DNA of 57,349 nucleotides from Akkermansiaceae bacterium (GTDB lineage: Bacteria > Verrucomicrobiota > Verrucomicrobiia > Verrucomicrobiales > Akkermansiaceae), in contig CAIZNN010000052.1 in NCBI GenBank assembly GCA_903934285.1, positions 1 through 57,349 on the forward strand, given 5' to 3'. The position numbers were made by a program, and so were the translations under genes. Below, piece by piece: positions 1-57,349 of the stretch. How positions within the stretch are numbered: position 1 is the first letter of the stretch; the number at the start of each line of letters is the position of its first letter. The notes under the pieces were generated by a model. That model worked only from the letters and a program-made list of their open reading frames with translations, had not been told where the DNA came from and made no database searches.

Positions 1-126
1 GGAGATTCGAGCGGGCGACACCGATAAATCACTAGATTTGTCGGCGTTGCGCAACAAAAAAAAACATTTCCGAAATATCTTTGAAAAGCAACCAACCGGG
101 GGAACCTGAATAGTAACAAAAATAAT
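1..126. other. Window-edge intergenic region
   Basis: No coding region is recognisable here. The stretch is AT-rich compared with the rest of the window, contains a run of nine A residues near position 60, and leads into the poly-G leader of the first PEP-CTERM cassette. Confidence 0.5.
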
Positions 127-189
127 TTGATTTTTCTCGACTCGGGGGGGGGGGGGGCTAAAAAGCGGTGTAACTCTATTGTAAACCGC
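121..189 (+). promoter_or_regulatory. Poly-G-containing leader of PEP-CTERM cassette 1
   Basis: A run of 14 G (144-157) sits about 32 bases before the ATG at 190. A -35-like TTGATT lies at 127-132 and an A/T-rich TAAAAA at 159-164, on either side of the G run. The same leader recurs before cassette 2 (1060-1129), also with 14 G. The present spacing of 26 bases is too long for a normal sigma-70 promoter; losing about nine G would give 17. A slippage-controlled promoter is therefore possible, but this is inference. Confidence 0.45.
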
Positions 190-813
190 ATGAAACATCC
201 CATCATCACCTCCATCGGGCTGGCCGTTCTGGCCAGCATTTCGCTCGTCACTCCGGCTTTGGCCACGCTGTCGCTGAATTATTCGGGATACTTTGATTCA
301 GATTCGCTATTGGACGGCAAGGCCTTCGCTAACAATACAGCCTTCTCCATGACCGCCCTGTTCGAAGAGGGGAGTCCTATCTCTGTGGTAACTGGGAGGG
401 GGGTGTTCAGCGCCACCTCATTTTCCTTCCTTATTGATAGCAATACCTACATCGGCTCGCCCGGTCTGGTCGTTGTAGTCCAATCTAGTGACTCGTCCCA
501 AGGGGTCAATGGGGTGGGATTAGTTGGTGCAAATTTCTCCTCCTTTGTGTCATCAGCGTTTACTAGAGTCACGCCGGCCTTTAACGGTGCTCAACCCACG
601 GCTACGGTGTTTTCTGGTTTCCAGGGGAACGGTTGGAGCGGTAGCCTTCATCTCGATCTCATCGGGGACACTGATGGCCTAGACATCAATAGTATTTCGG
701 GAGTCTCCACTGCCAGTCTAACCGCAGTCCCCGAGGTCACCTCGTCGTTCACCCTGCTCGGGCTGATCACCAGCGGCTTGCTGCTGCGTCGGCGCACGAA
801 GACCTTGCGTTGA
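190..813 (+). CDS. PEP-CTERM-like sorted secreted protein (cassette 1)
   Basis: This 207-residue protein is probably exported and retained at the cell surface. Residues 1-25 form a signal peptide (starts MKHPIITS, ends ALA). The C-terminus has a PEP-CTERM-like module: VPEV, a hydrophobic segment, then RRR. The ATG at 190 is chosen because the signal peptide begins there and matches the starts of the two following paralogues; an upstream in-frame TTG at 127 would translate through the poly-G run. The middle of the protein is low in charge and matches no family I recognise. Its first 25 and last 30 or so residues are nearly identical to those of the next two genes, while the core is unrelated. 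No Shine-Dalgarno sequence is visible. Confidence 0.75.
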   Translation: MKHPIITSIGLAVLASISLVTPALATLSLNYSGYFDSDSLLDGKAFANNTAFSMTALFEEGSPISVVTGRGVFSATSFSFLIDSNTYIGSPGLVVVVQSSDSSQGVNGVGLVGANFSSFVSSAFTRVTPAFNGAQPTATVFSGFQGNGWSGSLHLDLIGDTDGLDINSISGVSTASLTAVPEVTSSFTLLGLITSGLLLRRRTKTLR

Positions 814-836
814 TTTCCTGAATACTCTCTCACTTG

Positions 837-875
837 GCCGGATGGGGTTTGCTGCCTCATCCGGCTTTTTCTTCG
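837..875 (+). terminator. Rho-independent terminator after cassette 1
   Basis: An 8-bp perfect stem (GCCGGATG at 837-844 pairing with CATCCGGC at 858-865) is followed by TTTTTCTT. The same hairpin follows cassettes 2 and 3. Confidence 0.8.
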
Positions 876-899
876 CCGCGTTGACACCGCAAACCGGGC

Positions 900-1001
900 G
901 TGAATCCGGTTCTTCAAAATAGCAAGTGGCTCATCCAGCCCGAAGCCCTGCGCTCGATGGCGGCGGCATCCCGTTCGTTCCTTGATCGTGGCGCCGCTCA
1001 G
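900..1001 (+). pseudogene. 5' fragment of an S49-type peptidase gene (copy 1)
   Basis: From a GTG at 900 the frame reads VNPVLQNSKWLIQPEALRS and continues for about 34 codons until a run of 13 C (1002-1014) breaks the similarity. The same start recurs after cassettes 2 and 3; the longest copy reads on to LLSVEDGIGVV, which resembles the N-terminus of S49/SppA-type phage capsid peptidases from memory. A conserved TTGACA lies just upstream at 881-886. Confidence 0.5.
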
Positions 1002-1059
1002 CCCCCCCCCCCCCGGCTTCGTAAAGGTCTCTTGAAACGCTCGGGAAATTATTAGAACA

Positions 1060-1129
1060 AATAATTTGATTTTTCTCGACTCCGGGGGGGGGGGGGGCTA
1101 AAAACGCGCATTACTCTATTGTAAACCGC
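1060..1129 (+). promoter_or_regulatory. Poly-G-containing leader of PEP-CTERM cassette 2
   Basis: This near-exact copy of the cassette 1 leader has TTGATT at 1066-1071, 14 G at 1084-1097 and CTAAAAA after it. The ATG at 1130 follows in the same context as in cassette 1. No ribosome binding site is obvious. Confidence 0.45.
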
Positions 1130-2125
1130 ATGAAACATCCCATCATCACATCCCTCGGGCTGGCCGTTCTGGCCAGCGTTTCGCTCGTCACTCCGGCATC
1201 GGCCAAACCGGACACCACCACCACCGACTCGTTTGGCAGTGGCGAAAATGTCTTCACGATGGATTTCGTGACCGTCGGCAATCCTAACTACGTGAATGAC
1301 ACCACGGGTTACGGCGGAGTAGCCAACACGTACCGGATGGGCACCTACGAGGTGTCAGGAAGCGCGATGTACAGGGCAACTCAGGCCGGCAACCTCGGCA
1401 TCACACGCGACCTGAATTATAACAACATCGCCACGGGGATATCCTGGAACGAGGCGGCACGTTTTGTGAACTGGCTGAATACGTCAAGCGGCTCGGTGGC
1501 CGCCTATAAATTTGCTGTCCAGCCCGGACAAGAAGGCTACAACGTGGACGTCGGCATTGCCCTCTGGACCAGCGGTGAGGCCGGTTACAACGACCAAAAT
1601 CCCTTCCGCAACAGCAACGCGAAGTATTTCCTGCCCAGCGAAAACGAGTGGTACAAGGCGGCGTATTATGATCCGAACAAGCCAGGCGCTGCCGGGTATT
1701 GGGACTACGCGACCCGCACTGACACGGCCCCCACGCCGGTGAACGAAGGAACGGATGCGGGGACCGCAGTCTATAACCAGGTGCTCCCCGGAAACCAACC
1801 CGCCGACTACAACCGCGCGGGTGGTCTGAGCCCATACGGCACGATGGGTCAGGACGGCAATGCTTGGGAGTGGACGGAGTCGACGTGGGCGGGGCCCTAC
1901 GATACTAGTTACGGCCGCACGGTCCTTGGGGGCTGCTGGCTCAGCGATTCCTCATCCCTGATCAGTTCAAACCGCGGCCAGATCTCCCCGGAGGATGGAT
2001 ACACCACCACCGGCTTCCGTGTTGCCAGCCTCACAGCCGTCCCCGAGGTCACCTCGTCGTTCACGATGCTCGGGCTGATCTCCAGCGGCTTGCTGCTGCG
2101 TCGGCGCACGAAGACCTTGCGTTGA
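1130..2125 (+). CDS. SUMF1/FGE-domain protein with PEP-CTERM-like tail (cassette 2)
   Basis: This 331-residue exported protein has a signal peptide (residues 1-25), a central formylglycine-generating-enzyme-like (SUMF1, C-type-lectin-related) fold and a C-terminal VPEV/hydrophobic/RRR sorting tail. Family landmarks are YRMGTYEV, SWNEAARFVNWLN, LPSENEWYKAAYYDP, DGNAWEWTES, LGGCW and GFRVAS near the C-terminal end of the domain. Members of this fold range from sulfatase-maturing enzymes to binding proteins; I see no nearby sulfatase or substrate. The gene lies between the poly-G leader and a terminator that it shares with its neighbours, and is probably transcribed alone. Confidence 0.82.
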   Translation: MKHPIITSLGLAVLASVSLVTPASAKPDTTTTDSFGSGENVFTMDFVTVGNPNYVNDTTGYGGVANTYRMGTYEVSGSAMYRATQAGNLGITRDLNYNNIATGISWNEAARFVNWLNTSSGSVAAYKFAVQPGQEGYNVDVGIALWTSGEAGYNDQNPFRNSNAKYFLPSENEWYKAAYYDPNKPGAAGYWDYATRTDTAPTPVNEGTDAGTAVYNQVLPGNQPADYNRAGGLSPYGTMGQDGNAWEWTESTWAGPYDTSYGRTVLGGCWLSDSSSLISSNRGQISPEDGYTTTGFRVASLTAVPEVTSSFTMLGLISSGLLLRRRTKTLR

Positions 2126-2148
2126 TTGCCTGATTACGCTCTCAATTT

Positions 2149-2185
2149 GCCGGATGGGGTTTACTGCCGCATCCGGCTTTTTCTT
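2149..2185 (+). terminator. Rho-independent terminator after cassette 2
   Basis: Stem GCCGGATG (2149-2156) and CATCCGGC (2170-2177) are followed by TTTTTCTTT. It is the same structure as after cassettes 1 and 3. Confidence 0.8.
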
Positions 2186-2212
2186 TGCCAGCGTTGACAC
2201 CGCCGCCCGGGC

Positions 2213-2293
2213 GTGAATCCGGTTCTTCAAAATAGCGAGTGGCTCATCCAGCCCGAGGCCCTGCGCGCGATGGCGGCGGCATCCCTCCAGTAG
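2213..2293 (+). pseudogene. 5' fragment of an S49-type peptidase gene (copy 2)
   Basis: From GTG 2213 the frame reads VNPVLQNSEWLIQPEALRA and stops at a TAG after LQ. It is the shortest of the three copies that trail the PEP-CTERM cassettes and cannot encode a functional protein. Confidence 0.5.
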
Positions 2294-2370
2294 ATCCAAC
2301 ATTCAAGGCCGCCCTGGACGCGGACCCCATCCCTCTATTTGTGTAGTTCACACGCGAGGCTTACAAATCG

Positions 2371-2440
2371 TGTAGGCCAATGCCTACAAAGCCGCCGTTT
2401 TGTAGGCCTTTGCTTACAGAAAAATCAGCATAGGCCTACA
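2371..2440. repeat. Cluster of TGTAGGC inverted repeats before cassette 3
   Basis: A perfect hairpin TGTAGGC-CAAT-GCCTACA occupies 2371-2388, an imperfect copy (TGTAGGC-CTTT-GCTTACA) 2401-2418, and a third related element TAGGCCTA begins at 2431. This cluster replaces the poly-G leader in front of the third cassette, about 100 bases upstream of its ATG. It could be a set of operator sites for a dimeric regulator or a small repeat family; the sequence does not decide. Confidence 0.55.
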
Positions 2441-2538
2441 AACAATTCATTGGACGGATTTTTCTGTTCGTCTAAAAGTTATTTCGTGTCCGGCGCATGG
2501 GAACCCATGCGCTGATCTAACATTAAATTCCAAGCATC

Positions 2539-3468
2539 ATGAAACATTCTATCATCACATCCCTCGGGCTGGCCGGCTTGGCCAGCGTTTCGCTCGTCAC
2601 CCCGGCTTTGGCCTCGCTCAGCATCGACTACGTCACTGTCGGCGACGTCGGCAAGGCGGCGGATACAAACGGCTACGGCAAAGTGGATTATGCCTACAAC
2701 ATCGGCAAATACGAGGTGACCAACGCCCAGTATGTGAACTTCCTCAATGCCACGGCCCAAACTGACAGCTACTCGCTCTACAATACGGAGATGTCCAGCT
2801 ACGGCATCACTCGAGCAAACTCATCCGGCAGCTACACCTACAGCGCGACATCCGGCTTCGAGAACAAGCCGGTGGTTTATGTGTCATGGTTCGATGCAGC
2901 GCGCTTCAGCAACTGGCTGGGCAATGGTCAAGGCAGCGGCGGCACCGAAACCGGGGCTTACACGCTCACCGGGGGCCAGACCACTGGCATTGTCATGGTG
3001 AACGCCGGAGCCAAGGTTTACATTCCCAGCGAGAACGAGTGGTACAAGGCGGCATATTACAACGGCACCACCTCGGCCTACTCGCTCTATCCCAACGGCC
3101 AGAACACGATCACCACCGCGGATGCTAATTACAGCAGGTCCGCATCAACTAACGTCGGCTTTTACAGCGGCGACCCGAGTTCCTACGGCACCTTCGACCA
3201 AGGCGGCAACGTTTGGGAATGGAACGACGCTGTGCGCGCCGGCGGGAGGCGCGGGAGGCGTGGGGGCTCCTGGGAAGGCGGCAATTCCGACTTCCTGGCC
3301 TCCTCGTACCGCGACGCAAACACCCCGCAGACCGAGTTCGAGTACATGGGCTTCCGCGTTGCCAGCAGCGAACTCGCTGCGGTCCCTGAGGTCACCTCGT
3401 CCTTCACCCTGCTCGGGCTGATCACCAGCGGCTTGCTGCTGCGTCGGCGCACGAAGACCTTGCGTTGA
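2539..3468 (+). CDS. SUMF1/FGE-domain protein with PEP-CTERM-like tail (cassette 3)
   Basis: This 309-residue exported protein is a paralogue of the gene at 1130-2125. It has the MKHSIITS signal peptide (1-25), then SUMF1/FGE landmarks (YNIGKYEVTNAQYVNFLN, SWFDAARFSNWLG, IPSENEWYKAAYYNG, GGNVWEWND, RGGSWEGG, MGFRVAS) and the VPEV/hydrophobic/RRR tail. The region just before GGSW is a run of Arg and Gly codons built from short GGGAGGCG repeats. Unlike cassettes 1 and 2 it has no poly-G leader; the palindrome cluster at 2371-2440 lies upstream instead. The function is probably extracellular, with the ligand or substrate unknown. Confidence 0.82.
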   Translation: MKHSIITSLGLAGLASVSLVTPALASLSIDYVTVGDVGKAADTNGYGKVDYAYNIGKYEVTNAQYVNFLNATAQTDSYSLYNTEMSSYGITRANSSGSYTYSATSGFENKPVVYVSWFDAARFSNWLGNGQGSGGTETGAYTLTGGQTTGIVMVNAGAKVYIPSENEWYKAAYYNGTTSAYSLYPNGQNTITTADANYSRSASTNVGFYSGDPSSYGTFDQGGNVWEWNDAVRAGGRRGRRGGSWEGGNSDFLASSYRDANTPQTEFEYMGFRVASSELAAVPEVTSSFTLLGLITSGLLLRRRTKTLR

Positions 3469-3491
3469 TTGCCTGAAAAATCTCTCAATTT

Positions 3492-3525
3492 GCCGGATGG
3501 GGTTTGCTGCCACATCCGGCTTTTT
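3492..3525 (+). terminator. Rho-independent terminator after cassette 3
   Basis: Stem GCCGGATG (3492-3499) and CATCCGGC (3513-3520) are followed by TTTTT. It is identical in design to the terminators of cassettes 1 and 2. Confidence 0.8.
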
Positions 3526-3556
3526 CGTGTCCAACCGTTGACACCGCCTCCGGTGC

Positions 3557-3748
3557 GTGAATCCGGTGTTCCTGCAAAATCTTGATTGGCTGATCCAGCC
3601 CGAGGCCCTGCGCTCGATGGCCGCTGCCTCCCGTTCGTTCCTTGACCGTGGCACCGCTCTGCCACAGCCCGGCCAGTCCAGCCCGCTCCTGAGCGTTGAG
3701 GATGGCATCGGCGTGGTTAGGGATCAAGCGCATACCAATCTACCATGA
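3557..3748 (+). pseudogene. 5' fragment of an S49-type peptidase gene (copy 3, longest)
   Basis: From GTG 3557 the frame reads MNPVFLQNLDWLIQPEALRS, then a stretch ending LLSVEDGIGVV, before diverging into unrelated codons and stopping at 3748. The N-terminal pattern resembles S49/SppA-like phage capsid peptidases, which normally exceed 250 residues, so this is a truncated remnant. Copies 1 and 2 are shorter versions, suggesting that the S49 gene start was the original downstream neighbour and was carried along in tandem duplication. Confidence 0.5.
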
Positions 3749-4136
3749 GTTCCATCTGCCTTTGCGCCTTTGCGCCTTTGCGCGAGGCAATCTTTACACC
3801 CCGGCACCTTTGACAGCTCAAGACCATGCTTCCAATCCATTCAATCCCAATTAACCTAGAAAGAAAAATAGGAACCCAGATTACACGGATAATGAAAGAG
3901 TTATGAATTATTTGGCAGACCCCTTTAGGGTGAGCCGAGGAGTAGATAGAGAGTCTTCTTTTCCGTGTATTCCTCTTCAATCCGTGAACCGGAGCGAAGC
4001 GGAGATAGGCCGCCTGACTCAATTTCAATCTTGCGGCCAAATCTGTGGTTACCCCCCCCTCTGCAACCCTTTCCATTTTCCTTTTTAGCACCAGAACCCG
4101 CGCTGCGCTGAGTGTGGAACTGGGAGCAACTTATGT
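3749..4136. other. Non-coding stretch with decayed short repeats
   Basis: I see no gene here. Positions 3753-3785 contain three repeats of TTTGCGCC, a low-complexity word common in planctomycete and verrucomicrobial intergenic DNA. Around 3873-3891 and 3962-3985 are pieces of the equally common ATTACACGGAT / ATCCGTGAA type repeat. Confidence 0.4.
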
Positions 4137-4140
4137 TTGG

Positions 4141-4184
4141 AGGCTCCGGGCAGGATGCCCGGGCCACGTGGCGCGGGCATCCTG
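4141..4184. repeat. REP-like palindrome (GGGCAGGATGCCC type)
   Basis: CCGGGCAGGATGCCCGG at 4146-4162 is followed by a partial inverse GCGCGGGCATCCTG at 4171-4184. A related double palindrome occurs at 32375-32420. Such units give spurious GQDARAT-type translations. Confidence 0.6.
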
Positions 4185-4200
4185 AGCTGTCTCCGCCCTC

Positions 4201-4332
4201 AATGTAATCCCGTTCGTCGATCCCACCATCGGCGTTGTCGTGTTCGCCGCTGCCTCGATCCTCAAGGACGCCGTGAACCGCATCGGCGATTTATTGGACG
4301 ACGGCAAGCCAAACCAGCGTTTCAAGGGCTGA
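4201..4332 (+). pseudogene. C-terminal fragment of an unidentified gene
   Basis: The frame ending at TGA 4330-4332 reads NVIPFVDPTIGVVVFAAAS, then a Leu-Lys-Asp-Ala segment ending in DDGKPNQRFKG. The codon choice and amphipathic pattern look like a real protein end, and a strong terminator hairpin follows directly (4357-4396). No start codon lies upstream because the REP-like repeat at 4141-4184 abuts it. I do not recognise the family; a prophage-associated membrane protein is possible. Confidence 0.4.
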
Positions 4333-4356
4333 GCGGACACCATTTTGGTCCATAAC

Positions 4357-4396
4357 AAATCCGGGGTGTGGAACTTGTTTTCCAGCCCCGGATTTT
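4357..4396 (+). terminator. Terminator hairpin after gene fragment
   Basis: AAATCCGGGG (4357-4366) pairs perfectly with CCCCGGATTT (4386-4395), closing a 19-base loop and ending in TTTT. The A run on the left arm would let it work on both strands. Confidence 0.65.
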
Positions 4397-4510
4397 GCGT
4401 TTGGTGCCGCGTGTGGGCACGTGCCGGGCGCACAAGGTATGGCAATATGGCCGGCCGTCGCATGCGCCATCCGCGTCTAACATTCGCCATTGGCGCGCGG
4501 ATTGAACGGG

Positions 4511-5483
4511 TCACTTCCAGTCCGCTTCCGGCAGTGTCACCGTTCGGGTCAGGCGGTTGTAGGTGAAGGTGTTCTCCCGCTGGCCTGGCTTGGGCAGGAT
4601 GCCGAACCACTCGTCCGCCTGATCCTCGGTAGCGAGTTCCCGATAGTGCTTAAAGATGATCGCCGCTGAGTTGCCGACCTCCAGCGCCACCTGGTCGGCG
4701 CTCTTGACCTTGGCGATGCGGTAGCTGATGAACGAATGGCGCAGCACATTCTGCGGCCAATCAATCCCGAGGGCCTTGACCAGGGCGGTCACCTCGCGGT
4801 GGAGGCCGGCGGTTCTGACCACCTTCCCCTGACGGACCAGGGGCTCGATCCACACCATCAGGTTGTCGGAAATCGGAATGATCCGCCGGGACGCTGTCTT
4901 CGCCTGACCTGCCCGCAGTTCGATATGCCTGCGGTCCAAGTCCACAGCCGACCAATCGAGCCGGTTGAGTTCGGCCATGCGGATGCCCGAGAACGCCCCG
5001 ATGGCGAGGATGGGAACCAGATGGGGTGGGGCGGCGTGCAGAATTTTCGTCATCTCCGCCGGGGTGAACACCTCCACATCGTCGTTCTTGGGCATAGTCC
5101 TCGACCGCGGCGACGAGAGGAACGCCGGTCCCACCCAATTTGTCGCGGGCGGCGAGGAAACTCTCCCGCTCATGGGGCTTGAGGTCGGTCATCTGCTGCA
5201 TTCCGTTCTGGATTCGCTGCGCCACGAGCAGGGCCTCCTTTTTCGCGGCGGCAAGGTCACCGAAGAACTGGCGCAACCGCTTGCCTTCCCGATGGTAGCT
5301 GAGCACGAAGCGGATTCGACCGGCCGACGCGCACCGATAGACCGGGACGGATACGGAGCCGAAGTGGGCCACCGCCACGGGTTTGCCTTTGGAGCCGCGT
5401 TTGGCCTTGGGCCGGGGGGCTGGAAGGGTGGTGGAAAGCGCGGTCTCCTGAGTTGTCGCCAATTTGTCGCCAGTGGGGTTCAT
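4511..5483 (-). pseudogene. Tyrosine site-specific recombinase (integrase), frameshifted and internally deleted
   Basis: The likely start is ATG 5483 (MNPTGDKLATTQ); the frame upstream of it merely reads through the tRNA gene. The N-terminal arm-type part runs to LVAAVEDYAQE, where the frame breaks near 5095. A second frame continues with DDVEVFTPAEMTKIL and the catalytic domain: Arg in SGIRMAEL, the LRHSFISYR box and the putative nucleophile Tyr in FKHYREL. The piece normally lying between (the SAM-like core-binding domain, roughly 100 residues) appears to be missing, so a deletion accompanies the frameshift. Its position beside the 3' end of a tRNA gene is typical of integrases of genomic islands. 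It is almost certainly inactive. Confidence 0.8.
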
Positions 5484-5557
5484 GGCGGTGGTAGAGGCGT
5501 CAACTCTGGCGCCTTTTTCGGTCCTTAAACCATTGGTTTTGAATGGTTTGTCCAAGG

Positions 5558-5630
<73 letters not shown>

Positions 5631-5727
5631 CATAAGGATTGGAGAGCATCTTCTTGCCGAATGCATACCCAAAGTGCATCCCGCAGTCGCCACAGCAACC
5701 CAGGTCATGCCACAGACGGCGCAATTC

Positions 5728-5960
5728 AGCAAATCCAAGGTCTCGTGTCTTTTTCGTCATCGGGGCGGCAATTACTACGCCGGTGCCACGGTGGCCGGCA
5801 AGATTATTCGCCGCTGGCTTGCAACCGGCGACTCCCCCCCGCCAAGAACCGGCCCGACCCCGCGCTCAAGCCGACAGCCCGCCACTACTATCGGCAAATC
5901 GCCACGTCACTGCCCAAAGTGGCGACCACCCTCACCGACTGCGGGACGAAGCTGTCCGAT
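5728..5960 (+). pseudogene. Decayed integrase N-terminal fragment
   Basis: One frame (5728-5832) reads SKVSCLFRHRGGNYYAG followed by AGKIIRRWLATGD, resembling the N-terminal arm-type DNA-binding part of tyrosine recombinases. The next frame (about 5840-5905) reads NRPDPALKPTARHYYRQI, resembling the start of the core-binding domain. The two pieces are out of frame and no catalytic domain follows. Confidence 0.4.
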
Positions 5961-5996
5961 TGCCAATTGCTCTTGCGGGCATTGGCCAGCTTTGCC

Positions 5997-6268
5997 CGGA
6001 TGAGCGCAATGCCGAAAAGCACGCGGCCTTTCAAGCGATGGATCTTCATTACGATCACCTGCTGCCACACGCACGGGGCGGCACGAATGATTTCGGAAAC
6101 ATGCTTGTCACCTGCGCCCCCTGCAACTGTGGCCGCGATAAGCTCACTCTCGAAGAAGTCGGCCTATCCAAACCCCGCTTGCTCGACCCTGCTCGTTCGA
6201 CATGGGACGGCCTGGAGCGCTTTCAGAAAGAGCCTGAGGCAACCGGTCCAAGGCGTGCCAAGTGGTAG
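5997..6268 (+). pseudogene. HNH endonuclease C-terminal fragment
   Basis: The frame contains MDLHYDHLLPHARGGTND, then NMLVTCAPCN, the His-Asn-His-type core of HNH nucleases, followed by KLTLEEVGLSKPR. Upstream codons in the same frame are not protein-like, so the N-terminus is lost. It probably belonged to the same island as the integrase remnants. Confidence 0.5.
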
Positions 6269-6334
6269 TCGGCGGGATGGAAAACGCGCTTGCACTCAGG
6301 CATTACCGGCGATAGCTTCGACCCAGCCACCGAC

Positions 6335-6562
6335 ATGACCGACACCGAAAAGAGAATCGAGCATCTGGAGCAACAAATTCCCAGCCTCTCCGCAATAGCG
6401 GTTGGCAAGGCTTATCGGCAGGCACTTGCCGCCGGACAAAGGGTGCTGGTGAGCGGCAACGATGGAATTTATGAGATCGGCCCTAACGGAACCAAAAAAT
6501 TTGTCAAGGCTGCGGGACGGCGCTTGAGCGTGCCAGTGGGTACCCGCGTGCGGATTCCCTGA
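6335..6562 (+). CDS. Small protein upstream of zeta-type toxin, probable antitoxin
   Basis: This 75-residue protein starts at ATG 6335 (MTDTEKRIEHLEQQ), chosen over an in-frame ATG at 6290 because the helical coiled-coil-like N-terminus starts there. It has an N-terminal helix and a short C-terminal part with VSGNDGIYEIGPNG and KKFVKAAGRR. It ends two bases before the zeta-type toxin ORF, an operon arrangement typical of small antitoxin or partner genes. Its own family is not one I can name. It looks intact although the toxin is broken. Confidence 0.55.
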   Translation: MTDTEKRIEHLEQQIPSLSAIAVGKAYRQALAAGQRVLVSGNDGIYEIGPNGTKKFVKAAGRRLSVPVGTRVRIP

Positions 6563-6564
6563 CC

Positions 6565-7311
6565 ATGAGTGTGCCCCGCCTGCGCATGTTCGCCGGTCCC
6601 AACGGTTCCGGCAAGAGTACGATCAAGAGTGTGCTGCAGCCTGAGTTGCTCGGTGTTTACATCAACCCGGATGAGATCGAGGCGGACATCCGCCAGCGCG
6701 GATGCCTCGATGTGCGGGCGTTCGGCGAGGAAACCTTGCCCGAGGAAATTCTGCCGTTCTTTGCCAAATCCACCCTGCTGTGCAAAGCGGGGATGAGCGA
6801 AGAGGCGCGGCGCCTGCGTTTCGGCGACGGCAAGCTCAGCTTCTCCGAAGTATCCATCAACGCCTACTTCGCTTCGGTGGCGGCCGACTTCCTGCGGCAG
6901 AAGCTGCTGGAGAGCAGCGTCTCGTTTTCATTTGAGACCGTAATGTCGTCGCCGGACAAGGTAGCGCTGCTGGAGAAGGCGCAGCGGTTCGGGTACCGGA
7001 CCTAGCTCTACTTCATCGCCACTGACGACCCGGCGATCAATGTCGCCCGCGTGAAGAGCCGCGTGCATCTGGGCGGACACGATGTGCCGGAGGACAAGAT
7101 CGTCAGCCGATACACCAGATCGCTGGACCTGCTGCTGGAGGCCATTCGCCACACCAACCGCGCCTAAGTCTTCGACAACTCCCGCGATGGATCGGATCAC
7201 CTGTGGGTTGCCGAGATCACCGAGGGCACCGATCTGGAAATGAAATGTGACCCGATGCCCGCATGGTTCCAGCATGCGGTGTGGGACAAAATCCAAGCAC
7301 CTGGCATCTGA
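6565..7311 (+). pseudogene. Zeta-toxin-type P-loop kinase with two in-frame stop codons
   Basis: The reading frame would encode 248 residues. It begins with a Walker A (FAGPNGSGKST) and contains the zeta-type pattern NPDEIEADIRQRG, then SVSFSFETVMSS, and DNSRDGSDHLWVAEI near the end. A TAG at 7003-7005 and a TAA at 7165-7167 interrupt it; both fall where relatives have Tyr (before LYFIATDD and before VFDNS), and both are one base from a Tyr codon. The frame is otherwise undamaged, so loss of function looks recent. Zeta toxins phosphorylate UDP-N-acetylglucosamine in known cases. The 146-residue product up to the first stop keeps only the P-loop half. Confidence 0.8.
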
Positions 7312-7613
7312 CAGCTGCCCGCAAGGAATCACTCCATGTTAGGCCGGCACTACGCATTGCCCCCGACCGGCGCAGCGAGAGCTCCGCGCAGGTGCCTAAC
7401 AGCAATCAAGGGGACGCCTATCCAGTGATCCAACACGGGAATTGCTTGCCACACTTCCTGTCACTCCCGACCCCGAAAGCGCCCTGTTCCGGGGTGTTCC
7501 CGCCCCGTCTCACGGTCCGTTTTCTCATCCTGTAACCGACTCATTTGGAACACATTGAGACACCACCCCTGGCCGTTGGCGGGGCGATCGCGGGTTCGGT
7601 GTCCAAGCCGGGC
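7312..7613. other. Intergenic region after the decayed island
   Basis: No gene is recognisable. Short GC-rich inverted repeats occur (for example CCCCG/CGGGG around 7472-7495), without a convincing terminator. Confidence 0.4.
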
Positions 7614-7642
7614 TTGTCAGCCGCGGTTTGGCCCGCTAGACT
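7614..7642 (+). promoter_or_regulatory. Promoter of squalene/phytoene synthase gene, near-leaderless
   Basis: TTGTCA (7614-7619), a 17-base spacer and TAGACT (7637-7642) end only eight bases before the GTG start at 7651. Transcription would begin at or next to the start codon. Confidence 0.55.
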
Positions 7643-7650
7643 CCATCCCC

Positions 7651-8559
7651 GTGAGCGGCCCCCCCGAAACCCACATCCTCAAAGGCGTTTCGCGTTCCTT
7701 TTTCCTCAGCTTGCGCCTGCTGCCCGCGGCGATGCGCGGTGCGGCCAGCCTTGGCTACTTGCTAGCCCGCGCCAGCGACACCCTCGCCGACACCACCACT
7801 GCCCCCGTGCCGCAGCGCCTCGCGGCCTTGGCCGCCTTCGCCCAGGCGGTGGCCACCCATGCCCCCCCACCCTGCTGGCCCGCCACCCTGCTCGACACCA
7901 TCCCCGAGCCGCGCGAGCGTGAATTGCTAGAACGGGCGCCCGCCCTGCTCACTGCGCTGCGGGCCCTGCCAGCGGCCGAGTCCGCGCTGGTGCGCGAGGT
8001 GGTGGCCATCATCATCAGCGGCCAGCAACTCGACTTGGAGCGCTTTGCCACCGCCACCGCTCAGCAGCCCGTCGCCCTGGCCGATGCCGCCGCGCTGGAC
8101 GACTACACCTGGCGGGTCGCCGGCTGCGTCGGGGAATTCTGGACCCGGCTTGGTTTTGTCACCCTCGGCCCGCGGTTTTCCCGCGGCGATCCGGCAATTT
8201 TGTTAGAACAAGGCCGCGCCTATGGCCAGGGGTTGCAGCTCGTCAACATCCTGCGCGATGTGGCGGCCGATCTGGCCAGCGGGCGCTGTTACCTGCCGGT
8301 GGCCGACCCGGCGGACCGCGGCGCCCTGCTGGCAAGCCATGCTTGTTGGCTTGAGCGCGCGGCGCTCAAGATCGGGCACGGCCGCAGCTACGCCCTCACG
8401 CTGCCGTCGCGGCGGATGCGGGCCGCCACCCGCCTGCCCGCGCTGTTAGCCGGGGAAACCCTCGAGTTGCTCCGCGGTGCCACCTGGCAATCCCTGCAAG
8501 CCCGCGTCAAGGTGCCGCGCCGCCGCGTCTATGCGCTGCTGCTCCGCGCGCTGGTGTGA
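7651..8559 (+). CDS. Squalene/phytoene synthase family protein
   Basis: This 302-residue enzyme would condense two prenyl diphosphates head to head (farnesyl diphosphate to presqualene/squalene, or geranylgeranyl diphosphate to phytoene). GTG 7651 is chosen because the family alignment begins at THILKGVSRSFFLS and the promoter lies just upstream. The first Asp-rich motif is ASDTLADT, and the second is in NILRDVAADLASGRCYLP; QGLQLVNILRD is characteristic. No other hopanoid or carotenoid gene is near, so the exact product (HpnC/D-like or CrtB-like) cannot be fixed. The C-terminus has a basic tail RVKVPRRRVYALL. Confidence 0.85.
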   Translation: MSGPPETHILKGVSRSFFLSLRLLPAAMRGAASLGYLLARASDTLADTTTAPVPQRLAALAAFAQAVATHAPPPCWPATLLDTIPEPRERELLERAPALLTALRALPAAESALVREVVAIIISGQQLDLERFATATAQQPVALADAAALDDYTWRVAGCVGEFWTRLGFVTLGPRFSRGDPAILLEQGRAYGQGLQLVNILRDVAADLASGRCYLPVADPADRGALLASHACWLERAALKIGHGRSYALTLPSRRMRAATRLPALLAGETLELLRGATWQSLQARVKVPRRRVYALLLRALV

Positions 8560-8691
8560 TGCCAGCCCCGGGCGCACCAACCAGCGCTGATCACTTCCCT
8601 AACCTGTTGCAAGCGGTGCCAGCCATGGTTTGATTAGCCGCACTCAGGGTCCAACCTTCGCCCGCTCCGCCCCGGTGCCTGCAAAATGACG

Positions 8692-8719
8692 TTGCACTCT
8701 GGCGGAATCGGGCGACAAT
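8692..8719 (+). promoter_or_regulatory. Promoter of mrp, near-leaderless
   Basis: TTGCAC (8692-8697), a 16-base spacer and GACAAT (8714-8719) are followed by the ATG at 8729 after nine bases. No Shine-Dalgarno sequence fits in between. Confidence 0.5.
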
Positions 8720-8728
8720 GCCGCGCCC

Positions 8729-9769
8729 ATGAGTCCAGATTTCATCCGTGAAGCCCTCCGCCGAGTCCACTACCCAGGTTTTTCCCGGGACATTGTTTCC
8801 TTCGGCCTGGTCAAAGACATCACCTGCGAACCCGGCCTAACCACGATACAAATCGAGGTCCAAACCGCCGACCCACAAGTCCCCGAGCAGATATTCCGCG
8901 CTTGCCACGCGATCCTCGACCCGCTCCCCGACATCGGCCACGCCAAAGTGGTCATCGACGTCAAAGCGCCAAGCGCCCCGGCGGTCGGCGGCGATGTGGG
9001 CAAGTCGTCCATCCCCGGCGTCAAGCGCGTCATCGCCATTGCCTCGGGCAAGGGCGGGGTGGGCAAATCCACCGTGGCCGCCAATCTCGCCGTCGCCCTG
9101 GCCGCCACCGGGGCGCGGGTGGGCCTGTGCGATTGCGACCTGTATGGGCCCTCGGTGGCGCAGATGTTCGGCACCAGCGAGCGGCCGCTGGCCAATGAGC
9201 AGGATCAAATCATTCCCATCCAAGCCCACGGCGTCCAGTTGATGTCGATGGCGTTTTTGTTGGATGGAGCCTCCCCGGTGATTGTGCGCGGGCCGATGGC
9301 GACCCGCTACACCCAACAATTCCTCCGCCAGGTGGCGTGGGACCACCTCGACTACCTCATTCTCGACCTGCCGCCGGGCACCGGCGACATCCAGCTCACC
9401 ATCGTGCAAACCGTCAGCGTCGATGGTGCCATCATCGTCACCACGCCGCAGGAAGTGGCCCTCATCGACGCGCGCAAGGCGATGGCGATGTTTGGCAAGG
9501 TCAATGTGCCGATCCTCGGGCTGATAGAAAACATGTCGTGGTTCGAGTGCGACGCAGGCAAGCGCTACTATCTGTTTGGTGATGGCGGCGGCGTGCGCGA
9601 AGCCGAACTCCACGGCGTCACGTTGTTCGGGCGCATCCCGCTGGATGTGGCCACCCGCGAACGCGGCGATAGCGGCTCACCCATTGCGCTGCTGCCCGCC
9701 GCGGCAAGCAAGGTGTCCGCCGCCTTCCATCAGACGGCCGCCGCGCTGCGGGCCACAGTTGCGCCTTGA
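8729..9769 (+). CDS. mrp: Mrp/NBP35 family P-loop ATPase, iron-sulfur carrier
   Basis: This 346-residue cytoplasmic ATPase belongs to the Mrp/ApbC family that carries and delivers Fe-S clusters. Residues about 1-80 form the MIP18/DUF59 domain (starts IREALRRVHYPGFSRDIV). The deviant Walker A, ASGKGGVGKST, is near residue 110, and the family block LDLPPGTGDIQLT follows. Family members usually bind the cluster at a CxxC; here the corresponding segment is NMSWFECDAGKRYYLFGDGG with only one Cys, so cluster binding may differ or be lost. It begins nine bases after a good promoter, and nadC follows 19 bases downstream. Confidence 0.9.
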   Translation: MSPDFIREALRRVHYPGFSRDIVSFGLVKDITCEPGLTTIQIEVQTADPQVPEQIFRACHAILDPLPDIGHAKVVIDVKAPSAPAVGGDVGKSSIPGVKRVIAIASGKGGVGKSTVAANLAVALAATGARVGLCDCDLYGPSVAQMFGTSERPLANEQDQIIPIQAHGVQLMSMAFLLDGASPVIVRGPMATRYTQQFLRQVAWDHLDYLILDLPPGTGDIQLTIVQTVSVDGAIIVTTPQEVALIDARKAMAMFGKVNVPILGLIENMSWFECDAGKRYYLFGDGGGVREAELHGVTLFGRIPLDVATRERGDSGSPIALLPAAASKVSAAFHQTAAALRATVAP

Positions 9770-9788
9770 TTCCCATCCCCTGCCCGCC

Positions 9789-10637
9789 ATGCCAGATTCC
9801 GTTGCCACCCTCATCGCCCTCGCCCTCGCCGAAGACATCGGTGCCGGCGATGTGACGTCCCGCTATTTCATCCCGGAGGAGCGCCGCGCCCGCGCCTTCG
9901 CCACCGCGCGACGCGACGGGGTGCTCTCCGGCGCGGAGGTCGCCGCGCGCGTGTTCCTCGCCGTCGATCCCTCACTCGATGTGGAAATCCTCATTGCCGA
10001 TGGCAGCCAGGTGGCCGCCGGCGCCCTGCTCATGCGCATCGAGGGCGCCGCGCGTTCGATTCTAACAGCCGAGCGCACCGCCCTCAATTTCCTCCAGCGC
10101 CTCAGCGGGGTGGCCACCCTAACCGCCAGCTACGTGGCGCAGATCAGGGACACCCCGGCCAATATCCTCGACACCCGCAAGACCACCCCCGGCTTCCGCC
10201 TGTTGGAAAAGCAGGCGGTGGTCCACGGCGGCGGCACCAACCATCGCCTCGGCCTTTACGACCGCGCCATGGTCAAGGACAACCACTTGGTGGCAGACGG
10301 CGGCCTGCCCGCGCTGCAGGCCGCCATCCACCGCCTCAAGGCCGACCACCCGCAGGTGGAAGTCGAATTGGAAGCCGACAGCCTCGAGCAAGTGCGGGCG
10401 TTTCTGGCCTTGGATGGGGTCGACCACCTGTTGCTGGATAACATGACCCTCGGCGAGCTGCGCAGCGCGGTGGCCGCCCGCGGCGAACACCCCAAACCGC
10501 AGCTCGAAGCCAGCGGCGGGGTCACCCTCAACACCGTGCACGACATCGCCCTAACCGGCGTGGATTTCATCTCCGTGGGCGCCCTCACCCACTCCGCCCC
10601 AGCCCTCGACATCGGGCTGGATTTCCAAAGCCTCTGA
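9789..10637 (+). CDS. nadC: Nicotinate-nucleotide pyrophosphorylase (quinolinate phosphoribosyltransferase)
   Basis: This 282-residue enzyme converts quinolinate and PRPP to nicotinate mononucleotide, CO2 and pyrophosphate in NAD synthesis. The ATG at 9789 (MPDSVATLIALALAEDIGAG) is chosen because the family begins there, although the frame is open further upstream. Landmarks are EDIGAGDVTS, TAERTALNFLQRLSGVAT, ILDTRKTTPGFR (active-site Lys), HRLGLYDRAMVKDNH, and DHLLLDNMT, with VDFISVGALTHS at the end. It probably forms an operon with mrp. A 23-bp tandem repeat begins just after the stop. Confidence 0.93.
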   Translation: MPDSVATLIALALAEDIGAGDVTSRYFIPEERRARAFATARRDGVLSGAEVAARVFLAVDPSLDVEILIADGSQVAAGALLMRIEGAARSILTAERTALNFLQRLSGVATLTASYVAQIRDTPANILDTRKTTPGFRLLEKQAVVHGGGTNHRLGLYDRAMVKDNHLVADGGLPALQAAIHRLKADHPQVEVELEADSLEQVRAFLALDGVDHLLLDNMTLGELRSAVAARGEHPKPQLEASGGVTLNTVHDIALTGVDFISVGALTHSAPALDIGLDFQSL

Positions 10638-10640
10638 CAA

Positions 10641-10732
10641 GACAGAAGACCGCTGCGCTCCCAGACAGAAGACCGCTGCGCTCCAAGACAGAAGACCGCT
10701 ACGCTCCCAGACAGAAGACCGCTGCGCTCCCA
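10641..10732. repeat. Four tandem copies of a 23-bp repeat
   Basis: GACAGAAGACCGCTGCGCTCCCA is repeated four times end to end with one or two changes per copy. About 35 bases further on (10768-10802) the inverse word GTCTTCTGTC occurs several times, so the region can fold into large hairpins and may end nadC transcription. Confidence 0.85.
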
Positions 10733-10869
10733 GACGGATGGTTTGGAAAGCGCCAGCTCTCTTCCTCTTGTCTTCTGTCTTCTGTCTCAAAGTCTTCTGT
10801 CTCTCACCGATAACTGATAACTAATAACTGACACCGTCTTTTCCATCCTGCGTCCCCCCGCCCTTCACC

Positions 10870-11568
10870 TTGCTGGTGCGGCAGGCGCTGGCCTCGACCA
10901 ATGACGAGGCGCGCAGCCTCGCCCAAGCCGGCGCGGCCGACGGGGTGGTCGTTCTAGCAGAACAACAAACCGCGGGCCGCGGGCGGCGCGGGGCTGACTG
11001 GTTTGCGGCAGCGGGTGAATCGCTGGCATTTTCCATCATTGTCCGGCCCGCCGAACCCAGGGCGCTGTGGCCCCGCCTGGCGCTGGCCTGCGGCCTGGCA
11101 GTGGCCGAGGCGGCCGAAGCCTGGGCACCGGACGTCGGCATCAAATGGCCTAACGACGTGTGGCTCGGGCGGCGCAAAGTCGCCGGCATCCTGGTCGAGG
11201 CCGGCACGGATTTTGCGGTGGTCGGCATCGGCATCAATGTCAGCACGCGGGTGTTTCCGCCGCAGCTCGCCGCCCTCGCCACCTCGCTGCTCCTCGCCAC
11301 CGGCCAGGCCCCGGAGCGGGCCGCTGTCCTAACAAGCATTTTGCGCCATTTTGATTTCCGCCGCCGCCAGCTTGGTGGCGGTTTTGGCGAGGTGCTCGCT
11401 GGCGTGCGGTTGCGCTGCGTGCTCAGCGGCCAGGCCGTGACGCTGCGCACCGCCGGCGGCCTGCGCCGCGGCACCATTGAAGGGCTCGGCCCCGGCGGCG
11501 AGTTGTTATTGCGGACACCCGCCGGCGTGGAGCGCATCATCCAGGCCGATGAGGTGCGCCTGGCCTAG
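10870..11568 (+). CDS. birA: Biotin--[acetyl-CoA-carboxylase] ligase
   Basis: This 232-residue enzyme activates biotin as biotinyl-AMP and attaches it to carboxylase carrier protein. Catalytic landmarks are STNDEA, the nucleotide-binding GRGRRG, KWPNDVWL with the key Lys, and GIGINVST, followed by the small C-terminal SH3-like domain (GTIEGLGPGGELLL). There is no N-terminal helix-turn-helix, so it is the monofunctional type and not a repressor. The start is uncertain: no ATG exists in frame, and TTG 10870 (or GTG 10876) is the best option. It converges with msrA. Confidence 0.88.
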   Translation: MLVRQALASTNDEARSLAQAGAADGVVVLAEQQTAGRGRRGADWFAAAGESLAFSIIVRPAEPRALWPRLALACGLAVAEAAEAWAPDVGIKWPNDVWLGRRKVAGILVEAGTDFAVVGIGINVSTRVFPPQLAALATSLLLATGQAPERAAVLTSILRHFDFRRRQLGGGFGEVLAGVRLRCVLSGQAVTLRTAGGLRRGTIEGLGPGGELLLRTPAGVERIIQADEVRLA

Positions 11569-11648
11569 CTGCGGCGTGCCGCGGCAGTTACGCCAGCGGG
11601 CCCGCCAGCAGCGCAAAACCCCGCCGCGCCGCGGCCACGCGCAGCGCC

Positions 11649-12281
11649 TCAATGTTCGAGCTTGAGCTTCTTGAGCTTCGGCTCGATGACGAATTTGCAA
11701 TAGCCGTTTTTCGATTTGTTAGCGAAGTAATAGTTCTGGTGACAGGTTTCTGCCGGATAGAAAGCGGTGGCCTTGGTGATCGCGGTGACGACGGGATCCT
11801 TGAGGGTTTTGGCGACGGCGGCCATGGAGGCCTCGGCGGTGGCGAGCTGGGCGTCGGAATGATAGAAAATGACCGAGCGGTATTGCGGGCCCTCGTCATT
11901 GCCCTGGCGGTTGAGAGTGGTTGGATCATGCAAGTCCCAGAACCAGGCGAGGAGGCGTTGGTAGGAGATTTTGCGCGGATCAAACACCACCTGCACCACC
12001 TCCGCATGACCGGTGGTTTGGTCGCACACCTGCTCGTAGGTGGGGTTTTCCACCGCTCCGCCCATGTAGCCGCTAGTGGCCGAAACCACCCCGTCGAGTT
12101 GGCGATAGGCCGCCTCGATGCACCAGAAACAACCACCACCCAAGGTGGCGATTTCGGCGCCGGGCGGCACCACAGGCAATCGGGCGGGGGCTTGGGCAGC
12201 GGTAGGCATGGCATGTTTGGGTTGGCAGGACGCCAGCGTGGGCAATAACAACAACAAGGGAAGTGCAAAGCGGCGGTTCAT
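11649..12281 (-). CDS. msrA: Peptide-methionine (S)-S-oxide reductase, lipoprotein form
   Basis: This 210-residue protein repairs methionine-S-sulfoxide in proteins. The ATG at 12281 (MNRRFALPLLLLL) gives a lipoprotein signal peptide with lipobox LASC, so the enzyme is probably anchored outside the cytoplasmic membrane. The catalytic GGCFWC motif and the following EAAYRQLDGV, SGYMGG, and YEQVCDQTTGHAE blocks are intact. The Lys-rich C-terminus (PKLKKLKLEH) is present. A promoter lies a few bases upstream. Extracytoplasmic MsrA is less common than the cytosolic form. Confidence 0.9.
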   Translation of the reverse strand: MNRRFALPLLLLLPTLASCQPKHAMPTAAQAPARLPVVPPGAEIATLGGGCFWCIEAAYRQLDGVVSATSGYMGGAVENPTYEQVCDQTTGHAEVVQVVFDPRKISYQRLLAWFWDLHDPTTLNRQGNDEGPQYRSVIFYHSDAQLATAEASMAAVAKTLKDPVVTAITKATAFYPAETCHQNYYFANKSKNGYCKFVIEPKLKKLKLEH

Positions 12282-12291
12282 GGCGGTGGGA

Positions 12292-12320
12292 GACTTATTG
12301 CGCGGGCATATTCCCGCCAA
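12292..12320 (-). promoter_or_regulatory. Promoter of msrA, near-leaderless
   Basis: Read on the minus strand: TTGGCG (12320-12315), a 17-base spacer and TAAGTC (12297-12292), ten bases before the ATG at 12281. Confidence 0.5.
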
Positions 12321-12326
12321 CCCGGG

Positions 12327-13250
12327 CTACCACTCGATGCCCACCCCCTCCTCCGCGATCAGGACCCGCTCGCTGATGCCCAGGCGCTCCGCCTCCAGCA
12401 GCAGTCGCTCGAGCGGCTCGGTGTGCGGCTCGTTGCCTAACAAAAACGTGGCGTAATGCATCGGGATGAGCACTTTGGCGCCGAGATCGGCGAACGCGCG
12501 CACGGCCTCCTCGGGATTCATGTGGACATCGCGACCGCTGGGCGACTCATACGCGCCGATGGGCATGAGGGCGACGTCGATTTGCTGGCGTTTGCCGATT
12601 TCGGTGAAGCCATCGAAATACGCGCTGTCGCCGCAGTGAAAGACGCTCTTGCCGCCAGCCCGCACGATGTAGCCACCGTAGTCGCGGTGGGTGTCGTGCA
12701 AAAACCGCGCGCCCCAGTGATGGCTCGGGGTATGAATCACCTCGAGCTGGTCAAATTGCAAGGAGTCCCACACGGTCATCTCATGGACTGCGGGAAAGCC
12801 CAGCCGCTTGACCAGCATGCCGCTGCCCCGCGGCACCACAATCCCTTCCCGCGCCTGCAAAATCCTCAAACTCGGCTTGTGCAAGTGGTCGAAATGGGCG
12901 TGGGTCACCAACACCAAATCCACTTCCGGCACCTGCTTGAGGTGCAACCCCGGCCGGCGCTGGCGTTTGACCGGGCCATGCCAGTTGGCCCAATTCGGAT
13001 CGACCACCACCGAGTGGCTGGCGAATTGCAGGAAGAACGACGCATGCCCGATCCAGGTGATGCGCACGCGGCCCTCGGCGGGCGGCTCGAGCACCGGCTC
13101 CAAGATTGCACCATCCGCCTGGTGGAACATCCCGGGCACCACCTGATGCCGGAAGAACCGCAAGTTGCGCTTCGGCCAGCCCTTGTGCGGCAACAATCCC
13201 GTTTGTCGCGTCGGCGTCCATTTGCCCGGCTGCTTGCCAGTGTCCTTCAT
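12327..13250 (-). CDS. Metallo-beta-lactamase-fold hydrolase (UlaG / NAPE-PLD-like)
   Basis: This 307-residue enzyme has the binuclear zinc motif THAHFDHLH near residue 118 and further metal ligands in the PSHHWGAR and HCGDSAYFDG segments. The N-terminal WIGHASFFLQ and the PMHYATF block near the end place it with the MBL-fold proteins annotated as YfiB/NAPE-PLD-like or UlaG-like hydrolases. No signal peptide is present. The substrate is unknown. A possible -10 TAGTAT lies nine bases before the start, again with little room for a leader. Confidence 0.83.
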   Translation of the reverse strand: MKDTGKQPGKWTPTRQTGLLPHKGWPKRNLRFFRHQVVPGMFHQADGAILEPVLEPPAEGRVRITWIGHASFFLQFASHSVVVDPNWANWHGPVKRQRRPGLHLKQVPEVDLVLVTHAHFDHLHKPSLRILQAREGIVVPRGSGMLVKRLGFPAVHEMTVWDSLQFDQLEVIHTPSHHWGARFLHDTHRDYGGYIVRAGGKSVFHCGDSAYFDGFTEIGKRQQIDVALMPIGAYESPSGRDVHMNPEEAVRAFADLGAKVLIPMHYATFLLGNEPHTEPLERLLLEAERLGISERVLIAEEGVGIEW

Positions 13251-13302
13251 GCGTGCCGGATACTAGCTGCACCCGGGATTTTAGCCACCGGATTTTTGCC
13301 GA

Positions 13303-14079
13303 TTATTGGCCGTAGGCGGCGTTGATTTTCTCCGCCCAATCCATCGCCCGCGAGCCGAAATCGCGATCATCGGCGGCATAGAGGATACCGCGCGACACAT
13401 TGATCACATCGGGGGCCTGGCGTTTGGCGGCGGCCAGCGCGGCGAGGTCGCCGCCCTGTGCCCCCAGTCCTGGCACCAACAGCGGCGCGTCTGGCATGCG
13501 CTCGAGCACCCCAGCCGCGTTGGTCAAGCCCACCACATAGCCGACATCGGTGGGCCGGCCTTCCTGCGCGGCGCGCGCGCCCAGGGCGGTGACCAATTCA
13601 AAGACCGCCCGCCCATCCAGCAGGGTTTGGCGTTGGAAATCGGCCGAGCCCGGATTGGAGGTCACCGCCAGCAGGTAAATCCCCTTGCCTTGCCAATCCA
13701 GGAACGGTTCGATCGAGTCGTAGCCAAGAAACGGATTGAGGGTGACGGCATCCACCTTCCAGCGGCCGAAATATCCCTGCGCGTAGTATTTCTGGGTCTC
13801 GCCGATATCGCTGCGCTTGGCGTCCAGGATGACCGGCACATCGTCGGGCATCCCAGCCAGCAAGTCCTCCAGCAAACGAATCCCCTCAATCCCCATCGCC
13901 TCAAAATACGCCATGTTCGGCTTATAGGCCGCCGCCCACGGCATGGTCTCCTCCACCACCCGCCGCAGGAAATCCCGCACAAACTCAGTGCCACCTTCGC
14001 CAGGCCGCGGGTCCAATCCCACACACAGCCGCGAACCGGTCTGCTTGATCCGTTGCTGCAATCGTTCCGCGTAGCGCAT
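13303..14079 (-). CDS. pyrF: Orotidine 5'-phosphate decarboxylase, type 2
   Basis: This 258-residue enzyme makes UMP from OMP in pyrimidine synthesis. ATG 14079 (MRYAERLQQRIKQTGS) is chosen because type 2 PyrF proteins begin with this helix and a purine-rich AGTGGGG lies upstream; an in-frame ATG exists at 14127. Landmarks are LCVGLDPRPGEGG, the catalytic DAKRSDIGET, NPFLGYDSIEPFL, VTSNPGS and VPGLGAQGGD. It appears to be transcribed alone. Confidence 0.92.
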   Translation of the reverse strand: MRYAERLQQRIKQTGSRLCVGLDPRPGEGGTEFVRDFLRRVVEETMPWAAAYKPNMAYFEAMGIEGIRLLEDLLAGMPDDVPVILDAKRSDIGETQKYYAQGYFGRWKVDAVTLNPFLGYDSIEPFLDWQGKGIYLLAVTSNPGSADFQRQTLLDGRAVFELVTALGARAAQEGRPTDVGYVVGLTNAAGVLERMPDAPLLVPGLGAQGGDLAALAAAKRQAPDVINVSRGILYAADDRDFGSRAMDWAEKINAAYGQ

Positions 14080-14224
14080 GCCCCACTCTGCATCACCCGC
14101 GGCAATTCTCAACCACAATTTGCCCACGGCCCCACCCTAACATTGCGGCCAATTCCAGCTTGTCGACTACCGCATCGCACACGCCCCGCAGGGACCCGGC
14201 CCAACCTGACCAACCAGCGGCTGG

Positions 14225-15247
14225 TCACTCCGGGAGTTCCTCCGGGACGCGATCATGCGCCATTTTCCGCCGATAGACCTCCGGCGAAACGCCGACGACG
14301 CGCTTGAAAATCCGGCTGAAATACAACGGGTCGGCATATCCAAGCCGAAACGCCACGCCCTTGATCTGGATGTCTGGCAACGTCAGCAGCATCTTGGCGC
14401 GCTGCACTTTCCGCCGGATGAACCACTCGCCCGGCGGCAGCCCGGTGACCCGGCGGAACTGCCGGATGAAATGGCGGCGCCCACAACCGGCCGCGCCGGC
14501 AAATCGTGGCAGGTCGAACACATGATCCACTTCGGCGTTCATCAGCGTGATCGCCTTCTGGATCTGCCCGTAGGCCGCCGCAATGTCGGCTATGTTGTTA
14601 GGCAGGGCGGCGATGCGGCCGAGAATGGCGATCACATTCGCTTGGATGCAGAACCGCTCCTTTTCGCTGTTAGCTAGCGGATGGAGGATGATCAAACGGG
14701 TGAACTCGGCGATGATGCCATCGTGCACGCCGATGTGCCGCACCGGGCCGCCTGCGAGCAATCCCAGCAGCCGTTCATAATAAGGCAACTGCTTGCCGGA
14801 CAAGTGCATCCAATAGATCGTCCACGGCTGCGCTGCGGCGGCCCAGTACCGGTGATGGGTGTTGGGCGCGCAATATACCAGATCGCCGGGATGAACGTCC
14901 CACTGCTCATCGTCCTGGCGGTAATGCCCTCTGCCTTCGGTGCAGTAGATCAGGATGCCTTCGGGCAGCTTGGCCCGCTCCCACCAATGGCCGCAGGCCT
15001 CGACAAACAAACCGCAACTGAACACCCGCAACGCTGCCAGCGCCGGCGGGTCCGCCCAGCACCATTGCCGGCGCTCCGCGTCCTCCAGCGACCATCGATA
15101 ACAATCGCCGAAGGATCGCGTCTGGGTGGCAAAACTCGTTTCATTCACCGCCTCGGACGGAATGCGGCTAGGCACCCGCCGCCCCCCCGCGGCGCTCGTG
15201 GCGCCGGCGGTCTTATCGGCAGCGGGGGGCAGGATCTTCCGAGACAC
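14225..15247 (-). CDS. AraC family transcriptional regulator
   Basis: This 340-residue regulator has an N-terminal cupin-type sensor region (GILIYCTEGRGHYR, VHPGDLVYCAPNTHHRYWA) and a C-terminal double helix-turn-helix domain (GRRHFIRQFRRVTGLPPGEW, then IKGVAFRLGYADPLYFSRIF, FKRVVGVSPEVYRRK). Such proteins usually sense a sugar. It is transcribed divergently from the large secreted protein at 15366 across a 118-base gap, and two genes further on lies the RhaT/RhaM/URO-D operon, so these are its likely targets. The start may be downstream, since the first 30 residues are low complexity. Confidence 0.87.
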   Translation of the reverse strand: MSRKILPPAADKTAGATSAAGGRRVPSRIPSEAVNETSFATQTRSFGDCYRWSLEDAERRQWCWADPPALAALRVFSCGLFVEACGHWWERAKLPEGILIYCTEGRGHYRQDDEQWDVHPGDLVYCAPNTHHRYWAAAAQPWTIYWMHLSGKQLPYYERLLGLLAGGPVRHIGVHDGIIAEFTRLIILHPLANSEKERFCIQANVIAILGRIAALPNNIADIAAAYGQIQKAITLMNAEVDHVFDLPRFAGAAGCGRRHFIRQFRRVTGLPPGEWFIRRKVQRAKMLLTLPDIQIKGVAFRLGYADPLYFSRIFKRVVGVSPEVYRRKMAHDRVPEELPE

Positions 15248-15365
15248 CTGGCAAAGGTACCGGGCACGGCACTTTTGTCCATCTCAAAGGCGCCATGCTC
15301 CATGCCTTTTGCCTTTGGCGCGGGACGCATTGTGCCATCGTGATGGCGAACCAAGTCCAACCGTG

Positions 15366-18300
15366 ATGACATCCTCCTTGCCCTGCCACCCGCCCCGCGC
15401 TGCCCTAACCGCCCTGCTCGCCGTGATGGCCGTGATGGCAGCGCCGGCGGCCGAGGTGAGCGTCCCCGGCTTCAGCTTCGAGAACCCGACCACCACCTCA
15501 TGGACCACCGACTTTCCCAGCGGGTGGTCCGGCAGTTCCTCCTGCGGGGTCCAGGTGACCACCGCGCCCAACCCCGATCTCGCCGGATGCGCCGGCAGCC
15601 AGGTCGGCTATGTCAACGGCCTCAACTCGATCTGGTCGGCCACCCCTCTCCTCACCATTGCCGCCGGCGACACCTACACCCTCACCGTGGACGTGGCGAG
15701 TCGCACGGATTTCACCTCCTCGGGTTTCCAGATCCGATTGTTAGACAGCAACTTCAACCAACTGGCAACCTCGGGATTCATCGACCCGGCCGACGACGCC
15801 ACCATGCGCAGTTACACCCTCTCCCATACGGTCAATGCGGGCGTCCCCGCCATCGGCAAAGGACTGCTGATCATGTTATCTAACGGGCCAGGCAGCAACC
15901 AGACCAATTTTGACAACGTGCGGCTCGACGCGGTGGGTGCCCCGCCATCGGATGTGCCGACGCTGGTACTCCAACCGGTAGGCGGCACGGCCACTCAAGG
16001 TGGCGCGTTCACCTTCACCGCCTCCGCGCAAGGTGCCGGCACGCTGGCATTCCAGTGGCTCAAAAACCACGCGCCGCTGGCCGGACAAACCGCCGCCAGC
16101 CTGGATCTAACCAACATCGGCACGCCTGATACCGGCGACTACGCGCTGCAAGTCACCAGTGGATTCGGCGCGGCCTTATCCCTCCCCGCCACCCTTGCGG
16201 TCAACCGGCGGCCGCTGGCGGCAGCCTTCAGCACCCGCACCGCGTGCAACCAGGTAGCCACCCTCTCGGTGCCGGAGTTGCTCGCGCTGTGCGGCGATGC
16301 CGACGGCGACTCCCTGGCCATCGTCGCGGTCAGCGCCGCAAGCGGCGGCAACGCCTGCCTGACCGGACAACGGATCCTCTTCACCCCGGCCGCAGAGTTC
16401 ACCGGCAGCGGCCACTTCACCTACACCGTCAGCGACCAGCGCGGCGGCGAGGCCACGGCCCCCGTGCATGTCGCGGTGCTCGCGGCCGACGCCACCGCAC
16501 CGCTGGCGCTGCCACCCGCCGCCTTGCTGCCTGACCAATCATTTCAAGCCAGCTACCTCGCCATGCCGGATTATGACTATACCTTGCAGTCATCCGCCGA
16601 TCTAACCACATGGCAGTCCCAGCCCGGCGTGATCCGCGCCGACGGCGCCGGCCGCCTTGGCTTCGCCGCCGCAGGTGCCGCCGCACCACCCGCGCCGCAC
16701 CGCTTCTTCCGCTTGGCCTGGCCTGCCCCGCAGGGCCAATTGGCCTTCGCTCCCGCGCAGGGCACAAGCCTGCACACCCACCTCGGAACGGTGGCCATCG
16801 ACTCTAACAGCAGCCTGCCCGCCCTCACCCTGGACTTTCCCGGCGCGGGCGCTGCCAGCGTGGCTCTAACCAGTCCCGTGGTGCTGCAGGCCGACGCCAC
16901 CCACCTGACCCTGCAGTATGACATCACGGCGCCCGGCGGCGCCCCGCTGCGCGTCACCTGCAGCCGCACCACCGACCCGCGGTTCGACCGCACCGTCATG
17001 TTAGAGACAATGACGCTGGCCACCACCGGCGCGGCCAGCTGGAGCGGCGACGTGGAAATCCGCCGCCCCTTCAGCTGGCGCCTCGCGGCGAACACCGCCG
17101 TGGCTAGCATCGCGCCACTGGCCAACGGTTGGGGCCAGCGCGCCGCCCTCACCACCGCTGCCGGCCAATGGCAATACCGCCTCGGTTATGCGCCCAGCGC
17201 CCCCGCCCGGCTGGCCTTGCCGGTGATGCACTTCACCAACTCGACGGCACGGTTCAGCGTCATGGCAGACCCGTACTACAGCGCGCTGATCCAGGCCGCC
17301 GTGGTGGGCGACCACGTCGAGGGCGAACTGCGCTATACCTATCACACCAGCCAGGTGCCGCTGGCCGCCACCCAGACCCGCCAGTTCGCCTGGGTGCTGG
17401 CCAACAACCCGGCCTATCCGGCCGCCCTCGAGGACGGCCTCGCCGATTTTTTCACCCGCATGCTGCCCGACGTGCCTGCCGGCCCGGACTGGTGCAAACA
17501 AATCGCCATGGTCGATTATGACTACCTCAGCGACAACGGCGGGGGCTGGACCAACGACGTCACCAGCCTAACCGAATGGCTGACGCCCGCCGAGCGCGGA
17601 CGTGCCGCCCTGTGTTTTCACGGCTGGTATGAGAGCCTCGGCGGCTACTCCTATGACCGCGCCACCGGCGCCATCAAGCCGGCGTGGAACGCGATGAAAA
17701 CCCGCCCGCTGAGTGTGGCGGAAATGCGCCGGCGCCTGGCCCTGGCCAAAGCCGGCGGCTTCCGCGTGCTGCTGTACTTCGGCGACGGCCTGCTAACCGA
17801 CTCGGGCTTCGCCGCGAGCTACAATCCGGCCTGGGTCTATCATGATCCCTCGGGCAATGCCATCACCGGGTGGACCGGCCCGGACACCTACGGCACAACC
17901 TATGTCATGAACCCGGCCCACCCGGACGTCATCACCCACTATTCGAACTACCTGGCCGCGCTTCTAACATCATTTGGCGACGTGGTGGACGGCTTCGTCT
18001 GGGACGAGTGCTTTTACCTGCGAGAGGGCGCCACCACGCTGCAACCCGCCCCCGCGTATTGCGACGTGGCATTCATGCAACTGGTCAAACAATTGCGCCA
18101 GCAGGTCAAGCGCTATGACGCGCAGAAGGTGTTCCTGAGTTCCGGGCTGCGCAGCCCCGGCTGGGGCGAGAGCATCCCCAGCTACGCCATCGTGGCCGAC
18201 GGCACCTATCAGGATTCGCACTGCACCCCCGCCGCCTGGTCCCATGGCCTGTTTGAAAACTGGCGCAACACCCTCTGGAGTTGCAACTGGGGCCCGCTCT

Positions 18301-19040
18301 CCACCTTCGAGTGGACCCGCTACGGCGCGCTGCATTTCGGCGCGCCGGTGGCCATCTCCAACGGTTGGGAAGACAACCTCGGCCCCGCCGAATGGAGCAC
18401 GCCGCAGCGCGACCGGTTCCTCGCCCTGTTTCGCCACCGCCTGACACTCCCGCCCACCACCGGCCGCTTCCTGCAGGAGGATCCGGCCGCGTTTCTAACA
18501 CGCACCTATGCCCCCACCCTCACCGCCCCCGGCGACGCCATCCCCGCACCCGCCCCTGGCGAAACCAATTGGGCCGCTGCCGCCAACGGCGGCAGCGCCA
18601 GCGCCTCGTCCACCGACACCACCGGCCAATATGGCAGCTTCCCGCCCGCGGGTGCCATCGACGGCGTGCGCAGCGACAGCGGATGGATGAGTGGCCACGG
18701 CTGGGCGTCGATGCCCGGTGCCGCCATGCCTGTCTGGTTCGAGGTGGATTTCGCCGCCGCGGCCAGCCTCACCCGCTTTGTGGTCATCACCTATGAGGCG
18801 AGCGGCGCCCCCGCCGGCAAATACGGCATCACCAACTACCGCATCCAGATTTGGAACCAAGCCGCGCAACTCTGGCAAACCGTCGTCACCGAACACCGCG
18901 ATCTGGCCCTGATGACCCGCGTCCACACCCTGACCGCCCCGCTCGGCACCACCAAGTGCCGGCTCATCATCGACGACGTGGCCGGCGGCGACGGCATGGC
19001 CCGCTTGCTCCAGGTGGAAGCGTGGGGCACCACGCCCTGA
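15366..19040 (+). CDS. Large secreted multidomain glycosidase-like protein
   Basis: This 1224-residue protein has a signal peptide (MTSSLPCHPPRAALTALL..., ending near residue 30); the ATG at 15366 is chosen for that reason although the frame is open upstream. In order I see a jelly-roll-like domain (about 30-195), an Ig-like domain (about 197-285, FQWLKNHAPLAGQ), a cadherin-like module with DADGDSLAIVAVSA (about 285-375), a linker with QSSADLTTWQS and RFFRLAW, an all-beta region, a TIM-barrel-like part (about 715-1055) with FRVLLYFGDGLLTD and DGFVWDECF, and an F5/8 type C (discoidin) domain (about 1066-1224). The barrel resembles alpha-galactosidase-clan glycosidases; Asp/Glu in VWDE may be catalytic. 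The substrate is unknown. Confidence 0.75.
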   Translation: MTSSLPCHPPRAALTALLAVMAVMAAPAAEVSVPGFSFENPTTTSWTTDFPSGWSGSSSCGVQVTTAPNPDLAGCAGSQVGYVNGLNSIWSATPLLTIAAGDTYTLTVDVASRTDFTSSGFQIRLLDSNFNQLATSGFIDPADDATMRSYTLSHTVNAGVPAIGKGLLIMLSNGPGSNQTNFDNVRLDAVGAPPSDVPTLVLQPVGGTATQGGAFTFTASAQGAGTLAFQWLKNHAPLAGQTAASLDLTNIGTPDTGDYALQVTSGFGAALSLPATLAVNRRPLAAAFSTRTACNQVATLSVPELLALCGDADGDSLAIVAVSAASGGNACLTGQRILFTPAAEFTGSGHFTYTVSDQRGGEATAPVHVAVLAADATAPLALPPAALLPDQSFQASYLAMPDYDYTLQSSADLTTWQSQPGVIRADGAGRLGFAAAGAAAPPAPHRFFRLAWPAPQGQLAFAPAQGTSLHTHLGTVAIDSNSSLPALTLDFPGAGAASVALTSPVVLQADATHLTLQYDITAPGGAPLRVTCSRTTDPRFDRTVMLETMTLATTGAASWSGDVEIRRPFSWRLAANTAVASIAPLANGWGQRAALTTAAGQWQYRLGYAPSAPARLALPVMHFTNSTARFSVMADPYYSALIQAAVVGDHVEGELRYTYHTSQVPLAATQTRQFAWVLANNPAYPAALEDGLADFFTRMLPDVPAGPDWCKQIAMVDYDYLSDNGGGWTNDVTSLTEWLTPAERGRAALCFHGWYESLGGYSYDRATGAIKPAWNAMKTRPLSVAEMRRRLALAKAGGFRVLLYFGDGLLTDSGFAASYNPAWVYHDPSGNAITGWTGPDTYGTTYVMNPAHPDVITHYSNYLAALLTSFGDVVDGFVWDECFYLREGATTLQPAPAYCDVAFMQLVKQLRQQVKRYDAQKVFLSSGLRSPGWGESIPSYAIVADGTYQDSHCTPAAWSHGLFENWRNTLWSCNWGPLSTFEWTRYGALHFGAPVAISNGWEDNLGPAEWSTPQRDRFLALFRHRLTLPPTTGRFLQEDPAAFLTRTYAPTLTAPGDAIPAPAPGETNWAAAANGGSASASSTDTTGQYGSFPPAGAIDGVRSDSGWMSGHGWASMPGAAMPVWFEVDFAAAASLTRFVVITYEASGAPAGKYGITNYRIQIWNQAAQLWQTVVTEHRDLALMTRVHTLTAPLGTTKCRLIIDDVAGGDGMARLLQVEAWGTTP

Positions 19041-19130
19041 CCCGCCCGCCCGCCACCTCGCCGCCGCCGGACGCCCCGCAGGTGCGTCCCTGCCATTTAC
19101 GTCCCTGCCGCAGCCCGCGCTGGACGGGGT

Positions 19131-20186
19131 CTAACCCCCGAGATAATTGCCATAGGTAAGCATGAGCACCGCGGCGATGAGGACGAGGAAGGCGAGGGCG
19201 ATGGTCTGGTGGGTGAGGCGGCGACACTGGCGCCATTCGCGCAGCACCACGCCCACCAGGTTGCTGATCAACACCAGCATGATCATGTGAATGGCCCAAC
19301 TGGTGAACTTGTAGGCCCCCATCCGCACATGGCCGAGATTGTAGAAAAAGAACTGCCCGTACCAAAACAGGCCGGTGATGGCCGCCATCAGGAAGTTGAC
19401 CGGCAGCGCCGCCACCGGCTGGCCGGCAGGCAACTCGACGAGTTCGCCAATGGTCTTGTGGCGCGCATGCAGATAGAGACAGTAGATCGCAGAGGTGAGG
19501 AACGCTCCGGTGTTAGAGAAGATGTAAACCACGTTGCCGCGGAACACGCCCGCTCCGTGCGCGGTGGCCACATCGGCAATCGGTTCGCCCGCTTCCAGAG
19601 CGAAGCCATACACTGCGGACAGCACGCCCGCCAGCAGCGACAACAGCAGGCCCTTGGTTAACGAGAATTCCCCGCTCTGTTGCTGCGCGCTGAGGTCGCG
19701 TTCCTTGAGACGGCCGGCCCAGCCCGCGCCGGCGATGCCGAGGGTGCCGATGATGATGCCAGCCACGATCCACTCCCCGCCAGGCTTGCTCAGGGTGACG
19801 CCGAGGGTGCCCTTGACCAGCGGCGGAATCAACGTGCCTAACACACTTGAAAGCCCCACCGCGATGGCATAGGTGAGCGAAAAGCCGATGTGCCGGATGG
19901 AGATGCCAAAGGCGGTGCCGCCGATGCCGTAAGCAGATCCTAACAAAAATGAGTGCCACATCGCCGAGGTCGGCGCCTCGCGCAGCACGGCGGCCAGTTG
20001 TGGAATGGTGAGCCAGGCGCCGAGCAGCGGCAGCAGGAGCCAGCAGAACGAGGCCTGGGTCAGCCAATAGGTCTGCCACGACCAGCCCCTGACCTGCTTC
20101 TCCGGGGTATAACAAGTAGCGGCGAAGGTGGCGCCCACGGCGTGCAGCGCCACGCCGAGGAGAGGATTGGAGGCAATGGGAGTCAT
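19131..20186 (-). CDS. RhaT-type L-rhamnose/H+ symporter-like permease (copy 1)
   Basis: This 351-residue membrane protein has about ten predicted hydrophobic helices. It belongs to the RhaT (drug/metabolite transporter superfamily) family, by SNPLLGVALHAVGATFAATCY at the N-terminus, LSSVLGTLIPPLVKG, and FFFYNLGHVRMGAYKFTSWAIH near the end. The ATG at 20186 is chosen because the family starts with this ANPLLG block. It is the last gene of a URO-D, rhaM, rhaT operon, with an 11-base gap to rhaM. It probably imports a deoxysugar across the cytoplasmic membrane. A paralogue lies at 37135-38214. Confidence 0.87.
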   Translation of the reverse strand: MTPIASNPLLGVALHAVGATFAATCYTPEKQVRGWSWQTYWLTQASFCWLLLPLLGAWLTIPQLAAVLREAPTSAMWHSFLLGSAYGIGGTAFGISIRHIGFSLTYAIAVGLSSVLGTLIPPLVKGTLGVTLSKPGGEWIVAGIIIGTLGIAGAGWAGRLKERDLSAQQQSGEFSLTKGLLLSLLAGVLSAVYGFALEAGEPIADVATAHGAGVFRGNVVYIFSNTGAFLTSAIYCLYLHARHKTIGELVELPAGQPVAALPVNFLMAAITGLFWYGQFFFYNLGHVRMGAYKFTSWAIHMIMLVLISNLVGVVLREWRQCRRLTHQTIALAFLVLIAAVLMLTYGNYLGG

Positions 20187-20197
20187 GGGTAATTCTG

Positions 20198-20548
20198 CTA
20201 AGAGTCGCTGCAATCGCAATGGAACACTTCCTCCATCGGGGCCCACCATTCGTCCGCTCCGCGGCTTCCCTGCGGCAGCTGGCAGGGCATGCACAATGCC
20301 CACCAGCGCTGGGTGGTGGGATCGGCGGCCATCTTCGCGCTGTCGGCGGCAAAGTCATCACCGGTATATTCGAAATAGCTGAAGAGGAAATGTTGGCCGT
20401 CGTCGAATTGGCGCAGATAGATCGAATAATTCCGCAGATTGCATTGCCCGAGCATCGCCAGCACGTCGGGCCAGACGGCGGCGTGGAGGCGTTTGTACTC
20501 TTCGATTTTGGCGGCATTGAGGCCGATGACCATTCCGTAGCGTTTCAT
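20198..20548 (-). CDS. rhaM: L-rhamnose mutarotase
   Basis: This 116-residue protein interconverts the alpha and beta anomers of L-rhamnose. Family blocks are KRYGMVIGLNAAKIEEYKRLH, VWPDVLAML, NYSIYLRQFDDGQHFLFSYFEY, and the catalytic-region MAADPTTQRWW followed by EEVFHCD. The length matches the family. It lies between the URO-D-like gene and the RhaT-like permease on the same strand, which supports a role in rhamnose or related 6-deoxysugar uptake. No rhaA, rhaB or rhaD is in the window. Confidence 0.9.
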   Translation of the reverse strand: MKRYGMVIGLNAAKIEEYKRLHAAVWPDVLAMLGQCNLRNYSIYLRQFDDGQHFLFSYFEYTGDDFAADSAKMAADPTTQRWWALCMPCQLPQGSRGADEWWAPMEEVFHCDCSDS

Positions 20549-20584
20549 GCGATTGAGACAGGGGTGCGACAGCGCGTCAGTATT

Positions 20585-21781
20585 TCAGAGCGTTTCATCG
20601 AATTCGCCGAGGTCGAGCGGATAGCGGCCGTATTCGCGCACGAGCTTCACGATGAAATCATAGGTGTGGCCGGACACGGCGCTGCTGACCGAGTGGTCGG
20701 ACTGGAAGATCATCCCGCCGCCCTTGGCGGCATTGAGCTTGCGCAACACCTCGCGCCGGATCGCGGCGCGGTCGCCGCTTTCCCACACTTGCATGTCGCT
20801 ATTGCCGCAGAAGCCGATGCCATGGCCGTATTGGCGGCGCAACTCGACGACATCCATGCCGGCCTTGACTTCGAGCGGGTTGTAGCCATCCACCCCCATT
20901 TCGATGTAGTCGGGGAAGATCGCCTTGACGTTGCCGCAACCATGATAGATCACCGGCAAGCCCGCAGCGTGCGCCGCCGCGACGATCTGCGCGACCCACG
21001 GCTTGAAATACTTGCGCCAGTAACTCGGCGCCATGAACGTGCATTTCTTGTAGGCCACGTCGCCCCAGATCACGAAGCCGTCCAACATGCCGGCGGCGGC
21101 GGCGATCTCGGCCTTGGCCAGTGCCAGATAGAACGCGCCGATGCGGTTGATCACCTCGCCCATCTCGTCGGGGTACTCGCCCATCCACAGCAAGGCGTTT
21201 TCCTGGCCGATGAGGCGCGTCAGGCACTCGCTCACCTCGATGACGCTGCCGTACACCGGGAAATCCGGCCGCAGCGACATGACGGTGTCGATCCAGGGCG
21301 GCGAATTGCGCTCAAACCCGTCGCCGACCCCGGCGATCTGGTTATCGCCGGCGGCGAAAAAGCGCCGCGGGTCATCGGGCGGGTCGAACTCGGCGCGTTG
21401 CAATTTTTCGAAGGTATCGATATCCCAGGCGCGCATCTCGGGCATGGGGAACGTGAAATGTTTGTGGAGGCTCGCGCCGAAGCCGGTCTTAACCGTGACC
21501 TCTTCCGGCGTTTCGCTCAGCGTTTCGAACGGGCGGATCCACGGGTCGAAGTTCGCCACGGTGACGATCCAATCGAGATCGTAATGGTAATACGGGTTGG
21601 CATCCGGCGCGAGGCCGAGTTCCTCCCGCCAGCGTTTGGTGAAGCCGCCCCAAAAGAAGTCGCTGACAGGCACCCGATCCGGCTCCTGATGGCGCAGTGC
21701 CTGATTGAGGCGCTCAAGTTTGCGCAGGGTGTTAGCCGTGCGCCCGCTGCTCTCGGCGGGTTTACCGATGGTGTTAAACAT
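20585..21781 (-). CDS. URO-D-fold (uroporphyrinogen decarboxylase / MtaA-like) protein, first of operon
   Basis: This 398-residue protein belongs to the URO-D superfamily but lacks the N-terminal RQAGR-type active-site block of true HemE. It has the starting block ERLNQALRHQEPDRVPVSDFFWG and an H-x-C-G motif (H280, C282 in VIYHGCGNVK), the zinc site used by MtaA/CmuA-type methyltransferases. A later FCGNSDMQVW segment matches the same group. It heads an operon with rhaM and a RhaT-like permease. A role in sugar metabolism, perhaps demethylation, is inference. The ATG at 21781 is chosen because the family begins there; the open frame extends upstream without homology. Confidence 0.78.
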   Translation of the reverse strand: MFNTIGKPAESSGRTANTLRKLERLNQALRHQEPDRVPVSDFFWGGFTKRWREELGLAPDANPYYHYDLDWIVTVANFDPWIRPFETLSETPEEVTVKTGFGASLHKHFTFPMPEMRAWDIDTFEKLQRAEFDPPDDPRRFFAAGDNQIAGVGDGFERNSPPWIDTVMSLRPDFPVYGSVIEVSECLTRLIGQENALLWMGEYPDEMGEVINRIGAFYLALAKAEIAAAAGMLDGFVIWGDVAYKKCTFMAPSYWRKYFKPWVAQIVAAAHAAGLPVIYHGCGNVKAIFPDYIEMGVDGYNPLEVKAGMDVVELRRQYGHGIGFCGNSDMQVWESGDRAAIRREVLRKLNAAKGGGMIFQSDHSVSSAVSGHTYDFIVKLVREYGRYPLDLGEFDETL

Positions 21782-22180
21782 GCTCACGCGGCGATTTCTC
21801 CATAGCACGGCAGCGCTGTCACGCCATTTGTGGACTAAATATGCCAGGCGGGTTGGCGGGGCCACCGCGTGGTGAGCGCCGGGCGGAATCGCGACCGCCC
21901 CCGGTGGCGCAACTGCCGCGCGCCAGAATGAGTCGGGATGGCGTGGCACAGGGGCGGGCGCGGCGGGCAAGACCTCCCTTATTGCCCCCCCCGTCTGACT
22001 AACCCACGCTGGCGCTGGGAGCTGGGATTGCGTCAAGTGGCAAAAGCGGGAAATTTTCGGGGTGCATTTCGCTTGCCACGCCCGGGTGGATGCGCCACAA
22101 AGGCGCCCCGCCCGCTCGGGCTTGCACACTTCAGTTGCAGCGCCCGAGGCGGCGGACCCACCTCACCCACTTGCGCTCCC
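21782..22180. other. Divergent intergenic region
   Basis: The gap lies between the URO-D operon (minus) and the aminotransferase (plus) and must hold both promoters. I see only weak candidates, such as TTGCGT near 22028 and GTGACA near 21816 on the minus strand. No terminator or riboswitch structure stands out. Confidence 0.4.
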
Positions 22181-23347
22181 ATGGAAAGCCTCTCATCCCG
22201 CATCGCCAAGGTCAATCCGTCCCTCACGCTCGCCGTCACCAATCAGGCCAAGGCCATGATTGCCAAAGGCGAGGAAGTCTATGCCCTCGCCGGCGGCGAA
22301 CCGGAGGTCGACACCCCGGATTTCATCAAGGCCGCCGCGATTCAGGCGATCCAGGAAGGCCGGACCAAATACACCCCGGCGAGTGGGATCTTGGAATTGC
22401 GCGAGGCCATCGCCGCCAAATTGCTGGTGGACAACAACCTCGAGTACGACCCGAAACACATCTGCCTCACCGCAGGCGCGAAGATGGCCTGTTTCAATGC
22501 CATTTTGGCGGTGGTGGAAGATGGCGACGAAGTCATCATCCCCTCCCCGTACTGGGTTTCCTATCCGGAGATGGTGCGCCTGGCAGGCGGGGTGCCCGTC
22601 ATCGTGGAAACCTTGGAATCCACCGGTTGGAAAATGACCGCGCAACAATTTGAAGAGGCGATGACCCCGGCGACCAAGATGGTCATTTTGAATTCGCCGA
22701 GCAATCCGACCGGCGCGGTGTACACCGCACAGGAACTGCGCGAGATCGGTGAAATCGCGGTGGGCGAAGACATCGTGATTCTCTCCGATGAAATCTACGA
22801 GAAGCTGGTGTATGGCGCGGCGCAGCATGTTTCAATCGCCACCCTCAGTGATGCCATCCGCGACCTGACCATCACCGTCAACGGGTTTTCCAAGTGCTAC
22901 TCAATGACTGGCTGGCGGCTCGGGTACACGGCGGCTCCCAAGGCAATTGCCGATGCCATCGATAAGATTCAAAGCCACACGGTTTCGAATGCGACAACCT
23001 TCGCCCAATACGGGGCGCTCGCCGCGCTGCAAGGCGACCAGACCTTCATCGATGACCTGCGGGGCGAGTATGACGTGAAGCGCCAATTCATGTTCGCGCG
23101 GCTCAAGGCCATCCCCAACATCCGCGTCGTCGAACCGCAGGGCGCCTTCTACTTCTTCGTCTATACCGGCAACACCGGCCTCAAATCCCTCAACCTCTGC
23201 GACAAATTGCTGTCACGCTATAAGGTGGCCGCCGTGCCCGGCGTCGCCTTCGGCTATGACGAGGGCATCCGCCTGAGCTATTGCACCACCCTGGATGTGC
23301 TCAACGAAGGCCTCACCCGCTTCGAGCAGTTCTGCCGCGAGCATTGA
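22181..23347 (+). CDS. Class I/II pyridoxal-phosphate aminotransferase (aspartate/prephenate type)
   Basis: This 388-residue PLP enzyme is of the aspartate aminotransferase Ib type, many members of which also transaminate prephenate. Landmarks are YALAGGEPEVDTPDFIK, YTPASGILELREAIA, NSPSNPTGAVYT, ILSDEIYEKLVYG and the PLP-binding Lys in NGFSKCYSMTGWRLGY; GIRLSYCTTLDVLNEGL ends the protein. The ATG at 22181 (MESLSSRIAKVNPS) matches the family start. It converges with leuS across a 9-bp tandem repeat and a GC hairpin. Confidence 0.9.
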   Translation: MESLSSRIAKVNPSLTLAVTNQAKAMIAKGEEVYALAGGEPEVDTPDFIKAAAIQAIQEGRTKYTPASGILELREAIAAKLLVDNNLEYDPKHICLTAGAKMACFNAILAVVEDGDEVIIPSPYWVSYPEMVRLAGGVPVIVETLESTGWKMTAQQFEEAMTPATKMVILNSPSNPTGAVYTAQELREIGEIAVGEDIVILSDEIYEKLVYGAAQHVSIATLSDAIRDLTITVNGFSKCYSMTGWRLGYTAAPKAIADAIDKIQSHTVSNATTFAQYGALAALQGDQTFIDDLRGEYDVKRQFMFARLKAIPNIRVVEPQGAFYFFVYTGNTGLKSLNLCDKLLSRYKVAAVPGVAFGYDEGIRLSYCTTLDVLNEGLTRFEQFCREH

Positions 23348-23400
23348 CACCGGCAGCAGCACCCAGCCACCAGTCCTAACCGACGAGCGCGACATTCCGG

Positions 23401-23497
23401 TCGGACAGATCGGACAGATCGGACCGATCGGACCGATCGGACAGATCGGACAGATCGGACAGATCGGACCGATCGGACCGATCGGACCGATCGGACC
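23401..23497. repeat. Nine-base tandem repeat (TCGGACAGA/TCGGACCGA)
   Basis: Ten full copies of TCGGAC(A/C)GA occupy 23401-23490, with a partial eleventh to 23497. The fifth variable base alternates in blocks, so two sub-variants have expanded. It lies between the convergent aminotransferase and leuS genes and is not part of either. Confidence 0.9.
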
Positions 23498-23499
23498 AT

Positions 23500-23523
23500 C
23501 GCCACCGCTATCGCGCGGTGGCG
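23500..23523. terminator. GC-rich hairpin between convergent genes
   Basis: CGCCACCGC (23500-23508) pairs perfectly with GCGGTGGCG (23515-23523). There is no T run, so it may be only a partial or bidirectional terminator between the aminotransferase and leuS. Confidence 0.4.
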
Positions 23524-23535
23524 CGGCACCGGGCA

Positions 23536-26500
23536 TCAGTTTGCGACGAAGTTCACGAGCTTGCCTTGGATATAGACGATCTTGCGGATGGTCTTGCCGT
23601 CGGTGTGGTCCTTGACCTTGGCGCTGGCCAAGGCAGCGGCGGTGGCGGCGGCTTCGTCGCAATCCTTGGAGACGATGATGCGGTCGCGCAGCTTGCCATT
23701 GACCTGGACGACGAGCTCCACTTCGCTGCGCACCAGCGCAGACGGGTCGTAAACGGGCCAGGTCGCTTCCGACAGCTGCGCCGCCGGGCGCTGGAAGGCC
23801 ACCGCCACGCGCTGGTGGATCTCCTCGGTGAGATGCGGCGCAAACGGGTTAAGCACCGTTAGAAATTGGATGAACTCGTCAAGTGGCACCACCTCGGCCT
23901 GGGTGAAGGCGTTGGTGCAAATCATCATCTGCGAAATGGCGGTGTTGAAACTGAGTTTCTCGATGTCCTCGCCGACCTTTTTGATGGTTTCGTGAACCAG
24001 CCGCCGCAGTTCCTTGGCGGCACAGGGGACGTCGCCTATCTTGTTAGACACGCGCCATGCGCCGGCCTCGTCCTGCTCCAAGGCGAGGCGCCAGACGCGG
24101 GCGAGGAAGCGCGACACGCCCTCGACGCCTTTCATTTGCCAGGGTTTGACCTGTTCCAGCGGCCCCATGAACATTTCGTAGAGGCGCAGGGCGTCGGCAC
24201 CGTATTCGCTAACAACATCGTCCGGGTTGACGACGTTGCCACGGGATTTGGACATTTTCTGGCCGTCCTCGCCAAGAATGAGTCCTTGGTTGACGAGTTT
24301 TTGGAATGGCTCGGGGGTGGTGACGTGGCCGAGGTCGAAGAGCACCTTGTGCCAAAAGCGGGCGTAGAGGAGATGCAGCACGGCGTGCTCGGTGCCACCG
24401 ACGTAGAGATCGACCATGCCCACCGCGGAAGCCGCCGACGGGTCGTCGGTGCGCCGCTGGCCCCAATAGGTTTCGGCTTCGCGGGAGATGAAGCGGTCGG
24501 TGTTAGATGGGTCGCAATAGCGCAGATAATACCAGCAGGAGCCAGCCCACTGAGGCATGGTGTTGGTTTCCCTAACGGACCCGTCGGCCAGTTCCACCCA
24601 TTCGCGCGCCTTGCTGAGGAGCGGTTCGGGCGTGCCGCTGGGTTTGTAGTCGTCGAGCGGCGGGGCGAGCAGTGGCAGCTCGCTCTCGGCAATGGCTTGG
24701 TGGTGGCCATCTTGCCACACGATGGGAAACGGCTCACCCCAATAGCGTTGGCGCGAGAACAACCAGTCGCGCAATTTGTATTGCACGCGGCGCCGGCCAA
24801 GATTGTTGGCTTCGAGCCACTCGATCATGGCGGCCTTGGCCGCGGCGGTGGGCAGCCCGTCGAGAAAGCCGGAGTTGATGGCGATGCCGGGCTCGGAGAA
24901 GGGTGCAGTCAAACTCGCGGGCGTCCCGCCCGCGGGCTCAAGGGGTGTGGGCGTCCCGCCCACATGCTCAAGGAGCGTGGGCGTCCCGCCCACCTGCTCA
25001 AGGAGCGTGGGCGTCCCGCCCACATGCTCAAGGAGTGTGGGCGTCCCGCCCACATGCTCAAGGAGCGTGGGCGTCCCGCCCACATGATTTGCATAAAGAA
25101 CATAGCTAGCATCCCTCAACTTGGCCCGCCCGGGATTCCTCGCAATATAGTTCCGAAGGTTGGCGCGGTGCTCGCCATCTCTAACGATCCGGTCCCAGTA
25201 TTCCCTCTGCCAAACAACCCCCTCACGTCCCAACATTTCGTTGATTTTCTTTGCGGAAAAGCTTTTCCACGATTGAATCACGTCTTCGAGTTTCAGACCC
25301 GGCGCAAGGAGGAAGAGCGCATGCACATGGTTCGGCATCACGACGAACGAATCCATCAAATAGCGGTCGCCGTCAAAGTGCCGTAAGGCATCTGCGACGA
25401 TCGCGGCGATGGCAGGATCCTTCAGCAGGCAGTCGCCGCCACCCGCATCCAGCCAGTGATCGATCGACTTGGAGAATGTTTCGTGGTATTCCTGTTCGGT
25501 TGTCGCGCTCCAGGGTTCCGGGTGTTGCGCGAGCCAGGCGTCGCGCTGACAGGTCCATTCCCTGAGCTTGTCCGCAGGCAAGCTGTCGGCGAGGCGCCAG
25601 GTGACAAAGTAAAGTTTCGCGTCTTGTTGCCAGTGGGGGAGTTGGTTCGAGTGGTGTTTTTGGATTTCCTGCTCGGGATTCAGATACGGAGCACATGTGG
25701 GCGGGACGCCCACACTCCTTGGTGTGGGCGGGACGCCCACGCTCCTTGAAACCACCTCGACGATGGGCAAGCCGAAGCGTTGGGCAAACTCGAAGTCGCG
25801 TTCGTCGTGGCCTGGCACGGCCATGATGGCGCCGGTGCCATAGCCCATCATGACGTAGTCGGCGATCCAGACGGGAATCCGCGCGTCATTGACGGGATTG
25901 ATGGCATAAGCGCCGGTGAAGATGCCGGACTTGTCCTTGTTGAGGTCGCCGCGATCCATGTCGGACTTGGAGGCGCACGCTTTCTGATAGGCTTGGACGC
26001 TGCTGTGCTGCCCGGCGGTGGTGATTTGCGCCAGCAGCGGGTGCTCGGGGGCGAGCACCATGTAGGTCGCTCCAAACAAGGTGTCCGGGCGGGTGGTGAA
26101 CACTTCAATCGCGGAATCAAACTGCTCAAGTTGGAATCTAACGGTGGAACCCTCGCTGCGGCCGATCCAATTTTTCTGCAGCAACTTGATGCCTTCCGGC
26201 CACTCGAGGGCCTCGAGTTCGTCGATGAGGCGCTGGGCGTAGGCGGTGATGCGCAGCATCCACTGGCGCAGCGGGCGGCGTTCGACGCTGTGGCCTTTGG
26301 CTTTCCACTCTTCGACTTCTTCGTTAGCCAGGACGGTGCCGAGGTCAGGCGACCACCACACCGGGGTTTCGGCGACATAGGCCAGGCGGACCTCATCGAT
26401 CTGCTCGCGGCTCCAGCCGTTGGCGGCGAGTTCGGCGACCGGCTTGGCCCTGTGGTCCTGGTCGCAGAAATACGACCCGTAGAGTTGGAGGAAAATCCAC

Positions 26501-26940
26501 TGGGTCCAGCGCACGTATTGCGGGTCGGTGGTGGCGATTTCGCGCTCCCAATCATAGGCAAAGCCGAGCGCCTTGAGTTGGCGGCGGAAGGTGATGATAT
26601 TGGCGGCGGTGGTGATGGCGGGGTGCTGGCCGGTCTTGATGGCGTATTGCTCGGCGGGCAGGCCGAACGAATCGTAGCCCATCGGATGGAGGACATTGAA
26701 GCCCTGCATGCGTTTGAAGCGCCCGATGATATCGGTGGCGGTGTAGCCTTCCGGATGCCCGACATGGAGACCGGCACCACTCGGGTAGGGAAACATGTCG
26801 AGCACGTAGTATTTCGGTTTGGCCGGATCAAACCCGGGATCGCCGGGACCGGGTGTGCGGAAGGTTTTGTCGGTGTCCCAGCGGGACTGCCAAGCGGGTT
26901 CGAAATCGCTGAACGGAAATGGTTTGCGGGAGTCTGACAT
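23536..26940 (-). CDS. leuS: Leucyl-tRNA synthetase with an in-frame RAYT transposase insertion
   Basis: The 1134-residue frame is a complete class I leucyl-tRNA synthetase charging tRNA-Leu, but about 285 residues longer than the usual 850 or so. It has the HIGH-type motif HVGHPEGY (59-66), editing-domain blocks ending in [15 protein letters not shown] (368-382), the catalytic core after the insert ([20 protein letters not shown]), KMSKS (895-899) and the C-terminal domain to 1134. Residues about 398-682 are foreign: a RAYT transposase plus translated REP repeats (see 24895-25749). Host residues on either side match an uninterrupted synthetase, and no stop or frameshift occurs, so the insert must be translated if leuS is expressed from this locus. 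It replaces a variable loop late in the CP1 region. No second leuS is in the window. Confidence 0.93.
24916..25083 (-). repeat. Tandem REP array translated as a decapeptide repeat
   Basis: Six palindromes recur every 30 bases: a variant CGCGGGCG-TCC-CGCCCGCG type at 24916-24934, then GTGGGCGTCCCGCCCAC at 24947-24963, 24977-24993, 25007-25023, 25037-25053 and 25067-25083, separated by spacers such as ATGCTCAAGGAGC. Because 30 is divisible by three, the minus-strand frame reads [10 protein letters not shown] six times (residues about 620-679) with few changes. Confidence 0.92.
25090..25671 (-). CDS. REP-associated tyrosine transposase (RAYT) domain, nested in leuS
   Basis: Residues about 424-617 of the LeuRS frame form a complete-looking RAYT (Y1/HUH single-strand transposase, IS200-like). 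It has [20 protein letters not shown] at its start, the HUH motif MPNHVHAL (H538, H540), [13 protein letters not shown], and the likely catalytic Tyr598 in [15 protein letters not shown]. RAYTs cut and move REP palindromes. I find no ATG at its own expected start (the codon before LNPEQEI is TAT), so this copy seems to lack an independent start and may be made only as part of the synthetase. All codons are in frame with leuS on the same strand. Confidence 0.83.
25697..25740 (-). repeat. Pair of inverted-orientation REP palindromes upstream of RAYT
   Basis: GTGGGCGGGACGCCCAC occurs at 25697-25713 and 25724-25740. The centre is GGA where the downstream array has TCC, so these are the same REP in the opposite orientation. 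They are translated as SVGVPPT repeats within LeuRS. Confidence 0.9.
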
Positions 26941-26981
26941 GGGCGTGAAAGGGACGCACTGTGGGGACTCGCCGCCCGCTT

Positions 26982-27025
26982 GAAAAGAAAAACCCCGCCG
27001 CGGCGGTCAACCGGGCGGGGCGGGG
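26982..27025 (-). terminator. Rho-independent terminator of the thioredoxin-like gene
   Basis: On the minus strand a CCCCGCC/GGCGGGG stem with a GC-rich loop is followed by TTTTTCTTTTC (26991-26982). It sits between the thioredoxin-like gene stop (27043) and the leuS start (26940), so leuS needs its own promoter or readthrough. Confidence 0.75.
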
Positions 27026-27042
27026 AAAACTTCGGGTCGGGT

Positions 27043-27501
27043 TCAATCGAGATTTTTCTTCGCCAACTCCTTATCGAGGCGCTTGAGAAAGTCCGCGATG
27101 GCGGGATGTTCGCTGGCGTAAAAGCGCCCGAACTCCTTGCCTGCGGAATTGAGCAATATCACCGTGGGAAAACCATCCACCTTGTATTTCTCAACGGTCG
27201 GCTGGTTTTTCTTGGCCAATTCCTGGTCACCTTTCGGCATGTCGATCTCCACTAGAATGAAGTTTTTGGAGGCCGCATCGACGAATTTCTGTTTTGAAAA
27301 CACCTCGGCGCGCATCTTCATGCAAGGCGGGCACCAATCCGAACCGGTGAACTCGACGAGCACCGCTTTATTTTCGGTCTTGGCCTTTTCGAGGGCGACG
27401 GTGAGGTCTTCACCCCAACCTTTGAGGGGCTTGGCAAATCCGCTGCTGATGAGCGTGGTGGCGGATAACGCGAAGAGGGCGAGGTAGGAAATGGCTTTCA
27501 T
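27043..27501 (-). CDS. Secreted thioredoxin-fold protein
   Basis: This 152-residue protein has a signal peptide (MKAISYLALFALSATTLISS, cleaved near GFA) and a thioredoxin-like domain with the redox motif GSDWCPPCMKM near residue 58. The cis-Pro segment is VDGFPTVILLNSAGK. It probably reduces or isomerises disulfides in the periplasm, similar to thioredoxin-related DsbE-like proteins with SDWCxxC. It is followed by a clear terminator, so it is transcribed alone. Confidence 0.87.
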   Translation of the reverse strand: MKAISYLALFALSATTLISSGFAKPLKGWGEDLTVALEKAKTENKAVLVEFTGSDWCPPCMKMRAEVFSKQKFVDAASKNFILVEIDMPKGDQELAKKNQPTVEKYKVDGFPTVILLNSAGKEFGRFYASEHPAIADFLKRLDKELAKKNLD

Positions 27502-27543
27502 CGCCTATAATGCGTCTCCGCCTCACGGATTATTTCAAAAATC

Positions 27544-27572
27544 TTGTCGGCGGGTGGAGAATTGGCTAAGTC
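27544..27572 (+). promoter_or_regulatory. Promoter of rdgB, near-leaderless
   Basis: TTGTCG (27544-27549), a 17-base spacer and TAAGTC (27567-27572) precede the ATG at 27581 by eight bases. Confidence 0.5.
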
Positions 27573-27580
27573 GGTGAGCC

Positions 27581-28177
27581 ATGCCGACCCAGCCACGCTT
27601 GATTGTAGCCACCCGCAACCGCCACAAAACCGCGGAAATCCGCGCGATGCTGGGCGACCGGTTTGAGGTGCTGGACGCGACGGCCTTTCCGGAGTTGCCC
27701 GAAATCGCCGAGACGGGCAGCACGTTTCTGGCCAATGCCACGCTCAAGGCGGAGGGCATCAGCCGGCGTGTGGCGGGCTGGGTGTTGGCGGATGATTCCG
27801 GCTTGGAGGTCGACGCGCTGGGCGGGGCGCCCGGGGTGTGGTCGTCGAGTTTTGGCGGGGAGGAAGGCAATCACGCGAAAAACAATGCCCGCCTAATCAC
27901 CGCAATGGCCGACAAACCCGCCCGCCAGGCCCGGTTTCGTTGCACCATGGTGCTGGCCAAGGACGGCAGCGCGGCGGCGGATTTTTGCGGCACGGTGGAA
28001 GGCACGCTCAGCGATTCGCCGCGCGGCGCAGGTGGCTTTGGCTACGACCCGCTGTTCATCCCGGACGGGTACGAGCAAACCTTCGGCGAACTCGGCGAAA
28101 CCGTGAAAAACCGCCTCAGCCACCGCGCCCGCGCACTCGCCCAGGCCGTCTCCTGGCTCGATACCCACCCCCAATAA
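27581..28177 (+). CDS. rdgB: XTP/dITP diphosphohydrolase (RdgB/HAM1 family)
   Basis: This 198-residue enzyme removes non-canonical purine triphosphates (dITP, XTP) from the nucleotide pool. Family landmarks are LIVATRNRHKTAEIRAML, the ADDSGLEVDALGGAPGVWSS block, and the C-terminal GFGYDPLFIPDGYEQTFGEL and KNRLSHRARAL. The length is normal. The promoter lies eight bases from the ATG. The NlpC/P60 lipoprotein follows 40 bases later. Confidence 0.93.
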   Translation: MPTQPRLIVATRNRHKTAEIRAMLGDRFEVLDATAFPELPEIAETGSTFLANATLKAEGISRRVAGWVLADDSGLEVDALGGAPGVWSSSFGGEEGNHAKNNARLITAMADKPARQARFRCTMVLAKDGSAAADFCGTVEGTLSDSPRGAGGFGYDPLFIPDGYEQTFGELGETVKNRLSHRARALAQAVSWLDTHPQ

Positions 28178-28217
28178 TGGTTTGCTTTCCTTGAATGATT
28201 TCCCCAAACTCCTGCCC

Positions 28218-28742
28218 GTGAACCGTCTCCTCTTACTTTCTCTGGCCGCGCTGCCCCTGTCGCTGGGGTTGGTGTCCTGCTCCAGTCAGGTCAAGGCCAG
28301 GCAACTGGTGTCCTATCGGTTTGACCCCGGTCACACCGCCCACTTGACCAGCGGCGGACTCGCTTTCCCGCCAAGCAACGCGCCCACGGCGGTGAAGCGT
28401 GCGTTTGCCGCCGGCAACCGACTCCAGCGCATGCCCTACAAATGGGGTGGCGGCCATGCCCAACTGGCTGATTCCGGCTACGATTGTTCCGGGACGGTGT
28501 CGTATGTGCTGCGCGCCGCCGGTCTCATCGACGGCAGCCTGTCGTCCAAAGAATATTTCAACTACAGCACCCCCGGCCCGGGCAAGTGGATTACGGTCTA
28601 CGTCCGCAAGGGCCATGTGTTCATGACCGTGGCGGGCTTGCGCCTGGACACCGGCGGCCCGGGCGGGCGCAGCGGACCGCGTTGGAAACCCGAAACCCGC
28701 CACGCCACCGGCCATGTGGTGAGACATCCGGCCGGGTATTGA
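28218..28742 (+). CDS. NlpC/P60 family cell-wall peptidase lipoprotein
   Basis: GTG 28218 gives a 174-residue protein with a lipoprotein signal peptide (NRLLLLSLAALPLSLG, lipobox LVSC). An in-frame TTG at 28182 would add 12 residues without function. The NlpC/P60 fold is indicated by YKWGGGHAQLADSGYDCSGTVSYVL (catalytic Cys in DCSG) and the second catalytic block GHVFMTVAGLRLDTGG (His). Such enzymes cleave peptide links in murein stem peptides. It sits at the outer face of the membrane, next to the DUF1460 protein below. Confidence 0.85.
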   Translation: MNRLLLLSLAALPLSLGLVSCSSQVKARQLVSYRFDPGHTAHLTSGGLAFPPSNAPTAVKRAFAAGNRLQRMPYKWGGGHAQLADSGYDCSGTVSYVLRAAGLIDGSLSSKEYFNYSTPGPGKWITVYVRKGHVFMTVAGLRLDTGGPGGRSGPRWKPETRHATGHVVRHPAGY

Positions 28743-28787
28743 CGGCACCGCGGCGGCGGGGGTGGTGATTTTCCGCCGCGCCCGCGA

Positions 28788-28816
28788 TTGCATTGTCAGG
28801 CAACGGCGGCTAGGCT
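28788..28816 (+). promoter_or_regulatory. Promoter of DUF1460 gene, near-leaderless
   Basis: TTGCAT (28788-28793), a 17-base spacer and TAGGCT (28811-28816) precede the ATG at 28824 by seven bases. Confidence 0.5.
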
Positions 28817-28823
28817 GCTTGCC

Positions 28824-29858
28824 ATGAACGGCAAAAAATGGCTCTTGATCCTGGGCGGCTTGTGGCTGGCCGGGGCGGCCCATGCGCAGCAACCGAGCCT
28901 GCCGATGGGCACCACGCGCACGATCGGGGTGGCCACCGGCAGTGGCCGGAGCGTGACACCACCCAGTGCGCCGCGCCTGCCCATGGCCACCGTGTTCAAG
29001 GGCGAGGCCAGGTTTTTCGCCATCGTCGCCAAGGCGGAACGGGAAAATTGGCGCAGCCTGCCCCTGGCCCAGCGCACGATGCGGGTGGGCCGCGAATTGG
29101 TCGGCACCCGCTATGTGAACTACTCGCTGGAAGTGGATGACCGGATCGAATCCCCGGTGGTCAACCTCACCGGGATGGATTGTTGGACCTATTATGAAAA
29201 CGCCCTGGCCATCGCGCGGATGCTGCGCTTCAAGCCCGGCCCATACCAACCGCAGGACATGCTGCACATGATCGAGCTCGAGCGCTATCGCCATGGGGTC
29301 TGCACCGGCAGCTATCTGAGCCGGATGCATCAACTTGAGGAGGTTTTTGATAACAACCAGCGGCGCGGCCTCGCTTCTAACATCACCGCCCGGCTGCCGG
29401 GCGCGGTGCGCCTGAGCCGGGACATCCACGAGATGACGGTGGCGTGGAAAAGCTATCGTTACCTGCGTTGCAATCCCTCGCTGATCGAGCCGATGGGGCG
29501 CATCGAGGCGCGGGTTTCGCGCTTGCCGGTGATGCACATTCCCAAGGCGAAGGTGCGTGCGGTGGAGGCCTATCTGCAGGATGGGGATATCTGCGCAATC
29601 ACCACCACCGATCAGAATGCCTATACTTCACATGTGGGTCTGATCACGCGGATCAGGGGCCGCGCGTATTTCTGCCACGCCACGTCGGATCATGACAAGG
29701 GCCGCATGGTCACCATCGACCGGCCCATCACGGAGTATCTCGATGGCTCGGGCAGCCACGCCGGCATCATCATCTGCCGCCCCTGCGATCTCCCGCCCTC
29801 GCCGTTGTGGCAGCAGTCCATCGCCGGCCAGAACGGCAAAAAAGGCGGCGGTTCGTGA
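28824..29858 (+). CDS. DUF1460 family secreted protein (amidase-like)
   Basis: This 344-residue protein has a signal peptide (MNGKKWLLILGGLWLAGAAHA). Its body matches the DUF1460 family, related to NlpC/P60-type amidases: VGRELVGTRYVNYSLEVDD, VVNLTGMDCWTYYENALAIA with the likely nucleophilic Cys in MDCWT, and DGDICAITTTDQNAYTSHVGLITR with a candidate His. Family members act on cell-wall peptides; here the reaction is inferred. It ends 13 bases from the stop of the convergent glgA. Confidence 0.78.
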   Translation: MNGKKWLLILGGLWLAGAAHAQQPSLPMGTTRTIGVATGSGRSVTPPSAPRLPMATVFKGEARFFAIVAKAERENWRSLPLAQRTMRVGRELVGTRYVNYSLEVDDRIESPVVNLTGMDCWTYYENALAIARMLRFKPGPYQPQDMLHMIELERYRHGVCTGSYLSRMHQLEEVFDNNQRRGLASNITARLPGAVRLSRDIHEMTVAWKSYRYLRCNPSLIEPMGRIEARVSRLPVMHIPKAKVRAVEAYLQDGDICAITTTDQNAYTSHVGLITRIRGRAYFCHATSDHDKGRMVTIDRPITEYLDGSGSHAGIIICRPCDLPPSPLWQQSIAGQNGKKGGGS

Positions 29859-29871
29859 GCGTTGTTTTTTG

Positions 29872-31458
29872 CTAGATCGCAACCAGCGGCGTGGTCTTGG
29901 CGGCAAGCGCGGCGAGCTCGGCCAGCTCCCTGCCGGCTTCCTTTTCCACCAGCGGCCGGGCGAGCATTTCCTCGTAGATGGCGATGTATTGCTTGGCGAC
30001 CTTTTCGTGGCTGAACTCGAGCAGGCTCTCGCGCATGACGCGGCTGATTTCGCGGTCGCGCAGGTCCGCCGGCAGGCCATGAAAATCCATCGCACGATCA
30101 ATGGCCCAGCGCAGCGAGTCCGCGCTGTAATGGTCGAAACGAAAGCCATTGCCTGTGGAGGCGTCGACATCGAGCGGGCGGATCGTGTCGTAGAGCCCGC
30201 CGGTGGCATGCACCACCGGCAGCGTGCCGTACAGCGGCGCGGTCATCTGCGGCAAGCCGCAGGGCTCGAACAACGACGGCATCAACATATAGTCCGAGCC
30301 CGCGTAGGCGAGCCGCGAGAGCCGCTCGTCAAAATCGACCACGGCCACCCGGTCATGCAAGCCGAATTCCTGGACGATGTGATGGAAATGCCGCTCGTGC
30401 GGGCCATTGGCGACGACGACGACCTGCAGGTTGCGCTCCCAATAGTCGGTGACGAGTTGATGGAGAATGGAGGTGACGAGTTGCGGGCCTTTTTGGATGG
30501 GATCGAGGCGTGAGGGCCAATAAAAGATCGCCGCGTCGGCATCCTCGGTGAGTTGCAACTCCTGTTGCAGCGCCCGTTTGTTAGCGGCCTTGCCAGGGCG
30601 GAAATCCGCCGCGCTGAACGGTTGGACGAGCGCATCGTCGGTGGCCGGGTTATACGATGGGTCCGGGGCGTTGAGAACCCCGGTGGAACAGCCGGAGGCG
30701 TGTTTGTGCCGCAACTCGGAGCGCACCGAGTCGGGCACCACCGAGTGCCAGCCTTCGACGATTTCCCACAAGAAGCGCGGGCTGACGGTGTTGATGTAGT
30801 GGGCGGCAAAAATGCCGGAGGTGAGCATATCGACCAGCATATTGGAGCGGGCGTGATCGTAGCCGTCAGGGGGGGCGGTGAAGTACAGGTTCATCCAGAA
30901 CTCCGCGGCGTCGATGCCGGTTTCCTCGATTTGCGCCAGCGTCACCTGCCGGGTGTGGATGTTGTGAACCGTAAACAGACTCTTGATGCCGCGCCGCCGT
31001 GCCATGCCCGGCAGCAACGCCGTCATCCAGTCGTTGCAATGAATCAAATCCGGCTGCACCCGCGGAATGATGTGATTGATCACCTCGCGCTGGAATATCA
31101 GGGCAATGCGCATCGCCTCTTCCGAGCTGTCGCTATACACCCGCTCCCGGTAGTAAAAAATCCGGTCTTCCGCCAGATGGATGTTAGAATTGGGCAGCAC
31201 CTCATGATATTTGCGCAACTGTTTCTCATGCAGGTTGAACACATCGCCATGGAACATCCGCCGGTAATTGGGCATCGCCACGTGAACATCGGCACCGAGC
31301 TCGAACAACGCGGAGACCAGCGACGCGGAAACGTCGGCCAAACCGCCCGCTTTGGCCGACATGGCTTGCGCCATATTCCCCATCCCCGCCGGCAGATAGG
31401 TGATTTCCGGGGTGACGATGAGAATGCGGGGTTTCACGACTTTGGGAGCAGCTGGCAT
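29872..31458 (-). CDS. glgA: Glycogen/starch synthase (GT5)
   Basis: This 528-residue enzyme elongates alpha-1,4-glucan from ADP-glucose (or UDP-glucose) in glycogen synthesis. ATG 31458 (MPAAPKVVKPRILIVTPEI) precedes the ADP-glucose-binding K-x-G-G-L motif, seen as SAKAGGLADV (K36-L40). Other landmarks are LIHCNDWMTALLP, FTVHNIHT, PSRLDPIQKGPQL and PSLFEPCGLPQMTAPLYGTLP. The C-terminal half is the second Rossmann domain. No other glg genes are near. Confidence 0.88.
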   Translation of the reverse strand: MPAAPKVVKPRILIVTPEITYLPAGMGNMAQAMSAKAGGLADVSASLVSALFELGADVHVAMPNYRRMFHGDVFNLHEKQLRKYHEVLPNSNIHLAEDRIFYYRERVYSDSSEEAMRIALIFQREVINHIIPRVQPDLIHCNDWMTALLPGMARRRGIKSLFTVHNIHTRQVTLAQIEETGIDAAEFWMNLYFTAPPDGYDHARSNMLVDMLTSGIFAAHYINTVSPRFLWEIVEGWHSVVPDSVRSELRHKHASGCSTGVLNAPDPSYNPATDDALVQPFSAADFRPGKAANKRALQQELQLTEDADAAIFYWPSRLDPIQKGPQLVTSILHQLVTDYWERNLQVVVVANGPHERHFHHIVQEFGLHDRVAVVDFDERLSRLAYAGSDYMLMPSLFEPCGLPQMTAPLYGTLPVVHATGGLYDTIRPLDVDASTGNGFRFDHYSADSLRWAIDRAMDFHGLPADLRDREISRVMRESLLEFSHEKVAKQYIAIYEEMLARPLVEKEAGRELAELAALAAKTTPLVAI

Positions 31459-31567
31459 GGCGTGGGGGGCTAATGACAATGAGGACGCGCGAGTCGAGCA
31501 TGCCGCATCCGGCGCTGGCATGCCACTCCAATCTCACCGGACCGGGGGATTCTCCCGGCTTCCGGGC

Positions 31568-32191
31568 TCAGCGTGTGCCGCCAGCGAGGTGGCGAATGCA
31601 GATTTGCGACCAGGTTTCGAGCCGGTCAAACAGCCCGCCATTGAGGTCGGCCAACGGCGCAAACCCCAGATCGGTGAGCGCGTCTTCGCGGGAGCTCACC
31701 GCGTCAGATTGCAATTCGATGAGGTGGACGATGCCCAAATGGACTTGGCCGACCGGGTTGGATTCATCGTTGAGCAAGGCGATGATATGCTGGGTGGCAG
31801 GGCTGGCGATCTCGAGTTCCTCGGCAATCTCGCGGGCCACCGCCGCGTGATATGCGGCCGGGCCGGTGCGGCCGTTGCCGGTGTCGATCGGATTGATGTG
31901 GCCGCCGACGCCGACGGAGATTTTGGCGTGAAGCCGGCTCTCGCCGCCGGCCTTGCCGCGGGTGTAGTGGAGGAGGCGCCCGCCGCAGCGGAAGATACAG
32001 TACGGAATGAGTTGCTTGTGGGACGCATCGTCCTCGGCCGCCACCCGGTCCATGAAAAAGTGGTTTTGCGGGTCCAACAGGCGCTGGATCGCGCCGTCCA
32101 GGCCCGCGGTTTGAATCCCTTGAAAGGCACCGATTTCATCCAACAGCGCGCGGCGCACCACCAACACTTCTTCTCCGGCATACTTCGACAT
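31568..32191 (-). CDS. Nudix family hydrolase
   Basis: This 207-residue protein contains the Nudix box: GGHINPIDTG, then AAYHAAVAREIAEELEI (REIAEEL core). Upstream blocks VVRRALLDEIGAFQG and YCIFRCGGRLLHYTRGKAGGE fit a larger subgroup of Nudix proteins annotated as phosphoesterases. The start is uncertain; ATG 32191 (MSKYAGEEVL) is taken, with another at 32203. The substrate is unknown. Confidence 0.75.
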   Translation of the reverse strand: MSKYAGEEVLVVRRALLDEIGAFQGIQTAGLDGAIQRLLDPQNHFFMDRVAAEDDASHKQLIPYCIFRCGGRLLHYTRGKAGGESRLHAKISVGVGGHINPIDTGNGRTGPAAYHAAVAREIAEELEIASPATQHIIALLNDESNPVGQVHLGIVHLIELQSDAVSSREDALTDLGFAPLADLNGGLFDRLETWSQICIRHLAGGTR

Positions 32192-32322
32192 GCCGGTGAG
32201 CATAGCCGAGGAACGGCACTTGCCAAGTCCTGTCGCCAATGGACTTTCTTCGCAGGCGCGAGCGATCCACCGAGCTCCGCAATTCCTTGCCGCCCGGGCA
32301 GCAGCCCGAGATCACGGGCGGG

Positions 32323-32468
32323 CCGCCCAATACGGTCTACTTAAGACGAGACAGGGACGAGACAGGAAGAGGCGGCGGGCAGGATGCCCGCGCCACAGGT
32401 GGCCCGGGCATCTTGCCCGGAGCCTCGACTCAAACCACCAAGGGCGCTAAGTAAACCGTATTGGGCGG
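32323..32468. mobile_element. 146-bp MITE-like element with terminal inverted repeats
   Basis: A 21-bp sequence at 32323-32343 is repeated in inverse at 32448-32468 with one mismatch. Between them lie two REP-like palindromes, GCGGGCAGGATGCCCGC at 32375-32391 and CCCGGGCATCTTGCCCGG at 32403-32420, related to the repeat at 4141-4184. No protein is encoded. The structure resembles a non-autonomous element or a REPIN mobilised in trans; its transposase is not identified. Confidence 0.6.
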
Positions 32469-32606
32469 GCAGCCTGCGCCCCTCTGGGATGCCGCAGGCA
32501 AGGCAGGCGCCGGGAGGATCAAGTTTCTGCGAAACCCGGAACCGGCTTCTGCGGGGCAATCCGGCAGCCATAGCTGGCGGGGGCGCGGAGCCCCCCCCCC
32601 GGCATT
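32469..32606. other. Intergenic region with poly-C run
   Basis: No gene is visible. A run of 10 C (32591-32600) lies just past the end of the LamG-domain gene. Confidence 0.4.
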
Positions 32607-34202
32607 CTAGCGGCGGGCCCGGAAAAACAGGCTGGCTGGGCGCGGGCTCGGCAGGGTGTAGGGGCTGGTGACAGTCAAATCCTCCCACGTCGCCAAATCA
32701 GCCGATTGGGAGAGCACCCCGGTATAGGTGACGACCATGTCCAGACCACTGCGGGCAATGCTGACCGCAGGCGGGTTTTGCTGCAGATACTCCACCGCGC
32801 CGTCGGCTAACACCTGTGTGCTGTATGCTCCGACTACGGGACTGGCGGCCAGATTGAAGTGGCTGAGGACCTGGGCCGGAGTGAGGGCCGTGGGGTAGAG
32901 GGCAATTTCGTCCACCCGACCGGCATACGGGCCCGAACCATTGTCATAGGCGCCGACTGCGAAAATGGCGGCGGTGGAGGCGTTGTAGGTTCCGGTGCCC
33001 CCCGGGGTGCTGCCATCATTGGCGAGGGCTCCATTCACATAGAGCGTGGCGCTGCTGCCGTTCCAGACGGCCACCACGTGTGACCACGCATCGAGAGTGG
33101 CCGTGCCGCCCGTTAGGCTCCAGCCCAGATCGCCGCCAGTGCCGTTATACATGCGGAGATTCCATCCGGTCGCCGCGGCGCGCTGGAAAAACGCCCAGCC
33201 GGAACGATTGCCATCGCTGACCCGGTTGAACAACGGACAATCGTCGCCATCGGAGGCCGTGGGCCGCGCCCAGAACTCGACGGTGAATGGGCTGCCGGAG
33301 GGCGGATTGAGTTCTGAGCGGAATGGCACCGTGGTGCGCTGGCCGCCGGCGTAGCTGGTCGAGTAGTCGCCATATGCGGCCACGGCTCCCGGCTGCTCCA
33401 GGACGACTCCGCCAGTATTGGTGCCATCGCCCGCAGTGCCGAGGCTTCCGGTGTTGTAGGAAGTGGTGATCAATCCGACCTCGTCGAAGTTGATGGTATC
33501 GAGCGAGAGATCGTCCTCGGTGCCTGCCATGCGTTTGATGACGAGAAAGAGCGTTTCGTTAGTTGCCTGTGCGGCTGTCATGCCGGTGGTGACGGTGACG
33601 TTCAGTCCATTGGTAAAGGTTTCCGAGCCGGAGGCCAGCACGGGGCCGGATGGCGAGCCTTTCGCCACGCGCCATTGGACCACGTGACTGAGGGTGTCCA
33701 CATAGTCGAAATAATCATCCAGCACGAACGAATTGATCAAGATCCCGCAGTTGGCCGCGCTGGAGCTAAAGGTGACATAGTACTCGAATCCGACCGGCAT
33801 GGTCTTTGCCGGATCGACAGAGGTGTCGCCGATGGCTTGACCGGTCCTGAAGTTCCACGACCAGAGGAAACACCCGCCCGGCCATTCGGCATCGCTGCCG
33901 TAATATTGGGGAAACTCGCCGGCCCTTTCGGTGGAATACCCGACTTTGATATTCGGCGTCCAGCCGTTGCCCATCTCATAGAGGTTTTGATACGTTCCGG
34001 TCGCGGCGAGCATGGAGGCCGCCGAGGCATTGTCGCCATAATCCTGAGGCATGGAAGTATAGACCTCCACCTTGGGCGATGTGTCAAAGGTGAGGATGGT
34101 GGCGCTGGCCGTTGGAATCAACGCCGGCAAAGGTGCCAAGCCAAATAGAACAGCGGTCGCCAACAGCAGGCGGGATTGGGTTATCGTGCGGGGAGTTTTC
34201 AT
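32607..34202 (-). CDS. Secreted LamG-domain protein
   Basis: This 531-residue protein has a signal peptide (MKTPRTITQSRLLLATAVLFG..., ending near SASA). ATG 34202 is chosen because the signal peptide starts there. The first part (about 35-230) is an all-beta region of unknown family; residues about 245-445 form a LamG/concanavalin-like domain (FTVEFWARPTASDGDD, DAWSHVVAVWNGSSATLYVNG, YAGRVDEIALYPTALTPAQVLSHF). The end has a module seen in other verrucomicrobial secreted proteins (VTYTGVLSQSADLATWE, ending FFRARR). No PEP-CTERM tail is present. Carbohydrate or surface binding is inferred. Confidence 0.78.
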   Translation of the reverse strand: MKTPRTITQSRLLLATAVLFGLAPLPALIPTASATILTFDTSPKVEVYTSMPQDYGDNASAASMLAATGTYQNLYEMGNGWTPNIKVGYSTERAGEFPQYYGSDAEWPGGCFLWSWNFRTGQAIGDTSVDPAKTMPVGFEYYVTFSSSAANCGILINSFVLDDYFDYVDTLSHVVQWRVAKGSPSGPVLASGSETFTNGLNVTVTTGMTAAQATNETLFLVIKRMAGTEDDLSLDTINFDEVGLITTSYNTGSLGTAGDGTNTGGVVLEQPGAVAAYGDYSTSYAGGQRTTVPFRSELNPPSGSPFTVEFWARPTASDGDDCPLFNRVSDGNRSGWAFFQRAAATGWNLRMYNGTGGDLGWSLTGGTATLDAWSHVVAVWNGSSATLYVNGALANDGSTPGGTGTYNASTAAIFAVGAYDNGSGPYAGRVDEIALYPTALTPAQVLSHFNLAASPVVGAYSTQVLADGAVEYLQQNPPAVSIARSGLDMVVTYTGVLSQSADLATWEDLTVTSPYTLPSPRPASLFFRARR

Positions 34203-34508
34203 ATTGTATTCAGGGTTTGGGGTATGTGAGAGCGGTAACAGGGGGGGGGAACTGGGATCTTCGCTACGCTGCGCCAGCCCAGAGGAGTTGCAACGCCGTA
34301 AAAAACCACGGTGGCTGAGCCGGACCCGGCGTCGGTCGGGTGGGTTCATGGCACAGAACTGGAGTTGGCGTCAAATTCACGGGCAAGTTCTGGCGCGAGG
34401 CTATCCCCCAGCCCCGCTTTGTCAAGGGACATTCTTGGGGGCGGGCGGTTTTTTTTCACAGCCAGCGATCTGCTGCCGGGGGCGGCGGGCATGACCCATG
34501 AGCATCCC
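34203..34508. other. Promoter region of LamG gene
   Basis: No gene is visible. It contains a run of nine G (34241-34249) and the promoter at 34398-34425, which would give the LamG gene a leader of about 190 bases. The last stretch is the 3' end region of the sugar porter gene. Confidence 0.45.
34398..34425 (-). promoter_or_regulatory. Promoter of LamG gene
   Basis: On the minus strand TTGACA (34425-34420), a 16-base spacer and TAGCCT (34403-34398). The word TTG(A/G)CAAAGCGGGG in this promoter also occurs in the promoter before the URO-D operon (39390-39417). Confidence 0.5.
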
Positions 34509-36011
34509 TCAATCCGCCAGTTCTTTTTCAATTTGTTCGAGGGATTTGCCCTTGGTTTCAGGCAGGCGGAACCAAAGGACGAGGAAGCCGGCGGCGCAAA
34601 TGGCGGCGTAGATCCAGAAGGTGACCGACACCCCGAGCAGGGTTTTGAGGATTGGGAAGGTATAAGTCAGGATGAAGCAGGCGATCCACAGGCAGCCGAC
34701 AGCGATGGACATGGCGGTGCCGCGGATGCGGTTGGGGAAGATTTCGGCGATGAGCACCCACACCACCGGCGCGAGCGACATCGAATAGGTGCCGATGGCC
34801 GCCAACACCAGCGCGAGGAACAACAACGGCGGCACCGCCGCGCCGCTGCCCTTGAGATGAAAACAATAGCCAAGCGCCACGTAGACCACGGCCAACCCCG
34901 CGGCCCCGAACAGCATCAGCGGCCGGCGACCCAGGCGATCAACCGTGAACAGCGCCACAAACACGAACACCAGATTCACCACCCCGGTGGCCACGATGCC
35001 CGTCAGCGCATCATTCATGTTGAACCCGGCCTGGCTGAAGATCTCAGTGGCATAGTTGAAAATCACATTGATGCCACACCACTGCTGGAAAACCGCCAGG
35101 AACACGCCCAGGCCTAACACCACCAGCACGCGTCGTTCGATGAGTTCATGGAACCGCACGTGCTTATCCTCGTTAAGCAGTGTGCCCTTGATCTCGGCCA
35201 TCGCGGCGCTGGCGTAGCGCTCCCCGCCGATGCGCTCCAGCGTGCGCCGCGCGCGCTCGTCGGCCCCCACCTTACACAGCCAGCGCGGGCTTTCCGGCAC
35301 CATCAGCGAGGTGACGAAAAACACCAGCGCCGGCACCCCGCAGGCGGCAAACATCCAGCGCCAGCCGTGCAGCACATTCCATGTCTGGGCAAACGCCTCG
35401 GGCGTGATGGCCTCCGGCACCGGTCGCGCGATCATCCAGTTGACCAACTGCGCGGCGAGGATCCCGATGACAATGGTGAGTTGGTTGACCGCTACTAACA
35501 ACCCGCGGCGGCCCGCCGGGGCGATTTCCGCGATATACATCGGCGAGATGTTGGATGCCAGCCCGATGCTCACCCCGCCAAGAATGCGCCACAGGACGAA
35601 GGCCTGAAAAGACCCGGCCAGGGCGATGCCGAGCGAGGACAGCACGAAATTGGCCGCCGCGGCGATGAGGATCGGCTTGCGGCCGAAGCGGTCGCTCAGC
35701 GCGCCGGACACCACCGCCCCGCCGAGGCAGCCGAGCAAGGCGCAGCTTTGCGCCCAGCCGACCGGCGACACGGCATTGGCCACCAGTTTCTGCCAGAACG
35801 TGGCATCAGGCGCGACAGTCGCCGCGGTATCGGACAGCTGGAAACACGCTTCGTAAAACTTTGCCGCGCCGCCGATGACCACCCAATCGTAGCCGAAGAG
35901 CAAGCCACCGAGTGCGGCAACAAGGGCGATGACCCACACATAGGATGTGTGGATGGGTTCATCGAGGCCCGGGGTGTGCGGGGCGCCGCCGCCGCTAATA
36001 ATAATCGCCAT
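34509..36011 (-). CDS. MFS sugar porter (XylE/GalP-like)
   Basis: This 500-residue protein has twelve hydrophobic segments and sugar-porter signatures: GGLLFGYDWVVIGGA, SDRFGRKPIL, PESPRWLCKVG, DRLGRRPLML, and PETKGKSLEQIEKELAD at the C-terminus. Sugar porters move hexoses or pentoses with protons. The ATG at 36011 is chosen because the first helix begins soon after it. It lies 40 bases downstream of a URO-D-like gene and is the last gene of the operon beginning at 39361, so it probably imports the same class of sugar as the RhaT-like protein. Confidence 0.88.
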   Translation of the reverse strand: MAIIISGGGAPHTPGLDEPIHTSYVWVIALVAALGGLLFGYDWVVIGGAAKFYEACFQLSDTAATVAPDATFWQKLVANAVSPVGWAQSCALLGCLGGAVVSGALSDRFGRKPILIAAAANFVLSSLGIALAGSFQAFVLWRILGGVSIGLASNISPMYIAEIAPAGRRGLLVAVNQLTIVIGILAAQLVNWMIARPVPEAITPEAFAQTWNVLHGWRWMFAACGVPALVFFVTSLMVPESPRWLCKVGADERARRTLERIGGERYASAAMAEIKGTLLNEDKHVRFHELIERRVLVVLGLGVFLAVFQQWCGINVIFNYATEIFSQAGFNMNDALTGIVATGVVNLVFVFVALFTVDRLGRRPLMLFGAAGLAVVYVALGYCFHLKGSGAAVPPLLFLALVLAAIGTYSMSLAPVVWVLIAEIFPNRIRGTAMSIAVGCLWIACFILTYTFPILKTLLGVSVTFWIYAAICAAGFLVLWFRLPETKGKSLEQIEKELAD

Positions 36012-36051
36012 GAGTGTGGGTGGGTGCGTTAGAAAATCAGTCTTCGCAAAT

Positions 36052-37119
36052 TCAGCCCCGGGCCTGGCGTGCGGCTTGAATGAATGCCTCGACATTGTCC
36101 CATGGCACAGCCGGGTCCAAGATATGGGCCGGTGCCAGCAGCAGGCCTCCATCTGTTCCAAGCATGGCAGAGGTGTCACGTACGGCCTGCCTGACATCTT
36201 CCGGGGTTCCGTGCGGCATGACCGATTGCACGCCGATCCCGCCCCAGAACGAGAGCCGCTCGCCGTATTGCGCCTTGATGCGGCGCAGATCATTGCATTC
36301 CGGCTGCAGCGGATTGAGCACTTCAATGCCGGCAGCAATCAGATCGTCAATCACCTCCTCGACCCGCCCGCAACAATGCATGAAAATTATCACCTCCGGA
36401 TTCACCGCCTTGGCGGCGGCCACGATTTGTTTCACCCCGGGTTGAATAAACTCCCGGTAGATCTCCGCTGACATCATGCGGCCGCGTTGCGTCACGATAT
36501 CATCCCCCAGGCGGATGATATCCACACCGGCTTGCGCGAATTGGCGCGCCTGGCGGACTCGTATATCCACGATCCGCCCGCAAATGGCGTGGGCGATTTC
36601 GGGCTCCAAATAAAAATCCGTCAGAAACGTCTGCATGCCGCGCATCAGCCAGGCGGTTTCAAAGATGGTCTGGTAGAGTTCGCCACAGACCGCATAGCCA
36701 CGCTCTTGGTATGCCTTCACCTTGGCCGCCACTTCTTCGTAGCGGTATGCCTCGCCGAGGTCCGGCCAGGCATAGGCATCTATCTGAGCGGCGTGTTCCA
36801 TCTGTTCAAGCGGATGATACTTGTAGTCAGGCATCTCGTAGAGCGTGGGAACCGCCCCCACCCCCCACTCGTCGAAACTAACATTTGGCTCGAGCTCCGG
36901 GAAATATCCGGCAAAGTCCGTCTTGAGCCGGGTTGGCCCGGGCAGCACGAAGCGGGTGTCGAAATCGAAGTATTCTTCCGGCGGCAGATCCGACCCGGTT
37001 TTTTCGCGGAAGGTTTTCATCAGCAAGGGGGTGAATGCGCCCCAACTGATTTCGAAAGGAATGCGGTCCGGAATGCCGTTTCTGCGCAGTGTCATGAGTA
37101 CCCGTTGCCGTGAATTCAT
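36052..37119 (-). CDS. URO-D-fold (MtaA-like) protein, third gene of sugar operon
   Basis: This 355-residue protein is of the URO-D superfamily. It begins SRQRVLMTLRRNGIPDRIPF, which resembles MtaA/CmuA-like proteins rather than HemE, and has MHCCGRVEEV with H248 and C250 as the likely zinc ligands. LLLAPAHILDPAVPWDNVEAFI closes the barrel. It is separated by 15 bases from the RhaT-like gene upstream and 40 from the sugar porter downstream. Its sequence differs considerably from the other two URO-D proteins in the window, so the three are not recent copies. Confidence 0.8.
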   Translation of the reverse strand: MNSRQRVLMTLRRNGIPDRIPFEISWGAFTPLLMKTFREKTGSDLPPEEYFDFDTRFVLPGPTRLKTDFAGYFPELEPNVSFDEWGVGAVPTLYEMPDYKYHPLEQMEHAAQIDAYAWPDLGEAYRYEEVAAKVKAYQERGYAVCGELYQTIFETAWLMRGMQTFLTDFYLEPEIAHAICGRIVDIRVRQARQFAQAGVDIIRLGDDIVTQRGRMMSAEIYREFIQPGVKQIVAAAKAVNPEVIIFMHCCGRVEEVIDDLIAAGIEVLNPLQPECNDLRRIKAQYGERLSFWGGIGVQSVMPHGTPEDVRQAVRDTSAMLGTDGGLLLAPAHILDPAVPWDNVEAFIQAARQARG

Positions 37120-37134
37120 AGGTTTGGTTCCTCG

Positions 37135-38214
37135 TTATTTCGTGGCCAGGGCATTGCCCAAGCCGGTAATCACCGTCGACACAATCAAAACAAAAATCGC
37201 CAGCAGCACCCATCGCATGGTGCGGCGGCTGGCGCCTTTCCACTCCATGGCCAACAGGCCGCACAGCGTGCTGAAAACAATCACAAAGGCGAGGTGAATC
37301 GACCAGCTCGAAAAGTCATACGGCCCCATCTTGGTCGTGCCCATGCCGTAGAAAAAGAAACCCGTGTACCAGATCACACCCGCCACCATCGCCAGCAGGT
37401 AATTGGCCGTGAGCACCGAACGGATTTGGTCAGGGCTCGACCCGGCCAGGCTCGGGATCCCGACGTAGTCGCACAGCGAATGGTTGCGCCAATTCAAAAT
37501 CAGACACCATATGCAATTCACCGTAAAGCCGCCAGCCATGACGACGATGAACACCGGCGCGTTTTTGAAGATGTCGGGCGCCCCCAGGTCCCGCGCCACT
37601 GCGGCGATGGGCTGTCCCCACTTGATGCCATAAGCAAATCCCGCGCTCATGATGCCGGAGAATGTCGCGACGATGAACCCCTTGACCAGCGAGAACTCCG
37701 AGATCGCGACGCTCTTTTCCGCGGCGGTCATTTCCCGTTCCTTGCAGATGCCCGCATAACCGCAGAAGCCGATGCCTAGCAGACACACCGCCACGCCGGC
37801 CAGCACCATCCCGCCCGCTCCGGTGGTAAGCAGACGCGCGAAATCCCCCTGCACCAGCGGCGGGATCAGGGTGCCAAAGGCCGCGCAGTAGCCAAGCGCC
37901 ACGGCCATCCCCAGCGACATGCCGAGGTAGCGCATGGTCAAGCCGAACGTCAGGCTGCCGAAGCCCCACATCATGCCGAACAGATAGGCGAGCACCAGGC
38001 TCCCGCCGGGACTCTGGTGGAGAACCCGCAACGGCTGCGTCCCGGCCAAAACCGCCACCACCCACGGTGTGACCACCCACGCCGCCAGCCCCTGCACCAG
38101 CCAGCCGGTCTCCCAGCGCCAGTGCCGGAGTTTGCGCAACGGCGCGTAGAAACTGCCATGCGCCACGCCGCCGATGGCATGCAGGATAACCCCAAGTAAC
38201 GGATTTGCTATCAT
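37135..38214 (-). CDS. RhaT-type L-rhamnose/H+ symporter-like permease (copy 2)
   Basis: This 359-residue membrane protein is a paralogue of the one at 19131-20186, with about ten hydrophobic helices. Family blocks are IANPLLGVILHAIGGVAHGSF, LGYCAAFGTLIPPLVQG, EFSLVKGFIVATFSGIMSAG, and FFFYGMGTTKMGPYDFSSWSIH. It lies between two URO-D-fold genes with gaps of only 10 and 15 bases, so it is translated from one operon mRNA with them. The substrate is probably a 6-deoxyhexose or related sugar. Confidence 0.87.
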   Translation of the reverse strand: MIANPLLGVILHAIGGVAHGSFYAPLRKLRHWRWETGWLVQGLAAWVVTPWVVAVLAGTQPLRVLHQSPGGSLVLAYLFGMMWGFGSLTFGLTMRYLGMSLGMAVALGYCAAFGTLIPPLVQGDFARLLTTGAGGMVLAGVAVCLLGIGFCGYAGICKEREMTAAEKSVAISEFSLVKGFIVATFSGIMSAGFAYGIKWGQPIAAVARDLGAPDIFKNAPVFIVVMAGGFTVNCIWCLILNWRNHSLCDYVGIPSLAGSSPDQIRSVLTANYLLAMVAGVIWYTGFFFYGMGTTKMGPYDFSSWSIHLAFVIVFSTLCGLLAMEWKGASRRTMRWVLLAIFVLIVSTVITGLGNALATK

Positions 38215-38224
38215 GCGCGTGCTC

Positions 38225-39361
38225 TTAAAACAACTTCGACATATTCACGCCGCCGGGTTCCTCGACCGCGTTCGTGCCTGCCAGGAGCTGGTCATCGATG
38301 ACTTCGCACAGGCTCCCGGCGGTGCGATACAGTGCCAGCACGTTGTCAAGCGGCGACCCGACTTGAATCGCATGGGTCGGGCCGAGAAACAACCCGCCCT
38401 TGGGAAACAAGGCCAGGCGGCGCCGGACCTCGGCCGCCACCTCCGCAGGTGAGCCGAACGCCAGAGTACTCTGGACACAGACACTGCCGCAAAAGGTCAG
38501 GCGGTCCCCGAAGCGGCGCTGCAACTCCGCAATATCCATTTCCGGCACCGCCGGCTGCACCACGTCGTAAACATCGAGCCCAAGCTCGATGAGGCGCGGC
38601 AGAAACGCGATGACGCAACCGCACATGTGCATCATGGTGCGCGCGCCATATGAATGCACCATGTCGAAGTACAGTTTGAATTTGGGCGCGAAGTGGCGTT
38701 CGAAAATCTCGTGGCTGATCACCTGCGACTTCTGGGTGCCGAGGTCTTCGCCGATATGCGCGAAGTCAACCAAGCCGCCCCCGGCCTCCAACACCAAGCG
38801 GTGCATTTCATAGTAAAAGCGGAAGCGCGCCTCCATGATTTCCAGATAGACCGGATCATCGGTGATCAAGTCGACTAACACCTGCTCGGTGCCGCGTGCC
38901 CGTGCGATGCTGTTGATGAAATCCATGTCGCCGGCCGTGCCGAAGCAAATCGCCACGCCTTGCTGCCTGAGTTGTTCGCACTGCGCCCGGATCGTTGTGT
39001 AGTCAAACCATCCGGCAGTGGGAAAATGAGAACGGTCAAGATCTTCCAGACACTCGATGCCGGCAAACGGCTGGTAGCTTGACTCCAGATACTGGCCGCC
39101 TTGGAACTTGGCGTACTGGTAACGTTCGCCCCAGTACCCTTCGACGCTGCCGTCGGCAAACTGCCGCAACTCGGGACCGATATACACCGGCTCGACATAG
39201 CGGAAATCATCGCCGACTACCCGCAGCAACTGCTCCAGGTGAGTCAGGCCGAAATGGTCCATCAGCATCCGGTTGACTTCCGGCGTCGCCTCATGCTTGA
39301 CCGGTATCCGGTCATAGCCGGTCCGGTTGAAGGCCGAAATAACTCGCTCTCTCGATGTCAT
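38225..39361 (-). CDS. URO-D-fold (MtaA-like) protein, first gene of sugar operon
   Basis: This 378-residue protein begins MTSRERVISAFNRTGYDRIPV; ATG 39361 is chosen, with ATG 39367 two codons upstream as an alternative. It carries the H-x-C-G motif (H245, C247 in TMMHMCGCVIAF) and downstream FCGSVCVQSTLAFGSPAEV and GGLFLGPTHAIQVGSP, as in methyltransferase-like URO-D proteins. It lacks the HemE N-terminal block. It opens the operon that continues with RhaT, a second URO-D and an MFS sugar porter; a promoter lies about 30 bases upstream. Confidence 0.8.
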   Translation of the reverse strand: MTSRERVISAFNRTGYDRIPVKHEATPEVNRMLMDHFGLTHLEQLLRVVGDDFRYVEPVYIGPELRQFADGSVEGYWGERYQYAKFQGGQYLESSYQPFAGIECLEDLDRSHFPTAGWFDYTTIRAQCEQLRQQGVAICFGTAGDMDFINSIARARGTEQVLVDLITDDPVYLEIMEARFRFYYEMHRLVLEAGGGLVDFAHIGEDLGTQKSQVISHEIFERHFAPKFKLYFDMVHSYGARTMMHMCGCVIAFLPRLIELGLDVYDVVQPAVPEMDIAELQRRFGDRLTFCGSVCVQSTLAFGSPAEVAAEVRRRLALFPKGGLFLGPTHAIQVGSPLDNVLALYRTAGSLCEVIDDQLLAGTNAVEEPGGVNMSKLF

Positions 39362-39389
39362 GGGCATAATGGAAAAGTCGCTCAACGCG

Positions 39390-39417
39390 ACAGTAATTTG
39401 CCACCCCGCTTTGCCAA
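39390..39417 (-). promoter_or_regulatory. Promoter of URO-D/RhaT/URO-D/MFS operon
   Basis: On the minus strand TTGGCA (39417-39412), a 16-base spacer and TACTGT (39395-39390). The start codon at 39361 would have a leader of roughly 20-25 bases. Confidence 0.45.
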
Positions 39418-39560
39418 GGAATTTCGTTGGGAAAGTTCGGGCGGCAGCCGCCGGTCGCGGCGAATGGCCATTATTGGGGGGGCTGGGCCAGTGAAAGTGG
39501 CGGCGTCTGCGCCGGGTTCCAACTGTCCGGCGCGCTCCCGCCCCCGCCAACCGCCCCCCA

Positions 39561-40016
39561 TCACCGCGCGTACTCAGCCCAGGACGAAGTGGTCTCCCAC
39601 ACCCGGACGCGCCTGAGACGCACCCCGGATGCCAGGCGGTAGCGGCAATCGCCGCACTGGCCATAGGCGGCAAGCGCTTGCTGCGCGTGATCAAAAATCG
39701 TCCTGGCCATCAGTTCGGTGGTCGGATCCTGGTTGTCAAAGCCGATGACCCGCTCGCCATAGCGCGCCTTGAACTCCGGATAGGCCGGGTCCGCCGTGTT
39801 CATGCACAGGGAATGGTCAAACCCGTCCAGCCACTCGCCCACCGCATCCTTGATGATCTTGAAATCACACACCATCTGGTTCTCATCAAGCTCGTCGGCT
39901 TCCAGCACAAACTCCACCTTGCGGGTGTGCCCGTGCGGAAACCGGCACTTGTCCGGATGCTTGGTGAGCATGTGGCCGTTCTCAATTTCGATGGCTTTGC
40001 AAATGCGATAGGACAT
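39561..40016 (-). CDS. queD: 6-carboxy-5,6,7,8-tetrahydropterin synthase
   Basis: This 151-residue enzyme makes 6-carboxytetrahydropterin from dihydroneopterin triphosphate, the first committed step of queuosine synthesis after GTP cyclohydrolase. Zinc ligands are His in ENGHML and FPHGHTR; the active-site Cys is in PDKCRFPHGH. DFDHSLCMN-like block appears as DGFDHSLCMN, and PTTELMARTIFDH follows. It ends the queF-queC-queE-queD operon, 24 bases after queE. Confidence 0.93.
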   Translation of the reverse strand: MSYRICKAIEIENGHMLTKHPDKCRFPHGHTRKVEFVLEADELDENQMVCDFKIIKDAVGEWLDGFDHSLCMNTADPAYPEFKARYGERVIGFDNQDPTTELMARTIFDHAQQALAAYGQCGDCRYRLASGVRLRRVRVWETTSSWAEYAR

Positions 40017-40040
40017 GGCCGGTTGTTGTTGTTAGATGAT

Positions 40041-40736
40041 TCAGGTGCCTCTGGTGTTGCCGAACAGCGCGATGTGCAGCCGCTGGCAATAACGATAACC
40101 ATGCTCCTTGCAGGCGGCCACCACAAACTCCTGCCGCGCCGCCAGCGCCTCGGTCGTCACCCCCTCCGGCATCAACCAGACATGCGCCGCGGGCACCTGG
40201 CACTCCACGGCGGCGAGCACTTGTTGGATTTCGTCGAGGTCGGACGCGGCGGACACCACGAATTTTAATTGATAGGGATAGGCCTCCAGCCATGCGCGGA
40301 GACATGCGGGCCGCAGCCGGGTTTGCTCATGGCGCGCCACCCAGGCCGCGCCGGCGCGCGCCGGCGCCGGCGCCGAGTTGGCCAGCTTCGGGCTGAGCGA
40401 CACCAGATCGCAGCAAATCCCGGCCGGGGCGACGGTGCCTGCCGTCTCGATGGTCACATGCATCCCGCTCTGCGCGAGGCCGCGGGCCAAGGCGTGGATG
40501 CCGCGGGCGACGAGCGGCTCGCCGCCGGTTAGAACCGCATGCTTGCAGCCGAAGCGCAACACCCGCGCCAGAATTTCCTCGACGGGCAGCTCCTCCCCTG
40601 CCGGCTGCCAGGAGGCGTAGGGTGTGTCACACCAGGAGCAACGCAGGTTGCAACCACTGGTGCGCACGAACACCGAGGGCATGCCGGTCAGCTCGCCCTC
40701 GCCTTGAATCGAATGGAAAATCTCGGCTATCAGCAT
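40041..40736 (-). CDS. queE: 7-carboxy-7-deazaguanine synthase
   Basis: This 231-residue radical SAM enzyme contracts 6-carboxytetrahydropterin to 7-carboxy-7-deazaguanine. The [4Fe-4S]/SAM motif is CNLRCSWC with the W adjacent to the third Cys, as in QueE. The N-terminus IAEIFHSIQGEGELTGMPSVF and LTGGEPLV are family blocks. ATG 40736 is chosen over the longer open frame because the family begins with this strand; it lies four bases after the queC stop. Confidence 0.93.
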   Translation of the reverse strand: MLIAEIFHSIQGEGELTGMPSVFVRTSGCNLRCSWCDTPYASWQPAGEELPVEEILARVLRFGCKHAVLTGGEPLVARGIHALARGLAQSGMHVTIETAGTVAPAGICCDLVSLSPKLANSAPAPARAGAAWVARHEQTRLRPACLRAWLEAYPYQLKFVVSAASDLDEIQQVLAAVECQVPAAHVWLMPEGVTTEALAARQEFVVAACKEHGYRYCQRLHIALFGNTRGT

Positions 40737-40740
40737 CACG

Positions 40741-41430
40741 TTAGGCCCTCGGTGGCCCCGCTGGCAGCGGGGGGGTTTGCTCATAGGCGGTCGGATCTAG
40801 CAAGTCCGCCAGCACGAACGCCTCACGCCGTTCCACGCAAGTCCCGCAAACCCCGCAGTGGAGCCGTCCGCCTTTGTAACACGACCAGGTCTGCGCATAA
40901 TCAATGCCCAACTCCGCACCGCGCCGCGCGATGCCCGCCTTGTCCATCGCGATGAACGGCCGCAGCAGTTGGATGTGGGCATAGGTCCCCTCGCCCATCG
41001 CCTCGCCCATCGCCCGCATGAACGCCTCCCGGCAATCCGGATAGATCGCATGGTCCCCGGCGTGCGCCGCAATCACCAGGCCCTCCGCGCCGATGCTTTC
41101 GGCATAGCCGGCGGCAATGGCCAGCAGGATCCCGTTGCGGAATGGCACCACGGTTTGTTTCATGGTCGCCTCGGCATAATGCCCGTCGGGAATGTCCCCG
41201 CCGGAGCGCAGCAAGGCCGATGTGAAAAGCTCATTGATGAAATCCAGCGCCACCACTTGCTGCGGCACCCCAGCCCGCGCCGCATGCAGGCGGGCACAAC
41301 CAAGCTCGCTGGCATTGTGCTTGGCGCCGTAATCAAACGACAGCGCGGCGACCACCTGCTGCCGGCGCAGGGCATCATACAACACCGTCACCGAATCCAT
41401 CCCGCCGCTCAACAGCACGCAGACTTTCAT
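40741..41430 (-). CDS. queC: 7-cyano-7-deazaguanine synthase
   Basis: This 229-residue enzyme converts 7-carboxy-7-deazaguanine to preQ0 using ATP and ammonia. It has the ATP-pyrophosphatase loop LLSGGMDSVT, FDYGAKHNASEL, and a C-terminal zinc site GGRLHCGVCGTCVERR with Cys ligands. ATG 41430 is the true start: it overlaps the queF stop by ATGA, indicating translational coupling. Confidence 0.94.
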   Translation of the reverse strand: MKVCVLLSGGMDSVTVLYDALRRQQVVAALSFDYGAKHNASELGCARLHAARAGVPQQVVALDFINELFTSALLRSGGDIPDGHYAEATMKQTVVPFRNGILLAIAAGYAESIGAEGLVIAAHAGDHAIYPDCREAFMRAMGEAMGEGTYAHIQLLRPFIAMDKAGIARRGAELGIDYAQTWSCYKGGRLHCGVCGTCVERREAFVLADLLDPTAYEQTPPLPAGPPRA

Positions 41431-41858
41431 GACTTGGCGCTGAGAGAATCCGGAAAGGTCGCCTCGGTGGTCAATTGAATCCCGCCGCGGGGCGCAAACT
41501 CCCCGCGCACGATCATCTCCACCGGCTGCAAGGCCTGCACCAAGTCGTCGAGAATCCGGTTGACGATCTCCTCGTTGAATGCCGGTTGGTTGCGAAACGA
41601 GGCGAGATAAAACTTGAGGCTTTTGGTTTCCACACAGCACTCGCCCGGCACGTAGCGAATCACCAGCCGGGCACTGTCCGGTTGCCCGGTGACCGGACAC
41701 AGCGAGGAAAATTCCGGACAATTCAGCGTGATCCAATAGCGCCGCCCCGGCCGTTGGTTCTGAAAGGTTTCCAGGCGCGCCTCATCCGGACTGGCCGGCA
41801 GTCGGCTTTCTGGCTTTCCCAGCAATGATAGTTTCTTTAAATCCGCGCGATCCGGCAT
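41427..41858 (-). CDS. queF: NADPH-dependent 7-cyano-7-deazaguanine reductase, short YkvM type
   Basis: This 143-residue enzyme reduces preQ0 to preQ1. It has the catalytic Cys in EFSSLCPVTGQPDSA, the family strand block GECCVETKSLKFYLASFRNQ and FNEEIVNRILDDL, and the end GGIQLTTEA. The short length is of the unimodular type. ATG 41858 (MPDRADLKKL) is chosen because the family starts there. As the first gene of the operon it precedes queC; I looked for a preQ1 riboswitch upstream and did not find a convincing one. Confidence 0.92.
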   Translation of the reverse strand: MPDRADLKKLSLLGKPESRLPASPDEARLETFQNQRPGRRYWITLNCPEFSSLCPVTGQPDSARLVIRYVPGECCVETKSLKFYLASFRNQPAFNEEIVNRILDDLVQALQPVEMIVRGEFAPRGGIQLTTEATFPDSLSAKS

Positions 41859-42112
41859 GGCCGGAGTCTGCGGAATCCCCCCCAAAGGTCGATTCCTTTT
41901 TCCCACAAACCGCCTCGCCCAGGCTGCAACACCCCTGCCCCCTGCCATGCAGGCACGTCAGCTTAACGGGATGGTGTGGTTTTGCTTGGCTTGACGCGCC
42001 CGCCCGCCACCGATTGCAACATGCTTTATAAATCCGAAATACCCCGACCCGCAATATCTTGTGTCCAATCCTAATCGCAACCACCACATTTAGGCGGTTT
42101 CAGCTTCCTTGG
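41859..42112. other. Divergent intergenic region between queF and smc
   Basis: No gene is recognisable. The stretch includes the smc promoter at its right end. On the queF side no clear -35/-10 pair or aptamer-like structure was found. Confidence 0.4.
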
Positions 42113-42141
42113 TTGCGGAGTGGCCGGCCGGAGCCTAGTCT
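42113..42141 (+). promoter_or_regulatory. Promoter of smc
   Basis: TTGCGG (42113-42118), a 17-base spacer and TAGTCT (42136-42141). Transcription would start near 42148, giving smc a leader of about 45 bases before ATG 42193. Confidence 0.45.
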
Positions 42142-42192
42142 ATGGCACGCCCATTCCCTCCCGGGCCTCACCTTCCCCCCCCTCCTGTCATC

Positions 42193-45100
42193 ATGTATCT
42201 CAAGACTCTGGAAATCCACGGTTTCAAGTCGTTCGCCGACAAGACCGTGTTAGAATTCGCCCAAGGCGTGACGGGCATCGTCGGCCCCAATGGCTGCGGC
42301 AAATCCAACGTGGTGGATGCGATCCGCTGGGTGCTTGGCGAGACCTCGGCCAAAGCGCTGCGTGGCGGCGAGATGGCCGACGTGATCTTCAACGGCACCG
42401 AAAAACGCAAACCCCTGGGCATGGCGGAAGTCACCCTCACCATGGCCGATTGCGAAGGTCCCTTGAAAGTGGCGTTCAACGAAATCGCCATCACCCGGCG
42501 GGTGTTCCGCGATGGCCGCTCGGAATACCGCATCAATGGCACGCTCTGCCGCCTCAAGGACATCAATGACCTGTTCATGGACACCGGCATCGGCCGCACC
42601 GCTTACTCGATCATGGCCCAGGGGCAAATCGACCAAATCCTTTCCTCCAAGCCCGAGGAACGCCGCGTCGTCTTCGAGGAAGCCGCCGGCATCACCAAAT
42701 TCAAACGCGAAAAAAAGGAGGCCCTGCGCAAGCTCGAGTACACCGAGGCAAACCTGCTGCGGGTCTCCGATGTGCTCGCCGAGCAAGAACGCCGGATGAA
42801 TTCGCTGCGCCGCCAGGTGGCCAAAGCCCGCCGCTATCAGGCGCTGGCCGCCGATGTCCGCGTGCTCGACACCCATCTGGGCCACAAACGCTTCACCGAA
42901 CTCACCGCCGAGCGCGCCGAACTCACCGTCTCGATCCGCGGCTTGGAAGTGCGCGACACCGAATTGGAACACCAACTCCCCGCCAAAGAGGGCGCGGTGG
43001 CCCAAGCCCGCGCCGCCGCCCGGGTCTTCGAAGGGGAACTCGCCGAACTCCGCCAACACCTCAACGAACACCGCAACGCCCTGTCCTCCGCCGCCGGCCG
43101 CGCCGCCTTCAACGAGGAACGCACCGCCGAACTCGAATCCCGCATCCGCCAAAACCACGAGGAAATCCACGCCACCCGCGAAAAACTCGCCCATCAGGAA
43201 TGTGCGGTCAACTCGGCCACCGAGGCGCTCGACCAACTCAACCGCCGCATTGCCGAACAAGAACTGCTGCTCGCCGAGCAGGAAACCCGCACCCGCAGCA
43301 CCCGCGAAGAACGCGCCGCCATCGAGGCCACCCTCCACGAGACGCGCAGCGAAGCCACCCGCTGCCAAACCCTCATCGCCTCCATGCAGGCGAAAATCGA
43401 AAGCGCCCTCGCCCAACTCGAAGGGACGCGCGAACGCGCCCGCCAACTCGCCGACGAAGAACAACGCCTCAACCTCGAACTCGAGGAATTCCGCTCCGAA
43501 CAAGCCCGCATCGCCGGCGAGGTCGAAGCCACCGGCACCCAACTCGCCACCCTTGAAGAAGTCTTCCACAGCGCCGAGCGCTCCTATCAACACACCCGCG
43601 GCGACCTCGATGCCGCCCGCAGCACTGCCACCGAAAGCCACAAATTCCTCAGCCAACGCGCCGCCCGCCTCGACGCCGTCCGCCAACTCGTCGAAAGCGG
43701 CGCTGGCTTTGAAAAAGGCACCCAGGCCGTCCTCGCCGGCCTCGACCAACCGGCCCACTTCCAACCGGCCATCCACGGCGTGCTCGCCTCGTTCCTCGAG
43801 GCGGATAACTCGTGTGCCCGCGCCATCGAAGCCGCCCTCGGCGCCAACCTGCAAGCGGTGCTGGTGCGCGATGAAACCACCGCCGAAGCCATCATCCAAC
43901 GCCTCACCGAGCAAAAACTCGGCCTCGCCGCCGTGCTGCCCGAGTCGTTCCTCGGCCACCCCGCCGGCACCCAGATGGAAACCGTCCCGCACGGCGCCAT
44001 CGCCTGGGCCCTCGACCGCGTCAAATCCGACCCCCGCGTCGCCCCCATCATCGCTCGCCTGCTCGACAAAGTCCTCATCGTCCCGGATCTCGCCACCGCC
44101 TTGCGCCTCCGCTTGTCCCTGCCCGATATCACCTTCGCCACCCCAACCGGCGAATTGTTAGACGGGGCGGGCATGCTGCGCGGCGGGGTGGCCGCCGAAG
44201 GCAGCACTTCCGTGCTGGAGCGCGGCAACGAAGTGCGCGCCCTCACCAGCGAAGTGGCCGAACTCACCGCCACCGACGAGGCGGCCCGCGCCCGGGTCAT
44301 CCAGTTTGAGGCCCACCTCGAAGAACTCCGCGAGGAAGTCGAATTGTCACGCGAACGGCTGCAACGCGGCAAAGTCGACCTCTCGACCCTGCAAGGCCAG
44401 CTCAGCCTGGCAACCCGCGAAGTGGAGAACTTCGACACCAAGCTCGAGAATGTCCGCTGGGAACGCGGCGAACTCGAAAAACGCGAAGCCACCGCCGCGG
44501 CCAGCCGCCAACACCTCGAGGCCGAACTCAGCGCGGCCCGCGACCGGCTCGAAGCGCTCGAAACCGCCACCCGCCGCCTCCAATCCGAGTCCGACGCCGC
44601 GGCCCGGCGCAACCAGGACTTGGCCGACGCCCTCAACGAAGTCCGCACCGTGCTGGCGGTCGAACGCCGCGCCAAACAAGCCGCCGAAGAACAACAAATG
44701 CCAATGGCGGCGCGCCTCGCCGAATTGCGCGAAATCTCGATCCGCCGCGAAACCGAGATTTCCGCCTTTGACCAGCGCATCGAAGCTGCCAGCGCCGAAA
44801 ATGCCCGCCTCGCCGAGGAATGCGAAACCCACCGCGCCGAAGCCGAGGACCTCCAAGCGGAAATCGAATCGCGCGCCGGGGGCCGCACCACCCTGATGGA
44901 AACCATCGAGGCCGCGGAAATCGCCCTCGCCACCCTGCGCCGCGACCACGCCCGCGTCTCCGAACAAAAAGGCCGCGAGGAAATCGCCGCCACCAAGCTC
45001 GACCTCCACCTCGACAACCTCACCAACACGATCCAGGAGCGCCATCAGGTCGAGCTCGCCACCTTCGAGCCCGACGCCCACGCCCTGCTCAACAGCATCG

Positions 45101-45972
45101 CCTCGCAAAAGGCCTTGCAAGCCCGCAGCGGCCGCCAGTCGCTCGTCTCCGGCGAAGAATCCGACGACTCCCACGACGAGGAAATGCCCACCATCGTCGT
45201 CGATGCCACCCGCAGCGATGACCTCGCCGAGCTTCCCGGCGAGCCCAGCGGCGCCCCGGACTGGGCCTTTGTTGAATCCATCGTCACCGACATCAAGCGC
45301 CGGCTCGATGCCATGGGCCCGGTCAACCTCGATGCCATCGAGGAATTCGAGGAACTCGAAGAGCGCCACACGTTCCTGCGCAACCAACATGACGACCTCG
45401 TCAAATCAAAGGGCGAACTGCTGGAGGTGATCGATCGCATCAACGTCGAAACCCAGCGCCTGTTCTGCGAAACCTTCGCCCAGGTCCGCCTCAACTTCCA
45501 AGACATGTTCAAGGAACTCTTCGGCGATAAGGGCCAGGCCGACTTGCTCTTGCTCGATGACACCGATCCGCTCGAGTCCGGCATCGACGTCATCGCCAAA
45601 CCACCCGGCAAAAAACTCCAATCCATCACCCTGCTCTCCGGGGGCGAGCGCTCAATGACCGCCGTGGCCCTGCTGTTTTCCATCTACATGATCAAGCCCA
45701 GCCCGTTCTGCGTGCTCGACGAACTCGACGCCCCGCTCGATGAATCCAACATCAACCGCTTCGTCAAGGTGCTGGATCGTTTCATCGACCGCAGCCAGTT
45801 CATCATCGTCACCCATTCCAAGCGCACCATGGCCCGCGCCGATGTCATGTATGGCGTCACCATGGAAGAATTCGGCGTCTCCAAACCCGTCGGCATGCGC
45901 CTCACCCAAGGCGACCACAAACCCACCGCCACCACCGCCGCCCAAAAGGCCGCCCTCAGCCTCGACGGCTGA
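42193..45972 (+). CDS. smc: Chromosome partition protein SMC
   Basis: This 1259-residue ATPase compacts and segregates the chromosome. Walker A GPNGCGKSN is at residues 31-39, followed by the Q-loop region GQIDQILSSKPEERR. Long coiled coils surround the hinge (about 510-680, ending near VLIVPDL). An acidic low-complexity stretch (EESDDSHDEEMPT) precedes the C-terminal head, which has the signature LLSGGERSMTAVAL (near 1147) and Walker B FCVLDELDAPLDE (near 1172). ATG 42193 fits the family start; an ATG at 42142 would fall on the promoter. The acidic insert makes it longer than most bacterial SMC proteins. scpA and scpB are not nearby. Confidence 0.95.
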   Translation: MYLKTLEIHGFKSFADKTVLEFAQGVTGIVGPNGCGKSNVVDAIRWVLGETSAKALRGGEMADVIFNGTEKRKPLGMAEVTLTMADCEGPLKVAFNEIAITRRVFRDGRSEYRINGTLCRLKDINDLFMDTGIGRTAYSIMAQGQIDQILSSKPEERRVVFEEAAGITKFKREKKEALRKLEYTEANLLRVSDVLAEQERRMNSLRRQVAKARRYQALAADVRVLDTHLGHKRFTELTAERAELTVSIRGLEVRDTELEHQLPAKEGAVAQARAAARVFEGELAELRQHLNEHRNALSSAAGRAAFNEERTAELESRIRQNHEEIHATREKLAHQECAVNSATEALDQLNRRIAEQELLLAEQETRTRSTREERAAIEATLHETRSEATRCQTLIASMQAKIESALAQLEGTRERARQLADEEQRLNLELEEFRSEQARIAGEVEATGTQLATLEEVFHSAERSYQHTRGDLDAARSTATESHKFLSQRAARLDAVRQLVESGAGFEKGTQAVLAGLDQPAHFQPAIHGVLASFLEADNSCARAIEAALGANLQAVLVRDETTAEAIIQRLTEQKLGLAAVLPESFLGHPAGTQMETVPHGAIAWALDRVKSDPRVAPIIARLLDKVLIVPDLATALRLRLSLPDITFATPTGELLDGAGMLRGGVAAEGSTSVLERGNEVRALTSEVAELTATDEAARARVIQFEAHLEELREEVELSRERLQRGKVDLSTLQGQLSLATREVENFDTKLENVRWERGELEKREATAAASRQHLEAELSAARDRLEALETATRRLQSESDAAARRNQDLADALNEVRTVLAVERRAKQAAEEQQMPMAARLAELREISIRRETEISAFDQRIEAASAENARLAEECETHRAEAEDLQAEIESRAGGRTTLMETIEAAEIALATLRRDHARVSEQKGREEIAATKLDLHLDNLTNTIQERHQVELATFEPDAHALLNSIASQKALQARSGRQSLVSGEESDDSHDEEMPTIVVDATRSDDLAELPGEPSGAPDWAFVESIVTDIKRRLDAMGPVNLDAIEEFEELEERHTFLRNQHDDLVKSKGELLEVIDRINVETQRLFCETFAQVRLNFQDMFKELFGDKGQADLLLLDDTDPLESGIDVIAKPPGKKLQSITLLSGGERSMTAVALLFSIYMIKPSPFCVLDELDAPLDESNINRFVKVLDRFIDRSQFIIVTHSKRTMARADVMYGVTMEEFGVSKPVGMRLTQGDHKPTATTAAQKAALSLDG

Positions 45973-46065
45973 ACATCTAATACAATTCTCCCGGCAGGAG
46001 AGGGAAACCCGGGGTGGCGCGGCGTGCCCGAGTGGGTGCCACTCCACCCCATCGCGCCGCCCGGC

Positions 46066-46680
46066 TCACAGGCCAAGGAAATTGCCGATGAGGCGCAAGC
46101 CGGCGTCCTGGCTTTTCTCCGGATGGAATTGACAGGCCAACAACTTGGGCATCTCGATGGCCGCGGCAAAGGTGTCCGCGCCGTAGCTGGTGGTCGCCGC
46201 GACAATGGCCGCGTCATCCGGCACCGGGAAAAAGGAATGCACAAAATAGAAATACGGCTCGGCTCCCAGCCCGTGCCAGTTGCCCGCATCGGCTCGCCGC
46301 GGCACCACCGAGTTCCATCCCATATGGGGGATTTTCAGCCCCGGCTCCTCCGCAAAGCGACGCACCGTGCCGCGCACCACACCCAGGCCCGCCACCCCGG
46401 GGCTTTCCTCGCTGCCATCAAACAAGATCTGATAGCCCAGGCAGATGCCCAGATAGGGTTTGCCCGCCAGCAGCCAGGCGCGCAACGGGTCTAACAAATC
46501 ACGGGCTGCCAGCTGCGCCATGCAATCGCCGAATGACCCGACGCCGGGCAGCACCAGATGGGTCGCATCGGTTAGACCGGGGGCGGCATCGACGAGCCGC
46601 GGCGCGATGCCCAGGGCGGCCAGGGCGTTGGCGACACTGCGCAGGTTGCCCGCGCCATAGTCAATCAGCGCGACGTTCAC
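46066..46680 (-). CDS. hisH: Imidazole glycerol phosphate synthase subunit HisH
   Basis: This 204-residue glutaminase supplies ammonia to HisF in histidine synthesis. The triad is the Cys in LGICLGYQ, and His and Glu in CQFHPEKS. ALIDYGAGNLRSV and LPGVGSFGDCM are family blocks. Its ATG at 46680 overlaps the hisB stop by ATGA, so the two are translationally coupled. hisF and the other his genes are not in the window. Confidence 0.93.
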   Translation of the reverse strand: MNVALIDYGAGNLRSVANALAALGIAPRLVDAAPGLTDATHLVLPGVGSFGDCMAQLAARDLLDPLRAWLLAGKPYLGICLGYQILFDGSEESPGVAGLGVVRGTVRRFAEEPGLKIPHMGWNSVVPRRADAGNWHGLGAEPYFYFVHSFFPVPDDAAIVAATTSYGADTFAAAIEMPKLLACQFHPEKSQDAGLRLIGNFLGL

Positions 46681-47270
46681 AGCGCTTGTTTGGTGCTCGG
46701 AATCCCCTTGACCCGCGGATCGCGCTCACAGGCATCGCGCAGGGCGCGGGCCAAGCCTTTGAAAATGGCTTCCGCCACGTGGTGGCCGTCGCGCCCGTAG
46801 AGCAATTCCACGTGGACGTTGGCGCGCAAATTCGAGGCGAGGGCGCGACAAAATTCCTCGACCAAGGTGAACGGGAAATTCGGTGCGGAGGCGGTGCCGG
46901 CGGGTGCCCGGAACTCGAGGTGCGGGCGGTTGCTCAGATCGATGACGACGCGGGCCAGCGTCTCGTCCATCGGCAGATAGGCGCAGCCGTAACGGCTGAT
47001 GCCCTCCTTGCTGCCCAGCGCCTCGCGCAGGCAATCGCCCAGCACAATGCCGGTGTCCTCCACGGTGTGATGGAAATCCACCGTTAGATCGCCGGTCGCC
47101 TTCAGGCGCAGGTCAAACAACCCGTGCCTGGCAAACAACGTGAGCATGTGATCGAAAAACGGAATCCCGGTATCGATCACCGAGACGCCGGAGCCATCGA
47201 GGTCGATCGAAAGCTCGATGGCGGTCTCGGCGGTTTTGCGCGAGCGGGCGGCGGTGCGTGGGGTTGCCAT
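46677..47270 (-). CDS. hisB: Imidazoleglycerol-phosphate dehydratase
   Basis: This 197-residue manganese enzyme catalyses the sixth step of histidine synthesis. The metal-binding repeats are GIPFFDHMLTLFARHG with DFHHTVEDTGI, and GRDGHHVAEAIFKGLARAL. It is the single-domain type without a phosphatase. ATG 47270 (MATPRTAARSRKTAETAI) is chosen as the start; the open frame continues upstream without homology. It lies 13 bases downstream of the PTPDL protein gene, an unusual neighbour. Confidence 0.93.
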   Translation of the reverse strand: MATPRTAARSRKTAETAIELSIDLDGSGVSVIDTGIPFFDHMLTLFARHGLFDLRLKATGDLTVDFHHTVEDTGIVLGDCLREALGSKEGISRYGCAYLPMDETLARVVIDLSNRPHLEFRAPAGTASAPNFPFTLVEEFCRALASNLRANVHVELLYGRDGHHVAEAIFKGLARALRDACERDPRVKGIPSTKQAL

Positions 47271-47283
47271 GGGGCCGGGCCGG

Positions 47284-48405
47284 TTATTTTTCCTCACTCG
47301 GTTTGGCACCCGAGGCCGCGGCGGCATCTTGCAACTCCTTGAGGTAGCGCGCTGGCAGCGCGGCGGCTTCCGCCTCGGCCAGCGCCTTGTCCATGGCTTC
47401 GGCATCCGCCTCGCTGTGAATGACTTTCCAGGCATCACGGAAAATTTTCCCGCCATCCACCGTGGCCGGCTCGGCGGCCGTGCTGAGGCGCTGAAGCTCC
47501 GCCTCGGCCAGGCTGTTGCCATCTTCCAGCGACTGCTTGTGATTGGCGTGCGGCGTGACCCAAACCTGCTGGGATTTTTTCTCGCGTTGATAGGATTTCT
47601 CCAACTTTGCGAGCTGCTCGTCAAGGGCGCGGCGGATATCCTCGCGTTCGGGTTGGGACATTTTCTCCAGATCCGAGGTTTGCTTTTCCATGCGCGCGTC
47701 AAAGGTCGCCAGGCTGGCGGCGACTTGGGCGCGGAACTCTTGCAGCACTTTGACCACCACCGGCAACACCTCACGATAACAGGCGGCGGATTGATACTCC
47801 TTGTCCAGGTCCGCAAACGCGCGCAGTGCCACGAGCCATTGCGAGCTTTTCGCCGCACCGCGGATTTTCGCATCGAGCACCCTCGCATCCAGATCAAACG
47901 CGTTGGCCCGGTAATCCGCGCCTTTGATCATGCTCCCCTGGATTTTCCGGCCCCCGGCGGCGACCTCCGCACTTTCCTCGGTGAGCGTTTGGGAAATGGC
48001 AGCCACTTCTTTCAGTTTGGCACTCTTGGGAAATCTGGTGCAGAAGGTCTTCACCGCAAGCAACCGTTGCTTGTAGTCGTCGACCGTCAGCAAGTCCGGC
48101 GTCGGCGTAAGCTTGACGATTTCCAGAAACGCCTTCTCGTCGAGCTTCTCACTAACAATTCTCACCACGTCCTTTTTGGGGACCGTCTTGATGTCCTTGA
48201 TGTTGGGTTTCCACTGGTACTCGATGACATAGGCATCCCCCTGCATGCGAATGACCTCGCCCTTCAAGACCGTGCCGTCCTTGAGAACGAAATCCCCTTT
48301 CAAGACCGTGCCATCCTTGAGGGTGAGTGGCACGGCGGAGGCTTGACCGGCAAAGGGAAAAGCGCTGAGAAAAATCAATGAGGAGGCAATGAGTGGAAAC
48401 TTCAT
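47284..48405 (-). CDS. PTPDL-type secreted protein
   Basis: This 373-residue protein has a signal peptide (MKFPLIASSLIFLSAFPFAGQASA). The mature N-terminus has a duplicated LKDGTVLKG unit (LKDGTVLKGDFV, LKDGTVLKGEVI), and the LTPTPDLLT motif near residue 99 marks the verrucomicrobial PTPDL family. The rest is largely helical and charged (for example EKQTSDLEKMSQPEREDIRRAL). The function is unknown. It lies between the DUF255 lipoprotein (33 bases upstream) and hisB (13 bases downstream), and the three genes are probably co-transcribed. Confidence 0.7.
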   Translation of the reverse strand: MKFPLIASSLIFLSAFPFAGQASAVPLTLKDGTVLKGDFVLKDGTVLKGEVIRMQGDAYVIEYQWKPNIKDIKTVPKKDVVRIVSEKLDEKAFLEIVKLTPTPDLLTVDDYKQRLLAVKTFCTRFPKSAKLKEVAAISQTLTEESAEVAAGGRKIQGSMIKGADYRANAFDLDARVLDAKIRGAAKSSQWLVALRAFADLDKEYQSAACYREVLPVVVKVLQEFRAQVAASLATFDARMEKQTSDLEKMSQPEREDIRRALDEQLAKLEKSYQREKKSQQVWVTPHANHKQSLEDGNSLAEAELQRLSTAAEPATVDGGKIFRDAWKVIHSEADAEAMDKALAEAEAAALPARYLKELQDAAAASGAKPSEEK

Positions 48406-48438
48406 GAGAATAAGGTGATGGTGCGGGCGCAGTGTTCA

Positions 48439-50613
48439 CTAGTTTTTGGCAGAAAGCAAGAGAGCATCTTGCAAGGCCTCGGGACTGGCCGCTAGGTGAC
48501 TGCTTCCATCAGACAGGATGACCTTGACCGACCCATTCGGCACGCCATCCGCCGCGCTGGCCGCACGTCGTTTAATCAAGCGCAGCGGCAAGCGTTGCAC
48601 CGCGGTTTTCAGGGCTTCCGGCAGGTCTTTGCCGTCCAGCACCTGCGGCGCGTAATGACGCACCAGCGTGGCTTGAATCAGGCCGGTATGCAACACCGGC
48701 CGCTCCAACGCCACCATCGGCAATGGCACGGCCAAGCGGGCGAACGATTCCGCCAACGGCCGACCGCGTGCCGCCAACCGGCACTCCGCCATGGACATGA
48801 GACCGGCGGTGGAATCATCATACAACATCATCAGATCGGTGATGGGAAGATCGATGATTTTGGCATCGTCCGGGCATTCCTTAAGAAAATCCGCCGAGGT
48901 GAACCGCTCGGCAGCCGTGCTGGCCAGATCCTCCGCCCACAGAAGCTGCCTCTCATCACCCGTCACATCCGCCACATCCAGCGCCGCTTGCACCGCCAAG
49001 CCGTAGAGAAACGCGCGCCCCGCCGAAATCGAAGGCGGGGTCCTGGCGGCATACATCCATAACTGTGGACCATCGGCGAAGGTCTGCCGCGCCCGATCCA
49101 GCAAGGCCACTGCCTTATCGCGAAACGCGGGGTTGCCCGTCGCCCCGAAGGCTGCCGCGTAGGCCGACACCATGCGCAGGGTGGTGGCGGCATGCGCCGT
49201 TTCATCCCGTTGCCGCGTGCCGAGGCGCTCCTCGCGGGCTTTGAGCAGGATTTTGCGCGCGGCCTCAAAGCGCGGCTTGAACGCGTCCGGGGTGAGCGCC
49301 AGCCCGGCGGCGATCTCCGCCATCGGCTTGCTCAACGCCAAGGTATTGCCACGGAAAAACTCCCGGGTGGGATCCGCTTCGGATGGCAGATTGCCCAAGC
49401 CACGCATGCCGGTGGCCGCAATCCACCAGGTGGCGTCATCCGGCGGCAGGGTCTTGCGGATTTCCTCCACCGTCCACAGCCAGGCCTTGGTAAGCGTGGC
49501 GGAGGAATCCCCCAGTGCAAACATCCCATCGTGGGTCGCAAACGATTTCTCGGTGAAGGCCAGCACCCCGAGCGCCCGCTCCAGCACCAGCGGATCCCGC
49601 GTCACCTGATAGGCCCGCAACAACGCCACAATCGCCCGGGCCTGGCCATTGCCTTCCCGATCAAACACCGGAAAGGCCCACGTCCCCGAACGCCGGGACG
49701 AAAACAACCCGCCATCGAGCGGATCGAACATCGCACTGGACAACAAATCCTTCAGCAACTCTTGAATCGTGGTCAAGCTGCGGGCCCGGATTTCCTTCGG
49801 CACCGCCGGATTGATCGCCGCGCTTGCCAACATGTCAATCGAGCCGGAGGGAAACAGCCCGCCGGCCTCATCAAACGAGCGCGACACCGGATCGTACAGC
49901 GAGGTGAGCTGGCGGACCGCCTTGATCACATCGAGCGCGGGCTCCTTGCTGGCCTGATCCTCATTTTTGCGGCGGGCAATCCTCTCGCGGCGGGCCTGGT
50001 TATCCTTGGCGCTATTGGTTGCCACATAGTCCGGATCGCTCGCCCAGGTGCGGCTCAGCAGGGCATGGGATTTATCAAACAAATCACGCACCGCGCCCGG
50101 CGCTCCTGCCGTCACCGGGATCCACGCCACCGGATTGGCTGCGGGCGTCAACCAAACAAACATCGGCAGTTGCACTTGCAGTTTGATTTCCGCGGCCAAA
50201 TCAGCTACTAACAAGCCGACTTCACGCGCCGCATCGCCATCGACCAGCACTGGCACATAGTTTTCATTTATCAGGGCCACCAGCCCGGCATCGCCCGCCA
50301 TTTCGCCCAGCACCTTGTGGAAAGCGGTGTGCTGCGGCATGGCAACGACCAGAAACACCAGGCGCTTGGCCGCCTTGGCACGCTCGAAGGTCTCCTTGGT
50401 CCACGGCTGCCAACGGATCGGTGAATTCACCTGGCTGCAATAAACCGCACCGGGCAACGCGGTGACCGTGTTCGCCTGCAACTCGGGCGCCACCACCGAG
50501 GCGGCTCCCCCATCCGTCCCGCTCGTGCGCTTGCGGCAGGAGCTCCCGCCCAGCAGCACCATGCCGCCAAGGATTGCAGCACCCACCCGCCTGAAAATCA
50601 TCGTGGCTTTCAT
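48439..50613 (-). CDS. Lipoprotein with degenerate thioredoxin (DUF255) domain
   Basis: This 724-residue protein has a lipoprotein signal (MKATMIFRRVGAAILGG, lipobox LGGSSC). Residues about 60-190 resemble the DUF255 thioredoxin-like domain (NSPIRWQPWTKETFERAKAA, VFLVV), but where the CxxC would be it reads AMPQHTAFHKV, so redox activity is unlikely. The long helical C-terminus resembles the alpha/alpha-toroid part of the YyaL/spermatogenesis-associated protein 20 type. ATG 50613 is chosen for the signal peptide; the frame is open further upstream. It is the first gene of a possible DUF255-PTPDL-hisB-hisH operon. Confidence 0.7.
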   Translation of the reverse strand: MKATMIFRRVGAAILGGMVLLGGSSCRKRTSGTDGGAASVVAPELQANTVTALPGAVYCSQVNSPIRWQPWTKETFERAKAAKRLVFLVVAMPQHTAFHKVLGEMAGDAGLVALINENYVPVLVDGDAAREVGLLVADLAAEIKLQVQLPMFVWLTPAANPVAWIPVTAGAPGAVRDLFDKSHALLSRTWASDPDYVATNSAKDNQARRERIARRKNEDQASKEPALDVIKAVRQLTSLYDPVSRSFDEAGGLFPSGSIDMLASAAINPAVPKEIRARSLTTIQELLKDLLSSAMFDPLDGGLFSSRRSGTWAFPVFDREGNGQARAIVALLRAYQVTRDPLVLERALGVLAFTEKSFATHDGMFALGDSSATLTKAWLWTVEEIRKTLPPDDATWWIAATGMRGLGNLPSEADPTREFFRGNTLALSKPMAEIAAGLALTPDAFKPRFEAARKILLKAREERLGTRQRDETAHAATTLRMVSAYAAAFGATGNPAFRDKAVALLDRARQTFADGPQLWMYAARTPPSISAGRAFLYGLAVQAALDVADVTGDERQLLWAEDLASTAAERFTSADFLKECPDDAKIIDLPITDLMMLYDDSTAGLMSMAECRLAARGRPLAESFARLAVPLPMVALERPVLHTGLIQATLVRHYAPQVLDGKDLPEALKTAVQRLPLRLIKRRAASAADGVPNGSVKVILSDGSSHLAASPEALQDALLLSAKN

Positions 50614-50732
50614 GATGTGTTTGAAAAAGTTGCCGTATTTCCCGCCTCGCACTCTGTGCACCCCCACTGTGAAGAAAAAACTTCCTCTATAGCAAGCACA
50701 AGCTAGGCTGCGTCCACAATTTCCTCCAAAGC

Positions 50733-51512
50733 GTGACCAGTATTGCCGTTTCCAGTCAAAAAGGCGGAGTGGGTAAAACCACCCTGTCGATCAATTTGGC
50801 CCATGCCTTTGCGCGGGCCGGCCTGCGCACCCTGTTGGTCGATGCCGATCCTCAAGGCTCCGTCGGCCACTCGCTCACCCGCCAATCGCGCCTGCTCACC
50901 GGGTTTTACGATTTCCTGGCTGATCCGCGCCTGCCGCTGGAGCGCCTGCTGGTGCCCACCCGGCTGGCCACCTTGGCGCTGGTGGCCAGCGGCCAGGCCA
51001 GTGATTACGAAGCGGGTGGGGGTGGCACCGGCACCCATCTGGCGCGGGTGCGGGGCTTTCTCCGCTTGGTGGCGGATCGCGGTTTTGAGGTTTGCTTGCT
51101 CGATACCGCCGCCGGCCTCTTCGGCATCACCAGCGATGTGGTGGCCTCGGCGGATGCCATCCTCATCCCCCAGCAAGCGGAACCGCTGGGCATCCGCTCG
51201 GTGCCAAAGCTGTTGGAGGGACTCACCCGCTTGCGCATCATGAACCCGCGCCTCAACGTGCTCGGGGTCTGCCTGTCGATGGTCCAGCCCGAGCTGGCGG
51301 AAAGCCACCAAATCGCCGCGGCGCTCCGCGGCTTGCTGCCGCCCGAATGGATTTTCCAGACCCAAATCCCGCGTGATCCGCTGTTCTTGCGCGCCAGCGC
51401 ACGCGGCCTGCCGATCGGCGTGCTCGACGGCGGTGCCGCAATCCAGAGCGTGTTCGAGGCCCTCCGCGCCGAGATCGTCGCCAAACTCGCCCAGCCCGCC
51501 GCCCTCGGCTAG
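50733..51512 (+). CDS. ParA-family ATPase, orphan
   Basis: This 259-residue MinD/ParA-family ATPase starts at GTG 50733. The deviant Walker A is SSQKGGVGKTTL (residues 8-19 approximately), followed by LLVDADPQGSVG (Walker A') and CLLDTAAGLFG (Walker B). There is no parB, parS or plasmid replication gene nearby, so it may position a protein other than the chromosome. A possible -10 TAGGCT lies about 20 bases upstream of the start. It converges with the ABC transporter. Confidence 0.85.
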   Translation: MTSIAVSSQKGGVGKTTLSINLAHAFARAGLRTLLVDADPQGSVGHSLTRQSRLLTGFYDFLADPRLPLERLLVPTRLATLALVASGQASDYEAGGGGTGTHLARVRGFLRLVADRGFEVCLLDTAAGLFGITSDVVASADAILIPQQAEPLGIRSVPKLLEGLTRLRIMNPRLNVLGVCLSMVQPELAESHQIAAALRGLLPPEWIFQTQIPRDPLFLRASARGLPIGVLDGGAAIQSVFEALRAEIVAKLAQPAALG

Positions 51513-51578
51513 CGCCCTTGCAACCGGCCAGGTGTTGCCGGCAGGTCAAATCCTTCGGCTCGCGTCCCGGGGCTGCGG

Positions 51579-54500
51579 CTAATTCGTCCGGCGGTTCTGG
51601 TATGACAAAATCAAACTGGCCAGAATCCAACAACCACCGACCAGGCCCACCAGCACCACGCTGCAGTATTTCTTGGTCTCGATCTGCCACTTGGAATCCC
51701 CCACGCGGGCTGCCTTCGTGCCCTCCCGATTCGGCTCCAGCGGCTTGGAACCGGCCAACGGCAGCGGTTTCTGCAGCGCCAGGAAGATATTGCGGTACTC
51801 CTTGTTCCGGTAATCATTGCGGAAGGTCTCGGCCTCCCGGACTAACAAATCAATCCGCTCGTTGACGAAAAATTCCGACGCCGGCCCCGCCGCCGGATGC
51901 TCCGGCCATACTTTCATCGTCTCCACCTCCAACTTGTTGCCGAACCGGGCGAGCCGCGCAATCCGCGACACCAAATCGCCGGCCTCATTCGGCGTCACCG
52001 CCCCGGCCGCCAGCAGGCGCCGCAGCCCCTCCTTGAGCAACTCAAAGCGCTCCAATTGCGCGGCACTCATCTCGCCGGAGTGGTCGCGCATCGCATCGAT
52101 GCGCCGCTGCAAGCGAATCCGCTCGATTTCAAATGGATTGCGGGTCGCCTGGGCCACCACCATGCCTTCGTACGCATACCTCAAGGGCATGAATGCCGAG
52201 GGCACCGGCGCCCCGCCACGCTCGCGGTTGAGCCCGATGTCCTCAAACAACCCCCGGTTCATCTCCCGGTACGGCACCAGCGCCCCGGCCAACAACATTT
52301 GCGGCACCAATAACAACGGCACCGCCGTCAGCGCCGCCCGCTCGGTTTTGACCACCGCGGACACCACCAGCGCCAGCGCCGTGCCGGTCCACGCCGTCAG
52401 GGTCATCCACAGCCAATGTTCCATCACCATCCCGAAAATCTCCAGGAAATGATTGCCCACCAAAACATACATGAAACACTGGCCTGAGGCCACCAACCCC
52501 AGCGCCACAAATTTCGCCGCCACATACGAGGCCGCCCCCGACTGGCAATTGCGCTCCCGCCGCAGCACCGGACGGTCGCGCAACACCTCCGTCGCCGAGT
52601 TGGTCAACCCGAGAAACATCGCCACCGTCACACTCAAAAACAAATACGCCGGAATGTGCAGGGCCGTGGCAAAGCGGTATTCGCCCGTCGGCGACGAACG
52701 CAGCGTAATGGCAATCAACGCCGCCAACACCGGCGCCTCAATGAACATGCTGTATATCGTCCCCCGATTCCGCAGTTTCGAAAACAACGAGCGCAGGAAA
52801 TGCGTCGCAAACACCGCCAACACCGTCCGTAGCCGCCGCTCCGGCTTCAGCGGCACCGGCAACCCTGCCACCGCCCCCACATCGCTCAAACGCGAGACCG
52901 GCCCAGCCCCCGGTTGCAGGGACCGCAACAAGGCCGCGCTCTCATGCCGCTCCTGCCAAAACGCCGGCGGAAACCGCCGTGCCGCACCGGTGTTGGACCC
53001 CCCACCGATCGCGCTCAACGGCGTTTCGAGCACATCAAAAACAAAGTCCGCACCCAGTGGCACCCCGCCCACCATCGCCGGATGGGAAATGCCCAACTCC
53101 TCACACGCTTCACGGAAATACTCCACCATCCCGGTTGGCGTGCCGAAATACGCCAGACACCCACCGCTGTCCAACAACAACACCTTGTCAAACAAACGCA
53201 GCACCAACGCCCCGGGACGATGCAACGAGGCAATCACGATTTTTTCCCGCGCCAACGACCGCAGCGTCTCCGCCACATGCTCCGAGTCCTTCGACGACAA
53301 GCCGGAGATCGGCTCGTCGAATAAAAACACCTCCGCCCGACTGCCCAAATCCAAGCCCAAATTCAAACGACTCCGCTCGCCCCCGGACAAGGTTTTTTCG
53401 CCCGCCGAGCCGACCCGCCGCCGCGCAATCGATTGCAAGCCCAACTCCGCCAACACACTGTCGACCCGCCGCTCATGCTCCGCCAGCGACAGCCCCGGGC
53501 GGCGGATCGTCACCGCGTGGCGCAAGTGCTCGCGCACCGTCAATTGCGGATTGAGCGCCTCCTCCTGCGGCATGTACGCAATGAATGGCACCAAGCGCTC
53601 GCGATGCTCATACAGCCCGATTCCATTGAGCTCCACCTTGCCGCGACTCGGCTCCAATTGCCCCGACAACACCGACAACAAGGTACTCTTGCCACTCCCG
53701 CTCGGCCCGATGATGCACAGCATTTCACCGCGCCTCACCTCGAAGTTGATGTGATCCAAGGCCCGCGTGCCCGCCGCAAAATCATGAATCAGATCCTCCA
53801 CCTGCAGCGACTCGATCTGCGTCCGCTCCTCATCCAAAAACCCTTCGCGGAAGCGGCAACGCACCGCCTGGCTGCCCGACAAGCGGATCAACGACCCATC
53901 CACCAACACCGCAGTCCCGCGTACCAACTGACCGTCCACCGAAATCGGCCCTTCACTCTGCCTGACCTCCAGCGCCCCTTCCGCGCGCTCCGCATCGTAG
54001 CGAATGAACAACACCACCCGCGGCGCCAGTTTCGCTCCCAATAACAAATCCCCCCGTGCCAACGCCGCGGCGTCATTCGACACCAGATACTCCTGCCGGT
54101 CCCCCGCCAAGCGGAAACTCCGCCCGGATTGGGTGGCGCGGCGCCGCAACTCGTTGATCGAAAAACTCACCCCTGCCGCATCGCCCAGCCGCTCGTGATT
54201 GAGACACACCACCTTCTCGCCGCGCCGCAACGGCCCGCGACTGCCCGCGTGCAACTGCGTATGCCGCAATGCCTCCACCTCGGCCTCCAACCCGAAGCTC
54301 ACCCGCACCGCGCTCATCCGCCCCCGCATCCGCTCCGCGGTCAAGCCACCCGCCCCCGCTTCCAGATAGATCGTCGGCGTGTTGCCGGTGCGTTTCACAT
54401 TCAGGAAAAACATCAAATCCTCATGGCTCAGCGTCCATCCCAGCACCACCAGTGGCTGGCGCTCCCGCATCCGCAAAAACGATCCGGTTTCCAGCGAGCG

Positions 54501-55163
54501 GCCGCGAATCCACAACGGTGCCACCCCGGTGTTTCTCACCAGCACCAACTCCCCGGTCCGATACACCCGGAACTCTTGCCCCTGCTCCACCGCCAGCGGC
54601 GGCAACACCACATCCGCTCCCTCACCACCGAAAATCACCCGCTCAAACGGCAGACTCTCATCCGCCGCCTCACCTAGCATCTCCCGCAATATCGCCGCCC
54701 CGTAATCCGGCCGCCCCAGTCGCCTCATGAACACATCAAAACTCGCCCGCCCACGCTCCGACCGCCCCGACGCATCCACCAAGGTGAACAATTCCAGCCC
54801 CACCGCCAGCTTCGCCGCATCGTTCAAGGTCTCTTTCAACTCCGCCGACACCCCCTGCAACGGGCGTGGATTGCGCACCGCCCGCTGCAAGCGCCGCCGC
54901 AACCACCCGTGATCCACCTCCGGAAACGCACTGCGCAGCAAATCCAAAATCATGTCCGCCTCGGCCGGACTCAATTGGTCGTCCAGCGTCGCAAACGCCG
55001 CAAATGCATCCACTAACATCCCCACATGGGCATCGGTGCCAGGCCGCAACGCCCGCAGCCGCCCAATCCCCGGAATCGTCCGCAACCACCTCCAGCGCAT
55101 CCATCGCGGCGGGTTGAACTTCAAATCCTTGCCATAAAAACGCCAGTCCACGCCCCCATCCAT
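51579..55163 (-). CDS. ABC transporter (ABCG-like) with N-terminal accessory domains
   Basis: This 1194-residue protein is a single-chain half ABC transporter with large N-terminal additions. Residues about 30-110 resemble a TerB-like helical domain ([18 protein letters not shown]). Two regions (about 180-260 and 345-430) are all-beta and FHA-like in pattern, though I cannot confirm them. Walker [11 protein letters not shown] is near residue 487, the signature LSGGERSRL near 593 and Walker [12 protein letters not shown] near 615, with the ABCG-type [18 protein letters not shown]. About six membrane segments follow (800-1000), then a soluble part with a last helix near 1165-1185. The architecture is like mycobacterial Rv1747, a FHA-regulated exporter. 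ATG 55163 is chosen over an upstream ATG (55187). The substrate is unknown. Confidence 0.8.
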
Positions 55164-55270
55164 GCCAGAGCTCACGCCCACCCGCAAGAACTCCCCAAAA
55201 AAGGGGTTTTCTTTTTACATCTCTCGGCTACCATCCTGTACCCCCCGCAGGGCTGATTGACCCGTCCACC

Positions 55271-57349
55271 ATGTCTGAACAACCGACCCCCCCACCTAAC
55301 AACACTCCCAACCGCAGCACCGGCGACGCTGGCGGCTTCAATTGGCGTTTGTTGATCCTCCTCGCCGTGGCCAGCCTCATCCTTGGCCTGGCCTTTTTCA
55401 ACAACCCGCTGGCCAACAGCCCCGCCAAATCCCTCAGCTACTCGGAATTCCGCGCGTGCTGGGACCAAGGCCGCGTCCTGCTCGATGACTCCAAACGCCC
55501 GCTCAAGGTCATCACCACCGACACGTCCTACGATGCCGAAATCAGCGGTTGGCTCGCCCCCGAACTCCAAAAATCCGAGACCTCCGAAGAGAAGACGTCC
55601 CACTTCCGGGTCTTGGTCAACCTCGACCTCCAAAAGGATGAAATCACCGCCATGCTCGGTGACAAAATCCGCATCGAGCCCAAGCCCGTACCCGGCCCGC
55701 CGTCTGCCACCCCCACTCCTGAAGCGACCGCCGCTAACGCTGCCGACGGCGAAACGCTCTCCCTCGCCGAGTTCCGCAAAGCCCTTGCTCTGGGCCAAAT
55801 CCAGACGACGGATGCCGCCAATCCGCTCCGCGTCGTCACCTCCGCGGATAACTCGCAGACCCTCATCGTCGGCACCCGCAAAGTCACCACCAATCTCGTC
55901 ACCAAGAAATCCAGCGACGGCAAAGACCTCGCCCCCGAACTCTTCTCGGTGAATGTCTCGGTGCCCATCCTCGGCGACGACCTCAAGCAACTCGTCAAAG
56001 ACAAGGCCAAATACGAACGCCACAAAGACTACCTCGGCAGCGCCATCGTCACCTTCCTGCCCGTCCTCCTCATCTTGCTGTTGCTCTTCTTCCTGTTCCG
56101 CCAGCAAATGAAATCCGCCGGCCGCGGCGCCATGTCCTTCGGCAAAAGCAAAGCCCGCCTCCTCTCCATGGACCGCGTCAAGGTCACTTTCAAGGACGTC
56201 GCCGGCATCCAGGAAGCCAAGGAGGAACTCTGCGAAATCGTCGAATTCCTCCGCGATCCACGCAAATTCCAAAAACTCGGCGGCTCCATTCCCAAGGGCG
56301 TGCTGATGGTCGGCGCTCCCGGCACCGGCAAAACCCTCTTGGCCCGCGCCATCGCTGGCGAAGCCGATGTCCCGTTTTTCTCCATCTCCGGCTCGGACTT
56401 CGTCGAAATGTTTGTCGGCGTCGGCGCCTCGCGCGTCCGCGATATGTTCGAACAAGGGAAAAAACACGCCCCTTGCCTCATTTTCATCGACGAAATCGAC
56501 GCCGTCGGCCGCCACCGCGGCCACGGCATGGGCGGCGGCCACGATGAACGCGAGCAAACCCTCAACCAATTGCTCGTCGAAATGGACGGCTTCGACACCC
56601 AGGAAGGCGTCATCATCATCGCCGCCACCAACCGCCCCGATGTCCTCGACCCCGCGCTGCTGCGCCCCGGCCGCTTCGACCGCCAGGTCACCATCTCACT
56701 GCCCGACGTCAATGGCCGCGAGGAAATCCTGCGCGTCCACGTCAAGAAAATCAAACTCGCGGCCGGCGTGGATCTATCCAAAATCGCGCGCGGCACCCCC
56801 GGCTTCTCCGGCGCGGAACTCGCCAATCTGGTCAATGAAAGCGCGCTGCTGGCGGCCCGCCGCGGCCTGAGCGCGGTGACCCTCGATGAAATGGAAGAAG
56901 CCCGCGACAAAGTCCGCTGGGGCCGCGAACGCCGCTCGCTGGCGATGTCGGAAAAGGAACGCATCGGCACCGCCTGGCATGAGGCCGGCCATGCGTATCT
57001 CAATATGGTGATCCCCTACACCAGCCCCCTGCACAAAGTCACGATCATCCCCCGCGGCCCCTACCTCGGTGCCACCATGTATCTGCCCGATGGCGATAAG
57101 TACTCGATCCAAAAGAAGGAAGCGCTGGCCAGCCTCATCGTCACCATGGGCGGGCGCATCGCCGAAGGGTTCCACAGCGATGACGTTTCCAACGGCGCGT
57201 CCGGCGATATCCGCCAAGCCACCGCGCTGGCCCGCAACATGGTCTGCGAATGGGGCATGAGCGACAAACTCGGCATGGTCGAATATGGCGAAGGCGATGC
57301 GCCCATCTTCATCGGCCGCGGCGATACCGGCCGCCATCCCAACTACTCC
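55271..57349 (+). CDS. ftsH: ATP-dependent zinc metalloprotease FtsH (3' end beyond window)
   Basis: The frame from ATG 55271 ([14 protein letters not shown]) runs for 693 codons to the window edge without a stop, so it is partial. FtsH is a membrane-anchored AAA+ protease that degrades short-lived and misfolded membrane proteins. The first membrane segment is near 25-45 and the second near 257-277. The AAA domain has Walker [11 protein letters not shown] (near 347), Walker [12 protein letters not shown] and the second region of homology [21 protein letters not shown]. The zinc site HEAGH is near 570. The periplasmic part is unusually long (about 210 residues) and seems to contain two related units: [14 protein letters not shown] near 60 and [14 protein letters not shown] near 165. 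Confidence 0.92.

Follow-up and report, generated by a model that had tools for sequence, protein, structure and literature searches.

The window (the whole stretch of DNA analysed here, 57,349 nt) carries on its minus strand, at positions 23536-26940, a gene for leucyl-tRNA synthetase (LeuRS), leuS, which together with an insert forms a single open frame of 1134 codons. Against the leuS_bact profile the protein scores 946.9 bits (cut-off 548.4), the match being divided into three stretches by the insert, and the LeuRS homology is complete on either side of it. The foreign segment comprises residues 398-682 (24895-25749, minus strand) and consists, in this order, of REP hairpins, a RAYT domain with an intact HUH motif and Tyr, and further REP hairpins. 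It is preceded by LeuRS residues 1-397 (25750-26940, minus strand), namely the N-terminal region and the greater part of the CP1 editing domain (leuS_bact; Pfam editing domain at residues 256-399; alignment to T. thermophilus LeuRS, 1h3n, up to chain residue 368), and followed by residues 683-1134 with the stop codon (23536-24894, minus strand), which include the end of CP1 and the KMSKS, anticodon-binding and C-terminal parts (leuS_bact at 679-1133; Pfam Anticodon_1). The insertion site lies in the CP1 editing domain at about residue 368 of the T. thermophilus enzyme. The original prediction of a RAYT in frame within leuS, at residues 398-682 of a 1134-residue protein and in a variable CP1 loop, is confirmed by the open frame, by the leuS_bact and Y1_Tnp matches and by the length of empty linkers in relatives, 65-107 residues.

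The host frame is the only one open throughout the insert, the remaining five frames having 2 to 9 stops each; this, and the recurrence of the arrangement in other genomes of the order, speaks against chance. As there is no stop between RAYT and LeuRS, the RAYT is not a stand-alone transposase gene of the kind found in REPtrons, and the single open frame supports the predicted union of transposase and synthetase in one polypeptide. The RAYT was also said to have no obvious start of its own; this holds for Met codons, which are absent between the insertion site and the RAYT core in the window and in 27 of 30 leuS inserts, but GTG codons are present in frame within the REPs of leuS inserts. A second leuS, named in the original prediction as a reason to reject it, was looked for and not found in the genome of the window (4.80 Mb, 282 contigs, 96.9% complete). 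The GC content at third codon positions is not decisive: 0.71 in the RAYT core, between LeuRS (0.80) and stand-alone RAYT (0.67). Just downstream of leuS lies an array of 11.8 copies of a 9-nt unit (23397-23501), followed by an aminotransferase frame on the other strand; another array (10640-10735) contains 4.2 copies of a 23-nt unit.

The RAYT core domain spans residues 434-608 (25117-25641, minus strand). The insert matches Pfam Y1_Tnp with 36.7 bits (cut-off 23), while against NCBIfam REP_Tyr_transpos (NF047646) the window insert alone scores 72.4 bits, below the cut-off of 80, and sister inserts reach 80.9 and 80.7 bits. A profile built from 24 RAYT domains retrieves the solved TnpArep structure 4er8 with an E-value of 5.5e-9. 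The catalytic residues that had been predicted, H538, H540 and Y598, are all present: the HUH motif is encoded at 25321-25329 and Tyr598, the presumed nucleophile, at 25147-25149 (both minus strand). All 31 leuS RAYTs have both His, and the 30 that reach the position of Tyr all have it; among the 65 RAYT domains read in any host, the counts are 65/65 for both His and 64/64 for Tyr. In an AlphaFold model of the whole protein (21-row alignment) LeuRS is modelled well and the insert mostly has pLDDT below 50; the model of RAYT only (three rows) has low confidence, with a mean pLDDT of 54.3, and a Foldseek search with this model gave IS200/IS605-type transposases as the best matches, with E-values of 0.007 or worse and none at 0.001, so that no conclusion is based on it.

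To characterize selection on the RAYT we compared non-synonymous and synonymous substitution rates. The dN/dS ratios of the RAYT are 0.034-0.121 in the eight of 16 pairs with estimable (unsaturated) dS, similar to those of LeuRS in these eight pairs (0.025-0.205); many dS values are saturated and the usable ones are near or above one, so that the ratios are rough. They indicate purifying selection on the RAYT. Since an open frame alone requires neither retention of the HUH motif and Tyr nor a low dN/dS, the fold of the RAYT, and probably its activity, appear to be under selection.

Inverted REP hairpins, missed by the original prediction, frame the RAYT as in REPtrons, with two copies upstream and five plus a degenerate one downstream, spaced by 27 or 30 nt. 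The upstream block (25694-25749, minus strand) has its two hairpins 27 nt apart, is read as 18 residues, and consists of exact inverted copies of the downstream REPs, with GGAG before the stem; for one copy the DNA fold has an energy of -9.5 kcal/mol (z -4.4). The downstream array (24916-25086, minus strand) has a 30-nt period and is read as 10-residue repeats. Folded as single-stranded DNA, the hairpins tested have energies of -8.5 to -9.6 kcal/mol, with z from -3.4 to -5.3. Spacings divisible by three keep the array in frame; in other REP arrays of the same genome the spacings are 87, 70 and 27.

The REP core of the leuS type occurs 26 times in the genome, compared with two occurrences of the reversed pattern: seven copies are in leuS and 19 on 11 other contigs. 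For published REPs, abstracts give copy numbers of over 100 per genome. The tetranucleotide before the stem is GGAG in 25 of the 26 copies and GGGG in one, not the GTAG of REPtrons; GTGG is found in some published REPs (PMC2817692). One of the 19 copies outside leuS is in frame in carB, exactly where relatives have a RAYT; at this place (L025; G000:C91, near locus 1500) the leuS-type REP stands, in frame, beside a second REP type. The REPs elsewhere would fit a RAYT that moves REPs out of leuS, the scars serving as landing pads. We classify the element as a RAYT by its protein domain and as REPtron-like by its layout; it does not appear to be a plain REPtron, because two usual marks, an own gene and the GTAG tag, are lacking.

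A RAYT occupies the same LeuRS site, in frame and with no stops, in 29 of 386 genomes of the order, distributed over four families: 24 in the family of the window, two in f2, one in f3 and two in f4. Two of these leuS genes (G019 and G389) end at a contig end. A further case (G010) comes from outside the 386-genome draw, and in G052 leuS is broken at contig ends inside the RAYT. The 30 filled linkers have 184-338 residues, the two shortest being cut by contig ends, compared with 65-107 residues in 40 empty ones, and no antisense RAYT was seen among the LeuRS linkers read. A search of a 387-genome draw of the phylum at E-values up to 1e-60, a threshold at which more divergent cases could be missed, yielded five genomes with leuS-type RAYTs, all in the order of the window and none outside it. 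A scan of IMG/VR for additional RAYTs produced a single weak locus. The same LeuRS loop holds unrelated extra segments of about 30-40 residues in some genomes that lack a RAYT (L062, L066, L067, L094). One f2 genome (G119, locus L217) has a LeuRS apart from those of other f2 genomes and a RAYT 79% identical to that of G071 (LeuRS 71%), which may reflect transfer or contamination.

Two alternative explanations can be weighed on these data. The genomes are drafts in which REP arrays break contigs, as happened to leuS in G019 and G052, and this could suggest an assembly or binning artefact; its probability is negligible, given the same frame and site in 29 separately assembled genomes, some with contigs over 100 kb (259 kb in G018, 117 kb in G017 and 105 kb in G028), and RAYTs embedded in the one-contig genomes G004 (metH) and G239 (ispG). 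The possibility of an assembly error, raised in the original prediction, is therefore very unlikely. According to the other explanation, the insert is removed after transcription or translation, by protein splicing or translational bypassing, and mature LeuRS is normal. This would explain how an essential enzyme can bear the insert, and inteins behave so; we nevertheless consider it highly improbable, since no intein (Hint) family is among the Pfam or NCBIfam matches of the protein with E-values up to 0.001, bypassing could do without an open frame, which all 29 genomes nevertheless have, and REP remnants stay in frame where the RAYT is gone.

The leuS insertion is not a lone case: members of the same family also lie in frame within alaS, metH, ispG, carB and further genes. 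A search of 14 genomes of the same genus with the RAYT profile gave 68 rows, 44 of them full length, defined as covering at least 160 of 175 positions (the count leaves out 24 partial rows, which include the alaS RAYTs). The 44 full-length RAYTs fall into 25 stand-alone frames of 197-319 residues and 19 embedded frames of 592-1399 residues, with none between. The embedded ones lie in leuS (three), carB (two), metH (seven, one of them in the one-contig G004) and ispG (seven, one of them in the one-contig G239), and in no other gene. The genome of the window itself has three embedded RAYTs: those in leuS and in metH, the latter cut by a contig end, and a more divergent one in alaS. RAYTs in frame in alaS are found in 11 of 59 relatives; in a twelfth relative, G010, the alaS RAYT is distributed over two frames, through either error or decay. 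The carB gene has a RAYT at its one site in four of 288 genomes of the order and in G001, G016 and G010. Further embedded hosts in the order are hsdR, an Eco57I-type methylase, glycosyltransferases, a NUDIX hydrolase and an adenosine deaminase-like protein.

Several of these loci have features of their own. The in-frame RAYTs of five hsdR genes from four families (L095, L214, L219, L220 and L221) form one clade, and hsdR of L219 has an additional in-frame REP-only block further on. The RAYTs in the adenosine deaminase-like protein, glycosyltransferases, NUDIX hydrolase and Eco57I-type methylase are at L102, L103, L094, L104, L105, L106, L234 and L101; the NUDIX frames with RAYT begin upstream of the gene and their starts are unsure. 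The metH frames of this genus (L269, L270, L273, L289, L291, L294 and L296) start near model position 310-340, the N-terminal homocysteine domain being apparently a separate gene or missing.

The distribution over host genes bears on the explanation by recurrent, independent random insertions filtered by survival, of which only in-frame events in tolerant loops would be seen. The leuS site is indeed a variable loop, with empty linkers of 65-107 residues, and on the RAYT tree, built from 63 of 65 domains with two partial ones omitted, starred branches cannot be reconciled with fewer than three switches between leuS and other sites. However, random landing should strike many dispensable genes, whereas all 19 embedded full-length RAYTs of the 14 genomes are in four genes, and the RAYTs cluster by host gene: the leuS label requires five changes for 30 rows (shuffled mean 21.4; none of 500 shuffles as low), and the labels of hsdR, ada, nudix and carB require one, one, one and two changes, respectively. 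RAYT lineages are tied to host sites, and random insertion is quite improbable.

On the LeuRS tree, built without the insert, the pattern is different. This tree has 70 rows, 30 inserted (the 29 and G010) and 40 empty, the latter drawn only from the 59 relatives; it excludes G052 and six genomes whose leuS is incomplete. Presence of the insert requires 21 changes, compared with a shuffled mean of 22.8 (137 of 500 shuffles as low), and is spread over the tree much as a randomly assigned label would be; the uneven sampling would be expected to bring inserted rows together rather than to disperse them. A single site that is occupied patchily, together with an element tree unlike the host tree, is seen here and is characteristic of homing elements.

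The comparison of close relatives proposed in the original prediction revealed full, scarred and empty leuS alleles. Genomes G031 and G285 have LeuRS 98% identical and RAYTs only 51% identical, and G007 has an in-frame REP scar only, LeuRS identity across the three being 96.5-98% (LeuRS of G031 is incomplete). The pairs G389/G008 and G017/G015, each with and without the insert, have LeuRS identities of 96.6% (G389 being partial) and 95.5%, respectively. The G001 allele is the junction expected from recombination between direct REP copies of an allele of the G344 or G030 type, and the scar of G007 matches the right end of the G285 type, the frame being kept in both; these two REP-only alleles look like excision products, and are in line with the earlier argument that any loss must keep the frame. 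Comparison of G071 with G049 shows an insertion replacing just a few host codons. Taken together, the full, scarred and empty alleles are as would be expected of homing elements.

Near-identical LeuRS with and without the insert also bear on domestication, one of the options named in the original prediction. The RAYT would then be a useful part of LeuRS, in tRNA or DNA binding or in regulation. Purifying selection would agree with this idea. The insert is, however, absent or reduced to a scar in LeuRS bodies 95-97% identical, and unrelated enzymes hold the same RAYT family, which leaves domestication a practically nil probability.

A stronger competitor assumes no homing: an old insertion, inherited or passed on by ordinary allelic exchange of leuS and often lost, in which the RAYT is only a passenger. 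RAYT and LeuRS identities correlate (Mantel r 0.43, a value reached in none of 2000 permutations), and vertical descent therefore accounts for part of the history; the ties between host sites and RAYT lineages and the good agreement within groups such as G295/G303/G315 and G019/G029 point the same way. Next to the insert, leuS flanks resemble one another less than other portions of the gene do, an observation compatible with exchange and homing alike, and as this near-site bin contains the variable linker, it permits no conclusion on copy-conversion tracts. On the other hand, the scatter on the LeuRS tree is like that of a shuffled label, two RAYT lineages reside within LeuRS bodies 98% identical, and passive baggage would not need the kept HUH motif and Tyr or the low dN/dS. 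We regard this explanation as rather unlikely.

The reading that we prefer, and consider fairly probable, is that the REP/RAYT element is an in-frame, apparently unspliced insertion in LeuRS, gained and lost at fixed sites in a homing-like manner, whose translation, catalysis and homing we infer. A REPtron-like element, i.e. the gene of a RAYT single-strand nuclease with inverted REPs, would have lost its own start and stop and come to reside in frame within a variable loop of LeuRS. Translation straight through leuS would yield a LeuRS-RAYT protein, and the element would borrow the promoter, start and selection of an essential gene. The RAYT domain may cut and join single-stranded REP DNA, and other leuS alleles may receive the element at the corresponding position, either through strand transfer at REPs or through recombination that follows a nick. 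For its loss, REP copies would have to recombine in frame, since leuS would otherwise be destroyed. Related RAYTs may behave likewise in alaS, metH, ispG and carB. There is about an even chance that they constitute a splicing-free, homing-like class, in which RAYTs would be permanent in-frame domains at fixed LeuRS, AlaRS, MetH, IspG and CarB sites, would receive expression and protection from the host gene, would spread between alleles of the same site and would seed REPs in trans as possible landing pads. Against the preferred reading one may note that the incongruence could also arise from exchange of leuS segments between alleles, that there are only 26 REPs of this type, with GGAG and not GTAG, and that the alaS RAYT of G010 is split between frames; the partly vertical history, the low confidence of both structure models in the RAYT and the saturated dS values also count against it.

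Among known systems, RAYT (TnpA-REP) and REPtrons share with the element the Y1 HUH fold, as recognized by profile, the HUH motif with one Tyr, inverted REPs around the gene and REPs elsewhere in the genome; the element differs in having no own start or stop, in lying inside essential host proteins, in GGAG instead of GTAG and in a codon site that is fixed across families. Cleavage of single-stranded REP by TnpA-REP has been demonstrated in vitro (PMC8266576). Like inteins with homing endonucleases, the leuS element is in frame, occupies fixed sites of housekeeping genes, is distributed patchily and has a tree unlike that of its host; unlike them, it has no splicing domain that we could find, carries an HUH nuclease, seems to stay in the peptide and leaves REP scars when lost. 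Yeast WHO elements (PMC7282813) share homing to an essential metabolic gene without protein splicing, but they take the place of the 3' end of FBA1 and bring a gene of their own, and are not in-frame internal insertions. As far as sequence can tell, the element seems to work like a homing element without splicing.

Palindromes (REPs and Rickettsia RPEs) read in frame inside real genes, including those of tRNA synthetases, and REPs at about the same site of Xanthomonas recB have been reported (PMC3733652); those are hairpins alone, whereas here the transposase gene itself is in frame. Hairpins within genes are thus already known, while for a RAYT in frame inside a housekeeping gene we found no report in the literature searched, as far as its texts were accessible (subscription papers and preprints were outside the scope).

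The persistence of RAYTs has been puzzling, because they do not move in the manner of insertion sequences. If its loss would break leuS, metH, ispG or carB, a RAYT has a concrete way to persist, and it would be a case of mobile DNA surviving at the protein level without splicing. Essential enzymes may thus carry a whole foreign nuclease, and, as close relatives have full, scarred and empty leuS alleles, gain and loss are open to direct testing.
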